A stretch of 64,000 bases of DNA. Source: Psilocybe azurescens. Its lineage: Eukaryota; Basidiomycota; Agaricomycetes; Agaricales; Agrocybaceae. Shown here piece by piece: positions 1 to 64,000 of the stretch; position 1 is the stretch's first letter; each line of letters begins with the position of its first letter. The stretch spans positions 434,001 through 498,000 of the forward strand of contig JAJIRX010000829.1 of NCBI GenBank assembly GCA_023853785.1, in the 5' to 3' direction. Both the position numbers and the translations under genes were made by a program. The notes beneath the pieces are model-generated. The model was not told the DNA's origin. It saw only the letters and a list, made by a program, of their open reading frames with translations, and did not search any database.

Positions 1-2100
1 TCTCTTGATCATGCTAGGCTGGACTCCCAATAGCCCATTTTCAACTCTTTAGGCTCCTGCAGTGGCACCCGTCTTAATATTTATACTTGGGACAACAGCA
101 CCTCAACTCAATCGAAAATAGCATCCTGAGGCATGATGTATGAGTTCCAGGTGTCCTGGCGCATACGAGGCTTGAGCTGGCGGTGCTCACTTCGGAGATC
201 ATGGTCATTGTGGCATATCTGGAAACATAAAGCTAGTCAATGTATCACGATTCACGAATTCCGAACTGCGGCATCGGGCGACGTTGCCAAGTATGTGCAT
301 AGGTCCTATTTCCTCCGCAAATGCTGATGCTGAGCGATGGCCTCTATGTGGGTCAGGGGAGTGGGCTACATATCCAACAATTTCAAGACCAACTTGAGGC
401 CCGAGTTAGATTTACTAGTAGATCAGTTTCTGATGGGGGTGCGTCTGTCTGTCATAAACATGCACTATGTATGCCTGCTTTCCTGTCAATAATGCAGACT
501 ACAGACTATATGCACTGGATAGAAGCCTATTAATAATCTCTGATGCTCAAGCCATCTAGGTGTAAGGTTGTCGAATACATGCCATTAAAGCCGAGGAAGA
601 CGAGAAGGCCGAGAAACCTTTATAGGGAAGTCTAATGAGACTTGATACCAGCCTTTGACGCGTTAAGCGCCAAGACTAGTGATATATGTCTTACTTACTC
701 GTATTATATCTGTTAATAGCCTGGGCGGCAAGGCTATACATGCTTCTATTCATTGAAGCACTTTCCACAATGGAAATATCAGTACTCTTACTGATATCAA
801 CTGTCTAGTAATGGCGCTCCCCGTAAGCCAGGTAAGCTACGATAGCCTCGGGTCTAAGCACACCTTCCCTTCTTGTCAGGAGTGCCTCTCCCGGTGCCTG
901 CTCGTCTCGTAATGTCCAAGCACACAAGCATGGATGAAAAGTAACCGGATCACAGCCTCTGCGCAGCACACAATACACGAGTATGTGTTGCTATATAATA
1001 TATTGCCAAAGGCGGGCAATAGCCTAACACTGACTCTCGGCATATAGTTGTACGTACATGCATGTGACGAGCGTATAGAGGCGTATAGATGTTAGAGAGC
1101 CTCGAGGACGACGCCACGCCTGAAACGGCAGACTTGGCGTCTTCGAACATTTCGGGGTGTATAGCACCCTGATCTTATCACGTCGAACAAGTCGCTCAGG
1201 TGTATGTACTTAACATACTCAATTATCCAAGCCAATGCATGTACTTACATGAATGAACGTGAAAGTCATGCGGTATGAGGTCCTGAAAAGCCATTGAATC
1301 TTCTAAGGGCCTTGGTACAAATAAGTCCCGCATTCGGATATGGCCTTTGATATGAAAGGGTTTCCCATTGTAACAGATATAGGAAGTATAGCTGTACCCG
1401 TTTTTTTTTCAGATCACACCCTATATCGAAGCCTTGCTGATGCCTTGCTCTGCTAGGCTCCACTACCGACGCAGAGGACAAAGCATCCAAAAATAGCCCA
1501 ACTGATCATCGATCAGTTCTATTTTTACACTAATAGATCATGATCTTTGCGTAAGCGATAGCATCATGCTCCGGGACCTCGAACAGCGCTCGATACAAGA
1601 AGCACTTCATTCTCGATTTTTCCTTTGCGGACTGCGCTCCTTGTGTAAAATCACAAACTTGTGTGAGACTTTGAGGCTATTGCATCCTCTTTTCGCTGTC
1701 CGCAGTGTGCATTGCTCCATTGCCGATTGGGGTAATGTAGATCATCGAAGACTATGCCATTGTCTGGAGCTCGCACAATCGCCATCTATGTGGAAATCTT
1801 TGAGAGCACCGGACCCTGATTGATGTATCGCGTGTCTATTAAAGAAGACCTCCTTTTTGCAATGAAAAGGAAGCTCTAAAAGCTACGGAAACATAGAACA
1901 TTAAGCAAAGGACGGAGAGCGAAAGGTAATACAGAATTATTATTGTAAGGAAGTATATAGTGTCTAAATACGACTCCGCGGCTCCCCATTAAAGCGCATA
2001 TTAGTATATGAAGTATTAAATATCAGTAATGTAGGTCATCCAGTATGTCGGGGTTACTTTAAGGAAGAGAAGGTCCATATTCTCCCAGTCGTTCCGAAAT
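1..2100. other. No gene recognised
   Basis: Only short, overlapping open frames occur here on both strands. None shows a recognisable motif or a convincing set of exons. Whether this is intergenic DNA or decayed coding sequence cannot be told from the sequence alone. Confidence 0.5.
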
Positions 2101-3184
2101 TTATGCCGTGGCTTTCTTTGAGTTAATCACAGGAGGGATCGCAATGGCCTCATCTTCTGCAGCACATTGACCTTCTGCAACCGTCGCCCACGAAGGTGCT
2201 CTGGGAAGCGTGAATCCCTCGGTCACTACCGCATAACTCAATCCTCCCATTTTCGCAACAGGCTTTAACTTGGCAGGATCAGGTATTCCGCGCACAGGGT
2301 CAAGTACGTCATTTCGCATATGGATGTACTTGACGTGTGCAACAACAAGCGTCGAGGTAATGACGTTGTCGACTGGGCTCCTGATCTCTACAGTATGGAA
2401 GAGCTGGAGAAATGCGTTTTCGTCAATCGATCTTGATGCGATGAATTCATATTTGATGAAGGGTACGTACCTCGCACTCCATTGAGAAGGCGCTTTCCTT
2501 TACACGCGCTGCTTTGACGAGTATCTGAAGTCATGGTTAGAGCTAGAATACGCTGCTTAGAGAAAGAAAGTAGGACTTACGCTAGGCGCTTTTGTCAGTC
2601 CACTGATTGGCCATTCGCTCACATCAGGAGGAGCGACTGCAGAGCAAATATGTGACTGCTCGACCCAGGGCGCGCTGATAATATTGACAGTAAAACCAGT
2701 GCCTGCGAGTACATTGCGCAAAGTATCTTTAGCCGCTCCGGAAACGTGCGAGACGCCAAAAGTAATGACGGGTGGGTCTGGTGTCACCATATTGAACCAA
2801 CTACGGATTTTTTGAGTCAGCTGGGAATAAGAAGCCATCGAGCAGAAAAGGCGGCGTACCTGAAAGGTGCAAGATTCTCTACACCGTCTTGGGATATGGA
2901 CGATATAAAAGCTATAGGACGCGGTGCAATCCCTGCAACGGTAATGGCGTACATCCTCCTATTGCAGATTTAAGTGATACGTAGTTATTGCGGGTACTCC
3001 AGATATACCTTGCGGTTTCTTTGGTTGGATCTATAACAGTCCATCCGGCCTTTTCTCCTTCTGCCCAGGCCTTTCCTTCGGGGGTCGATTCGATACTCTG
3101 GCCATATCTCCAAGTCGGAACTGGGGAACTGGTGTATTTGAACCCTTTATTGAGATCAAACGGAGGAAGTTGTACAGCTGGCAT
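2101..3184 (-). CDS. Flavin reductase-like (FMN-binding split-barrel) protein, copy 1
   Basis: This is a DIM6/NtaB-type flavin-reductase-like protein, expected to bind FMN in a split-barrel fold. Its substrate cannot be read from the sequence. The ATG at 3184 begins MPAVQLPPF; the frame then runs through an N-terminal segment containing WRYGQSIESTPEG. After a short intron comes the family core, reading GIAPRPIAFISSISQDGVEN followed by LAPFSWFNMVTPDPPVITFG. Later exons encode the NIIS..WVEQSHIC strand, then SEWPISGL and SAFSMECE, and a C-terminal exon with HMRNDVLDPVRGIPDP. At least four introns of about 40-70 nt fit GT-AG borders. The frame is open throughout. A close paralogue lies directly upstream on the same strand, so this is a tandem duplication. 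Family membership is well supported; function is inferred from family only. Confidence 0.85.
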
Positions 3185-3805
3185 TGCGTAGATTGAAGAG
3201 TTGCTGCAGGAAGAAGACGATGATTCTTGAGGAAACCCAAACTGAAGTGAAGACGAAGACGCATTTCGAGCCCTTTTAAGTAGACTACGCCCAGTAACAA
3301 TAGACCAGATAATGTGTCCTCACATAAACCACTTTGCAAGCGTCTACTCGGAAACGAAACTTACGGATAACTACACGGATAAAGAGAAGTTCCAGTCTTG
3401 GTGGAAGTACACGGACGGTGGCCGCGGGACGGACAAGTGTAAAAATATACACCTGAATAGCTGTTTAGCACGCAGAAGGGCGGACTGGAGAACCGCAAGG
3501 TGGTCACGAGAGACAGAAAAAGATCCTAAAATAGAACTTGGTTCTCTGTGTCTATTTTTATCCCTGACTGACGAGGATTTCGTTCGTAAGAAAATCATAT
3601 ATCCCGCATAAGTATTCCGGCGCTCATTGATACACCGGTAATCCGCATAGCCAGTATCCGAGTCAAGGAGTCCCGGAACACTGTAGTTCATTAATCTGCC
3701 AGATGTAACGGAAGAGTCCGAAAATCGTAATCTAGCAGTTCAAATGTTTCATCACTATGAGCATCTATACGAAACTTCAAACACTCCATATCCTTCGCAT
3801 TCCGT

Positions 3806-4983
3806 TTAGATCTTCGCAGTAGTATGACCTTGAGTACTATCTGCTGCACCTCCAAATCTCTGCTTAACATCCTCCGGCATGGAGTCCCACGGCGGTCTGG
3901 GGAGCGCAAAACCTTCAGACACACGAGCGTAGGTCAACCCTCCCATCCTCGCCATAGGCTTGTACTTCGCCGGATCGGGCAGACCGCGCACGGGGTCAAG
4001 TATGTCATTGCGCATGTGGATGTACTTGACCTGTGCGAGGACGAGAGTCGAGACGGGGTTGTTGGTAGCGGGGTCTTTGACCTCGACAGTTTGCAGGAGC
4101 TATGAAGCGAGTCGGTCAGTGAGCAAAGCATCTCTATAGATGCAGATGTGAATGACAGTACCTCGCATTCCATGGAGAAGGCGCTCTCTTTGACTCGTGG
4201 TGCTTTAACGTGGATCTGCAGCAGCATCGTAAAATATTGAATGTACCACAAATAGGCTAGTAATAATTGCCAAAACTTACACTTGGTACCTTCGTCAACC
4301 CACTAATCGGCCATTCACTAACTTCAAGCGGAGCGTCCGTCGAACAGACATTAGACTGTTCGATCCACGGCCTCACTGATGATGTTGATTGTAAATCCAG
4401 CCCCGGAAAGCACATTGGCCAAGGTGTCTTTTACCCCTTTTGCCCGCCGTGGGCGCAGGAGAACGAGACTACGAATGGATTTGGGCATACCTATCAAAGA
4501 ATAATGGATAATTAAAATTCGCTAAAGCAACGTATAAAAATGGACAAAAATACTTGATTGAACCAACTGTGAAGATCGGGGGGGCATATTAGTGGAAACA
4601 CAAAGAAATCACAGTAAAGTAAAGGAAGCGCACCTGAAAGGCGCGAGATTCTCGACACCATCCTTCGACATAGACGACACAAAAGCTATGGGACGTGGAA
4701 CAATACCCGCTATTCCGATAGCGTATAACCTCCTGATAAATAATCAACCCCATCAGCACTTGCTTCGAACAAAGAACCTTGAAGAACCACAGTTCGTCCA
4801 GACGAACCTAGTCTCCTCCTTCGAAGTATCAACGACCGTCCAGCCGGCCTTCTCCCCTTCAGCCCAGGCCCTTCCCTCTGGCGTTTCCTCGATGCGCTGC
4901 CCATACTTCCAATCGGGATTTGGCGATGTGCTGATTTTGAAGCCCTTGTTCTTCTCGAAAGGAGGGAGTTGTTCAGATGACAT
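3806..4983 (-). pseudogene. Flavin reductase-like protein, copy 2 (frame disrupted)
   Basis: This paralogue of the 2101-3184 gene has the same exon order and motifs. It starts with an ATG at 4983 (MSSEQLPPFEKNKGF), then WKYGQRIEETPEGRAWAEGE, GIVPRPIAFVSSMSKDGVEN, SAFSMECE and HMRNDILDPVRGLPDP. The third coding exon needs two corrections of opposite sign. A G4 run (minus strand; 4434-4437) is one base short, which creates an immediate TAA. A GG pair (4371-4372) is one base long, in the segment equivalent to NIIS..W.EQS. Between these sites the translation matches copy 1 closely. Two readings are possible: copy 2 is a young pseudogene beside an intact copy, or both sites are homopolymer miscalls like those seen elsewhere in this window. 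The latter seems at least as likely. Confidence 0.78.
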
Positions 4984-5390
4984 GACAAGTGTAAAAGCTG
5001 CTGATTGCTAGGCAGATAGTAGTAGTGCAGGTTACAGTATTTATAACAGTGTTTCTATGAGATAATTTTAGTGCAGGTTATAGGATTTATAAGAGTGTAT
5101 AAGATAAGTTTAGAACTCACCGCTTGTGTGAGCGCGATTCGCTTGTTTCTTTCCTTTCTGAGGTTTCTTACTTCCAGAGAGTCCCTTTTGTTGCCAGCAG
5201 CGAGATGGCGCAATACCGCACCTATCGCGATCATTGATGACATTTAAAACTGAAGGCAAAGTCAAATTCAAAGAGAACATGGCTTCAGATGTAAATTAGT
5301 CCTAGGGTCAATGGTATGATAGCAAATCACGGATCATTACTCTTGTCTTGATCTCAGGGATCGAAAGAAATAAGAACAAAAAACACAAGT

Positions 5391-5492
5391 GTCGGTAGCT
5401 GGAATCGAACCAGCGGCTCTTCGGAGTTATTCAGGCAACATAATGTCACCAGGTACCACAACGAAGTGATTTAACCCCTAATCGATACTGAC
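5391..5492 (-). tRNA. tRNA-His (GTG), with intron
   Basis: Read on the minus strand, the sequence folds as a cloverleaf. It has a D arm (GATT/AATC), an anticodon stem CTTCG/CGAAG with loop TTGTGG and anticodon GTG, and a T arm GCTGG-TTCGATT-CCAGC. The intron follows position 37. The segment around CTTCGTTGTGG resembles eukaryotic tRNA-His. The acceptor stem GTCAGTA/TACCGAC has one A.C mismatch at the fourth pair, which could mean partial decay or a sequence error. Confidence 0.83.
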
Positions 5493-6790
5493 CTGTAAGA
5501 GCGTATGTTAGTGAGCTATTTTAGCCGCCAGATGCAAATTCACAGAACATCCCAATGATAATTTCAATATGAGTGCCTTGGAGGGCAATTAACACGCAGA
5601 TAAAGGCAGATAATCGAGTAGGCTATTCACACAAATCATTATAAGTTGGAAATTTAACATAATAAAAACAAATTTACCGGATTGTTGGGACCTCGAGGGA
5701 TGTATATTCTGCTCATCTGAATATTTCGACGCTTTGAGGATGATGCATGGCGTTAAGTCATTGCAGGTTCTGATATGACGACGTGGTTGACATAAGGAAG
5801 GCCGCTGCCCGCCGAAGACGGTCAATGAAGTATTTGCCACTGGTGCCCGACCTCGAACAAACCATGATTTCGTTTTTGAGTGCATACATACAGGTGCATA
5901 CGTATAACGGATCGGTCATCGCTACGCGTGCCGTTTCCTATTTGTCATAAGATTTCTCCGAATTCCTCATCTCCTGTGCCTAGCCTGGAGTCTTTCAAAT
6001 CTTCAATCATTTAGTATACAATCCTGCTGCTGCGGTTATTTCTTACTTAAACTGTTTCACTCATTTTCCACAATCCTTTACTTCAACCTTTATTTCCATT
6101 AGGACTCTTCGAGTATCTATATAAACCCTAGCTCTACTTGTACGAGTCCCCAGTGAATTCTTAAACGTTAAACCCGTCTTTCGAGTTCCTCTGTGTGCCA
6201 ATTCGCAACACTAGCCGCTTACTCGGCCACTGTGTTAGCCAATCGTTACAATACGCTTATAGCAAGAACTACTGACTCCTGAGAGTTCGGTTTTCGAGTG
6301 TTGAATAAATCTAAGCGCCATTTCTCCATGGCATTCGAGACAATGAAAAGCGGGGCAAACCCCGGACTCGCGACGGATCCAGCTTCATATCACAAGACAC
6401 ACTTCAACTTGAACTCCCACGATCAACAAGTAGTCAACTTTACAGCGGACCTTGAGCTTAGGGGTTAATCAGGCTTTATAATGAACACCACAATTCCTCA
6501 AGCTTGCTTGTGGTCCAGAATGGATCTAGGGCTGACAGACCTTGGAAGACCGTGGTTGAACTCCAGCATGGGTGCATTCGGTGGATTGAATAAAGGGATC
6601 GTGTCGATTCGGCCAAGTGAGCCTGCTGAGGGTGAATATCAAATTTACTCTTCAGGCTTCTCCCACCCGCACACGGTCACCCCAGGACCAATCCTGCACA
6701 GTACATATTAATTCACCCGCGGCTTCTGCAGTTCAAGTCCAAGCTCAAGCTCAAGACTGAACATTGCACATACATACTACTTGCTAGAAG
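5493..6790. other. Intergenic, nothing recognised
   Basis: This stretch separates the tRNA-His from the D-amino-acid oxidase gene. Open frames are short and show no motifs. The last few hundred bases before 6791 presumably hold the promoter of the oxidase gene, but no specific element could be assigned. Confidence 0.5.
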
Positions 6791-8236
6791 ATGCCTGGAT
6801 CGGTATCGCAGACGCAGACTCGCGGGGTCCGGAACGTCACGGTGCTGGGGGCAGGTGTGATAGGGTTGACTACCGCGCTCAAAATTCAACAGCGGGGAGG
6901 ATATCAAGTGACGGTTTTGGCGCAGGACTTTCCGACGGATCCGACCACTGTTACCTATGCCAGCCTCTCTGCGGTGCGTGTGTGCTTTGCTTTTATTCGG
7001 TTTCTGCTGTTGCTTATCTGTCTATTTCATGCTCAGGGAGCCCACCATGTCAGTGTTGCTGGAGATGATGTTGATCAGAGAAGTAAGTAGGAATATTACT
7101 TTAGTTATGAAGAAAGACTGAAGCAATTCATGGTAGATATCGATATCGAAACTTTCAAGACGATGTGGGAGCTCTCTTCACCCAATGGCGAGGCACCAGG
7201 TTGCTTCAAGCGTTTAAGACAAAAGAATACCACCGCGAAGCAACGAACCTTGACACCCTAAGCCTCATGCCCAATGTAAGCTGCCTATAAAATACCCTAC
7301 ATCGAATGTCCGACCCTAGAATGTCTGTCACAAGTACGCAGAACTCGCGAAAGAGGACCTGGTTCCCGGAGCGATCTCTGGGATCACCTACGATTCGGTG
7401 AACACCGACGCGCCGATTTTCCTCAACTATCTGTTGTCGACGTTCCTTGCCAGTGGGGGACACATCGTCAGAGGCTCGGTGCTTCATATCAACCAGGTTA
7501 TCAACGGGGGACCGGGCGCGTTTGCAGATCCAGATATGCATTACCCGCTTCCTGACGCTATCGTCGCTTGTCCGGGGCTAGGCGCGAAGTACCTGGGAGG
7601 CATCGAGGACAAGGACGTGTATCCTGTTCGCGGACAGACTATCCTGCTCAATGCGCCGTGGGTGGATTTCTGCATGTCCCTCAGTGGTGGTCAGGATAAG
7701 ATATGGACGTATGTCATTCCGAGGAGAAGCGGGAATGTGATTATTGGTGGGACGTACGAGGCGAATGACTGGTATGTAGCGACCTTCAAGCTGTCTTTGA
7801 TATGAGATGTGGCTGGGCTTACTGGGTTGTTGCTGTTGCTACTTTTCTTGAAGGCATCCTCGTCCAAGACCGGAGACTACCCGTGATATCCTGAACCGTG
7901 TATTGGAGATTTGCCCTGAGATCGCGCCCCCTGAAGTCAGAGCGGAGAGGACACCTACGGTTGAAGATATCCTTCCTATTATTGTTGAGGAGTCTTGTGG
8001 GCTTAGGCCGTGCAGGAAGGGTGGTGTGAGGTTGGAGACGGAGTGGTTGGAGACATCGGCACGGCGGATTCCTGTGGTCTATAATTACGGGTGAGTACAG
8101 TACGAGGCTTGAAGCACATGACATTAATATCGGTCTTTTGGTCACTCACTCTAGACACGGTGGTTTTGGTTATATTGCTTGCTATGGTTCGGCGTCTGTT
8201 GCATTCAAACTCTTGGAAGAGGCTTTTGCCCAATGA
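6791..8236 (+). CDS. D-amino-acid oxidase (FAD-dependent)
   Basis: DAAO oxidatively deaminates D-amino acids to 2-oxo acids, ammonia and H2O2. The ATG at 6791 is followed by a Rossmann FAD-binding strand, VTVLGAGVIGLTTALKI. Next come GAHHVS (the family's WAGAH region), TMWELSSPNGEAPGCF, the long exon with GAISGITYDSVNTD and YPVRGQTILL, and the C-terminal HGGFGYIACYGSA. About five short introns fit. One site breaks the frame: around the A4 run at 7221-7224 one base is missing, between ...CFKRLRQ and EYHREATNLDTLSLMPN. Both sides are clearly DAAO, so a homopolymer miscall is the simplest explanation. The protein ends in ...LLEEAFAQ, with no SKL-like peroxisomal signal, which is unusual because fungal DAAOs are normally peroxisomal. 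Confidence 0.91.
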
Positions 8237-8942
8237 TCTGTAAACACGATAGTTTTCGTTCTCCTTGGTTCAGGGCTTGTATTTGTAGGACATATTTCTT
8301 TCAAAATATGATGAATTCGTTTTTATGATAGTCATCAGGAATCGCTGCACAATGATGAATCGCCTTCACTTGGACTCCTGAGCAGCTTCAGCTGGGTTCG
8401 CAACCTGAACTTCAGCTGATAGCGAGGCACAAAATATATTCACAAGCCATCTGCACTTGGCTTTTCAGTGTGTGTCACAGTGATCGATGACGATGTGTAG
8501 CTCTTCGGGAAAGGGTCATTCAGATTATTCCTCATCAGGTATATCTAACCTCGGGTTTAGGTTATCATACTGATGGATCTGACCCCACTGTCTCCTCTCT
8601 CATACTTGAATTGAGCTCAATGTTCAGAAGCCCCGATAAAGTCCTGGTTATAATGGATCTAAAATTAAATGAGGCAAATGCATTCTACCGCCGGATCGTG
8701 GGGTACTATATACCAGCCGGAAGTATTTTATAAAGGCTACATTGCATGCTATTACATGATGGAGGACGGTATATTTAACCGACTGAAGGCATTAATTTTG
8801 CGTAAAAAGTATTCACGTGAAGGACAGGCAGTATACTCATGCAACCAATTTAGGATGATCTCAGCTTGCAGTCCACGTCCGTTGCTGTTTGTCACTGCAC
8901 CATCACCGGCTACCGCCCACTCACCTCTATCGGGTCTTACGT
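8237..8942. other. Intergenic between DAAO and the OSBP gene
   Basis: No coding exon is supported here. This is the 3' flank of the oxidase gene and the distal upstream region of the oxysterol-binding protein gene. Confidence 0.5.
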
Positions 8943-8980
8943 CTTTTCTTTCTTCTCTTCTCTTTCCCTTTCTTCTGCCC
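8943..8980 (+). promoter_or_regulatory. Pyrimidine-rich tract before OSBP start codon
   Basis: A nearly uninterrupted C/T tract ends about 20 bases before the ATG at 9000. Pyrimidine tracts just upstream of starts are common in core promoters of filamentous fungi and often mark transcription start regions. The role is inferred from position and composition only. Confidence 0.4.
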
Positions 8981-8999
8981 ACACACATACACTCTAACC

Positions 9000-11081
9000 A
9001 TGAGTACGACACACCACGACACCGCCATCGATGAAGATGCGCCAGGACCACCCATTTCGGTTCCAGATTCAGGAGACACTGGCGAGGGCGGAAAGATAAA
9101 GATGATAGTCCAGCTTGTGAAGAAGTGTCTCGGTGTCAAGGACATTGCTACGATGTGATTACCTCTCCGTATATGAGGGTACCGAACGCAAGAGCTGACC
9201 AAAATACCTCTTAATAACAGGCGATTGTCTTTGCCAGCTTCGCTGTTGGAGCCTATGCCCAATCTGGAGTACTGGAACTATCTTGATAGACCTGACATTT
9301 TCTGCACGTAGGTGTTGCCATCTATCCAGCTCCCTGTTCCGATTTTCGAGGTCGATCATTCAACTCAACTCAACTCTCTTGACTGTAGGATCAATGATGC
9401 CGAAGACCCTTTTATGAGGATGATCTCGGTTCTACGATTTACGTTTACGAAAGATATCAAATTTATAGTTGCGTCTTGTCTCTTTCACTCCATGTATGTT
9501 GGTATTCAACAACCCTATTACAGCATGGCAAAGTTTGCAAACCGTACAACTCAGTACTAGGAGAGCATTTCCGAGCCCATTGGGACGTCGAACCCAATCC
9601 ATACAAGCTCGATGACGGAGAAGGGAACAGGGACTCTATCGGAGAGCCCTTGGCTTCCGAAACAGGCAGCGTCAAGAGTGGAAAGAGCTCAAAGAGCACC
9701 ACCAGTGGCGTTAGCTCGTTTTCCAAGCCCAAGAGCCCGTCAACCGCCCCGACTTCGCCTCAACAGAACGCCGACACGGAGAACCCCGCAGCGCTGGTAT
9801 CCAACCTGAGCCTTTCCAACAACTCCAGCACCCCCGCCAATGCCCAGCCCGTCCGTGTCGTCTTCTTGACTGAGCAGGTGTCCCACCACCCTCCGGTCTC
9901 TGCGTACTTTGCCACCTGCCCGAGCCGGTCGATAGAGATGTCCGGTATCGATCAGATATCCGCCAAAGTCTCTGGAACGACCCTCCGCGTTTCACCTGGA
10001 CAGTTTAACCAGGGTATATTCATCAAGTTGACTGGAGGACCTGGCGAGGGAGAGCGGTACCATATCACGCACCCTGTTGCGTCGGTAAATGGGATTCTAA
10101 GAGGGAGCTTCTATGTTACTGTCGGCGAATCGACGATAATTACATGCGAGGGTGGCAAGCCAGGACACAAGTTCCGAACAATAATCGAATACAAGGAAGA
10201 GGTACGCTTTTTGTTTCTCGTCTGCAGCTCGCAGAACCACGGCGAATAACCTCGCAATTTTCCTTTCGCAGTCGTGGCTAGGCCGCGCTCATTTCCTAGT
10301 AGAGGGCGTCATCCACACCGTCTTCGAATCCGACACCAACCACTGCGCAGAATGGACGAAAGTCAAACACGTACCGCAGAACCGCGTCGTCGCCGTGTTC
10401 GACGGCTCCTGGAAGGGCAAGATCAGATGGAAGCGCGTCGGGACGGGCTCCTACCCGAGCCTGGAGCACAACGGCGTCACACGGTCGACCGCCTCCTCGC
10501 CGAACCCGTCTCACGTCAAGCTGCCGACGCCCAACATCCCCGCGGCGTCCATGTCCAAGGCGGATGTGGCGTCGTACTATCTATCGGGCAAGCGGAGCTC
10601 GGGGTCGGGGTCGAGCTCGAGCAAGGCAGCGTCCTCGATTGCGGAAGACGAGTGGATGCCGCTCATCGACCTGTCGACGCTGTTCGTTGTGCCGAAGACG
10701 GTGCGACCGCTGGAGCGGCAGCACTCGAGGGAGAGCAGGAAGCTATGGGAGAACGTCACGGATAAGCTACTGAAGAAGGAGTTCTCGGAGGCGACGAAGG
10801 AGAAGGTGGCGATTGAGCAGAGACAGCGGGATGAGGCTGCTGAGCGGAAGAAGAAGGGTATCGAGTGAGTTTTTTTATCATTATCAACTTCTATTGGTAT
10901 TGTATTTACTGATGATATTCAACGATTGTGTAGATTTGTTCCGAGATACTTTGAGAATAATATGGAGAATGGATACGCGGTACTGACCGCGGACGGCAAG
11001 ACAGCATTAGAAGAGGAGCTGCACGAAGACTCAGCGGAATGCATAGAAGGCATTGACGTCGAGGCTCAGCTCGCTAGCTGA
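9000..11081 (+). CDS. Oxysterol-binding protein (OSBP/Osh, short KES1-type)
   Basis: This is a lipid-transfer protein of the OSBP-related family. Short fungal members exchange sterol and PI4P between membranes. The ATG at 9000 starts MSTTHHDTAIDEDAPG. Successive exons give SLPASLLEPMPNLEYW, then a PI4P-binding segment VCKPYNSVLGEHFRAHWD, a Ser/Thr-rich insert of about 70 residues, and the diagnostic fingerprint EQVSHHPPVSAYFA. Later come GKPGHKF, FDGSWKGKIRWK and a charged helix KLWENVTDKLLKKEFSEATK, and the protein ends at the TGA at 11079-11081. No PH domain or ankyrin repeats are seen, consistent with the Osh4-like subgroup. The Ser/Thr insert in the lid-side region is longer than in yeast Kes1. 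Five or so short introns fit, and no frame problem was found. Confidence 0.95.
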
Positions 11082-12034
11082 GTATGTGCAAACCCATCCA
11101 TTCAAGAGACGACGACCGCCGACTACTTTACTACTATACGTTGGAGGACCTCGGGAGTTCAAATAGCGTCTGTTTCGTGCTCTTGAAACGAACAATTTTC
11201 GACGACGTTGTGAATGGATGGATAGGTGCTTTAAGAGTGGCCGATCATGATTTTCGTATCTCTCTGAACGGGGACGTCTCCCATTCAAGGCAAGGACATA
11301 CTACTATACATATGCAATTTTTCATCATGACCGTTTCACGCTTTATTGATCTCTACTTGCTTGCTTCCCTTTCCTGTCGTCGTACCCCTTCTCCCTTCCT
11401 CGTTGATATGTCTCGCGCCGCACCCGCGCGCTGCACACTTTCAGACTTCACCGTAGCACCTTTTAATCATCTGATTGTCCTTTCTCATACATAGCACGTA
11501 TACGTACCGTGGTCATACATAGTAAGTATGTAACTTTTGCGTTTGTCGACTACAGTAGTACATCACGCTGACCTTTTTTTCTTTGCTTTTTGTTCATCTA
11601 TCACTTTACGCTTTACGACTCATGACTCATGACGATGGTACAACATCAATCATATACATACATATGCTCTCTCTCAAGTTTTTCTCATCTCTTTTCTGCC
11701 TAACTTTCCTCTCTCTCTCTTTTCATTGTTCTATGATGATCATTTTACGACGTTTTTTCTTTTACTCTAAACACTCTTTCACTCACTGCTCATTCACGTA
11801 CATAACCGGGTGTTTTCACTTTGCTTTTCCAATATTTCAACTGCAGAACCTCATAGCATATATGATCTCCGATGTGTCGATAGCTTTCATATGTCATCGA
11901 CAAAAGGTAATCTCTAGCAGCAGATTCAGAAAGGAGCCAAAAACATTAATATTACAATCATCCATACCCCCGCCCAGCACATCCAATGCAACCCGACCCA
12001 ACCCAACCCGACCCACTCCAATGACGATCAACAA
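11082..12034. other. Convergent 3' intergenic region, pyrimidine-rich
   Basis: This region lies between the stop of the + strand OSBP gene and the stop of the - strand membrane-protein gene. It is rich in CT tracts. A long open frame on the + strand from about 11583 arises from these tracts and the antisense of the neighbouring gene, and is not supported as coding. Confidence 0.55.
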
Positions 12035-13498
12035 TCACTTAATAAACACCCAATGCTCGCTCGGCGGTCCGCCCTGCTCTTTCAGCATGTTCACCGCGAT
12101 CTTGGCGCTATTCAGCAGCGGGCCCTCTGGCTGTGTTGTACTCCCGTCGTCGGCTTTTTGCTCCTCATCGAGGCCGAGCCCCGCGACTTTGAGGATCTTG
12201 CGCACGCCCTGGTCGGTGCGCACGACGTGCCCTCGCGCGCCTCTTCGCGCCACCACTCGGAGGCGCGGGCGTGCAGCGACGGTGACGGCGACTGTGCTTG
12301 TACTTGTGCTTGCGAAGGTGACGACGAATTTGAAGCCGCCGCGTCGTCTGTCTCTTGAGAGCGCATAATGGCCGCGTGCGAGTACTTGAGCAGGTGCAGC
12401 GTCGGGACGAGGTGGCCCAGCGTCTTCAGCGTCATGTTCGAGATCTGGGTGAGCGTGACGCCGTCCGGGAGCGTCATCGCGGGCTGGCCCTGCAGCTGGA
12501 AGCGCGAGGGCGGGAGATTGGCGACGTCGGGCGCGGGGATGAAGGCGCCGAGGAAGGGGACGCGGTGTAGCTCTAGGTAGGGAAGGACGGTGGTGAGGAG
12601 GGGCAGGAGAAGGAAGAGCGCGTGCCGGATTTGGACGAAGGTGTCGTGCCACTGTATTGGGAAAGCGGCATGTTAGTTTTAGGAGTTGGATTTAATCCTG
12701 GTGAGGAAGGAAGGAGGAAGGGTGGGTGGAAGGATAGACGTACCATTGTTGCGGGTATTTCGGATCCTCGTGGTGGGATTAGGACTGGGACGGTAAGAAC
12801 CCAATAGGCTTCTGCCAATATAGATGCGAGGAGGACACCGAGTCCGACGGGTCTGAAATGTGCCGTAGGTGATTTCGGGAGCGTCAGGAACTACATTGAA
12901 TGAAGTTGTCAGTCAGAATTGTTGAACGTGAAGCGAAATAGGATGATGATACACACCCCAACGAAAGCAATTTCGCGGACATATTCAAGCAAAGCAGAAG
13001 GGAAACCATATAGCGCAAAGTCATCGAATGATTGACAGTACGAGCAAGTAGTAAGCACATCGTGTCCAAACCTGTGCGACGCGTTTAAGTCAGCGCTTCA
13101 GTCACCACACCGCGCCTCAACACAATCTGAACAATAAAAAAGAACATACCTGATATACAGCGACCTCAAATCCATCAACCCAAGCCTCTTTAACAAGGTA
13201 TCCAAATGCGGCGGAATATGCTCCTCGCTCCCAAACCTCTCTGCCAACTTCGCGCGCAACAGCTCCGGTGCAGCAGTCAGTGGCACTCCAAGCTCCTTGA
13301 AGATGTTCTGGGAGGGGCCACTAGCAAGCAATGAAGCATGTATAGTGTATGCGCTAGTATGGCTGTGGAGATGAGCTGCTCTATCCTTGTTTTCGTCCTC
13401 ACTTCAGAGAAGGGCGAGAAGGTACGGTATAGCCATGGTGTGGCAATCACCAAGCAAATTGCGACAAAGGTGTCGAGCGACAGCTGCGGGAGTTCCAT
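12035..13498 (-). CDS. Conserved-looking fungal multi-pass membrane protein, function unknown
   Basis: I do not recognise a named family. The ATG at 13498 starts MELPQLSLDTFVAIC, followed by a hydrophobic segment. A second follows around ILAHTLYMLHCLLV, then exons with NIFKELGVPLTAAPELLRAK, RLGLMDLRSLYI, two more hydrophobic stretches (VGLGVLLASILAEAYWVL; HALFLLLPLLTTVLPYLEL), a soluble Ser/Gln-rich part with SEWWREEAREG, and the C-terminus SEHWVFIK. An ER or Golgi location is inferred from the membrane segments. Two frame breaks lie in homopolymers: near GGG/CCC at 13310-13312 (before NIFKEL) and near CCC at 12230-12232 (after WWREEAREG). Each needs one extra base. Strong sense on both sides argues for miscalls rather than decay. 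A long Arg/Pro-rich reading of the last exon in another frame is a GC-rich shadow. Confidence 0.75.
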
Positions 13499-13706
13499 GG
13501 TAGACAAGAAACCAGACGGAAACACGGTTGAGATTTCCAAAAGAATAGGACACGTTGACAGCTTTTAGGATGTCGTGTCCCTGTCAAAAATCATGAGTGC
13601 CTTGGAGTAGTTTGAGTCAAGCCAAGTGAAGGCTAGAATGACAGAATTCGGTTCAAATTACATAAAAGAATGTGATGGACGTGGGAGCACCCAAGACTAA
13701 CAAAAA

Positions 13707-13791
13707 TGGTCCAATCCAGGATCGAACTGGAGACCTTCTGTGTCCCTTAACAAATGTAAGACAGAAATCATAACCACTAGACCATTGGACC
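13707..13791 (-). tRNA. tRNA-Val (TAC), intron-containing, left copy
   Basis: On the minus strand it has an acceptor GGTCCAA/TTGGACC with discriminator A, a D arm with AGTGGTTA, an anticodon stem TCTGT/ACAGA with loop C-T-TAC-A, a 12-nt intron after position 37, and a T arm TCCAG-TTCGATC-CTGGA. The 5' half resembles yeast tRNA-Val(UAC). It is identical, intron included, to the + strand copy at 13899-13983. Confidence 0.92.
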
Positions 13792-13898
13792 GATGACAGA
13801 ACTGTGCAGCAATAATGATGGATCTAGAGGCAGCCCAGAAAGGACATAAATTTGATTGGGCGCGGAAGCGCTGGAGCCTGCTAATACGTCCATTCGTT

Positions 13899-13983
13899 GG
13901 TCCAATGGTCTAGTGGTTATGATTTCTGTCTTACATTTGTTAAGGGACACAGAAGGTCTCCAGTTCGATCCTGGATTGGACCA
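13899..13983 (+). tRNA. tRNA-Val (TAC), intron-containing, right copy
   Basis: This is the exact reverse-complement partner of the 13707-13791 gene, with all 85 bases identical including the 12-nt intron. It has the same acceptor, TAC anticodon and T arm, and is followed by a T6 run that could terminate RNA polymerase III. The pair is transcribed divergently from a 107-bp spacer. Confidence 0.92.
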
Positions 13984-14760
13984 TTTTTTGCCAAATTCAT
14001 GCGCGATTGCTCTATCTTGAATTATCGTTTTGACTACGAAAATCTGGCCCGACTTCCTATGCTGGGCCACCTCCTAACAAACCACGACTGGTCCTAACAT
14101 CCAGATCCAACTTCTTACACCGAGTGAAATGGAGTATATTTGACGGGGAAACCGTCTTCACATTTCTACTGCATTTGCTGCCTGAAACTCCTTCAAGATG
14201 GGCCAGATTTTCACCCAAAAGGGGCAAATTTTGATGTTGCAATCTTATTTACATCTATTTTACTTACTAGTGGTATTGATGCGTCTATGTGTATTGCAGG
14301 AGATTGCAGGAGTATCATCTGATCATTTTCAGAAAGTAATGAGAAGGTCACTGAGAGACGGGGATCAGCATTCTGCTTAAGAATAGATGCTGTGGTATTA
14401 TCTATTCTTAGACTTCGCTGGATAAGCTCGACGCAGGTGGAAATGTCATGTATTTAGTGAAATGGAGCCTTTCCATTCCTATCCATAAGATGCCACTCAT
14501 TTTGTATATTTACAAGTGTACGCCTCATGTGACAGCAAACTAGGACAGGAATGTCGAGCCTATGTCTAGTATGGCTGAGAACCTTTTCGTTCAGAGATAC
14601 TAATAATAGCAGCCTTTTGCTTGAATAGAAGATGCTCCTCTAGTTCTACCCGACTTCAACCATGCTACCTCTGAATTGTTATGGTGTTTGCCATTACATG
14701 CGGTTTTCTGTACAAATACATCTTCCTGCGAAAGATAAAACTGTTGAATCTATGGTGCAA
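13984..14760. other. Intergenic, nothing recognised
   Basis: Short open frames only. No exon, RNA or repeat could be supported between the tRNA-Val gene and the P450 remnants. Confidence 0.45.
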
Positions 14761-15109
14761 TTATCAGTTAGTGTTCCCACATTCTCCAATTTGAGTATAC
14801 TGATTTGAATTTAGAATGACGAGATCACGCACAATCCGTGTCATGCTTTGGAAAACGCCCTCAAGCAGTATGGGAACATAATCAAAGTGCCTCGTCGAGG
14901 CAGAGTGAGCCGCTACAGAAAATATGCTCTCGTCTAGACATGTTGGCACTCTCATCCTTCCTGTGAACTTTGTTCTATAGATGGAATACATTGTTGCTTA
15001 TTTATTTTGATTTCAATAATTACACTCGTCCCGAGAAAGCGTGTATTTCCCTCGCAGCTTCAACATAAGAAGTGAGCCGCATTCTTGCATGACTTTACAC
15101 GAATTGGGC

Positions 15110-15245
15110 ATTTATATCATCTCAAGCTTTCGGTGCTGTTCTCTTATGCACAGCGTTATAGAAATCTGGAGATTGGACGAATAGGTATTCTCGACCGACT
15201 TTGGATGTTGTGTCTTCTCCTCGGGCAAGTGCTATACTGAGCATC
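15110..15245 (+). pseudogene. Decayed cytochrome P450 fragment (second copy)
   Basis: This stretch aligns by eye with about 15950-16075 in the P450 gene downstream. Both share ATATCATC.CAAGC, a middle block ending GCGAATA or ACGAATA, and TTCTCGACCGACT followed by TGGAT. The surrounding frames are closed, so it appears to be a leftover of a local duplication rather than an exon of the main copy. Confidence 0.6.
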
Positions 15246-15559
15246 AACTCTCTGCTACAGCGCCTCTGATACTTGATTGACGCAGACAGCTGGTTTACAA
15301 CGAGATTATAGGAAAAATAGAAGCTACCATATACAAAAATGTGTCATCCTTCCATTTATTCTTGACCCCCAACGGACTCGGGACAACTTCTCTAGTCTCG
15401 CCTGTCTTTTATAAAGTAATTGGACAGCTAAAGGACAACGTATGCAGAACTTCTCCACCGCTCTCCGTGGACACCACAGAAATGGTACATCAAATTGTGT
15501 CGGAAGCCATGCTGACGCTTATAATGGGAATGGCCGATAAATGACGAGTCTATTCCTTT

Positions 15560-16923
15560 GTGAAATACAAGCTTACCAGAATGGATAACAGGAATATACG
15601 TCGGACCAGAACATCAAATCAAATCATCACATCTCCAGGGGAGGTTACGGCTTTGGCGGATTTTTTGATAACACCTGCCCATGGGCATGCTCATTTCCAA
15701 CGACATGCAGAATCGGTAACCGGTGAGTGTTTGCTCACTATATCAATTTCTACTGACTAATTGTGTTCAGGATAAAAGTTATGTGCTTCTTTATTCCATA
15801 CTACTTCTTTGGCATTGGGTGTCAAGCTTATAGAGGGCTATCGCAAATGGGAAATGATGTCAGGGCCGGAAATGAAAAGGATGGTGATGTAAGTCCGCAT
15901 TTGTACCTAGCACGGCTTTATCCGTCTGACGATGGGCGCTTATACTCATATCATCCCAAGCAACCTGTGATATTCTGTTTTTCCCAACGTTACGTCGATC
16001 CAGATACCAAGCGAATAAGTGTTCTCGACCGACTATGGATCATGGGCCTCTTGCTTGGGTATGTCTTGTTCATCATGCTTAATCTGCGCAACAAGAACGT
16101 GGCCACTGACATCATATAATTGTTGATTTTCGCATCAGTTCACCAAACGTACAGCGGTGGGATAGCCTATCAGACCACCCATGCCCACCATTTGACTGAC
16201 TACTTTTTCCTATTCGTTTAGCGCTATTGTCATGATATGGGTCATTCTGGAAATAGCAAAACGACCCGAGCAAGTCCCCGGGCTCAGAGAAGAGATCCTT
16301 CCGGAAACGTGCAGTGATGGCTCTCAGCGCTTAACCTACGCATCAGTGTGCAACGCACAACGCCTCGGCTCGTTCATCCGCGAAGTGATGCGGATGAAAG
16401 GTGATACTTTGAGCACCATACGTTTATCAGTGCGAGATGTTAAACTGGGGGATATGATGTACCAGCAGGTATGTTTTCTCCGTGTCGAACTTGGATTGTT
16501 AGAAGTGCTTCCCATTAACGAGTTTTTAGGTTCATATGTGATCCCCCTGGCTTCTCTATCGTACAGAAGCCAGGAGTATCGTGATGCCGAAGAGTTTGGC
16601 GCAGATCGCTGGGTCGATACTGGGAAGCCTGCCATGATGACGGGCCCGGGTTATTGGCCCTTCGGACTAGGGCGATTGGCCCATCCTGGACGAAGTCTTG
16701 CAGTATCCGGTAGGCCCATTCAAAAGATAACAGACAGAACGATACTTGCGGGAGTATATTTTGGACAGAGATTAAATTGGCTATTTTGCTCTTGATAGAT
16801 CATTTCACGCTTACCCTGGTTGGAGGTGACTATGAAGTTTTGGATCCACTCAATGTTGTATCTGTGGCTCCTCGCGGCCAAATCATGTTTGTTCCTTTTG
16901 AGAAGAGTAAAATTTCTCACTAA
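15560..16923 (+). pseudogene. Cytochrome P450 monooxygenase, degenerate (haem Cys replaced by His)
   Basis: Conserved P450 blocks occur in order, in exon-like pieces. They are YRKWEMMSGPEMKRM near 15835, a DPDTKRISVLDRLWIMGLLLG exon near 16000, and the end of the I helix with EIAKRPEQVPGLREEIL from 16232. The K-helix ExxR is present as FIREVMRMK, then TLSTIRLSVRDVKLG, SYVIPLASLSYRS.EYRDAEEF and RWVDTGKPAM. The haem loop reads PFGLGRLAHPGRSLAVS, and the C-terminus TLVGGDYEVLDPLN ... MFVPFEK ends at 16921-16923. The haem loop should be FGxGxxxCxG; the Cys codon is CAT (His) and the usual Trp is Leu. Cys to His needs two base changes, so it is not a single miscall. No convincing N-terminal membrane anchor or start was found. 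The gene is probably inactive as a P450. Confidence 0.8.
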
Positions 16924-18590
16924 GCACTAAGTAAAGCTCGCGGGTTGGATTAGATCAAATTTTGTACTTTTTGTGTAAATCAGGGATGGAAGATTTGTGA
17001 TTTCCAGAACGTTATAAAGTTGTTTTGATCAGATGCACTACCCTGAATATCTCCTTAGACTAGTGCATATGAGACGTGGTAGGTGTCGCATTAAGTATAT
17101 AGAAATGCTCTGACATTGCTTGCTCTCACGTCGATCGAAGTACCTAGCCTTCCATTGCTTCTGTAAGTTTTCCAGGCTCAAACTGGCAAGGGACTTCTCT
17201 TAGAATGCTCTGTCAGCCCGACATGTACTAGCTTCAGACTGGCAGAGGCCCCGCTTGTCTTCTCCCACTTTGTTATGCGGGCGCAAAATTGATTTCTTTT
17301 TCTGCAACGATCTTTAACATCTGCGAAGATGTTACAGATTTGCTCAAACACAGAATAATAACCTATCAGCTGTCTATTCAACTGCTTGGGTCCCGGAGGT
17401 AGTTGAGGTCGCCCTATTCATATTCTCGTCTAACGTGTTTTTATGTGTCATTACAAGGACTTTGTTGAGTCATATTCTCACAGAATTGCCTAGGAGACAC
17501 CGTTGTCGTATGCATTACATGACGTCCTTGCAGCTGCCATTCATCCATTCGGAATAGAGAATGCAATGTATGTTGAAAACCGAGCCTCAGCCAATATTTG
17601 ATCCTTGATATGCAGTACCACTCTCTACAGGGGGAAGAGTCCGATATTACAGAAGACGGATAGGTTTGAAGAGCCCGGCTGGGACGGGGATCAGAAGCTG
17701 GCCACGTTCCCCGTTAATGGTGGGATCGATCAACGGATACCAGAGTCCGTCACAGCCAGCTGCTTGCTCCGACTACGCTCGCCTACTGCATTGCATTGAA
17801 CGCAATATTTGTAACAATCGTTTGTTTCGCATCTGCTTAATCCATCTCCCACCAACGTATGTATCATGATGACTGTTCTTAGATATTCATGAGGGAGATC
17901 AAAAGTTGATAAGTAAGATGATTGAGGTTGAAACTGTAAAACCTGTTGATTATTGTGCTCTTCATCGTTGATGTTCTTAGTGAATATCAATCCCATAGAA
18001 GTGAATGCATCATTTCATTACTGAAGGACCTGCAAGTTCATAACGTCATTGAACATCTAAACCATTTCCTAAGGACATCCAAACTCCGTTCTGACTGAAA
18101 TGGTCCGCTTTGCTCCCCAAATACAAGAAAAGAAGTCCTCCGTGGGTAAAGACGTCTTAAATAAGGTGAAATTGGAAGGAAATATAATTATAGGGTATGT
18201 GATTCTATCTTTTTCTCGTTATATTTGACTCGTATCGCATTGCTTTTGCAGGTGATGAAATGATGAGGTTGCCTTTACGGGCGTACGTGCCTGGGAGACT
18301 TTACTTTATGCGGCTGTTGTGTGCCGGGTCTGTGAGCTGAGTTATTGTTGCTTTACCGTTCCCCCCACGAAAGTGGACGAATGCTGACTACGACGCCTTT
18401 TTGTTCTTCACTGTTGTAATCCGCCGAAAGTTTCCTCCATTTCCCTCGCTCTCCTGCCCGTGGAGGATCTTCAGTTGGCTGCAGTAAGCTCACTATTTGA
18501 ACATCGACAGCGTGGTTGTCCTCGTGGTGCAATTGAGGCCCAATTTCAACCTCTATCGCCCTTGATACCTCCTTCTTTGCTGAAGTCGAA
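16924..18590. other. Intergenic, nothing recognised
   Basis: No supported exon. The last few hundred bases presumably include the promoter of the surface-protein gene that starts at 18591. Confidence 0.45.
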
Positions 18591-20216
18591 ATGAGTGAGT
18601 TGTCTTCAATTTCTTCTTATGATGGATGTGAAAATGTCCCGTGGCTTTCTAACCAATAACTCCTTGAAAACAGGCCTGACCCTACCACCGAACTTGGTCT
18701 TCCAGGGTGTCCAACCCATCACTTGCGAGCCCTTGGTCATTTCATGGGTCTCGAATGGCTTCCAAAACCCAATCGATCTAACTGTATCCAACAATAACGT
18801 TGCACAAGATGGTCCTGTGCCACCTTTAACGTCGTCCACGAGCTCAAGACGTCCCAACACATTCTCAAACGATCGGCGTGCGTTGCCCACAGGAGTAAAT
18901 GATCCAATCCCTTCTGTGAATGCCCAGATTGCACAGGGTGTCGATCCGAACTCACTGTCCTATACTTGGCCATCCGTTAACGTCTCACAGGGATGGTACG
19001 TCTTCGAAGCGAACATTCCGGACCAGGACTTCACTTCTACGTCGTCGCCAATTTTTGTTCACAAAGGAGACGATACTTCATGTTTAGTCAGCACAACTAC
19101 ATCTAGTACCACTTCTAGTGCGTCGTCAACTGGGAGTGCTTTGAGCTCTCCTTCTTCTACAACCTCCGACCTCCCCATCGTCGGCGCGTCATCACATACG
19201 AGCGTGGGTACCATTGTTGGAGTCAGCGTCGCCGCAGTAGCTCTCATCGGAATGGTTCTTACGGCCTGGCTATGCCTTCTCCGTAGGGGAAGAAAGGCCA
19301 GTGTTCTCGGGGCGGCCAGGCTGCCAGTGGCCGTTGGAATGGTTTAAGCTCTGTTGACTCCAGAGCGCTGACAAATAACAAGCCTTCGTCCCGACATCAA
19401 GGGCGCGGTGGATCAGTAGGAACCATTCCCGTTGGGGGATCAGAAGAAGCAGTTGGAGCTGAGAAAACATCAGTCTACTCCAAGAACCCTTTCGAAGGTT
19501 CAGGTGTGGCTCTTTCGACATTGCCTGTTCTGCAACAACAACAGACCACGAGAACGAAGATCGCTTCTAGGTCATATTCGGCTTCGTCCTCGACTTCAAA
19601 TGTATTCTCCACAAATGAATACGTATCGGCACCACCGGGGAGAAGGCCGTCTGTTCAAGACTCGATAGGCAGACGATCAATCGACTCCTCCAACACTTAC
19701 CCTCCGACTTCGCCCACTTCACCTCACGGAAGGAGCTCGAGTCAGTTTACTCCAGCAACGAGCCTCTCTCGATCGCAGTCGATGAACACTCACCAGGCAT
19801 CCCCTTCTCAATCAACGACATCTCACGCCCTCTTGTACCAGTCACAACAGCCATCAGCCCCATCTCCAACACCACAATCTGATCCCAGCAGCCCAGTTAG
19901 CCCAAGCAGCGATGCCACAAAGCAAGCCAGAAGGCAATCAATTGGGGGCCGAAAACGCAAACCTGTCCCAGCTTATGACCCCAGTGAAGACCCTATTTCA
20001 CCGTCTCTTGCCCCATCGCCTATACCACCGCCCTCGCCCAGTCCAGATCACCATATGAATGCAAGCAGTGGGAGCCATTACACCAGGCGCAACCATGCCG
20101 GTCAGGACTCCAGCCAACCCCAGCTGGTTCACAAGAGCAGCTTCGGCCCTGGCGGTGTGGAAGGAAAACCTTTGCACTACCTCATTCCCGACATGCCGAT
20201 GCCTGTGCAAGATTGA
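18591..20216 (+). CDS. Ser/Thr-rich single-pass membrane (cell-surface type) protein
   Basis: The first exon is only ATG plus one base, followed by a GTGAGT intron ending ...AAAACAG. The product then starts MSLTLPPNLVFQG, with ITCEPLVISW in an Ig-like beta segment that continues to DDTSCLV. A Ser/Thr-rich stalk of about 45 residues follows, then a membrane helix with SVGTIVGVSVAAVALIG and a basic stop-transfer RRGRK. A cytoplasmic tail of about 300 residues is Ser/Pro/Gln-rich and low in complexity, ending DMPMPVQD at 20216. The design matches basidiomycete surface or sensor-like proteins; the ligand is unknown. One break near the G4 run at 19309-19312 needs one added base to connect the helix-side exon to the tail. 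The frame is open on both sides, so it is treated as a miscall. No classical signal peptide precedes the ectodomain. Confidence 0.75.
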
Positions 20217-23200
20217 ACTGTACCGTTTATCTCTTGCTGACTCCGGAGTCAGATCCGCCGTTCAAAAACATATGATTTCGTGTGTCCCATTTTCCTCTGG
20301 AACACAGAGCCAACAGTCTCGCCTCAGCATCTTTTTTGGAACCTTCTCCAAACCTTCTCAGCACACTTTATGTTGTAATCACAGACTATTCTTCGACTAT
20401 TTTGACGACCTCATGTTGTATCTCGTTATTTCCTTACGTACTTACTTATCTCTTTATCTGCTTGACGCTGACAACGATCATAATACACCAAAAATCCCTA
20501 TTCCATTTCTGTGGTACCACCTGTTTTCAAGATATAATCTGCATTACTCACACACGGGCACCGGCCAGCGGTGAATCGAACCCAGTGAATCGCTACTTCC
20601 AGTGCTTTTTCAAGTCAAAATAGTGAAGTTGGACATACAAGTCGGCTCTTGGGATTTATCGTGCACGGTTACGGCAAATTTTGTCGGTTTCCATCACGTC
20701 GCACCATAGTCTAATCGGCAGATTTCTTCCTTATCTTTCGACCCTCAACCGTCGGGCACATAAATATTCAGAGCATTCCCGAAGTCCACGCTCTATTTCT
20801 TGCCTTCTCCGAGCTGCCTACTGTTCACGTCTACCAGCGCTTTGAGGAGACGGTCAAGATGATTCAGTGGATACTGTGGCAAAATCAGCATATATATGCT
20901 GGGGCCCTTGAGCGTGTCTCTGAATGTGACATCTATGTCCTGTACTATTCGGGCGCTGAATTCCTGAGAGGCCAAAATCGGGTCCAATAACGTCTGTGGC
21001 CATTGAAGACTGCGGAGGTGTCCGTCTTGTACGTTTATCCCTCAATGTCATGAGTGTTTAAATCAAAAGTGACACGGCGGTCCAACGCGGCAAAAGATGA
21101 TCGAATCCCACCGGACTCAATCGCTCGAGCATCGATCATGTGCATAACCAGTGGTTTAAACCCTTCACTGGATTCTCTCATGACAATGTTCAGCTATCGT
21201 TCGCGGTTTTTATCTTCCACGGCGCTGGTTGGCTGGATGGTCTGGCTTCTCCGATTACTTCGCTCTTGAAGGGGCTAAATAAAGCATCGAATATTTATCC
21301 TCGAGCCTCAAGTGCATGCTACTTACGCTTGTGCCACGACGGTGTTTACCTACCCTGCTCCTAGGCGTCTGGACTCTGTGTTTTTTCAACCGGTCACTTG
21401 TGTCCAGGCTCGGAATTGTCTCGAACCCAGGGCTCACATTCATGTTGTAAGTAGAATCTGATGATCAGCTTAGGATCAATTGGTGTTTTCTTATCGTGTC
21501 TCGGTTATGTGGGTGGGGCAGTGAAGCTGACAGGATCCCTGAAATGTCTATCCCTTGTTCAAATCTATTTCCTTCATTTTCCTCCAGACGTACTGGACTC
21601 GGTGGGCAGTAAATTTACTCTATGAGAAGGGAATGTTAGGCATCCTTCGGTTTCGACGAGCGCATTCGAGGCTGCAGAAAAAAACTATCTTGTATTCCGT
21701 TCGTCTTCCGACAAAATCATTAGCGGTGCACCAACTGTGCCCCATGGCCCAGGACATGTGATCCTCTCATTGAAAGCACGCCTCGCAGAACTGGTACCCT
21801 AGCCTCGTTTTCGCGTTTCGCATAATTCTCCAGACTTCGAAAGTTACGTGCTGTCCATCTGAAACTCGTGGACTAGGCAGGAAGCACCTGACTACCTAGA
21901 GATGTTATTGCATGCAGGAATTTGCTGTCTAGGTAAGTGATTGTGATGCGTGGTGTTTCTCCTCGAAATATTAGGTCCCCTCGAAAAAGCTGGTGACATT
22001 CTTCTCGGTTACTGGTGCTTGGCGCAACTCCGATTCCTTCTGTGCGGCTTTTATCCACTTCTGTCTTTGACGTCGTTCTGTGACAAAATTATATCATTCA
22101 TTCCGCACTCTTCTGCCCTTTTCTGTCCAGGAACCCTGGGGTACTTAATGAAGGCCATGTGATGTTTAAGCCTCTTCGATAATTGATCATGAAGCACGAA
22201 GTCTTATTTGAAGGTATCCTACCCCAAGAAGTAGCAACACAGCATCACTGGGTTGAAACAGACTTCCTTTCTGTGAAATCATGATTCCGATAGGACTCGT
22301 AGCCTGATCGACTATTAAAAGGCTGGTGAGGAAATTGAAACCTGGTGTCCGCTATTCATCCGATTGGAAGGCCGAGTTTATAGCATCGCACGATTCGTGC
22401 TTTGGAGAGAGGTCGGATGACGTCCCGATGTCAGACCCGGCGGACATCTGCCTCCCTCTAATCTCAGTCCGAGGATACCTGACATCCATGTTTTGTCACA
22501 GGACATTTCTTCTGTCCTGTAGACCGCTGCGCAATCGATGGATTTTTGCGGGCTCTTCAGTTACTATCAAGGTCACTGGGTCAGATATCACGACCCCTCT
22601 TCTGTCCATCTGCCCATAATTGATCTTGGCTGGTCTGGATCGTAGTATGCCCATGTGTGACGGTTAGTCTGCACTTTGCACACTGCAACCGATCCCTCGC
22701 AAATCCTCTACTCCGCTCAATGCACTGATCATGATCTGTAGGTATGTATACGGCCTGGCGTTCTATCAGATGCCAATGGTATTAAATCCTTCATCTGAAG
22801 GACTCCATATTCATGTGACTCACATCTTTGGTTCCGACTAGCTGAAGTGTGCTATTCTATGGGCTGTTTTCATCTCCGGCTCGGATTTTCTATGAGCACC
22901 TCCTTGAAGGATCGACTACACTTACGGTAATACCAGTTGGATCGGGTGGTCGGTCATTAAATGGAAGACCTTTCCAGCGATCTCCTCAAGGTAAGTGTCA
23001 GCTCTTGTGTGAGAGTATCCGACCTCGCTCTTGGCCCAACAAATTGAAAAGGAGCTTTACCCAGATCGGCACCTTCTCAGGTCCAAGTGCTCGACCCAGT
23101 GACAGTCAAAAACGCCCTAGTGGGCTCATATGTATATGCTCGTGGTTAATTGGTTGCAAGAAGCTTGCTAGACAATTCTTGAGAACAGGCACATCACGCA

Positions 23201-23859
23201 CCCCAGACTAATGACCACTAGGACGGTGGACCACCGCTCTTGAATTAGCGTGATCATCTCTCTAAGATAGAAGTATGTTTACAGATACTTAAAACCCCTC
23301 CAAAACATAGGATCAGAAACGACTGTGGTATAGCTGAGCCTTACTTTTGCTAAGAATGGAACATATCCCGGCGGATTTTCCTTCTAATATTCAGCCTTTC
23401 CAGGCGGCAAAAAGGAAATTACACTACCTACTCAAAGCTCATGGTCCACGAAGAATGACGGCATGACGTTTCCTGTCAAAGTTCTTTGTGATAATCTTAA
23501 AATTATACCCTGAACTTCACAAATACACCCCCATCGACTATCCCGATGCATTGGATTCAACCCCAGAGTGGCAATTTTTTCTTCAATAGCTTAATTAAAG
23601 AGGTGCAGACATTCATCTGGGTCCATTCAACCACACTCAGCACCAACGTCCGACCCCTCCAAAGCAGAAGCAGAAGCTCTGAATTGGCTTCAACAGGAGA
23701 TTAGCTTTCTCGATTAATTTCTTTCATTCTAATATTAAACTGAATGACCGTGTACAATAGTTAAGATGATGGTATATATTGCTAAAATTAGTGTGTGAGT
23801 GAGGGATCCATCGTCACGCGCTGAGAGGTCTAAGATCATTTCAGGCAGCATGTAATGCA
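20217..23859. other. Long region without recognisable genes
   Basis: About 3.6 kb lies between the surface-protein gene and MRS2. Frames on both strands are short and closed, with no motif, RNA gene or clear repeat recognised by eye. A T-loop-like string near 20565-20600 lacks the rest of a tRNA. It could be a decayed element or long intergenic DNA. Confidence 0.45.
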
Positions 23860-25983
23860 TCATGACCAGCCGCCCGGAATCCTGTTACGCAGGGGTAATG
23901 GAAGCCATGTCTTCGTGGGCTTGCGCTTCTGGGTGGTAGAAGATAACCCCACTTTTCGTATTTTCGCAAGCCTGGAACAGCCGTCAGTAAAGAAACATGA
24001 ACATGAACTGTATTGAATTGTGACTCACTTGCGAAAGCCTGTGAATGCCACTAGGAACGCAAGGGTAGCTGAGAGACCAGTCATAACATAGAATCCATAT
24101 GGATGCGTTTCGATATGGCTCAATAGCTGTACCCCAAGACATACTTGGTGAGTCTATTGGACCAGTAAAACCGACAATAATACATACATTCATTCCAAAC
24201 AACCCAGCGACTAAGGCGCCGGAACCAACTCCCAATGTAGCTATTGATACCTAACAAAAGTTAAATTAAGTTGAAAGGGGATCGTGACAACTTACTTGTA
24301 GATCCAATGCCAAAAGGGCATTCCGGTTAGAGTCCAAAATCAACTCCACAATTTCTTGTGTAGACTGTACATTACTCTATAGCAAAACATGAGTACAAAA
24401 ACTCAAGATAGAAACAGCGGCATCACCTCTATATTTTCGGCTTCGTTAACTATTTCTTCTACTTGCTTCGAGAAAGACTCCAATAGTACTTCGAGTTCCT
24501 CGTGATCAACCACTTCTTGATTGTTTTTCTTGTCACTCAAATACATGGCATCCATGTCCTCATCTAAATGGGAGCTATATGAGTAAGAGAACGAGATACT
24601 TAAAGTGGATCAGGCTAAATATACCTTGACTGAGAACTTCGTCCAGGGCTTCTTCCACCTGTTTTTATTTGGATGAGCTTTGGTTTGTTACAGAACCAGG
24701 ATGAGGGATGTTCACCAAGGTTGCTCTATTTTTGAAACTAGCCAACCGTCGGGAATAATGTAGAAGTCTTTTGAACCGATCGTGGTCGATATTGTCTTCC
24801 ATCTCAGCCAGAAGGCCTCCGACCAGGTTGCGGATGAAAACCATCTCGGCCTCGAGGGCGCTCAGGACAGAGAGTAGAATAGATTCAAGCGCGCTAGCAT
24901 CGGAGATGAGCTAATTATTCAGTGGATGACTGAACTGCACCAAATTACCGAAACTCGTAAGGCGTTCCTGCGCCCTTTGATTTGAGATTGTGCTGATAAG
25001 GATCAATAACGGTACTTCGCAAAGCAGAAAAGGAGACTGACTTCTAAATGATACAGGAACACCGAGTGCAATCTAGAATCAGCAGAACCATAAGTGTCAA
25101 ATAGAACGACAGCATCCGCCTTGACGAGGGCGCGTATGTGGAGAATATTGATCTAGCAGATGGATGAGTGTCCAAATACAACATACTGGAGTTTCGAGAC
25201 ATACGAGAATGGCTTCTTTTCGAATAAGAATAGTTGGGACGAGATTTGGAATCCTAGAATCAATTTTCCGGAGGTCACGGGCCTGTTGGTTCAGCCATTT
25301 CGTTAGTGTCCCAACTTGCACCGAAGGAATCCGCTCTCACATTCAGGCGATGCTCAGCACTCAGATCCGACTTTTTGAACTGCCCGGATATTGTCTTGAC
25401 GTTGCCTATGAGCAGTTCAACTCCGACATGGTCCGTTCCGTTTAGCGAATGACCCTACCTTCAGCATCGAGAATGGTACCTGGATTGGTTAATTAGTCGC
25501 GTAATAGGGTAAGTATGGCTGTTGTTAAAACTCACAACGCAGCATGAGATCGGTTGGCTGGCGACCTTTCATAACCTTGTCCAGTATGGCAGCCCTAGTC
25601 ACGTCTTGTTCATTGTCGGGCAATTCAGTGAACTCTTGTGATCGAGGTTGGGATTTGAATGACCACGAAAATTGCCGGCTATGATGGACCAGGATCGGAG
25701 GTAGTGTGCGGTTATTTAAGCCTGAAAGGTGCGTGGAAACCATCCGATTCCTCAAGCCATGGCCCACGGTGAAATTTCGAAGCTGAGAAAAACCGAATTG
25801 CCATGGTTGTTGCAAGATTCGAGACGCGGCAGCCTTTGTAGCAAACCAACCCTTTACATGACTTGGACACTGTCTCCAGCAGGCTCTATGCATGCGCAAT
25901 AAGGAACTCGGAACCCAACCTGGCTTGACACCCAGATTCAGCGTAGAAGAGGAAGAGGTAGTAGAACAAAAGGGGAGCAGCAT
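23860..25983 (-). CDS. MRS2: Mitochondrial inner-membrane Mg2+ channel, MRS2/LPE10 (CorA superfamily)
   Basis: MRS2 forms a pentameric channel that carries Mg2+ into the mitochondrial matrix. The ATG at 25983 opens a Ser/Arg/Leu-rich presequence of the mitochondrial-targeting kind (MLLPFCSTTSSSSTLN ...). Exons then encode RKIDSRIPNLVPTILIRKEAI, and a matrix domain with LPFEFRALESILLSVLSALE and EMEDNIDHDRFKRLLHYSRR. These are followed by DEDMDAMYLSDKK and VELILDSNRNALLALDLQ. The first membrane helix ends in the diagnostic GMN motif, GVGSGALVAGLFGMN. An intron separates it from HIETHPYGFYVMTGLSATLA (second helix), and the basic tail ends GGWS at the TGA at 23860-23862. Many short introns, typical of the lineage. 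An upstream GTG-initiated extension was not used because it lacks an ATG. Confidence 0.93.
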
Positions 25984-26553
25984 ATTCCTTGGCAAGAACG
26001 TGATATGTGTGACTTGTGACACATAAAATTAATGTTTATTTTGTGACCCTATTTGGACGAATTACCGCTCAAAAACTGGTTGTCTGCCCCGATTAAGATG
26101 TTGACCTTCTCAGACGCTCTCTTCGCCTTCATGGTCGTGGCCTTGATCTACAAAACACCGAAAATACTATCTGCAGTGTAGCGTCCGTCTCATTCGCGGA
26201 ATAAATCTCTTATCAATCCGATGTCTGTCTTATTTACCTCCATCCCGAGATTGGCTTTCTGCCTTCCGATGTCCCCTCATCCACACAGTTCAAACTTCTG
26301 GTTTGTGAAAACGTTGCGGCAACGTGCTCTCCCTTCACCTGATCGGACATACCCGTGTTCGGCAAAGATGGACGAGAAGATCATGTATCTGCTGATATCA
26401 TTCTTTGCGGGCTGGAGCCCTGTTTGCGGTCTTATTACATATCTTGAGATCACCCCTTCGACTGCTACTTCAACTTCGACGGCTGCGTATTCTCATATTA
26501 TGACCTACGCTTGACATTCTTCCTGCAGTTTCTCCTACTCTCCCCCCTCCACC

Positions 26554-27359
26554 ATGCACGAGACTCGTAGACTCTTGGAAGCTGCTATTGCGTTGTCTTT
26601 GCTTCTTCGAAATGCCTCAATACCCCATGCATTCTACGGGAGCGTACTGACTGCAGTCCTCGCCAGCACTCCTCTTAGTGACGCAAGTATATTCCCTATT
26701 GATCGAGCGCCGATTTTCAATTTTTGCCTGCCGCACTTCAGGAGATTTTTGTATCGTCGAAGGTGGCCAGAACCAAGCTCACCCATTCCGTAGGACGAGA
26801 GACGCGGTTTCTGGAAACGAGGACTTCACCGTAACCCATTCTCCTTGGACAAATCGGTAAGCAGTGTTGTAGTCCCTCTTTCTTGAGTATTGCTCATTTT
26901 GCTCAGACTACACGTCACATACCGTCGTTTGATTCCGGCGATCGACGTAAGTATATTCCTTTATGCCGCTCTAAACATCTGCCTAACGCGAATCTGTCAA
27001 TATTTAAGATCGAGATATTGCCGGCAGGGGGAAACGGGACCGCGTCATCTGGACACGTCAACGGTTATGAGAGTTCAGAACGTCCCCTTCTTGACAGTAT
27101 CGGAGTTCATCCGAGCCAAACTGAAGTCATGGGTAATGTATGTGTCATTTACAACCGTTCTTGTAGCAATATTGATTCCACTTCCTTTTCAAGACGCGGT
27201 TCGGAGCGAGACGCGCAAGACATCTTATACGTACTCATTCGATATTGGAATCGCGTCGACATAAACCGAATTACTGAGCAAGATATGAATGTTTTCGTCT
27301 CGCGCAATGCCTCTGCAGCACCTGCATGGCTAGCCTTGAGAAGGAAGTACGGGATGTGA
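26554..27359 (+). CDS. Nucleotidyltransferase-like hypothetical protein
   Basis: The ATG at 26554 starts MHETRRLLEAAIALSLLL. This continues with IPHAFYGSVLTAVLA, reminiscent of the N-terminal helix and G-S strand of nucleotidyltransferase-fold proteins. Further exons give FCIVEGGQNQAHPFRRTRDA, FTVTHSPWTNRLHVTYRRL, PAIDIEILPAG, VMRVQNVPFLTVSEFIRAKL, and a C-terminal exon RDAQDILYVLIRYWNRVDIN ending KYGM at 27359. Four introns with GTATAT, GTAAGC, GTAAGT and GTATGT donors join these in phase. One break, a G5 run at 27027-27031 that should be G4, lies just after ILPAG and looks like a miscall. The fold assignment is an inference from weak motif resemblance; I do not recall a characterised member. 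Confidence 0.68.
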
Positions 27360-30300
27360 TGATACGAAACCACTGGACTTGTTCACATTGCTTGTGGGCT
27401 GACCATGATATCTGATTGTGATCCCCTTGGGTCGCATAGTGAGTCTCTCAACATTGAAGCTTACGGGGGAATGGCTGGGAGAGTCTGGGAGAGTCACAAA
27501 GATTATCTCTCACACAAAATATGTACTAATACCTTTTGTATATCATCTTCTACCGAGATTTCGGCGTATCGCATGGACTTGGCATTCATGTCAACTCAAT
27601 CCACGACCCCTCGAAATGAATGTCAAATATTTGAAATTGATTTATACAGTGACGCCCTGATTTGGGGGTTCAAATTTCTCGCTGATGATATACTTTGCGC
27701 CATGCGCAAATCATGAATAACTGACTGACTTGAGCCCGTTACCCTCGTCAACTTCTAAGTCCCCCAAGTCATAAGAAGTTTTAACCGTGGTCAAATACCA
27801 AAGCGCAGTCATGAATGATGATGATGGGATTTGGCATCTGATCGTAGGTAAAGACCGGGCTTGAAGTCTACGGCTTGAAAATGACTCGTCGACCAGACGC
27901 GAAGTGATCCTCGTGCTGAATTCTGCATCGTGTAGTCCCCAAATCTCGTACGAAGAGATTGGTTACAAAGGATCAGTAACCAAGATCCACTCTGCTGTCC
28001 TGGCCTGTTTTATGCAGTCCGTGTAAGAGGGCATAATAGAGAGAACAGGGTCAACCTCCAATAAGGCTCTAGGGTCAACACGGCTCACCCAATGTCCACG
28101 ACCGCACCCGTTCCATATGCTGCTCACTATCCTATCTACCACTCTGGTCTGAGCCATGCACAAATTCCTATTTTGCGACCTCCCATGTCGTCAATTGGCG
28201 CCATATGAGGGCTCATGAATACGCCTTGTCGGTAACCTCCGGATTGAAAAGAGAAGGTGCCAACTCGAACATCTGGGATTCGCCGTGTTTATGTCGTGGA
28301 TCGAGCAGTAAACTTGTGGCGCCAGTATATGGAAGGACCTAATGGACAGATTTCTGGGACCTGGCATTTTCCAGACACACGCCATAATAGTTTGCAGTTA
28401 GAACCATAACAACTGTGAGTGAAACGATGCCGGACATCCCCAAGTTTTTGTGAATACAAATAGCGCGTGACCGTTCCATCAGCTGGCTAGAGGCTTCCAT
28501 GCTAAGCACTCATGAAGCAGGCAGACGTAAGAGTCAGAGTCATACCTTGTTGACACGCAGGAAGATATATTATGCAGCTCGGACTCGGTGAGGGGTACCC
28601 CACGGGACATCCTGTATCCAGGAGGGTTGCACAAACAGTGCGAAAATTCTGTGTAGCACATTAAGGTCTTCTATGCATACCCACTCCTCTCTTCTACTTA
28701 ATCACCTCAAACTTGGAGAGAATCGCATCAATGGTCTGCATATTCTAGGCTATTGTGCGGTATGTGCCAGGTCGCGCCCAAAAGCAGATATTCTTGGTCA
28801 AATTCTCCCGCGAACGGACTTGTCATCGTCAAGACATCAGAAGGTCTCGGCTAGACACAAGTACCTGCTTTCCTTTACTTACAAGGATAAGAAGTCATCA
28901 TTGGATTGGGAGGCCCAAAGCTCCAGCGACCTATCAACGGGTTCACCAAATCCTGGGAATCGGTGTCATCGGACGGTAATGACACAACATAGGTGGTATC
29001 AATCTCATCGGTGGATGTAATCGATTACCCTTGACACACCCATGACCTGCACTACAAAAGGTACCTTCATGACACCAACAACGCAATTAATAAATGGGAT
29101 GTAGTGGCCTGCTGGTTAAACAGAAACGGTTAGGTCCGAAAATCTCCATGCATATTCCTGCTATCGTTAAAAGTCGGAAGGAATTCAAATTCCCTGCCCG
29201 TGAGCAATTCACTGGAGTTATATAGATGCGAAACGTTCGTAAGTCCATACTGTTGGGCCAGATTGTTGAACCCCACTCTGACCGGCAACTTCCGTGCGGC
29301 GTTTGTTCTAATTATATCAAATGTATACTTGGAAGGTAAGATTAACTTGAGATCAACTCGAAACTCGAAATTTGGAAAATAAAGCAGCTATCTTAGCATG
29401 TTTTACATCCTTCATTTAAAAACATATTTAAAAATAGGATGTCTATAGTTGTCAATGAATGAGCCAACGTCATGAACAGAGGCAATTTAACGAGTCACGA
29501 CTTGCCAGTGTGCTTTCTGACGCTGTGTTAGGCTGCGCTTGCATGGATGCAATAGCACATTGCCGCGGATATCATGAATATAACTTCGTGCGTGTATTCG
29601 ATTCGATTCAATACAGTATAGATAAACATTCTGGGGTATCTCTAAAGTCATCTAAGATAGCAAGATAATAACTAAACTCCACCTTTCGCACTGGCTTGAA
29701 GGGTTTGCTTATGATTAGGATCCAGCGGTTCGCCGGCGGTATGGAGGAAGCAATGGAAATAAGCGAATCGGGAACTGAAGGCACGCCTTCTTTTGATCCC
29801 CAGGCTGGGGTAAATTCGCACGATGTTGATTTGATTACCTGGACTAGAGATGATATTGAAGTGAAGCAGGCTGTGGAAGTAAAGAACCAAATGTGGCTCG
29901 TATGAAAAGCTGCAGTCAGATAACAAGAGAAATGAACTCAAGGTGTTATCGAGGGTATAAGTCCCATGGAATATAAGATAAAGAGACATGTGTACGAGGT
30001 GCGATAAGAGGGTCTTGAGAAGGTCCCAATCGTTGACGACACTGACTTATGAAGGTTCGGATATAATCGGCATTGATCCCATGGACCCAAATGTAGCTGG
30101 AAGATGACTTTATTTGTATTTACTTACTTCTTCAGAACTAAGCAAGAACACCCACACCTGCCAACTCACTGCGATATTGTTGCGACATTATCGTCTATCC
30201 GGGCAATACTTAGCTGCGATGCGATGCGACTTATCTTTTGAAAATAGTTAAGTTTCACTGTATCTGCCATTGTTCTCCAATCATTTTGCGCAAAGGCGGC

Positions 30301-30550
30301 CGGCTGCGGTTTGGCATGCTGGTGCTGCGTCCCAAATGCTTATCTAAAGACTCGTGGAAGACCGCCTCGAGACTCGAGACCAAGTTCATGCTCATAAAGA
30401 CGCATGGATGTTTGAATGACTTGTTCTTATCTTCCTGCAGGCTACATTTTTCTCTCGGCATTTCTTACTTTCACATCTCTGACTCACCGTCATCAATCGA
30501 GCAACATTTATGGTTCTTTGTCTCTCCAATTTCGGCAGCCTAGATAAGCT
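27360..30550. other. Region without supported genes
   Basis: About 3.2 kb has short frames on both strands and no recognisable domain, RNA gene or long repeat. The stretch from 29400 to 30100 is AT-richer. Confidence 0.45.
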
Positions 30551-31969
30551 CTAGTAAGTGTTATTTACGACCTTGAGAACCATTTCTTCGCTCAGTCCGA
30601 TATAGCTAGCAGGATTACAAAGACTCTCCAACTGATTCCTACCAAGTCCAGATTGTTTGACGAGCTCGTTACTGGCCAAACGGTCGATAAGCGATATAGT
30701 TGGGTCAGCGGCCGCCTCCCTGCAGATATCATACACCAGGTCGTGAGCCACTTGACGTCCTATCTTCTTCCCAAGACCCATCATCACTGCTTCGCTGACG
30801 ATAGCTCCGTTGGTTAATTCGAGATTCCTCATCATGGCCTCCGGATAGACCTCGAGACCTTGCAAAAGCTCCAGAGAGTGAATCAAACATGCATGTGTGA
30901 GGGTCGAGATTTGAGGCAGCACTATCCACTCAATTTCCCATGGGCCAGTACTTCGTTCATGGTCTTCAACCATGGCATCGAATAAGGCGGCGCTCAACTG
31001 CCTAACCGTACTTGCGATTGCGGTGATATAAGCGCTCGAGATGGGATTTCTCTTCTGAGGCATGGTGCTGCTCGAGCCGCGGTGAGGAGCGTACGGCTCG
31101 GATAGTTCTGCGACCTCATTCTGCATGAGGAGCTTGACGTCGAATGCGAATTTTGCGCAGGTTCCAGTGACAAGAGCACAGAATGCCCCGTATTCGGCGA
31201 TGCGATCTCGCTCAGTGTGCCATGCAATGTCCGGGGCGGTTAATCCAAGCTCAGACGCTAATTCGCCTTGAACTCGGAGTGCCATACCCGTGTCTGCGAG
31301 TGTCGCAAGCGTTCCCGCAGCACCTCCAAACTCAAGTACTAGAATGCGGGGTAATATCTCGTCGAGCCTTTTACGATGTCTGTCGAAGGTGGCCAGCAGG
31401 CGCGCCATTTTGAAGCCAAATGTTATAGGGACGGCTTGTTGCAAGTTGGAACGAGCCGCCATCGGTGTCGACTTGTACTTCAAGGCCAAGTCTCGTAAGG
31501 CCTCACTAATATTCTTCAGTGCGTCAGAAAAGAGACGCAGTGTATCGCGGATCTGTAGGATGGTGGCAGTATCTGTTACGTCCTGGGTAAAGAAATCAAT
31601 CCGAGTTTGTTAAGAGCAACAATTCGGTATAGATAACCTGAGTCGTGGCGCCCCAGTGAGCCCATTCTCCTTGTCCATCCTTAATGCTGTTGACGGTCCG
31701 GACAAGCTGTTTGACCAAGGGCAGCACGGGATAGCCTATTTTTTGGTTTCCTCCCCTAGCTCTTCCATGTCGATCAGTTCAACCATGCATTTGGATTTGA
31801 TGATGTCTCCAGCCTCTTCCGGTATGATGCCCAAACGCGCTTGAACAATCGCAAGGGCCGCCTCAAAATCGAGATAATACTGCGTTCTCCTTACATCTGA
31901 CCAGATGGCCGAAGATTGTGGAGTCGAGAACAGATGGCGGAACACGATAGAATCCGTAACAGCGGTCAT
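30551..31969 (-). CDS. Fumarase/aspartase-superfamily lyase (PcaB / adenylosuccinate-lyase type)
   Basis: Enzymes of this superfamily catalyse beta-elimination or cycloisomerisation through a fumarate-like intermediate. The ATG at 31969 starts MTAVTDSIVFRHLFSTP, then IWSDVRRTQYYLDFEAALA (conserved N-terminal region). The second exon part carries IGYPVLPLVKQL and WAHWGATTQ, equivalent to the conserved (T/S)H-WG region. After an intron comes DVTDTATILQIRDTLRLF and a long exon with the superfamily signature GSSSTMPQKRNPIS, ending VLKVVNNTY. The length (about 450 residues) fits the family. It resembles bacterial-type 3-carboxy-cis,cis-muconate cycloisomerase and adenylosuccinate-lyase-like proteins; the substrate cannot be decided here. 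One break: the T6 run at 31739-31744 (A6 on the coding strand) needs one more base before IGYPVLP. Confidence 0.88.
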
Positions 31970-32641
31970 TTCCCGGGATTTTAGAACAGTCGATGAGCGG
32001 TAGGAGAGGGGCTGGGGTCTGCTGCTTGAGGCCTGAGAGATGTTCGTGATGGTTCTAGAAGGACATTCGACGACCCTTCTGCATGTCGATATTTAAAGGC
32101 ATGATGATGTCACTGCCGGACTGTGCATTAATGAGGTATGTTTGTATTTCTAGAAAAGAACCGAGCTGTCAGTGCATGTTTACAACGCTCGTTGGAGCGA
32201 TTTTACTTGATATCCAACCAGATAAGCAATTTTGTTTTTAGAGAGGGTTACAAGCAAGCAGACCTAGTATACAATAATGTTCAAAAATGACAATCGCGAC
32301 TGCGTGGGTAACGCTAAAATACATACAATTCCTTGCGTAGCCCTAGGTACGTATATATCAACTGGATCTGGCGATTACTCGTGCACAGTTACAAAAGTCT
32401 GCAAAGACAGGCAAATGGTGTGACACCAAGAACAGTTTTGCCATTGTGTTTGGCACCAGCCAGATGCGGAATACTCAACGAGAATAGACGTGAATTTGCG
32501 TGTCTTGCATGTCAAAGGTTTAGGGTGGATAAAATTCGGTGAATACAGATAAAGAAGAAAAGAGCAGTCCAGGGAAGAAGAAGAAAAGAGGTGACGACAA
32601 AACCCGGGAATTTGGAATACCGTAGCAGAATAGAGGAGGTT
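31970..32641. other. Intergenic between lyase start and calcineurin stop
   Basis: No exon is supported. It contains the upstream region of the minus-strand lyase gene and the 3' flank of calcineurin A. Confidence 0.5.
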
Positions 32642-35315
32642 TCAGCGCCCTGACGGACGAGATGTAGGTCTCGCAGTGCCATTATTGCCAGTGGACCCGG
32701 CGGCGGCGGTGCTGGCGCTGCTACTGGCGCTGCCATTGCTTCCCACCGAGGAGCCCGCAAGCTTGCTTGCAAGATTGTCGACGGTTTCGTCCTCCTCGAT
32801 CCTGTTATTCCCCTTGCCGTCCAACACATTTTGGATCAACGACATCGTGCTCTCGAGGCTCCTGCGCCTGGTACTTGGACTCGTCATCGTCGTGCCTAAG
32901 CTGGCTTGTCTGGAGTGGCCTCTTTTGAATCCTCCAGGGGATGCCGCTATTGGGCTACCAGGGGTGGGCGAGGGCGACCCTGAGGAAGTGCTGATGCGGG
33001 ATAGCGAGACACCTGCAGGAGCTGGAGAGCCTCTGCCTGCGGCCATGGCTTTCTCCAAGCCCTCTTTGACGCCATTGGGGGATATGGGACCAGGTTGGGC
33101 GCTATTCTCGGAAGGCGTGGTCGGCTGAGAGGACAGGATAGCCCTGCCTTCTTCAGAATCGGCATCGAAAAGCTCTGGGGGTAAACGTTCATTCTCAATA
33201 TCGGATTTGCGACTGTTGAGATATTAAAATCAGACAAGACCCTAGAAATAAATAAGAGAATCGACTTACGCGTCATCGAATCCGGAAATAGCCTCCCTTA
33301 TTCCTTCGCTTCCTGAGGCAAGGGTGCCATAGGGAAGTTTCGTAGATCCAGTGACATTCTTTAATTCGGAAACTTTCTCCGACTCCTCTCTGTTTACCAT
33401 TCAATTATTAGAGAAGGTTCACAGTGCGAAGGCTCTCATAGCGCACCGAAGTAAAGCAAAGACTCTCGCCATTCTCCCAACAGCCATAATTTTATTCTTG
33501 ATGATTTTCCTACGCTCGGCAGACTCAGCCACGGCAGCAGTGGGAGACATAACAGCAAGGTCCTCATCGCTCTCTTCAAGCTCTTCCTTAGTGCATGTAT
33601 TAAGCACCGCGACCAGCATATCAGTGACTAAGCACAGGTTAAGAAATCGGAATGAACAAAGAAAAATTAGTTGCGCACTCTTCTCTCCTACAAATGGCAA
33701 ACTCCAGGTGAAGACATCCATGAAATTGGGAAGCCAGTATGGATGCGGGGTGCAGTTGAATTGACGAATGTTCATAACGTTGCTTTCGTACTTTAGTATA
33801 GCAGCTTTGTTGTTATACACATCAAGATAGTTGGGCGCGGAGAAGATGGTCATGACTGATGGGAATCCGGTGGTCTTGGTTTTACGGTACATGCGGTACC
33901 TGTGTGTGTGTGTTGGGGTGAGTTATAGAAATGCGATGGAAAAGATAGTGGAACGAACCCTGCATCTTGGGCCTCGTGGGCCCGAATTATAGCTAATAAA
34001 TTATTTCGTTCCAGGAATTGACAGGCAGCTTGGTATCTAAGTAGCAAAGATGGTCCATCAGACTTTTATTTGAAGGGTGATAGAGGCGTTAACAAACGTA
34101 AAGAAGTACGAGCATCCTCGCACGTGGTTGTGGACAAAACTGTCTGCAGTCCTTTCTTGTCCGAAATCTTCGACAGGATCAGCCCAAAGAATGTCGCACA
34201 TCAGACCATGGGTAGGCGGCTCGCGGAATCGATCAATCTGATGGTCTCTCAATGATCTGGCAAGCTAAAGATGAAAGTGAAAGGGCATACATTTCGCAGG
34301 TCATCGAGAGTGTTAAGTTCTGGAGATAGACCACCGTGTATGCACAGGAACTGTTTGTTCATGACTGCAGCAAGGGGTAGGGCGCAGAAAGACTCCATAC
34401 AGGCATCGTATACACGCTCTGAGTATTTGTGTTTGCCTTCAAAAGAGAGAAGTCAGGGGTCGGAAGGAAATCAATAAAACAAAAACGCACATTCAAGTTT
34501 GAAAGTAAAGTAATCAGTCAAATGGCGACATTCGTGGTTGCCGCGTAACAGGAAAAGGGAATCGGGGTACCATATCTTTAGCGACCAAAGGTACAGGACA
34601 CACTGGAGGTGGAACGGTAGTATTAGCCAAATTTTGAGTAGCATCAAGAGTGTAAACGTGCCTCAATACTGAAATACCCTCTGTCGACATAATCGCCCAA
34701 GAAAAGATAACGTGTGTCGGCAGGACTTCCTCCTACTTCGAATAATTTCATCAAATCGTACTGTCAGCGAAACGGGTAGTGTTTGGTCAGCATTTGAATG
34801 AGCAAGAAGTCAGCTAAAACGCGCACATATTGTCCATGAATATCCCCACAAACTGTGATTGTGGAAAAGATTGAGAACTGGGTAAAGAAGCGCTGACAAA
34901 GTGGGTTACGCACCGGTGATTGGAGCGTCTACTTGAAGGACATTCCCCTCTTTCTTGAGGATATCGGTGGCCTTTTCCAATATCCACAAGGCTTGATCTT
35001 CTGTCAATCGCCCTTCCCGATAGAAGTGATTCTTCAAGAATGCGATATCCGGTTTTGTTTGATCCTGCCCGTGCTTATTGAAGAACTGCTCTGGAGTCGG
35101 CTTGAACATCGCGGGGGCTTGAACCTAGATGACGGAGATGAAATCATAAGCTCAGAGTTGGATATAGGGGCGGATGAAAAACGTACATCTTTGACTACTC
35201 TTTCCTGAGTGCTAATCACATTGCCATCCTCAAGAGTATGCTGCGTGAAGTCGATAATGGGTACTGGGTCTTTGACCTGGATCTTCTCTATCGCTCGCTC
35301 GATATGTGTAGTCAT
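32642..35315 (-). CDS. CNA1: Calcineurin A (Ca2+/calmodulin-dependent Ser/Thr phosphatase 2B catalytic subunit)
   Basis: Calcineurin dephosphorylates Crz1/NFAT-type factors in response to Ca2+-calmodulin. The ATG at 35315 starts [19 protein letters not shown]. The metallophosphatase motifs appear in order: [63 protein letters not shown] and FSAPNYLD. After the catalytic core comes the calcineurin B-binding helix region, then a calmodulin-binding segment with [20 protein letters not shown] and the autoinhibitory segment with [21 protein letters not shown] long Ser/Pro/Gly-rich tail ends RPTSRPSGR at 32642. The tail, with repeated SPxP-like sites, is typical of basidiomycete calcineurins. About nine short introns; no frame break was noticed. 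The two genes flanking it are on the same strand. Confidence 0.97.
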
Positions 35316-35789
35316 GGAAGCTGCCTTTCCTCAGATATACCAACAGTCTTTTAGGTTGTGTAAAGGTGACGAAAAGAAAGGTAGAAAGAGGATATTCTCC
35401 GAAGTGAGGAGATGTCAGGGTAAAAGGAGGGTGTGACAGGACGAAGTACAAGACCGATCTGATTCAGTGATTGGAGATTTCCAGTTACCTTTCACGTTTG
35501 CTCCCCGCGTGCGTCCAGTGAAATTGGCTACGATTCCTTGGCATAGAACTATTTTCTTCGTCTCAGTGCCCATATGTAGGAGCTTGCGCCGTGAATAATA
35601 TGTGGAACAAACTTTGGGGGGCGTCTATCGTGGAAATGTGACAGTGTACTATCGGATGGTAATCAGAGCCCAACTACAACAATAACAGCCTTGGCACCGC
35701 TATCTGCCAATTATTACTCTTTATAATAGCTTTCTATAGAATATAGTCATAGTTTCCAGGAATAAATTACAAGGATGCGCTATCTCATG
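35316..35789. other. Upstream region of calcineurin A
   Basis: This is the gap between the calcineurin start and the UNC-50 stop. It is AT-rich in its distal half (35690-35780). No specific promoter element was assigned. Confidence 0.5.
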
Positions 35790-37014
35790 TCATCGAAAAT
35801 AAGCCTGGAGGACATGCTGTGCTACATTGAATCCCAACAAAGAAACAACATAGGCGGTGAACAGAGGTAGAAGAGGCGAAAGCAACAGCTCAGAACGGAC
35901 TAAGAAAGGCAGCGCTAGAGAGTAAACGAAGATAAGTAAGTGACCAAAAGTCATCAATTTCGCAAAACATACCGGTCAAACCCAGATAGATGCCATAAGT
36001 GTACTGCGTGAAACTGCAAGGCAGGTATGAGTTACTACACGTCATAGAAAGGGGATTCTCCTTACGCAGCGAGGTATAACGTGTTCCCCACCCATAAGCA
36101 TATCCAGTTATCCTTTAGAATGACTGGAAGTAAGAATAACTGCGCAAGGTAAAGAGTAAGGTAAAGAGGGAAGAATGCGTTCGTATGAACATCAAAGGCA
36201 TACGCCCATTCAACCTTTGAGTCTGCTGGCGTCGAATGTGAGGGCGGTGACAGCAAAAGGCGATTCGCGGTAAGCCTTCGACGCAAAAAAATCAATCAAT
36301 GACATTGTTGGGCACGTTGAGAAGACAAATTACCATATGATGGTGGCCACAACTACACCCGACAAAAGAAAATCCCTGGCAATCATAAGCAGTGCGATAC
36401 CAATCATATCCTTTATGCGATACGAGTATACAACGCCCCACAGAATGGCAGACACTGTAGTCATCAAGTGAGCTCGAAGACGTTCATATTCCAGTAGTGT
36501 TTCACGACGTACCACATAGACAAGCTCCTATTAGAACCAATATAGCAGGATCATCCCGGGCCCAGGTGTTTTTGTTTCTAGATGCCGCCATATAAGCTAG
36601 ATGTAGGTCCACCCGAGAGCGAAGCATACGTTTGTGAAAGTATACGTTCCTATAACTAGAGAAGGACATGTGAGGAGAACGCGGAAGACAACCACGCATG
36701 GATACCTACACTCTTCGAGGAGCGAGACAGAGATACGTTAGCTGCCATGCAGCAAGCTCAAAGTCCTAGAAAGACTTCAATGACTTCAGCTAGCATTCTG
36801 GTTATTCTGCCGGGCGTACCATTTGCTGTAGGCGATGCAGACGCCTAAAAATGACTGGCACCCGTAGTGATGTGGATGAGCGGTTGGACGCAGATGCATG
36901 GCCTTCTTCTGAGTAAGACGCGGTTGTAGGAAGCATATGTGCAGATTCGTATTTTGTTGTCGGAATAGAGCCAGTATAGTACTTGCTACGCTCCTTAACA
37001 GTGTATGAACTCAT
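35790..37014 (-). CDS. GMH1: UNC-50 family Golgi membrane protein (GMH1 homologue)
   Basis: UNC-50/Gmh1 are multi-pass proteins of the early secretory pathway; yeast Gmh1 works with Arf-GEFs and the animal protein aids receptor trafficking. The ATG at 37014 starts MSSYTVKERSKYYTGS, followed by a Ser/Thr-rich cytosolic N-terminus. The family core is spread over small exons: DFELAAWQLTYLCLAPRRV, YRNVYFHKQ, KNTWARDDPAILVLIGACL, then hydrophobic segments ILWGVVYSYR and FLLSGVVVATIIWF. Next come VEWAYAFDVHTNAFFPLY, WICLWVGNTLYLAA and, after an intron, ALPFLVRSELLLSPLLPL, ending QAYFR. One break: the T5 run at 36569-36573 (A5 on the coding strand) needs one more base between HKQTK and NTWARDD. All family landmarks are otherwise present. 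Confidence 0.94.
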
Positions 37015-37173
37015 GTGTAAACCCGTGTAGTCGTCGGGAACGTGATAAGTGGTGAGGCCCTGGGTCAGGTTCGGAGTTTAAATTAGCTTTCTGAGTTTAA
37101 AAATGCGTTTGCAGAAAACGAGAGGTCTTGAGTGGCACAGCCCTTTTAACCACTTTTATCTCCTTTGCTCCTG
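37015..37173. promoter_or_regulatory. Shared divergent promoter of UNC-50 and WW-domain genes
   Basis: The minus-strand UNC-50 start codon and the plus-strand WW-protein start codon are only 159 bp apart, so this gap must hold both core promoters. No TATA box or CCAAT box stands out. The statement rests on geometry alone. Confidence 0.55.
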
Positions 37174-40100
37174 ATGGAAGAAGAAACAGAAACTCTCGAC
37201 TGGGGTCAAGAAGAGGAAGAACAGCAATTGAATCAAAGAAAGACATCTTTTGACCAGAACACCCGCGGAGACTACGGGGATGCGGACGACGTCGAGGACA
37301 CGGTTTCCCTAGGTGAAGACGAAGACGAACCCATTTATTATAACCAGCCGCAAGACGCGACGAGGAGCGCTCATGATGCAGGTGCAGCCGCGGATGTACC
37401 TGAAAGACCTCCCTCTTCTCAAAGACGTGAAGATACTTCGGGCGCTAATGATCAACGAAGCTATCGCGACAACTCCAGGGAAGCCGAGCGCCTCGAAAGT
37501 TCAGCAAGTCGAGATTCCAGGATCACTGCAGAATCGCCTCCAAGGCAGCTCCATTCGGGCAACCATTCCTCTCCCCAGCGGAATCAGCAGAACGGTACCC
37601 GAATCACACACGCCCTTCCACCAAAACCAGCTATAGCCCAAGTGCCTTATTTGCCACCTTCACACCCTTCCATGGTTGAGGCGATTGGCATGGCATCTAC
37701 ATCCATCTCTCCACCCAATAGATCAACCCTCCGCGACTCGAAGAAGTTGAACGGAACCCCTGGAAGACCTGGTTCGTCGCCAATGCCAGCAGACCTTCCA
37801 CCGGACTGGCAAACGCGATACTCCAGGAACGGTCAGATGTACTACTACAACCCTGAGACAGAAGAAACGACTTGGGACTTTCCCGTGAGCAACCTCCCTT
37901 CCACCTCTACTCTTGGGGGATCCCAGAGGCGCCGTCGCCCCAGCGCGTCGTCTGGCCATATGCATCTGACTCCGCCTGACTCTAATAACCATCACTCGCA
38001 GACTTCGCGCGCAAAACGTCAGCATTCTCATCCACAAGCCGACAGCGAATTGAAAGATCAAGCGAAACTTTCAACGCCCGATCCTGATAATCTCTCGTAT
38101 GAAGATCGACATTACCGACCCGGGGAGAAGCCCCTCCGTTCCTCTAGAAATAAGAGGTCCAGAACGTCTTGATGGTCCGGTTATACGCCCTCATCCCAAA
38201 TTGCAATATGATAGATCTCCTTCGCCACCTCGTCAAAGGCGACGACCAAGGTCAATCTCTCCGCAGCCTGACTCTCGTGGCCCTGCTAACGAGAAAGACT
38301 ACCCACCCATACGTGGAAATGGTCGCCCTGCGCGCGACAGGAATGTATACACTAACCCCGATCCTGTCTTTCGCAGGGAGATTGACGCGATGCCGCCTCA
38401 CTCTGGGATTTCTGATCGTCACTGGGAACCAGCTCCTCATGCACCAGTCTCCGACTTTTTCTAGAAACGAGCGTGGTTCTCGCAGGCCGCCTCATCGCGA
38501 TGAGGACTTCATGCTAGAGTCACGCTCTTCTGACAACAGGAACAGACCGTCGGTGAGGGCGGAGAGAAAGCAGCCGCGGGCCCAGGGATCGAGAACCACC
38601 TCGCCCCTTCGGACAGACGAGATAAACCAAGCGAAAATCAAAATTTCATACCTGCACCCAGTACGTTGTCAGCCTCCTACCATGCTCCCATCCCATGCTC
38701 CTACCCCACAATGTGTACACGTTCAACGCATGCCTGGAGTCATGTACCGTTCTTTGCTCCTTTGCATGAGGACGGTTTTACGATGCCGCTGCCAGCTAAT
38801 GTCTCCCAAAACCTTCCCTATGCCCCGCTTTCATCTGGATCCAAATTCCAGACGGTTTCTTACGGATCTATCTCTTTTCTTCTCTTCTTACCTTTTCTTC
38901 GCCCTTCTACTCATCTCTCAATAATATCCACCATTCTTACCACCTTTTCCACCCCCTTTTCTTTCTGGAACTACAGGATATAGATCACCTCCGCGCACGC
39001 ACGAACGAGATCCCGGACGCGATCATGGACCTCCGCCACCAGAAGTTGGAGAAGCATATCCGGGACCTCCAACCCAAATGCGAAGGGACAGAGACAGGCC
39101 TTCTCATTTTGAGCAATTAGCCCCTCCTGGCCCTCCGCCTCCAGGTGGCCCGTCTAACCGCCGGGAACCGTACAATGAGCGACCACGGAACTACGACATG
39201 CCGCCCAGCTTTGAACAACCTCGACACCGTGAAGAACGAGGTGTTGAACGGAGTCGCCGCGATCCTTTGCCGGCCGACGGACCCAACATCAGACCTCCGC
39301 AAAATTCATACCCTGGAGAGCATAATCGGATGCCAGTCGACAGGATCAAACGTTTTGCTGACGATTACAATCAGGTTCGGCCAGAGGAATCGTCGCGTAC
39401 GTGCATTTTTCAAGACCGTTGTCGATCTCTATCTCCGAAAACTTGCCACACAAATCTCATCACTGCTCTTTTGGTTGTTTTCCAATAGATCGTAGAAGGG
39501 CTCCTTTGCCTCCTCAAAACAAATCCTTTACGTCTTCAACCATGCCTGGTCATGAAAACGACACGTCCCAATATGCACCTGGTTGGGCTAATGGAGATGT
39601 TTCTTTGCCTACAGAGCCTCGTTATGTTGCGAATGATCCCTCTCGAACCCAGAAAGGTCCTGAGCTGAAGCAAGATCGCCCACAAAGTAGTCACATATCG
39701 GCTTCTCAACGGCCTCCTCCACAAGGCCATCAGATGGCGAACGACTACGACAGACAGAAACCCTCGGGTTACCCTGTTTCGTCAAGACCTTTTGAATCCA
39801 GAGAGTATTCTGGAGCTTCTGAAGGCCCTCGACCCCGCAGAGACCCGTCGCCTCCCCCAGGCATACACCCAGCAATGCCTCAAGGCAGATTTCTTCCTCC
39901 AATGCGTTACCCAGAGGATCGGACAGTAGACCGAACAACAGTAGGCAAGCTCCAGGGCCAGGATTGCAGCCCCAAGGCCCCTTCGGCGACAGGCGAGATC
40001 AAGATGGCCAATATGATGGTCGACCTCAGTGGAAAGATAGCCGGCCTGTGAGCACGTACCCGGAAAGAAACCCGCCCCCTGTAGGTTTCTTCAGTTTTTC

Positions 40101-41429
40101 TTTTCTTCGAAATTTGACTTTTTTTTTTATAGCCGAGACGTGATAATCCAAACAGACCCAATGATGGTCCCAGGCGCCAACCAGGTGGACCCGTATCTGG
40201 AACCAACAATGTTCCGATTGGTACGCGACGAGCGGGTCCTCAAGGGCCTCCACCTCCTTTGGCTCCGAAGGCTGTATTCAGTCCCGATGCTCGACCTCCA
40301 GCCTCTACTTTACTTCATCCATTAAATAATGGATTGATGGGGAAAGTAAGTTGTACAATCTAGCGACTCCTTACATACCTGACAGATGTCGCCTCTTAGT
40401 CGCAGGCAGCCTATGACAATCCGGATGCACCTGTTTTATCTCAAGAGCAAAGAGACGTTAAGGAAATGGCTCATGAGAGGCCAAAACGTCGGGAAAGCCG
40501 GTTTTCTCCCATAGAGCCTGTATGTCACTTTGATCAATATTGCCCACCAAGGCATTGATTAATTTTTATTTCAGCGGGCAACGTTGTCAGATGGTCAGAG
40601 AAGTCGAGTTCCTGAAAAGTACTATCCACAAGTTGAACGACAAGCCACGCCTCCTCCAATCTCGAGAGATCCTTCGGCCATGTCAGTGTCTTCAGATCAT
40701 CTATTGATCCGTCCTTCCGACCGCGGACAGGCTTCTGATGATCGCAATGACGGCGCGCGCCCTGGTCGCCCTCGAGAGCCCTCTGGTTCATCCAGTCTCG
40801 GTGCATCTTCCTCAACCCACGGTGCACCCCCGCGTGCTGAATCCCCTCGATCTGCACTACCTATCGAACTGACAACATCGAGCGAGTCGTCGAAGTTAAC
40901 TCAGCAGCAGCAGCAACACCAACGTGGACCAAGTAAATGGGGACCCGAAGTCAGACAGTCAAACGATCAATCATCCGTGATGTCGTCGAGTATGCCGTCC
41001 GATTCACCACCCGCCCTTGCGCGGCGTATGAGCTCGGAGAAACCTCCTCGACTTCGCAAATACCCTTCATCAGCAACAAATATCGCTGGAACTGATCACG
41101 ACTTCCGCGGTGGCAACGCTGTTCCCAGTACTTATCCTCCGCCGTCAGACGCCGGAATGCAAAGCTCGGATGATCTCAAGGATCGTTTGGATACCAATAG
41201 GCCCACGTTGTTGGATCGGTTACAGACTGCTCCTGCGTCTGAGAGCGAAGGCCTGCCGTCCTTGCGAGACAGGCTTGTACCGTCGAAGAGGGACCGCGAC
41301 GATATGGACGACCCTCATCCTCGAGATTCATCGTACGACAACGACGATGGAAATGAGAACAAACGGGCGCGCCGGCGGAATGGAAAGAACAAGAGGGGCG
41401 GAGGTGGTGGACGGAGAATAATCTCATGA
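37174..41429 (+). CDS. Large WW-domain protein with disordered Arg/Pro/Ser-rich body
   Basis: The ATG at 37174 starts MEEETETLDWGQEEEEQQLN. The first exon carries one WW domain, LPPDWQTRYSRNGQMYYYNP followed by ETEETTWDFP, with both Trp residues, the Tyr triplet and the final Pro. The rest is low complexity: RSPSPPRQRRRPRSISP-like segments, PPGPPPPGG, RDRDRPSHFEQ, QAPGPGLQPQGPFGDRRDQD, and a Gln run. It closes with a basic NLS-like, Gly-rich tail (KRARRRNGKNKRGGGGGRR) ending IIS. WW domains bind Pro-rich partners; with the R/S/P-rich body this suggests a nuclear RNA-processing or transcription-linked role, which is inference. Introns include about 39397-39487, 40082-40132, 40347-40403 and 40520-40574. 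Four one-base breaks lie in runs: 38122-38125 (G4), 38456-38460 (T5), 38604-38607 (C4), 39910-39912 (C3). Confidence 0.82.
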
Positions 41430-41998
41430 ACATTCCTTCCCCAGGCTTTGCTCTGGACATATTTAGGATAGCAAAACGGGCGAATATTTGGCGAATATTT
41501 TCTTTTTCTTGTAGTTCACGTCTGTATCGTTGTTGCTGTACTCTTTCTCTTATCATCACACTTGCACAATGTTCCATAAAGCAGCATCCGCATTCTAATA
41601 CTTGGAAGCTAGATAAAGTTGTGGCCTCGGCTTCTTAATGAAATCTTGTTTCTTCGTATCAGCTGTCTCAGCAGGCAGGTACTAACAAGTACTCATACAT
41701 TACGTAAAGATTTATTTTAAGCATCTGCGATGAGCCCGACATTTTCTTCAACGTAACTTCACAATGATTTCGAATGTCTAAGCCGATGTAATTGGATTGT
41801 TCAAACCTCAATATGATTGGGCATTAGTTATCATGACTGAAGATAGAATGCGTAGTATCATATAAGTACCGTGTTAATCACAGAATATTATGCACCTAGT
41901 CCTACAAGCAACAGAAGAGTTAAAGACACAATAAGATATTAAGTAATCATATTCTCAAGTATTGGTTTGAGGCCTCTATCGCCTGTTGTAGCTTACAA
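41430..41998. other. 3' flank of WW gene, AT-rich
   Basis: No gene is seen. This AT-rich stretch runs up to the start of the 2.5-kb tandem repeat. Confidence 0.5.
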
Positions 41999-42165
41999 GC
42001 TTTATGACCCGCCGCTACACGTCGGGGGGATTCGCTCGCTCACCCCCTGTGCTTCACGGCAGGGTCAACAGCTTGCTGGGGCTGCGCCCCCAGACCCCCG
42101 CTTTGTCGGCGCCCTGCGCCTCCTCATTGAAAAATAAATAATACCAATTACAATTATTATATTTT

Positions 42166-42191
42166 GGGGGAATGAGCTTCACTCATCCCCC
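42166..42191. repeat. Hairpin in repeat unit 1 (first of three)
   Basis: An inverted repeat of the type GGGGGA-ATGAG...CTCAT-CCCCC, imperfect by one unpaired A. Its counterpart in unit 2 is at 44680-44705. Confidence 0.75.
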
Positions 42192-42245
42192 CTTTTTACT
42201 GACACTCCATGTCTCATGAAAATAATAATAATAGCAGTCACTCTT

Positions 42246-42270
42246 GGGGGATGAGCACAGCTCATCCCCC
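42246..42270. repeat. Perfect hairpin in repeat unit 1
   Basis: GGGGGATGAGC pairs fully with GCTCATCCCCC around a 3-nt loop. The counterpart in unit 2 (44759-44781) keeps a 10-bp perfect stem around a different triplet loop, TGT, so the stem is conserved while the loop changed. Confidence 0.85.
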
Positions 42271-42296
42271 TGCTTCACACCCCTAATATAATGTGT

Positions 42297-42326
42297 GGGA
42301 GGGGATGAGCTGCGCTCACCCCTCCC
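42297..42326. repeat. Hairpin in repeat unit 1 (third of three)
   Basis: GGGAGGGG-A-TGAGC pairs with GCTCA-CCCCTCCC around a TGC loop, with one bulged A. The counterpart in unit 2 lies at about 44811-44840. Confidence 0.75.
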
Positions 42327-44520
42327 CCTACTTCACAGCCTGCCCTACAGCTTGTTGGGGTTGCACTCTTCCATCCCACAATGGAGGCACACAGCATCTT
42401 CATAGTCAGATTATATACACTCAGTCAATAACAGTGAACAAATACACAAATATTTATACACAGCACTCTATATTCTGTGTCCATTAAATTTCTTTTGCTT
42501 CAACAATCTCAAACAAAAATTTTAAACCATATTAAACCCATTCCAACTAATCCACAGTACCTTTGCCACCATGTCTGTTTTAATATTCATACCCATATCC
42601 ACTCCCAATCAATCATTATTCTACTTTATATTTTATACAATACTGCACTACTCATTTACTATCTATCACTCACCTCATAGGCACAGCACTATAGATGTCA
42701 TGCTATTTTAAATTTCATAGCTTACACTCTTTCTCTTCACAACCAAAATATCTGTCTCTACACCCTACTACTTTAATTCTACAAAATTTAATCACATCAA
42801 TCTACACCCTATAATACATTACAATCTAAAATCAATTTTCATAACATATCACAGGCATTCACCTCACTCACCACTTCTGCTTCATCCTCAGGCCTACATC
42901 TTATCACTGCTCCATCTCTCTATCTCACTATAGACATTTGTAGCACCTCCATACTCACTTTTTTTTTTACTGACCATCAATAACAGTGAACATTTCTGTC
43001 TCTATCTAACAATCTCACAAATCTCCAACCAAAATTTAAAACCATATTACACCCACTCCAATTAATCCACCACAACTTCACCCCTGTACTCAGTCAATCT
43101 ACATCCCTGCCCATCACCACTCCCAATTATTTGCCAATTATTGCCTCTATTACTTATAATACTTGACTGCTCATTCATTACCCACCAACATCTTGATATG
43201 CACAGCACCTGTGGCGCTGTGCTATTTTAAATTTTATAACTTGCACTTTTTTTCTTCAAAATCCAAATAGCTGTTCTCAGCCCCCACCACTTTGGTCCTG
43301 TAAATGAATTAATCACATCAATCTATATCCTATAGTACATTAAAATTCAAATGTCAATTCCCACTCCTAATAGTTAACACTCTCTTTAATTTTACCCACT
43401 ACATGGGCAAAGCATACTCCAGCTTTATTCTCAAATATTAATTTTACTACCTATACAGCACTGTATATCACCTATTTTCAATTACAAAGGCATGTCTCAG
43501 TGCTATCTTTCTATCCAAATCTTTATTTAAATAACACCCACACATCCACAAATCCCCCTGCTGCTATGTGTCAGTCATAAAGCTAGACAGCACAGTGCAT
43601 CTGGGATTTGCTAAGTTGGTGCTCTACACCTCCATACCAAATATAATGTCAATATTTCATCACTTCACCCTTCCTATGTCTAATGAAAAACATTTGGGTA
43701 TGTCTCTACAAAAGCATGCCACCTTTAGCGCTATGTCCACGCTACTATGTATACATTTCCACAATATATCCCCAGCCCACTCTTGAACAATTATTGTGTA
43801 GATTACTTGTAATAACATTCTTTTGCATAGAGAACTGGAATATTCTACTATGCACAGCACCTGCAGCACTGTATCATTTTAAAATTTACAGATTGCACTC
43901 TTCACAATTAAATTTTAAAATAGCTGTCCCCTGACCTTTCCCATTGTAAAATTGTGTCCCAGTGCTATCTTTCTGTCTACACCTTTATTTAAACAGTTCC
44001 AACTATAATTCATTTCATACTAACCTTTCCACTGTCCACAATGCCCCTTGTTTTGATATTTATTTAGTTGTATTTATTTCAGCCTTTTAACTCTTTTATC
44101 CAATACATAGTCTCCATTACAAAGGTGTCAACCAACCACAATATCTGCAGACAGAAATGTCCCATTCAAATAGTCTTTGACACAGATTTATTGATCCACT
44201 TGCTCATAGTGCACTGTGCACTGTGCATGCAAGAGTGTGCATATTTGTTTGTTTTCAGAGCCACCCAAAGCAGCTTCAATACAGCTGGGTATGGCTAATA
44301 GACACATTGAGGGTTCATTATTTAAGCACAGAATGTTTTCCAGGCTTTGTGGCACCCATTTTGTTGTTTGCCATTAGCCTCTGGTTGTTTGTTTCAAAAG
44401 GTCCCGTAGTGCCGGCCCCAAAACACAATAGTCTGCTTAATAATAATTAGTCATGATTAGGTAACTTGATTCTCCTTTTCGGGTAACCTTAGTCATCGTG
44501 CTCTCTTATATTATAGACGA

Positions 44521-47016
44521 GCTTTATGACCGCCGCTAGCGTCGGGGGATTCGCCGCTCACCCCCTGTGCTTCACGGCAGGGTCAACAGCTCGCTGGGGC
44601 TGCGCCCAGACCCCGCTTGTCGGCGCCTACGCCTCCTCATTGAAAAATAAATAATACCAATTACAATTATTATATCTTTGGGGGAATGAGCTTCGCTCAT
44701 CCCCCTTTTTATTGTCACTCCATGTCTCATGAAAATAATAATAATAGCAGTCACTCTTGGGGATGAGCTGTGCTCATCCCCCTTGCTTCACACCCCTAAT
44801 ATAATGTGTTGGAGGGGGATGAGCTGCGCTCACCCCTCCCCTACTTCACAGCCTGCCCTACAGCTTGTTGGGGTTGCACTCTTCCATCCCACTATGGAGC
44901 CACACAGCATCTTTATAGTCAGATTATATACACTCAGTCAATAACACTGAACAAATACACAAATATTTATACACAGCACTCTATATTCTGTGTCCATTAA
45001 ATTTCTTTTGCTTCAACAATCTCAAACTAAATTTTTAAACCATATTAAACCCATTCCAACTAATCCACACTACCTTTGCCACCATGTCTGTTTTAATATT
45101 CACACCCATATCCACTCCCAATCAATCATTATTCTACTTTATATTTTATACAATACTGCACTACTCATTTACTATCTATCACTCACCTCATAGGCACAGC
45201 ACTATAGATGCCATGCTATTTTAAATTTCATAGCTTACACTCTTTCTCTTCACAACCAAAATGTCTGTCTCTACACCCCACTACTTTAATTCTACAAAAT
45301 TTAATCACATCAATCTACACCCTATAGTACATTACAATCTAAAATCAATTTTCATAACATATCACAGAGCATTCACCTCACTCACCACTTCTGCTTCATC
45401 CTCAGGCCTACATCTTATCACTGCTCTATCTCTCTATCTCACTATAGACATTTGTAGCACCTCCATACTCACATTTTTTTACTGACTGTCAATAACAGTG
45501 AACATTTCTGTCTCTATCTAACAATCTCACAAATCTCCAACCAAAATTTAAAACCATATTACACCCACTCCAATTAATCCACCACAACTTCACCCCTGTA
45601 CTCAGTCAATCTACATCCCTGCCCATCACCACTCCCAATTATTTGCCAATTATTGCCTCTATTACTTATAATACTTGACTGCCCTTTCATTACCCACCAA
45701 TATCTTGATATGCACAGCACCTGCAGCGCTGTGCCATTTTAAATTTTATAACTTACACTTTTTTCTTCAAAATCCAAATAGCTGTTCCCAGCCCCCACCA
45801 CTTTGGTCCTGTAGATGAATTAATCACATCAATCTATATCCTATAGTACATTAAAGTTCAAATGTCAATTCCCACTCCTAATAGTTAACACTCTCTTTAA
45901 TTTTACCCACTACATGGGCAAAGCATACTCCAGCTTTATTCTCAAAATTTAATTTTACCACCTATACAGCACTGTATATCACCTATTTTCAATTACAAAG
46001 GCATGTCTCAGTGCTATCTTTCTATCCAAATCTTTATTTAAATATCACCCACACATTCACAAATCCCCTGCTGCTATGTGTCAGTCATAAAGCTAAACAG
46101 CACAGTGCATCTGGGATTTGCTAAGTTGGTGCTCTACACCTCCATACTAAATATAATATCAATATTTCATCACTTCACCCTTTCTATGTCTAATGAAAAC
46201 ATTTGGGTATGTCTCTACAAAAGCATGCCACCTTTAGCACTATGTCCATGCCACTATACATTTCCACAATATATCCCCAGCCCACTCTTGAACAATTATT
46301 GTGTAGATTACTTGTAATAACATTCTTTTGCATAGAGAACTGGAATATTCTACTATGCACAGCACCTGCAGCAATGTATCATTTTAAAATTTACAGATTA
46401 CACTCTTCACAATTAAAATTTAAAATAGCTGTCCCCTTACTTTTCCCATTGTAAAATTGTATCCCAGTGCTATCTTTCTGTCTACACCTTTATTTAAACA
46501 GTTCCAACTATAATTCATTTCATACTAACTTTTCCACTGTCCACAATGCCCTCTGTTTTGATATTTATTTAGTTGTATTTATTTCAGCCTTTTAACTCTG
46601 TTATCCAATACATAGTCTCCATTACAAAGGTGTCAACCAACCACAATATCTGCAGACAGAAATGTCCCATTCAAATAGTCTTTGACACAGATTTATTGAT
46701 CCACTTGCTCATAGTGCACTGTGCACTGTGCATGCAAGAGTGTGCATATTTGTTTGTTTTCAGAGCCACCCAAAGCAGCTTCTATACAGCTGGGTATGGC
46801 TAATAGACAAATTGAGGGTTTATTATTTAAGCACAGAATGTTTTCCAGGCTTTGTGGCACTTATTTTGTTGTTTGCCATCAGTCACTGGTTGTTTATTTC
46901 AAAAGGCGCCGCTTTACAGGCCCCAAAACACAACGGTGTGCTTTGTCATGATTAAGTAACTTGACTTACATAATTTGGTTTTTCCTTTTTAGAAACCGTC
47001 CTCTCTTATATTATAG
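44521..47016. repeat. 2.5-kb tandem non-coding repeat, unit 2
   Basis: The second unit, in the same orientation and about 2496 bases long, differs from unit 1 by scattered substitutions and small indels. Hairpins are at about 44680-44705, 44759-44781 and 44811-44840. It ends in a short GATA microsatellite (about 47013-47026). Confidence 0.9.
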
Positions 47017-47228
47017 ATAGATAGATACTAGGCACGAACGAATCCGTATCTATTTTTAGATCGCGATGGCTGAGGAGAAGGCCAGTAGAGCTGACATTGT
47101 TGAATGGCATTCCTACCATGAAGCTTAATTCTTTCCTTTTTACACCTGTACCAATAAGAAGAAATTGACTGATGGATTGAATCTATATAATGAAACAAGC
47201 CGCACCTCACTTCACTACGGCGGCTTGA

Positions 47229-48012
47229 GTTGAATTCCTAGTATATGAAAGAGATCCTACCATTTCGAATGTACATATTTATTCTATCCTCTTCAGGTGG
47301 AAAAAATGCATCGCTCTATGTTTTTGTGGTACTTGGACCCTCTTCTATGACCCGGATTACCTTCCCCATCCCATAGATGTTTATGTTTGTTAATTGGATG
47401 ACTTCCCGTAGACTTTTAGTGTATGTCTGGTGCCAATAAAATGCACCAGAATAATTAAAATTATTAATGGTCCAAAAATAATGCACATACACCAGATCCG
47501 TAGCCCGCATACACCAGACTACACCAGACTATAAATTTATTTTCAAGCAATAAAAATGTCCGGAAACAGATGAATACATCGCGGATCGGTGATGGCAATC
47601 AGGTGAGCTGTCCCTTTATGGCAACTCATCTGATGGCTTGTATTCTGGTGTACGAAAAACTGCAAAAAGTATTTAGAACGGCCTCCCGACCCCATCCCAG
47701 ATTATTATTTTAGAACGCCTCAAATCGCAAAATACTTTTTGATGGCATCTCCGGCATCTCCGGCAAGTGGAATCTGGTGTGTGCTATTGGCACCAGACGT
47801 ACACTAAAAGTCTACGGGAAGTCATCCATTGTGTCCCAAATATATAATGAACATTCGATTCAAGCCACCGTGGCGAAGCGAGGCGCGGCTTGTGTTTATT
47901 ATATTTTGAGACCACAAACACAATAGTGCGTTGTTTTCCTCCTTAAGAGGAGCAGAACAAATATGTACATACGAGGTGGTAGAATCTCCTTCATATACTA
48001 GGCATGAATTGT
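47229..48012. mobile_element. Inverted repeat flanking a nested MITE (probable older element)
   Basis: The segment 47229-47340 matches the reverse complement of about 47905-48012. Both contain CCTAGTATATGAA, GAGAT.CTACCA and GTATGTACATATTT or its GAATG variant. Between them sits the MITE at 47395-47828. A G/C-rich short palindromic block (CAAGCCGC.CCTC.CTTC) lies outside the left arm near 47197 and inside the right arm near 47860. This looks like an older inverted-repeat element into which the MITE inserted, or a composite of both. Confidence 0.55.
47395..47828. mobile_element. MITE (non-autonomous DNA transposon), 434 bp
   Basis: The terminal inverted repeats are long: about 43 bases match at both ends with one mismatch, and similarity continues to about 58. 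The outermost bases are TGGATGACTTCCCGTAG on the left and the reverse complement on the right. The interior has no coding capacity and includes repeats of ACACCAGACTA. No clear target-site duplication was seen. Confidence 0.83.
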
Positions 48013-49396
48013 AGAGAAATGTAGGATAACGACACTTGCCGATCAAATGCTCGTATTTGAGCGCTCAATTATGGTTTTGTATATCATAAAAGGAAACATA
48101 AGATCTGGTTTCGAGACTACGATCTGCCAACATAATTCTAATTCGAAATTTCGAATGGCCATTGGGTTATAGATCAGGTTGTGCATAGCTTTCTCCTGTA
48201 GAATTGATTCACACGGCGCTCTCGCAATTTCTTTTGTAGTCTGGCCCATGTTACATTGTTTCTAAGCCACTGTTTAGAAAAGAAGGGTCGCGTAGCACAC
48301 CAACCCAGTCTCTGGGACTTCATACAAATTATTGACGTATAAGCTTGAAGGCGTCTGCCCGGACACGTTAAATAGACGCACCTCGTTTGAACACTATGGG
48401 TGCCTGCACCAGGTTCACAAGCTATTCTCAACATATGCAGTTGGATGATTTGATTTTGAAACATACGTTGGCGCATCGTTTGAAAGCGGTATACTCAAAT
48501 ATTTCGTCCACCAAACATTGCTGTCGTGTACAGCACCATCGCACTGCTCTCTTTGTTTTCTTCATCTCATCGTCAGTTTTTCATTGCTATGGTATCCGAC
48601 CGAGCAGAGGGATGATAGAGACGCAAGAAGTGCTTGATATCGGCAGGTTCGATCTATACGTGTATGTCGACTTCAAATGGTCTTTCCACGTATCGAGCAT
48701 GCCCTGCGGGGACAAACGATGGAGGTTGAGGTGTAAGATCGCCATGATTTTGAAATGTTGAGCGTGCGTCGGGTTGGAGATTAGCTTTCTCCTGTGAAGC
48801 TGCCGCAGAGGAAGGCCGCGCGCAGATCGCTCTATGGCCCAGCCTATATGTCAGATAAGTGCCTGACCAGGATGAACGTACTCATGATACACACCAGTCT
48901 CGTCTGACACTTCAATGCGCATCGTCAATGTGTAAGCAAGAGACATGATTATAGATACAGACGTGCACACCTCTTCCGAGCGATATATAACCTTGCACCG
49001 AGGGAGATTCTGAGAGCTCAAGATATCCGAAGCCAACCCAACGTCGAGGCCTCACCTAACAGCATTCTTTGAAAGGGTCTCAACGTTCTGGTCGTCAGGT
49101 ATGCAGCACCAGACCGTTGTATCATCTTCTTCACGTTCTTGCTCTCTTCTTTTGCGACATTATGTTCCTCTGGGCCACCATTTCGTATTTGCGCGCTTGA
49201 CCATGGTAGCAAGTAATGGAAGGGAGCAAAGGTTTCTCAAGACTCAGGGTTTCATACAACCTCAAGGTCTTCTAGATAGCCGATATCGTGTGGTCTACAG
49301 CTTGCAGCCTTGGTAGTTCGTGAATTGATGAATATGTCTTGGGTATAGTGCGTCATTAGGGTATATCCGTTACGAATCATCTATTGTTATCGCAAT
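48013..49396. other. Region without firmly supported genes
   Basis: A minus-strand patch at about 48850-49215 has a charged frame (RKRREQEREEDDTTVWCC) followed by possible introns, which might be a small gene, but no family is recognised. The remainder shows only short frames. Confidence 0.4.
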
Positions 49397-51171
49397 TCAG
49401 TGTTCCTTCTCTGCTTGTTCCACGAGCTACAAATACCGGGTCAATAAAAAATCAGTTCAATAGAGGCATGCGACATACGTCCTTGAAACGCTCTTGACTC
49501 CAATGGTGATGCACATAATGAATGTCTTCTCGCGGCATCCACCATTCAAGGAAAAGGAAGAAGACACAATCTACAAGCAAAATGATGGTGTATATCAAGC
49601 CAGCAAAAGGGCCGATATCCATGGTTCTGGGTAGAGATTAGGTACTCCGCAAATGCTGCATGATAGAGGGAGCTGACCTGCGAATACGTTCCATTAATTC
49701 TATTTGTCGAGATTGCAGAACAGTGTGGTAAACTTTTTCCGTCCGTATGGCCACGTCTTCCCAATTGTAGAATGTTTTGATGCGCTCATGTGCTTTAATG
49801 GGGTCATGAAGCCCATTCTGCACAATGTCAATGGCCTCCGAGATGGCCCTTACAACGTCTATATCGCTTTCAAGGACACGTGGTACGAAAATAAGATACA
49901 AGAAACTCACCATCTTCCTCAGGTTTAGCAAAACTGATCATATCTTCAGGCAAGATTTCTGGAACACCTCCAACTTTTGTGGAAACGACGTAAAGGCCAG
50001 CACACGCGGCTTCCAGAATGGCGATTCCAAATGCTTCGGTAAGGGATGTATTCATGAAGATCGAACCCCGAGAAAGGACCTGCGATGTATGTCAACGACG
50101 AGCGTACATTTGTAAACGGACGCTTACGGATAAAACATCCTTGTGGCGCACGGGACCCAAAAGTTCGATTCTGTCCTGCAGTCGATGCTTCTCGCGCATT
50201 TGAAGTATTTCAATAAGTTTGGGGCCATCTCCACCTATAGCGAAGAGCATAAGACACGAGTCTTCAACACGAACTGAAGAGGTACACACCGACAACAAAA
50301 TTAACATTTGGAAAGAGCTGGCATATTTTGGGGGCGGTGGCTACAAGAAGGTCGATTCCTTTGCGATAGGCAAGCCGTGATAAAACAACGATGGTGACTG
50401 CAATCAGATAGAGTGATAAGTTCCGGTGAAGGATCAAAATGGAGTTGGCAAGACGTACTCGTCTCCTTGGGCTCTTGAATACAGGGCTTGAACTGCTGCG
50501 CCACAAGCGAATTAGGAATAACGTAAACACTTTTCCGCAATTGGAGGATCTGAGAGTCATCTTTATTTCTCTCGAACAACTGTCCGCGCAGAACGGTGTT
50601 CTCGCGTCTGTAAGTAGTCAAGATAAATGCGTCAATTTAACATCGTGGATATTGGTGGCGTACCCCGTATGAGACACACATATAACAGCATCAACGTTCT
50701 TCAAGTTTCCAACCATGAGTTTATTGGTCAAGATACTGGCTGCATCATCGAACCCGAATAGACTGTGGTCTGTGAAGACAGTCCGGATGCCCATGAGATG
50801 AGAATGAAGAATTGCCTCGTGTCCGATAGCAGAGAGGCTGGCGTGTGCATGTATGAGATGTATATGTTCACGTAGAAGAATGGTCCGAAGATAAGGGAGC
50901 GAGGTAAGGAAGTTGGGCAACGTGGCGGACGACGCAATAGGAAGGTGTGGGATATAATAAACTTTGAGAGATGGAAGAAGCCATCGTATTCCAACTCGGT
51001 CTGGTGCATGACTATGTGTTATGACAATAACCTGGTTTGTATTCAGAACCAGTTTGCTTGTGAAGAGGTCGTATTTCTCACTTTGTGCCCTCTACGAATA
51101 AGATTTGCGCTGAGCATGTAGATGTGGTTTTCTACCCCTCCGACAGCTGGGTGAAAGAAATCCGATATCAT
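49397..51171 (-). CDS. GPI3: GPI-GlcNAc transferase catalytic subunit PIG-A/GPI3
   Basis: This enzyme starts GPI-anchor synthesis at the ER by transferring GlcNAc to phosphatidylinositol (GT4 family). The ATG at 51171 gives [20 protein letters not shown]. Exons then encode [89 protein letters not shown] and [13 protein letters not shown]. The GT4 E-x7-E motif reads [15 protein letters not shown], followed by [13 protein letters not shown]. After an intron comes the single C-terminal membrane helix, [20 protein letters not shown], which anchors the family in the ER. The stop is at 49397-49399. A short upstream exon (MARYGTNFYR near 51215-51245) may belong to the gene but does not join in phase by eye. 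Confidence 0.96.
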
Positions 51172-52386
51172 CCTTGAATTCTTTCAGTCTACAATGAACT
51201 CATAGTACGGAGATTACTCACGCGATAGAAATTGGTTCCATATCTTGCCATTACCGTCAAGGTTGTGGAAGTTTCTTATGGCAGCGGATTTTGGCGGATT
51301 GTGTTAAAGTCGAATTGTCGGACGTCTAGTCGAGTTGAGAATTAATTGGGAAAGCAAAAGTCTTCCAAATAGCCTTTTTATTTGAAGAGGGTTCGTTAAA
51401 TACAAGGATTAAATGTTAGAGTCAAACCTGAACGTTGAGCCATTACAAGGCCTGCCAACGAGTTCGAAGCGATTTCTTGACAGGGGAACGCAATAGTTCG
51501 TTGTTTGTCCTTGTTATTTTCGAAAGGAGCGTCAGGTCTGAATTTGTTACCTACCTGACGTCAATCTTACTGGCCTTTTCAAAATAATTCGCCAGCCGTC
51601 TCTACGACAACACGGCAGAAATAATGAGATGAAGGGACGATCTCGGGGCCTCAAATAAACACGTAACCCGAAATTCTACTGCTCACCACTCCAGGCTTCA
51701 GGGCGGATCTGGTCCTCAACTTGAAGATCTTCGATGACTCGACATTACTAGTAGTTATATAAGACGCGTCAGAAGCGGCTTGGAGAAAAATTGCCACTGG
51801 GAATCATCTGGATATTGTCAGTCGGAGGAATTGGTCTGGATATTGTCAGTCGGAGGAATTGGTACTCCGTCAACCACTAGTTGGGACAGTTTCTGTCACT
51901 TTCAACCAATCCATATGGGCAACACCAAGGCCACCGACTAAACTGGAATCAGATCTCAAGAGATCATCTCATTTCACTACGTTTGTAATGGCACTTGGGA
52001 ACGATTCGGTACTCTCCCTGTTTCCATCACTCGCCGCAAACCGACTGCAGTTCGACATTCGCTCCCCCTTACTCTACCATGGTTCTAAGTATTGCAGCCA
52101 GTTCGTGCATATACGTGGTCCTCGCAGGGTTCTTCCATGACCGCTCGGCTCTACGGTCCATATCTGGTATGCTTTGTATCTCCATCACGCCTCCAACCAT
52201 ACCGGATCCGTGACGAATCAAGAAGGGAGCTCAAAATAGATGTCTTTTATACTGGGCGGCAAATGAGTAAACTCCTAACTCTGGACTGCTCTCTGACTCT
52301 GCCTTATCCTTCTCCGCAGAGACAAGGCACATTTCTTTGACTTCGCAATTAGGCTCGATTTGAAGAACTTTGGGAACTTAACGACT
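51172..52386. other. Divergent intergenic region between PIG-A and hydrolase
   Basis: It contains the promoters of two divergently transcribed genes and a perfect 28-bp tandem duplication (51807-51862). Short frames near 51860-52340 show no family signature. Confidence 0.5.
51807..51862. repeat. Perfect 28-bp tandem duplication
   Basis: Two exact, adjacent copies of a 28-base unit (51807-51834 and 51835-51862), beginning TCTGGATATTG, upstream of the hydrolase gene. The absence of mismatches suggests a recent slip or an assembly artefact. Confidence 0.95.
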
Positions 52387-53843
52387 ATGCCATTTGTTGA
52401 TTTAATTATTCCGGATGCTGGGGTATTCTCTTTTCGTTATTCCATAGCAACGCCCTCGTCCAAATCTGCCGAGTCTATCGCACCTCATTTACCCTGCATA
52501 ATATTTCTTCATTCCTGCTTCGTTTCACAAGAAGTATTCGAGCGTGAGTGCTGCTCAAGCAACTGTATTATGGTCGCAGTGACTCACACTGAGGCCAACT
52601 CACCCTCATTCAGTGCAATTCTCAGATGTGTTTCTGCGACAGTTTAATCTTATTGCCATTGATATGCGAGGATATGGAGAAACGCGAGGATTCATCAAAG
52701 AGGAACGGTACACGCCCGTTGAATCCGCGAGGGATGTAGAACAAATTATGGTTCGTGAACGTTGTTTTCAAACACGAGAATTCCGTTTTTCAACGGTGCT
52801 GTCCTTTATCCATTCTGTTCAATAGGACAAGCTGCACCTTCCACCATGTCATTTCTTCGGCCTTTCGAACGGGTGCACTGTGGCGTTGGAGTTGGCCATA
52901 TCTCGTCCTGATTTGGTTCTTTCGCTTTCCCTCTGTTCACCATTGCCCCCAGTAGAGGTGAGACATGATCTGGACTGCACTTTCAACCCATGATTATAAT
53001 TTTTCGTCGCAGCCAAAAGAAATCATTGCTGGTAGAATGGAAGTTTGCGAGTACTGGCGAAAAATGGACGAATCAAACAATTCAGGTGAACAAGCAGAGG
53101 CGATAAGCGAGGAACTGGCCAATGAAGTTTTCATTGGGTCTTCCCAGCTGCTATATAATAATACGAAAAGCAATATAGCCCAGACGTGAGTGGTTCTTTT
53201 CATGGTTGTTTGATGGTGCGATGTACTTAGGACTATGTATTCGTCTTATGTGCGAAAGTTTGAGTAGTTTTGGATTGACTACTGCGAAGAACATTTGGGC
53301 AGGAAGTCCCGAGAAGCTGCAAAACTGTCACAAATCTAACATCGAATGGGTATTGGAACGCAGGCCAGATATAGACAAGCTGTATGGAAAGGTGGGTCTT
53401 ACTTTTACTTGTCCATATGAAAGGCGTTGAAGAGCCGCAGAATTTGATATAAATTACCACAATACAGATCAAAGCGCCAGTCACCATCATACATTGCTCA
53501 GAGGACATTGCGTACCCTATCCACCATGCCGAAGAGCTGGACTGTGCTCTTCGCAAGGCGAACGTAGCTAAAGTCTCCCTCCATACAGCCCAAGGATCAC
53601 ATTTTGGAAACGTGACCAATTCACAACAGTACGCCTCATCGACCGTTTGATCGTTGCGTTGAATCTCAAATGGTTTTTAGGGTCAATAAAATTGTCTACG
53701 AAGCCATTATCTCACATCACCCGGAATTATCTCTTATAGCCTCTTATTCCTCCAAAGAGGCCGATCATAACCTACCGACACCATGGACAGACCTTCTGAT
53801 AGAACGCTATGGGTACGAACCCTTTGATGATGATCTTAACTAG
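52387..53843 (+). CDS. Alpha/beta-hydrolase fold protein
   Basis: The ATG at 52387 starts MPFVDLIIPDAGVFSFRYSI. Next come a beta strand and oxyanion region (PCIIFLHSCFVSQEVFE), FNLIAIDMRGYGET (typical of the fold), and the nucleophile elbow HFFGLSNGCTVALELA, where GLSNG is the GxSxG motif. The cap region includes RMEVCEYWRKMDESN, followed by the acid-residue strand IIHCSEDIAYPIHHAEEL and the catalytic His in AQGSHFGNVTNS. The stop is at 53841-53843. Seven or so introns join in phase with GTGAGT or GTNNGT donors, and no frame break was found. The substrate is unknown; overall it resembles epoxide-hydrolase or esterase-like members with a soluble, intracellular layout, since no signal peptide is seen. 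Confidence 0.88.
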
Positions 53844-54342
53844 AGAACTGTTGTACGTTTGTTGATGTTCGTGTTCAAGGTTCTGCCACCCGAATTACAG
53901 CTTTTTCTCACTGGATATATTTACAGGATGCACGCGTGATCGCACCCTCATTGCTTGAGTGAAAATTGTATGCTTTGAATATCAGCCGTGTTGGTTTTGG
54001 TGCTATACAGTTGCATATCATCGTTCCATGAATGGTTTTAGTGTTTTGATTTGTTGTTAATACTTTAATTACACCACTTAATAAGAACCTTAAGGACCGG
54101 ACCCACAACCTGATCATGAGGTTTTACGAATGGTCGGCTGCTGAATGCTATGTTCACCCAGACTATCTCATTCAGATTCTGGTTCTTGTGATGAGTAGAA
54201 CAGCCCTTTGTAGACTCACCACACCGATCTGTCTAGCAGGATAATCAATCTTGAAAAATTTATCAACTGATGAACACACCCACAGGACAGCCCTTCGTAG
54301 GCCCATTTCGTCTGATTAGTCTATATTACCGCTTTTGATAGG
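53844..54342. other. Intergenic up to the inverted repeat
   Basis: No gene is seen. It ends where the left arm of the large inverted duplication begins. Confidence 0.5.
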
Positions 54343-56055
54343 AACATGAATGCAAGGCTGAGGGCAGTGTCGTGAATGGATGGGCAGGATATTAATAGGT
54401 CGAAAGTCATGAATGGATGGACAAGATAATAATAGGTCGAAGTGCATATAAAGTCTAGGATTTGCGGGTACTGTCATTTCTCCCAGGGCTGGAACCCAAA
54501 ATCATTCTTCCTGTAGCTGGTCTACAAAGTCGTCACTCGGCGCTTAATTGTTTGGTTTAAGGCAAGTCCATTTGGCATGTTGTACAGGCTTACATCTAAT
54601 GAGATTGTTGCTCTGTGATATCAGAATTCACCAATATGTTACATAAGTTAATCATCATACAGATCCTATTAGGTGCCGTGTCATTTGGATTACCAGCACC
54701 AGCGCCCGCTCCAGTTGTTGCCGGCGATATCATTCTAGCGAGGCCAAAGAATTATGATAATCCTATGCCACGTCAGGTGAGTATCTCTAGAGCATTTCCT
54801 GATCTCTTTTGGACGAGCGCTGATGATCCACGGATACTAGGGAAAGGTTGGCTACCATCCCGCCGTCGCCCTCACCAACCCCGACGAACATGGGAACATC
54901 AAAGTCGCACCAATCTCCCATGACCATCCTATGAACCCCCGACCGTACCGATCTCGCAATTTAACATTAACCTTCCTCCTTCTGAGGGAAAGGGTATTGG
55001 AACTGTCAATGTAGCGACTCCAGCGACTGTACATATGAGCAATGTGAAACTTTCGAAATCGCTCACCAGAGTGGAGCCATACCACCTTGAGGCTCTCAAG
55101 GCCGTGATCCGTGAGTTCTAACGCACAGTTCATGGTTCAGTCAAACGATCATAATTAATCATAATTATCTAGGCAAAACCTGCGGTGATCATGTAGTACG
55201 AAGGAGTAACAATGCTCATCTTGATCCGTGAGCACTTCAATTTCAGTTCACGTTATCCATCTGTCTGAGAGTCCTTGGAAAATAGATGCGACAGAGCAGC
55301 GATGGCACAGGCGGCTCGTGCTGGCGGTCAGGTCTGTCATTTTTATGTGGTATTCATGCTCTGTGACCATAATCTTATATCATAAACCAAAAAAGGCAGG
55401 GAGCCATCCGCGAAAACCGATTGGAAAAAATAAGAAAGAGGCACAGAATAAATCCACGGCAGGTCATTCCAATGGTCCGCACAATGGAGGATCAACTCAC
55501 AGCGCACAAGCTGGACATTCTGGCACCCGGCACTCGACCCCCACAGTGCTCATGCTGGATCCCCCGGTGGTTCCCATCACTCGGGCGCTCACAACGCACA
55601 AGCTGGTGGTAGTACTACTCACTCACCATCTCACAATGCACATGGTGGACATTCTAGTAGCCCGCATCACACGAATTCCCACAATGTACATGCCGGACAT
55701 TCTAGCGGCACTCACCAGTCGAATTCTCATACTGCGCATTCTAGCGGCGCCCACCATTCGAATACTCACAAATCGATTGGGAGTACCCATCACTCGAGCA
55801 CCAAAAAGCATTGAAGACTGCTGCATCGGAAGCGTATTTCATTTAACGTTATTGTTAATACTATGCCTCCGTCGTTTCCCAGATTTTCGCGTTGCAATAA
55901 CATGTATCTGATTCTGTCTGATCGTGTAATACCTTCCTTTACTCACGTACCGACGGGTATCGTGAGTACCAATTGGAAGCAAAAGAAGCGCTTTTATCGT
56001 AGCTCTTAATATGAAGCGGTGAGCAGGAGGAATCCGGGAGGACTGGCTTGTTCTA
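54343..56055. repeat. Left arm of large inverted duplication
   Basis: This arm matches the reverse complement of about 58560-60230 over its whole length, with scattered substitutions and small indels. At the outer end both arms share CATGAATGCAAGGCTGAGGG or its complement. At the inner end they share GAACAAG.CAGTCC and GGATTCCTCCT.CCACCGC in complement. Similarity stops abruptly on both sides. The arm carries one complete gene and about 290 bp of its upstream region. Confidence 0.9.
54636..55814 (+). CDS. Secreted His/Ser/Gly-rich protein with GDI...VAPISHDHP core, left copy
   Basis: The ATG at 54636 opens a signal peptide (MLHKLIIIQILLGAVSFGLP), then a Pro/Ala linker and AGDIILARPKNYDNPMPRQ. 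After a 64-nt intron (54777-54840) the core continues GKVGYHPAVALTNPDEHGN and IKVAPISHDHP, then VPISQFNINLPPSEGKGIG and VEPYHLEALKAVI. Further exons lead to a basic stretch (PRKPIGKNKKEAQNKS) and a tail of HSNGPHNGGSTHSAQ-type repeats rich in His, Ser, Gly and Asn, ending STKKH. Two C5 runs (54936-54940 and 55538-55542) each need one more base to keep the frame, and the same runs occur in the right copy. The core resembles the spacer gene at 56996. The pattern GDI...HPxVxL...G...VAPxS is loosely like PemK/MazF-type beta barrels, but that is speculation. The His-rich tail could bind metal. Confidence 0.72.
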
Positions 56056-56995
56056 TAACCCCTGTCAAAACCCACTGTAGCACTGGTGGGAACCAACACG
56101 TCATAAAATGTCATAGAACTGTTTTTTCTGTTATCTAAGCCCCGATAACAAATGTCATCAACGCCAGCCAACGCCGTTTTATACTACCACGAGACTGCCT
56201 CGTGTACTGTCCCGAGTCCCTTAAGATCACAACGTTTGACACCAAAGAGCCTGGATTAGAGAAAGTTTATTATAAAAACGGTTCGCGATTGGTTTATGGA
56301 TTTGAGTGACCTTATCTCGGGTGGTTAAGACCATGAACTTCAGCGATGGGAGTAATTATAGCAACAGTTTTTTCCATCCGCTTGACAGATGCCCCTCTAT
56401 GTCCATAGGGCTTTCGGTCTAGCCAATCTTGAGGCGGGGTATCCGCATAGCATTTCAATTGTCAGTGCCAAATCAGTGTGTTTGGGGTGACTGTTACAGT
56501 GTAAACATCGCCCTGGTCTGCCATTTTGAAACTCGAGCATCGATACTATCAGCCGAGCCACAGGCTTTTCTGCCTTCCGCCTACAGCCGATGCTCCCGAT
56601 TTTTGGGGGATTCAGACTTCAGAGGAACAAACGTGAACCCTGTCAGGCTAAAAATGTCTGAATGGGCATCTCCCCACGATAATCCTCAATTTGAAACCGC
56701 GGATAGTCCGTACATATAAGATCATGATATTATCGACGAGCTCTTCACCGACCTCTAAAGCTAATCTGGTCCCCGGTTATGCTTCGAGATTGAGACGTCC
56801 CCCTCCTCCCAAAATCGACGACCTCCTCCACTTCCTGGTCCCACAACACCTTGTACGTGCTCACTTTCAGTTCACCGTCGTCGGTCGACCACTAATCAGA
56901 TAACTTTGTACAGAATGTTCATTCATCCATAATCTCCATATCATATTTGTTCTACATTCGTTTTGCGTTGCCTATATCTTATATCTACTGTAATA
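56056..56995. other. Left part of the spacer, upstream of the family gene
   Basis: This single-copy sequence between the arms has no supported exon. It presumably contains the promoter of the gene starting at 56996. Confidence 0.45.
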
Positions 56996-57531
56996 ATGCC
57001 TTCCGCGAGTCCTACATCGCCAACCGCACCGTACTTCCTAAAAGAGGGGGACATCATGAAAGCAAAGCCGAAACATTTTATTCCAAGACCAGAGAGCGTG
57101 GTACGTTGGAAGGCGGCCTGTCTCGCTTTGCGCATGGCCTAACGAGAATCGTCACAGGGAAGCGTCGGTCAACACCCAGTGATCGTCCTCACGAGGCCCG
57201 ACTCTCAGGGATTCGTTTTGGTGGCTCCAATGTCCCATAATCACCCGGAGGGCACTCCAACTAGAAGCGCGTCGAGATACGGTCTCCCCGTGGATCCAAT
57301 AAAAGGCGAAAGCCGAGTGAACGTTGGCCAGCCCAAAGTTGTTCATCAAGATAATCTTAGAGCTAATAAACCCTACACTACCATGGCGTATAATCATTTC
57401 GCAGCACTAAAAGCTGACATCTGTAAGTCATTCTTCATCCAATCGAATGTGTGCGATGACGCTGACAACGAATACGGAATATAGCTAGAAATCTCCAGCA
57501 TCTCCATCATTTCCAGCATATGTCTTACTGA
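56996..57531 (+). CDS. Small GDI...VAPMSHNHP family protein (non-secreted type)
   Basis: The ATG at 56996 starts MPSASPTSPTAPYFLKEGDI, then MKAKPKHFIPRPESV. An intron (57101-57157) shows a CTAAC branch-point-like box and a CACAG end. The second exon reads GSVGQHPVIVLTRPDSQGF, VLVAPMSHNHPEGTPTRSAS and RYGLPVDPIKGESRVNVGQP, to HFAALKADI. A second intron follows (GTAAGT donor at phase 1), then a short His-rich end, ...LQHLHHFQHMSY, at 57531. It is about 150 residues, with no signal peptide. Introns 1 and 2 sit at the same places, in the same phase, as in the two His-rich genes in the arms, so all three share ancestry. No enzymatic motif is recognised. This gene reads through cleanly with no frame break. 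Confidence 0.75.
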
Positions 57532-58054
57532 ACTTTCATGTCCACTCTCGCCTCTGTGGGGCCATCTCGATCGATCTGTGGCGCAGGTTGCCTTTTTGAA
57601 CAAGCGAGTCTTGCACGATATTTGCTTCACGACTCGGAACGAGTACTATACACGTCCTATAATCCTCAAGTTGCTGATACACTACCAAAGTCTAATAGTA
57701 ATCTACGGAATCTCGATGATTCTGTATAATATCCCAAAATTATTGTACAAACATGTAATTCTATCCTTATTAATTTCAGAAAGCTTTGCAGATCTAGCTG
57801 AAACATAAGATGATAAACGAGGAAAGATTTATTCCATGTGAGGTGACCTGGTTGCCCATCTCTTGTTTCAGGTGAGCAATCTATAGCTGCAGATCCTGTC
57901 ATCGCATAATTATGGGGCAGTGATTCTGGAGCATATACCCCTAGCACTATAAATAGATAAAATAACCGTACTGTGAAAAACAAAATCTACTAGGCCTCAG
58001 TGTTGCTTGGCCTCAAGGAGGACTCTATTTATCGAATGGAGATGGGCAAAAAAG
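57532..58054. other. Spacer between family gene and tRNA-Arg
   Basis: An AT-rich stretch, mostly with short frames. A run-on frame to about 57808 is hydrophobic and lacks motifs. Nothing is supported. Confidence 0.45.
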
Positions 58055-58150
58055 AACCGACGGTGGGGATCGAACCCACAACCTCTGCCTAACCGGATGC
58101 GCTACGTGCTCCAATAGGAAAGCAACGCACTACCATTGTGCTACGACGGC
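58055..58150 (-). tRNA. tRNA-Arg (CCT), intron-containing
   Basis: On the minus strand it has a D arm GCAC/GTGC with AATGGTA, an anticodon stem TTGCT/GGCAG (two G.U pairs), loop TT-CCT-A, a 24-nt intron after position 37, and a T arm GTGGG-TTCGATC-CCCAC. The D arm and CCT anticodon loop resemble yeast tRNA-Arg(CCU). The acceptor GCCGTCG/CGTCGGT has a G.U first pair and one T.T mismatch, so it may be weakly diverged or carry an error. It lies in the spacer of the inverted duplication. Confidence 0.72.
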
Positions 58151-58559
58151 TGTTATAAACGGAATATTCTAATACAGCTGACTTCACAGAAATGTTTTGT
58201 GGGTCTGTTAGATTGAATTTATTACCATTTTGGGCAAAATCATAGACCGGGTAAATGTATAGTACGAGGGAGGGGAATTGTTTTCTATGAAAGGGTACTG
58301 AGAGAGTTTAAAGGACCCAGTGTCAATATCAGTGGTAGTATCTCCAAGCAGTTGGAGATCAGACTCGTTTAATGCTTTGTGCCTGGGCGCCTATTATTCA
58401 GCACCCATGAATTTAATCGAAGTAGTCTGAGCATACATTGGTACCATTTTACGTCCCTTACACCATAGTCGAAGATTTTTTAATGTTTGATGCTGTTCAG
58501 ACAAGAGCTCCAGACAGACAGCGATGGAATTTCGCACATTATGATTTGTATCAACTTGC

Positions 58560-60230
58560 TGAACAAGTCAGTCCCTCGGGATTCCTCCTACCCACCGCTT
58601 TGTATTAAAAGCCATGAGAAAAGCATTTCATTTTCTTCCAATTGGTACGCACGATGCCCGTCGATACGTGAGTAAAGGAAGGTATCACACCATCAGACAG
58701 AATCAGATACATGTCATTGCAATGCGAAATCTGGGAAACGACGGAGGCGTAGTATTAACAGTAACGTTAAATGAAATACGCTTCCGATGCAGCAGTCTTC
58801 AATGCTTTTTGGTGCTTGGGTGATGAGTACTCTCAGTCGATTTGTGAGTATTCGACTGGTGAGTGCCGCTAGAATGTCCAGCATGTACATTGTGAGAATT
58901 CGTGTGATGCGGGCTACTAGAATGTCCACCATGTGCATTGTGAGATGGTGAGTGAGCAGTACTACCACCAGCTTGTGCGTTGTGAGCGCCCGAGTGATGG
59001 GAACCACCGGAGGATCCAGCATGAGCACTGTGGGGGTCGAGTGCCGGGTGCTAGAATGTCCAGCTTTTGCGCTGTGAGATGATCCTCCATTGTGCGGACC
59101 ATTGGAATGACCTGTTGTGGATTTATTCTGTGCCTCTTTCTTATTTTTTTTTTGTCGGCTTTCGCGGATGGCTCCCTGCCTTTTTTGGTTTATGATATAA
59201 GATTATGGTCATAGAACATGGATATCACATAAAAATGACAGACCTGACCACCAGCACGAGCCGCCTGTGCCATTGCCGCTCTGTCGCATCTATTTCCAAG
59301 GACTCTCAGACAGATAGATAACGTAGATTGAAATTGAAGTGCTCACGGATCAAGATGAGCGTTGTTTCTCCTTCGTACTACATGATCACCACAAGTATTG
59401 CCTAGATAATTATGATTAATTATGATCATTTGACTGAACCATGGACTGTACGTTAGAACTCACGGATCACGGCCTTGAGAGCCTCAAGGTGGTGTGGCTC
59501 CACTCTAGTGAGCGATTTCGAAAGCTTCACATTGCTCATATGTACAGTCGCTGGAGTCGCTACATTGACAGTTCCAATACCCTTTCCCTCAGAAGGAGGA
59601 AGGTTAATGTTAAATTGCGAGATCGGTACGGTCGGGGGTTCATAGGATGGTCATGGGAGATTGGCGCGACTTTGATATTCCCATGTTCGTCGGGGTTGGT
59701 GAGGGCGACGGCGGGATGGTAGCCAACCTTTCCCTATCCGTGGATCATCAGCGCTCGACCAAAAAAAGATCAGGAAAAGCTCTAGAGATACTCACCTGAC
59801 GTGGCATAGGATTATCATAATTCTTTGGCCTCGCTAGAATGATATCGCCGGCAACAACTGGAGCAGGCGCTGGTGCTGGTAATCCAAGTGACACGGCACC
59901 TAATAGGATCTGTATGATGATTAACTTATGTAACATATTGGTGAATTCTGATATCACAGAGCAACAATATCATTAGATGTAAGCCTGCACAACATGCCAA
60001 ATGAACTTTCCTTAAACCAAATAATTAAGCGCCGAGTGACGATTTTGTAGACCAGCTACAGGAAGAATGACTTTGGGTTCCAGCCCTGGAAGAAAAGGCA
60101 GTACGAGAACATCCTAGACTTTATATGCACTTCAACCTATTATTATCTTGCCCATCCATTCATGGCCTTTGACCTATCAATATCCTGCCCATCCGTTTAT
60201 AACACTGCCCTCAGCCTTGCATTCACATGA
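58560..60230. repeat. Right arm of large inverted duplication
   Basis: This is the reverse-complement counterpart of 54343-56055, separated by a spacer of about 2.5 kb. It differs from the left arm by scattered base changes, a 3-base loss at the end of the first intron of the gene it carries, and a loss of about 39 bases in the His-rich repeat. Confidence 0.9.
58799..59936 (-). CDS. Secreted His/Ser/Gly-rich protein with GDI...VAPISHDHP core, right copy
   Basis: This is the inverted twin of the 54636-55814 gene. The ATG at 59936 gives MLHKLIIIQILLGAVSLGLP with one Phe-to-Leu change in the signal peptide. The same exon order follows, and the stop is at 58799-58801. The first intron's acceptor lost three bases but still ends in AG. 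The His-rich tail is one repeat unit (about 39 bases, 13 residues) shorter than in the left copy. The two C5 frame sites of the left copy recur at the same positions. Both genes point toward the spacer. The shared state means either both copies carry the same inherited lesion or the assembly under-called the same run twice. Confidence 0.72.
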
Positions 60231-62276
60231 ACTTGATCCGAACAGTGGTACTTTCCAACTGTTTTAGCCACTGCATTCATGATAGCGAGTATTCTCGTAC
60301 AGGAAGTTCAAACAACATGATGGGTGCGAGGGAGGGCTATCCTGTAAGCGTCAAACGGGGAAACGAAAATGATGGTCTCGAAATGACTGCATCCGAGGGC
60401 AAAACAGACAGAGTTAACTCCAAAAGGGCTGTCCTGTGATATACTTACCGGATGAACAATCTTGAGAAAGTCGTGCAAGAACGTGGATCAGAATGAAGAT
60501 CGTACTCATCGAAAGAACCACCGAGTGAGATTGTCAAGGGTGTTGGTGAACATAGCATTCGGCGGACATTTTGACATATCGGCAATCGAGCATTTGTAAG
60601 CGAGGATGTAGGCTCTTTCGCCGTTCGGCGGATGGCTACTTTCCCACGGACCAACACCACCAACGCAAATGATCTAGCCTCAATAGCAGATTGTCAGGCA
60701 GGCTGTATCCTCACCACCAGCGCGTTTTTTCAGACACAGACGCCCTCCTATCCCGTTGGAATAGCCTCAGGCACAAGTCCGATGTCCCCAGAAACCGCAG
60801 CGCCTCTCATACATCTTTAGCTTTCGATGATGGTCGTACTCAGCTGTTGCTCTACTAACATGGGCTTCTACCCTCAGCCATCGTCAGCCTATAACATCAT
60901 CGTGGCTGTTTGGATCACCCACGAATATCTTCGGCTGCCTGGTTCCGACAAACGACATGCTTGTTAAGCCCGGAAACTATGTCGATGTGAGTGGAAAGTG
61001 TAATGTAGAGCACCAGCATTGGGGGCGGAAAAATGAGGTTTGTTCTCTTCAAGTTCTAGTCCGTATTATTTCTTTTAATATTGGTCTTCAAAGGGTTGTA
61101 GTCCTATCTGCGCGCTCTCTTCAAGATCACTAAGATCACTTCTTGCTGAGAGACGGCGGTGGGTTGATGTAATCGTGGGTTGGTGAGTACGGGGAGAAGA
61201 ACTGCTTGTCGCACAACAGTGCAGGCGGGAGCGAATACGCGCCCGCAGTAGCAGAGCGCCTGTAATGATGATGGTGCGAGTTGTACATTGTTGGGATTCT
61301 GAATAGTCCAACGGGAGATTTGCGAGAGTATAATTCTGTTTGCTATCGGCATTGACTCACCATCATTCTCATGAACTCATGCCGCCAACAGCATGTCGTT
61401 TTGTGGATGTAAGTGTAGTGTAGGTGACACTGACGATGCGGGCATGAGCATGGGTATCCGCCACCTCTACTTGCTCTCCTGCTCTGCCGCTCGCGCTTGC
61501 CCGTGTCATTGGCAATGCCGCTGCGAATTGTACTATACTATCTGCAATTGCCGGCGCTGTGGGTGGGATAGGAATAGAATCTCCTAGTTTCTTGTGGTTG
61601 GACGACCAGCGCGTGAGTCGCAACCTTTCTATCATGCAATGGCAATTTTTTTTGCGTTAGGACATCTCACTTACAGCGGATGCTTACATTGGATCACCTA
61701 AAAATTACTCGGTTATCAAAATGTTTTGAAAAGCAAGTTGAAGAACAGCTGATCAAATCCGTCTCTTCTGAGATCGCCGACTTAGACGGTGGTATCAAAT
61801 CACGAATGCTTCGTGCGGTCGACGGCCTCTTCAAAGGAATATCCGAGAGGGCTAACTCTAAAAGACTGCGGATATCTGATAGAAAGTTCGACGGGCGCCT
61901 AAATAGGACAGCCTTAACATCCGAACTTCGAAGGGTCCGGAACAATCTCACTATTTTGAGAGAGCCATATAATGTCGACGGCATTTCCAAAAGGCGATGA
62001 TAGTAGTCGGTTGCGTCAGTAGGACACCTTAGCATAGAAAGTCCTGAGGCAATCTCACTATTTTTAAATGAACCTTGTACCGGGGAGGGCAATGATAGTA
62101 GTAACTATAATACAACTACATACCTTGACCGTATCATATTTCACGACTTTCAAGGGAACAGGAACCAACGGCAGTGCTAGCTTGTGCTATATAGTACCAC
62201 TCGCATGCTTGATAATCCATATAGCACATTGCGTCTGACACAATTCAAACCCGACTATAGCGACCCTCTTTACTAG
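60231..62276. other. Region without firmly supported genes
   Basis: Frames at about 60632-60820 (a short Thr/Ser/Ala-rich frame) and 61680-62000 (a charged frame with ISDRKFDGRL) are the longest but match nothing I recognise. A short duplicated block (CAATCTCACTATTTT plus a following GATAGTAGT) occurs near 61940-62000 and 62045-62100. Confidence 0.4.
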
Positions 62277-63174
62277 ATGACCTCTTTGGATGAGCAGCCG
62301 CCTATTAATCCTCGACCTCCCGATCCTGGCCGCAATCCACCATCTCATAAGGGAGGGGTATGCTCTGAGGACAACGCTCCCGTGTTCATGGCCTCGATAG
62401 TAACGCTTGCCTCGGCTGGAAAAACTATAGCTTTGATGGAATCGATTTTCCATACCACCAGGATAATTGTCGGCGAGAACGAGAACGATGGAGTAGACTT
62501 CCGCAGCTTAACACAGAGCCTGGAGGACCTCCAGACATTGATGCACAACGGGCTGTCGAGCATGCCGGTTGCTAGAGTCTCCAGTCTTCACGATTTACTG
62601 GAGAATTATCGTGGGTACAAAGTTCTGCCATGCACATCGTGTTTTCAAAAATGGTCTGACTCTCATGAGCATCTAGCGTCATCTCGACTATCCAAAATCA
62701 TATACATTCCGGGCCCATGGCTATGGAGCTCGTAGATGAATATGCAAGATATGTCGACGACTTCCGAAAAGAATTTAGAGTAAGTCCATGCGAATATCTT
62801 TGATCGCCTTGTGAGCTCTAATTAATTTTGACCGATAGTTGCAAGTCTCCCTAATCGCTGATAATCACCGCGAACGAGGTACGTATGCACGCTCCCGCTT
62901 ATGTGCTTTAATAATTATTATCAGTGCTCACACTTCATTTGCGGATGTTATTAGTAGACATGTTCCGTAACTGCAAAAATTTCATCATATCCGGTGGAAA
63001 TTTTGTTGCTACCGTGCCTGATACCCACCCTCAAACTTGCCCCAATGTGAGTCTACATTGGCCCTTTCGTCCTTGCTAAATACGATGTCTGATTTGCGCT
63101 ATCTGCAGGACAAGCTTGTCAAGCTTGCCTATGTACACATCGGCATTTTATTTGGTGCAGCAGGACACGTGTAA
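62277..63174 (+). CDS. Putative multi-exon protein with an ISGGNF-type motif
   Basis: The ATG at 62277 starts MTSLDEQPPINPRPPDPGRN. It continues with MASIVTLASAGKTIALMESI and DFRSLTQSLEDLQTLMHNG to LENYRG. Three introns can be joined in phase: the second exon reads VISTIQNHIHSGPMAMELVD then EYARYVDDFRKEFR, the third LQVSLIADNHRER, the fourth DMFRNCKNFIISGGNFVATV, and the last ends ILFGAAGHV. Strings like NFxISGGxF recur in N-terminal parts of basidiomycete STAND/NLR-like and related proteins, but no nucleotide-binding domain follows, so this may be a truncated or stand-alone member. A damaged second copy begins at about 63838. Confidence 0.5.
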
Positions 63175-63837
63175 CAACCTGAGTTATATGGCCTGAGGCC
63201 ATACAACTCTTCATGGAGCTTTGTACCACCAGTTCATTCAAACCACCGTAACAGTACTTTCAGACAGCTTCGTGGCACGTGATCCTGCGCGTGTGTTTCA
63301 CGTCGTGCTTCGTGTTGTTCTTATTCTTTGTCCATATCTTTCATCCTTCCATCCCTCATCCACACTCTTCAGTGCTTACTTGTAACCTTCACCCTCTTCT
63401 CCTCTTTCTTATTGTCTGTCCTTGTCCTCTTACATACCATACTTTGGACTCTTCTCTCCTTGTATCCTCCTCCCTCGTTTCCAGCATTATTCCCTTCTCA
63501 TCATCTTGTTACCTCTCGGACTCCAGCGCCCTTGAATAATACATGTTATCCTTTCTATTTATACTTGACTAGTCTGTACGCGATTTTGGTTCTCCGTTTA
63601 ATCAACGTGTTTCCCTCCACTCTGCTCGCCTGACTTCCTCCTGCAAACTGTCTGATTGTGCTTGTAGCAAGCCTTCCATCCTCTTTTGGAACAAATACAC
63701 AACACACCAGTATCTTGTATGTTGATGCACCATACATCTCTCATGTTAGGATGGCACCGATATGTGGGGTGTTCTAATCAGAGCAGTTTCAACAAATAAT
63801 GTCCCATTTCGACTGTTAGTTCACATCATGCAGTGAC
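63175..63837. other. Pyrimidine-rich intergenic stretch
   Basis: Long CT-rich tracts at about 63300-63530 create apparent open frames with hydrophobic and Ser-rich readings. No motif or intron structure supports a gene. Confidence 0.5.
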
Positions 63838-64000
63838 AAAACTATAGCTTTGATGGAGTCGATTTCCCATACTACCAGGAGAGTTGTCGGCGAGAATGAG
63901 AATGATGGTCCCGGTCACTAGCGTCTCCAATCTTTATGACTTACTGGAGAATTACCACTGGTACGAAGTTCTCGGGCATTTTGAATGCTGGTATTTCCAA
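63838..64000 (+). pseudogene. Partial, internally deleted copy of the 62277 gene
   Basis: Bases from 63838 match about 62423-62495 (ACTATAGCTTTGATGGA, ..GTTGTCGGCGAGAA), then jump to the block matching about 62570-62625 (TCTCCA.TCTT, GACTTACTGGAGAATTA). About 70-80 bases between are missing. The copy runs off the end of the window, so its full extent is unknown. Confidence 0.7.

Follow-up and report, generated by a model that had tools for sequence, protein, structure and literature searches.

The palindrome analysed here lies in a window of 64,000 nucleotides, the whole stretch of Psilocybe azurescens DNA that we studied, and raises the question of how it arose and what its genes encode. In our preferred reading, to which we assign a probability of roughly 0.6, a putatively secreted, His-tailed gene of predicted MazF/PemK fold was duplicated in inverted orientation around a tRNA gene and an older relative from the same family that lacks the signal. 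The features on which the argument draws are as follows.

54347..56053, plus strand: left palindrome arm (inverted-repeat alignment, assembly search)
54636..54776, plus strand: left arm gene, exon 1, signal-like N-terminus and GDI strand (likeness to P. cyanescens P0015)
54841..55110, plus strand: left arm gene, exon 2, MazF-like core, frame break at the C run 54936-54940
55173..55227, plus strand: left arm gene, exon 3 (comparison with P. cyanescens P0015)
55286..55331, plus strand: left arm gene, probable exon 4 (DP-C junction as in Flammula P0026)
55400..55814, plus strand: left arm gene, probable exon 5, Ser/His-rich tail, frame break at the C run 55538-55542
56054..58560, no strand: single-copy spacer (inverted-repeat alignment, spacer search of the assembly)
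56996-57100, 57158-57422 and 57485-57531, plus strand: exons of the spacer gene for a signal-less protein of predicted MazF fold, open from ATG to stop
58054..58150, minus strand: tRNA-Arg (CCT) with intron (Rfam and ARAGORN intron mode agree)
58561..60225, minus strand: right palindrome arm (inverted-repeat alignment, assembly search)
58799..59175, minus strand: right arm gene, probable exon 5, Ser/His-rich tail, breaks at the G run 59032-59036 and the T run 59144-59153
59464..59733, minus strand: right arm gene, exon 2, frame break at the G run 59634-59638
59796..59936, minus strand: right arm gene, exon 1

The palindrome and its three genes

The repeat is directly observed. Six nearly abutting inverted pairs, 86-97% complementary, join 54347-56053 to 60225-58561, and the arms are 94.2% identical across 1663 ungapped columns; the inverted arms of about 1.7 kb with inward genes, as originally described, are real in the sequence. 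When the 70.4 Mb assembly was searched with the left arm, only the left and right arms were matched, with no third copy. The inverted repeats of at least 80 nt found in the window (seed 14) are the palindrome arms and one 95-bp tRNA pair and nothing else, and a chance origin of the palindrome is therefore excluded. The spacer is single-copy, as had been claimed, since the assembly search gave no second full-length copy of it or of either flank. The left flank is without any other match in the assembly, the spacer has one partial match elsewhere, to a tRNA-like stretch shortly past the window end (498020-498124 of the contig), and the right flank is matched in part on C477 (79%) and elsewhere on the same contig.

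The palindrome, seen in assembled sequence, could in principle be a product of assembly, i.e. the two haplotype versions of a single arm joined in inverted orientation, or a fold-back read. We consider this very unlikely, because no second full-length spacer or flank turned up in the assembly and because 5.8% of the ungapped arm columns differ, a divergence too great for a fold-back read, which is ruled out. The locus may be a collapsed haplotype; the assembly searches showed no second haplotype. The palindrome looks like a young local duplication of the ordinary kind.

Both arms encode MLHKLIIIQILLG...GDIILARPK...HPAVALTNPDEHGNIKVAPISHDHP in inward orientation, and each combines a signal-like N-terminus with the GDI...VAPISHDHP core. 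The signal is a prediction from hydrophobicity, the Kyte-Doolittle 9-residue maximum being 2.83 in the arm proteins versus 0.19 in the spacer protein. Downstream of exon 3, the arm genes most probably have a short exon followed by a final one rich in Ser and His. In the left arm gene the four introns are all GT...AG, and P0026 of Flammula alnicola (254 aa) has an arm-type core, the identical DP-C junction and a His-rich tail. P0015 of P. cyanescens (156 aa) ends at the DP-C junction, seemingly because its gene model takes the following splice donor into a TGA stop. The original prediction of signal-bearing, His-tailed arm genes stands for the signal-like N-terminus and the core; the His tail is a probable exon, and the frame breaks described below had gone unreported.

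The spacer gene is confirmed as a signal-less relative (exons 56996-57531) that shares the first two intron positions and phases with the arm genes. In the spacer gene and the arms, a phase-0 intron 1 precedes G-x-VG-x-HP and a phase-1 intron 2 follows LKxxI at identical places, with phases read by eye. These two introns are common to all three genes, as had been stated, but the arm genes have four introns rather than two if the His tail belongs to them. The sequence relationship and the shared introns make the arm and spacer genes three members of one family.

The spacer also carries the tRNA-Arg gene, which was absent from the original prediction. ARAGORN in default mode missed this gene and gives the 13.7-13.98 kb pair as Lys, which intron mode gives as Pro.

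Family members and the origin of the arms

The spacer protein retrieved 14 proteins (E up to 0.001) and the arm protein a single one, P0015 of P. cyanescens (E up to 1). With a profile of seven sequences, 42 proteins were found at E up to 10, 30 of them at 4e-21 or better. The named members come from Psilocybe, Gymnopilus, Agrocybe, Cyclocybe, Hypholoma, Flammula, Phlegmacium and Crassisporium, genera that we take to be Agaricales. P0006 of Hypholoma sublateritium, signal-less and 74% identical to the spacer protein, is its direct homologue and already bears a toxin-antitoxin-like UniRef name, starting 'Type II toxi', which is probably automatic. The genome studied here, whose closest relatives with a name are P. 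cyanescens and P. cubensis, holds two further members on C529 (61% to the spacer protein) and on C758 (32%, signal-like at its N-terminus and proline-rich in its tail). A place on C808 (E 1.87), a ninth genomic match, sits in a repeat and looks like chance. The tails vary among paralogues, being His/Ser-rich in the arms and Flammula and of LYDDLPPPK type in P0029 and P0031.

A gene tree of the three members, as had been suggested, was built from 29 rows after a first tree, in which C758-type proteins sat on a 3.8-long branch, had been redone without them. The left and right arms are sisters (97/75; 96/84 in the first tree) and group with P0015, the metagenome protein P0030 and the secreted, His-tailed P0026 of Flammula (98/95). 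The spacer gene groups with P0001 of P. cubensis (98/97), inside the signal-less group. One modestly supported branch (80/81; 74% of bootstrap trees) splits secreted from signal-less proteins of several genera. The labels of two proteins are weak. P0030 was taken as secreted although it lacks its N-terminus, and P0023, a metagenome protein, was taken as signal-less despite a hydrophobic N-terminus (3.04), perhaps from an unspliced gene call. In the first tree, with the C758 branch included and P0030 unlabelled, the secreted label needs two changes.

A clade of both arms, P0015, the spacer gene and P0001 is rejected (p-AU 0.0002), P0001 and P0015 having joined the tested clade after the first tree was known; for a clade of both arms, P0015, P0030 and the 13-row spacer-type group, p-AU is 0.025. 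Descent of the arms from the spacer gene is thereby rejected. Since the arms lie in the secreted clade, the spacer gene is not their progenitor, nor did this lineage acquire secretion around it. As judged from the sequences, the arms belong to an older secreted clade represented in P. cyanescens and Flammula. The history originally proposed is thus retained for the inverted duplication of the arms and abandoned for an ancestral spacer gene that acquired a signal and His tail. In this unrooted tree, gain and loss of the signal are indistinguishable. The duplication of the arms looks like the sole recent event in the history of the locus.

Frame breaks and constraint in the arms

Each arm loses its frame at two runs of five C, one in the core and one in the tail, and the right arm only has an extra break at a ten-T run; each of the five breaks falls at a homopolymer of at least five. 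These breaks are most likely base-calling errors in undercalled homopolymers, an explanation likelier than decay because long C runs are scarce in the assembly and the P. cyanescens copy is open. In a census of 242 kb of the assembly (the window and 18 other stretches), 5 C runs of at least six were observed versus about 28 expected under a first-order model; the corresponding values are 18 versus 28 for G, 64 versus 80 for A and 91 versus 81 for T. This deficit is uneven, so that the five arm breaks are not equally well explained and doubt stays. The family genes on C529 and C758 also break at homopolymers, as read by eye, and the P. cyanescens relatives have open frames (P0016 and P0029 for these two genes, P0015 for the arms). 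A missed intron was considered for the core break, and no GT...AG of usable length joins the frames without losing the conserved core (by eye, non-exhaustive).

If the breaks were instead real and predated the duplication, the palindrome would consist of two pseudogene copies around a working spacer gene. Two breaks in identical places in both arms, the third break in the right arm, and weak constraint on exon 3 and the tail all fit such decay. We hold it to be unlikely, considering that every break falls at a homopolymer in an assembly depleted in long C runs, that two further family genes with open P. cyanescens orthologues break likewise, and that introns and flanks have diverged about 2.5 to 7 times as much as the core exons.

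The divergence between the arms amounts to 1.4% in exon 1, 1.9% in exon 2, 8.5% in exon 3 and 5.1% in the tail exon, compared with 4.9% in intron 1, 4.8% in intron 2, and 8.3% and 10.5% in the flanks; the right-arm tail exon additionally has a 39-base deletion relative to the left. Exons 1 and 2 together contain 5 synonymous and 2 non-synonymous changes in the frames used, and exon 3 in its spliced frame contains 3 and 2. In the His-rich frame of the tail, there are 2 synonymous versus 8 non-synonymous changes before the break, partly in a region where the arms align poorly, and 3 versus 6 after it. A second frame is also stop-free on both sides of this break, and the His-rich frame was therefore chosen by its likeness to P0026 of Flammula. 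The core looks constrained in both arm copies, the tail not clearly so.

Predicted fold and possible function

The original prediction held that the family could not be named, which was not borne out, since the predicted fold is that of MazF/PemK. MazF-type proteins are known as bacterial and archaeal toxins. For the predicted models of the relatives P0002 and P0015, all rows listed (50 of 50 per model) carry MazF-type titles, suggesting that the family has a MazF/PemK barrel fold over nearly the whole protein. The conserved blocks GDI, HPxxVL, VAPxS/T and the final helix are collinear with E. coli MazF.

In profile searches, the family stays under the Pfam cut-off. The best PF02452 score among 10 proteins was 17.1 bits versus the gathering score of 23.1, and two of 15 members matched that profile at all (E up to 10). 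The PemK_toxin profile gave no match in the six-frame genome, Pfam no family match over cut-off, and NCBIfam a sole match at E 0.13; the hhalign probability for the MazF comparison was 12.5%. A sequence search of solved structures gave an alpha-mannosidase at best (E 0.77), a chance match, and a defence-library search one weak match among 25 members. Among the matches listed in one open-access library, which is not all print, no paper on a spliced fungal MazF-fold family was found.

The Arg of the MazF RPAVV strand aligns with the His of the fungal HPVIV strand. The catalytic Arg position (R25 in B. subtilis, R29 in MazF-sth and, by alignment, R29 in E. coli) is His in all 25 alignment rows. 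With the register extended by eye, the catalytic Thr position (T48 in B. subtilis) is Ser in 21 rows, Ala in 2 and Gly in 2, and all 25 rows have His directly after it. A loose pattern finds both histidines in 30 of the 31 proteins P0001-P0031, the exception P0011 starting beyond the first His, and in none of the 12 weak matches P0032-P0043. As described in PMC10893535, Arg25 and Thr48 are essential in B. subtilis MazF, and the alanine mutants R29A and T52A of MazF-sth lose most activity. The His pair could mean that the catalytic pair has changed or that it has been lost, and we therefore do not class the family as MazF toxins.

Loss of catalysis is a reading that we take seriously while thinking it somewhat improbable: the fold would serve to bind protein, cell wall or nucleic acid, with the His/Ser-rich tail making the secreted form metal-binding or wall-associated. 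The uniform replacement of the catalytic Arg, the Ser, Ala or Gly at the Thr position, the cost of alanine at both positions in MazF-sth and the variable tails are in accordance with it. Both histidines are, however, invariant across very divergent members, beyond what a bare scaffold would need. In the preferred reading of a duplicated secreted gene around an older signal-less relative, the spacer protein would be a small, intracellular RNA-binding protein or RNase, and the arm proteins its exported counterparts, whose His-rich tail may bind metal or surfaces. RNA cutting, if any, would proceed via the two invariant histidines at or next to the positions of the MazF catalytic Arg and Thr.

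MazF works as a dimer. A eukaryotic secreted-toxin and immunity set would comprise His-His MazF-fold RNases exported from the arms, a spacer relative that pairs with them and protects the producer, and inverted arms that double the dose; we give this proposal hardly any credence. For a MazE/AbrB-type antitoxin, the whole genome yielded no match over cut-off and one chance-level match (E 0.79), in a search that spliced genes and antitoxins of other types could escape. The analysis found no evidence for the dose-controlled or self/non-self system that the original prediction had offered as speculation.

The family thus shares its predicted fold and collinear blocks with the bacterial MazF/PemK/Kid type II toxins (PF02452), and differs from them in the His for the catalytic Arg, in the extra invariant His after the Thr position, and in having spliced, nuclear genes, some of them signal-bearing with low-complexity tails. 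The mushroom ribotoxin-like proteins, ageritin and its kin, are also small RNA-cutting proteins of Agaricales, likened here by description only, and might offer an analogy for a defensive role. A spliced fungal family of predicted MazF fold with signal-less and signal-bearing members and histidine at the catalytic positions would be a new branch for the study of RNA cleavage.

Dispersed repeat and homopolymer runs

The window contains an AT-rich, C-biased unit, approximately 2.5 kb long, that is present twice in head-to-tail arrangement:
42000-46900, repeat unit, two copies

Since a genome search with one copy returned 186 matches, many of them approximately 95% identical, the unit is a member of a dispersed repeat family.

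Homopolymer runs were counted in 242 kb of the assembly, comprising the window and the fetched stretches L018-L035. Runs of C of at least 6 are depleted (5 observed vs approximately 28 expected), and runs of T of at least 6 are present without depletion. The deficit is strand-asymmetric, which is odd.

tRNA genes inside and beside the window

Three tRNA features were located:
5389-5492, minus strand, tRNA-His with an intron (ARAGORN intron mode)
13702-13988, inverted repeat of 95 bp, 98% complementary, consisting of two oppositely oriented tRNA genes
58054-58150, tRNA-Arg(CCT), within the single-copy spacer between the palindrome arms

The pair at 13702-13988 is assigned as Lys in the default mode of ARAGORN and as Pro with an intron in its intron mode. 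Immediately past the right end of the window, a tRNA-like stretch of the same contig (C713 498020-498124) is 78% similar to the spacer tRNA-Arg(CCT).

Related sequence on other contigs

The stretch at approximately 60706-61131 of the window is 79% similar to positions 832343-832807 of contig C477. An additional type of the predicted MazF-fold family is found on contig C758:
202065-202970 (fetched stretch L008), additional family type

Its product combines a signal-like N-terminus, a MazF-like core and LYDDLPPPK repeats, and two proteins of this type, P0029 and P0031, occur in P. cyanescens.
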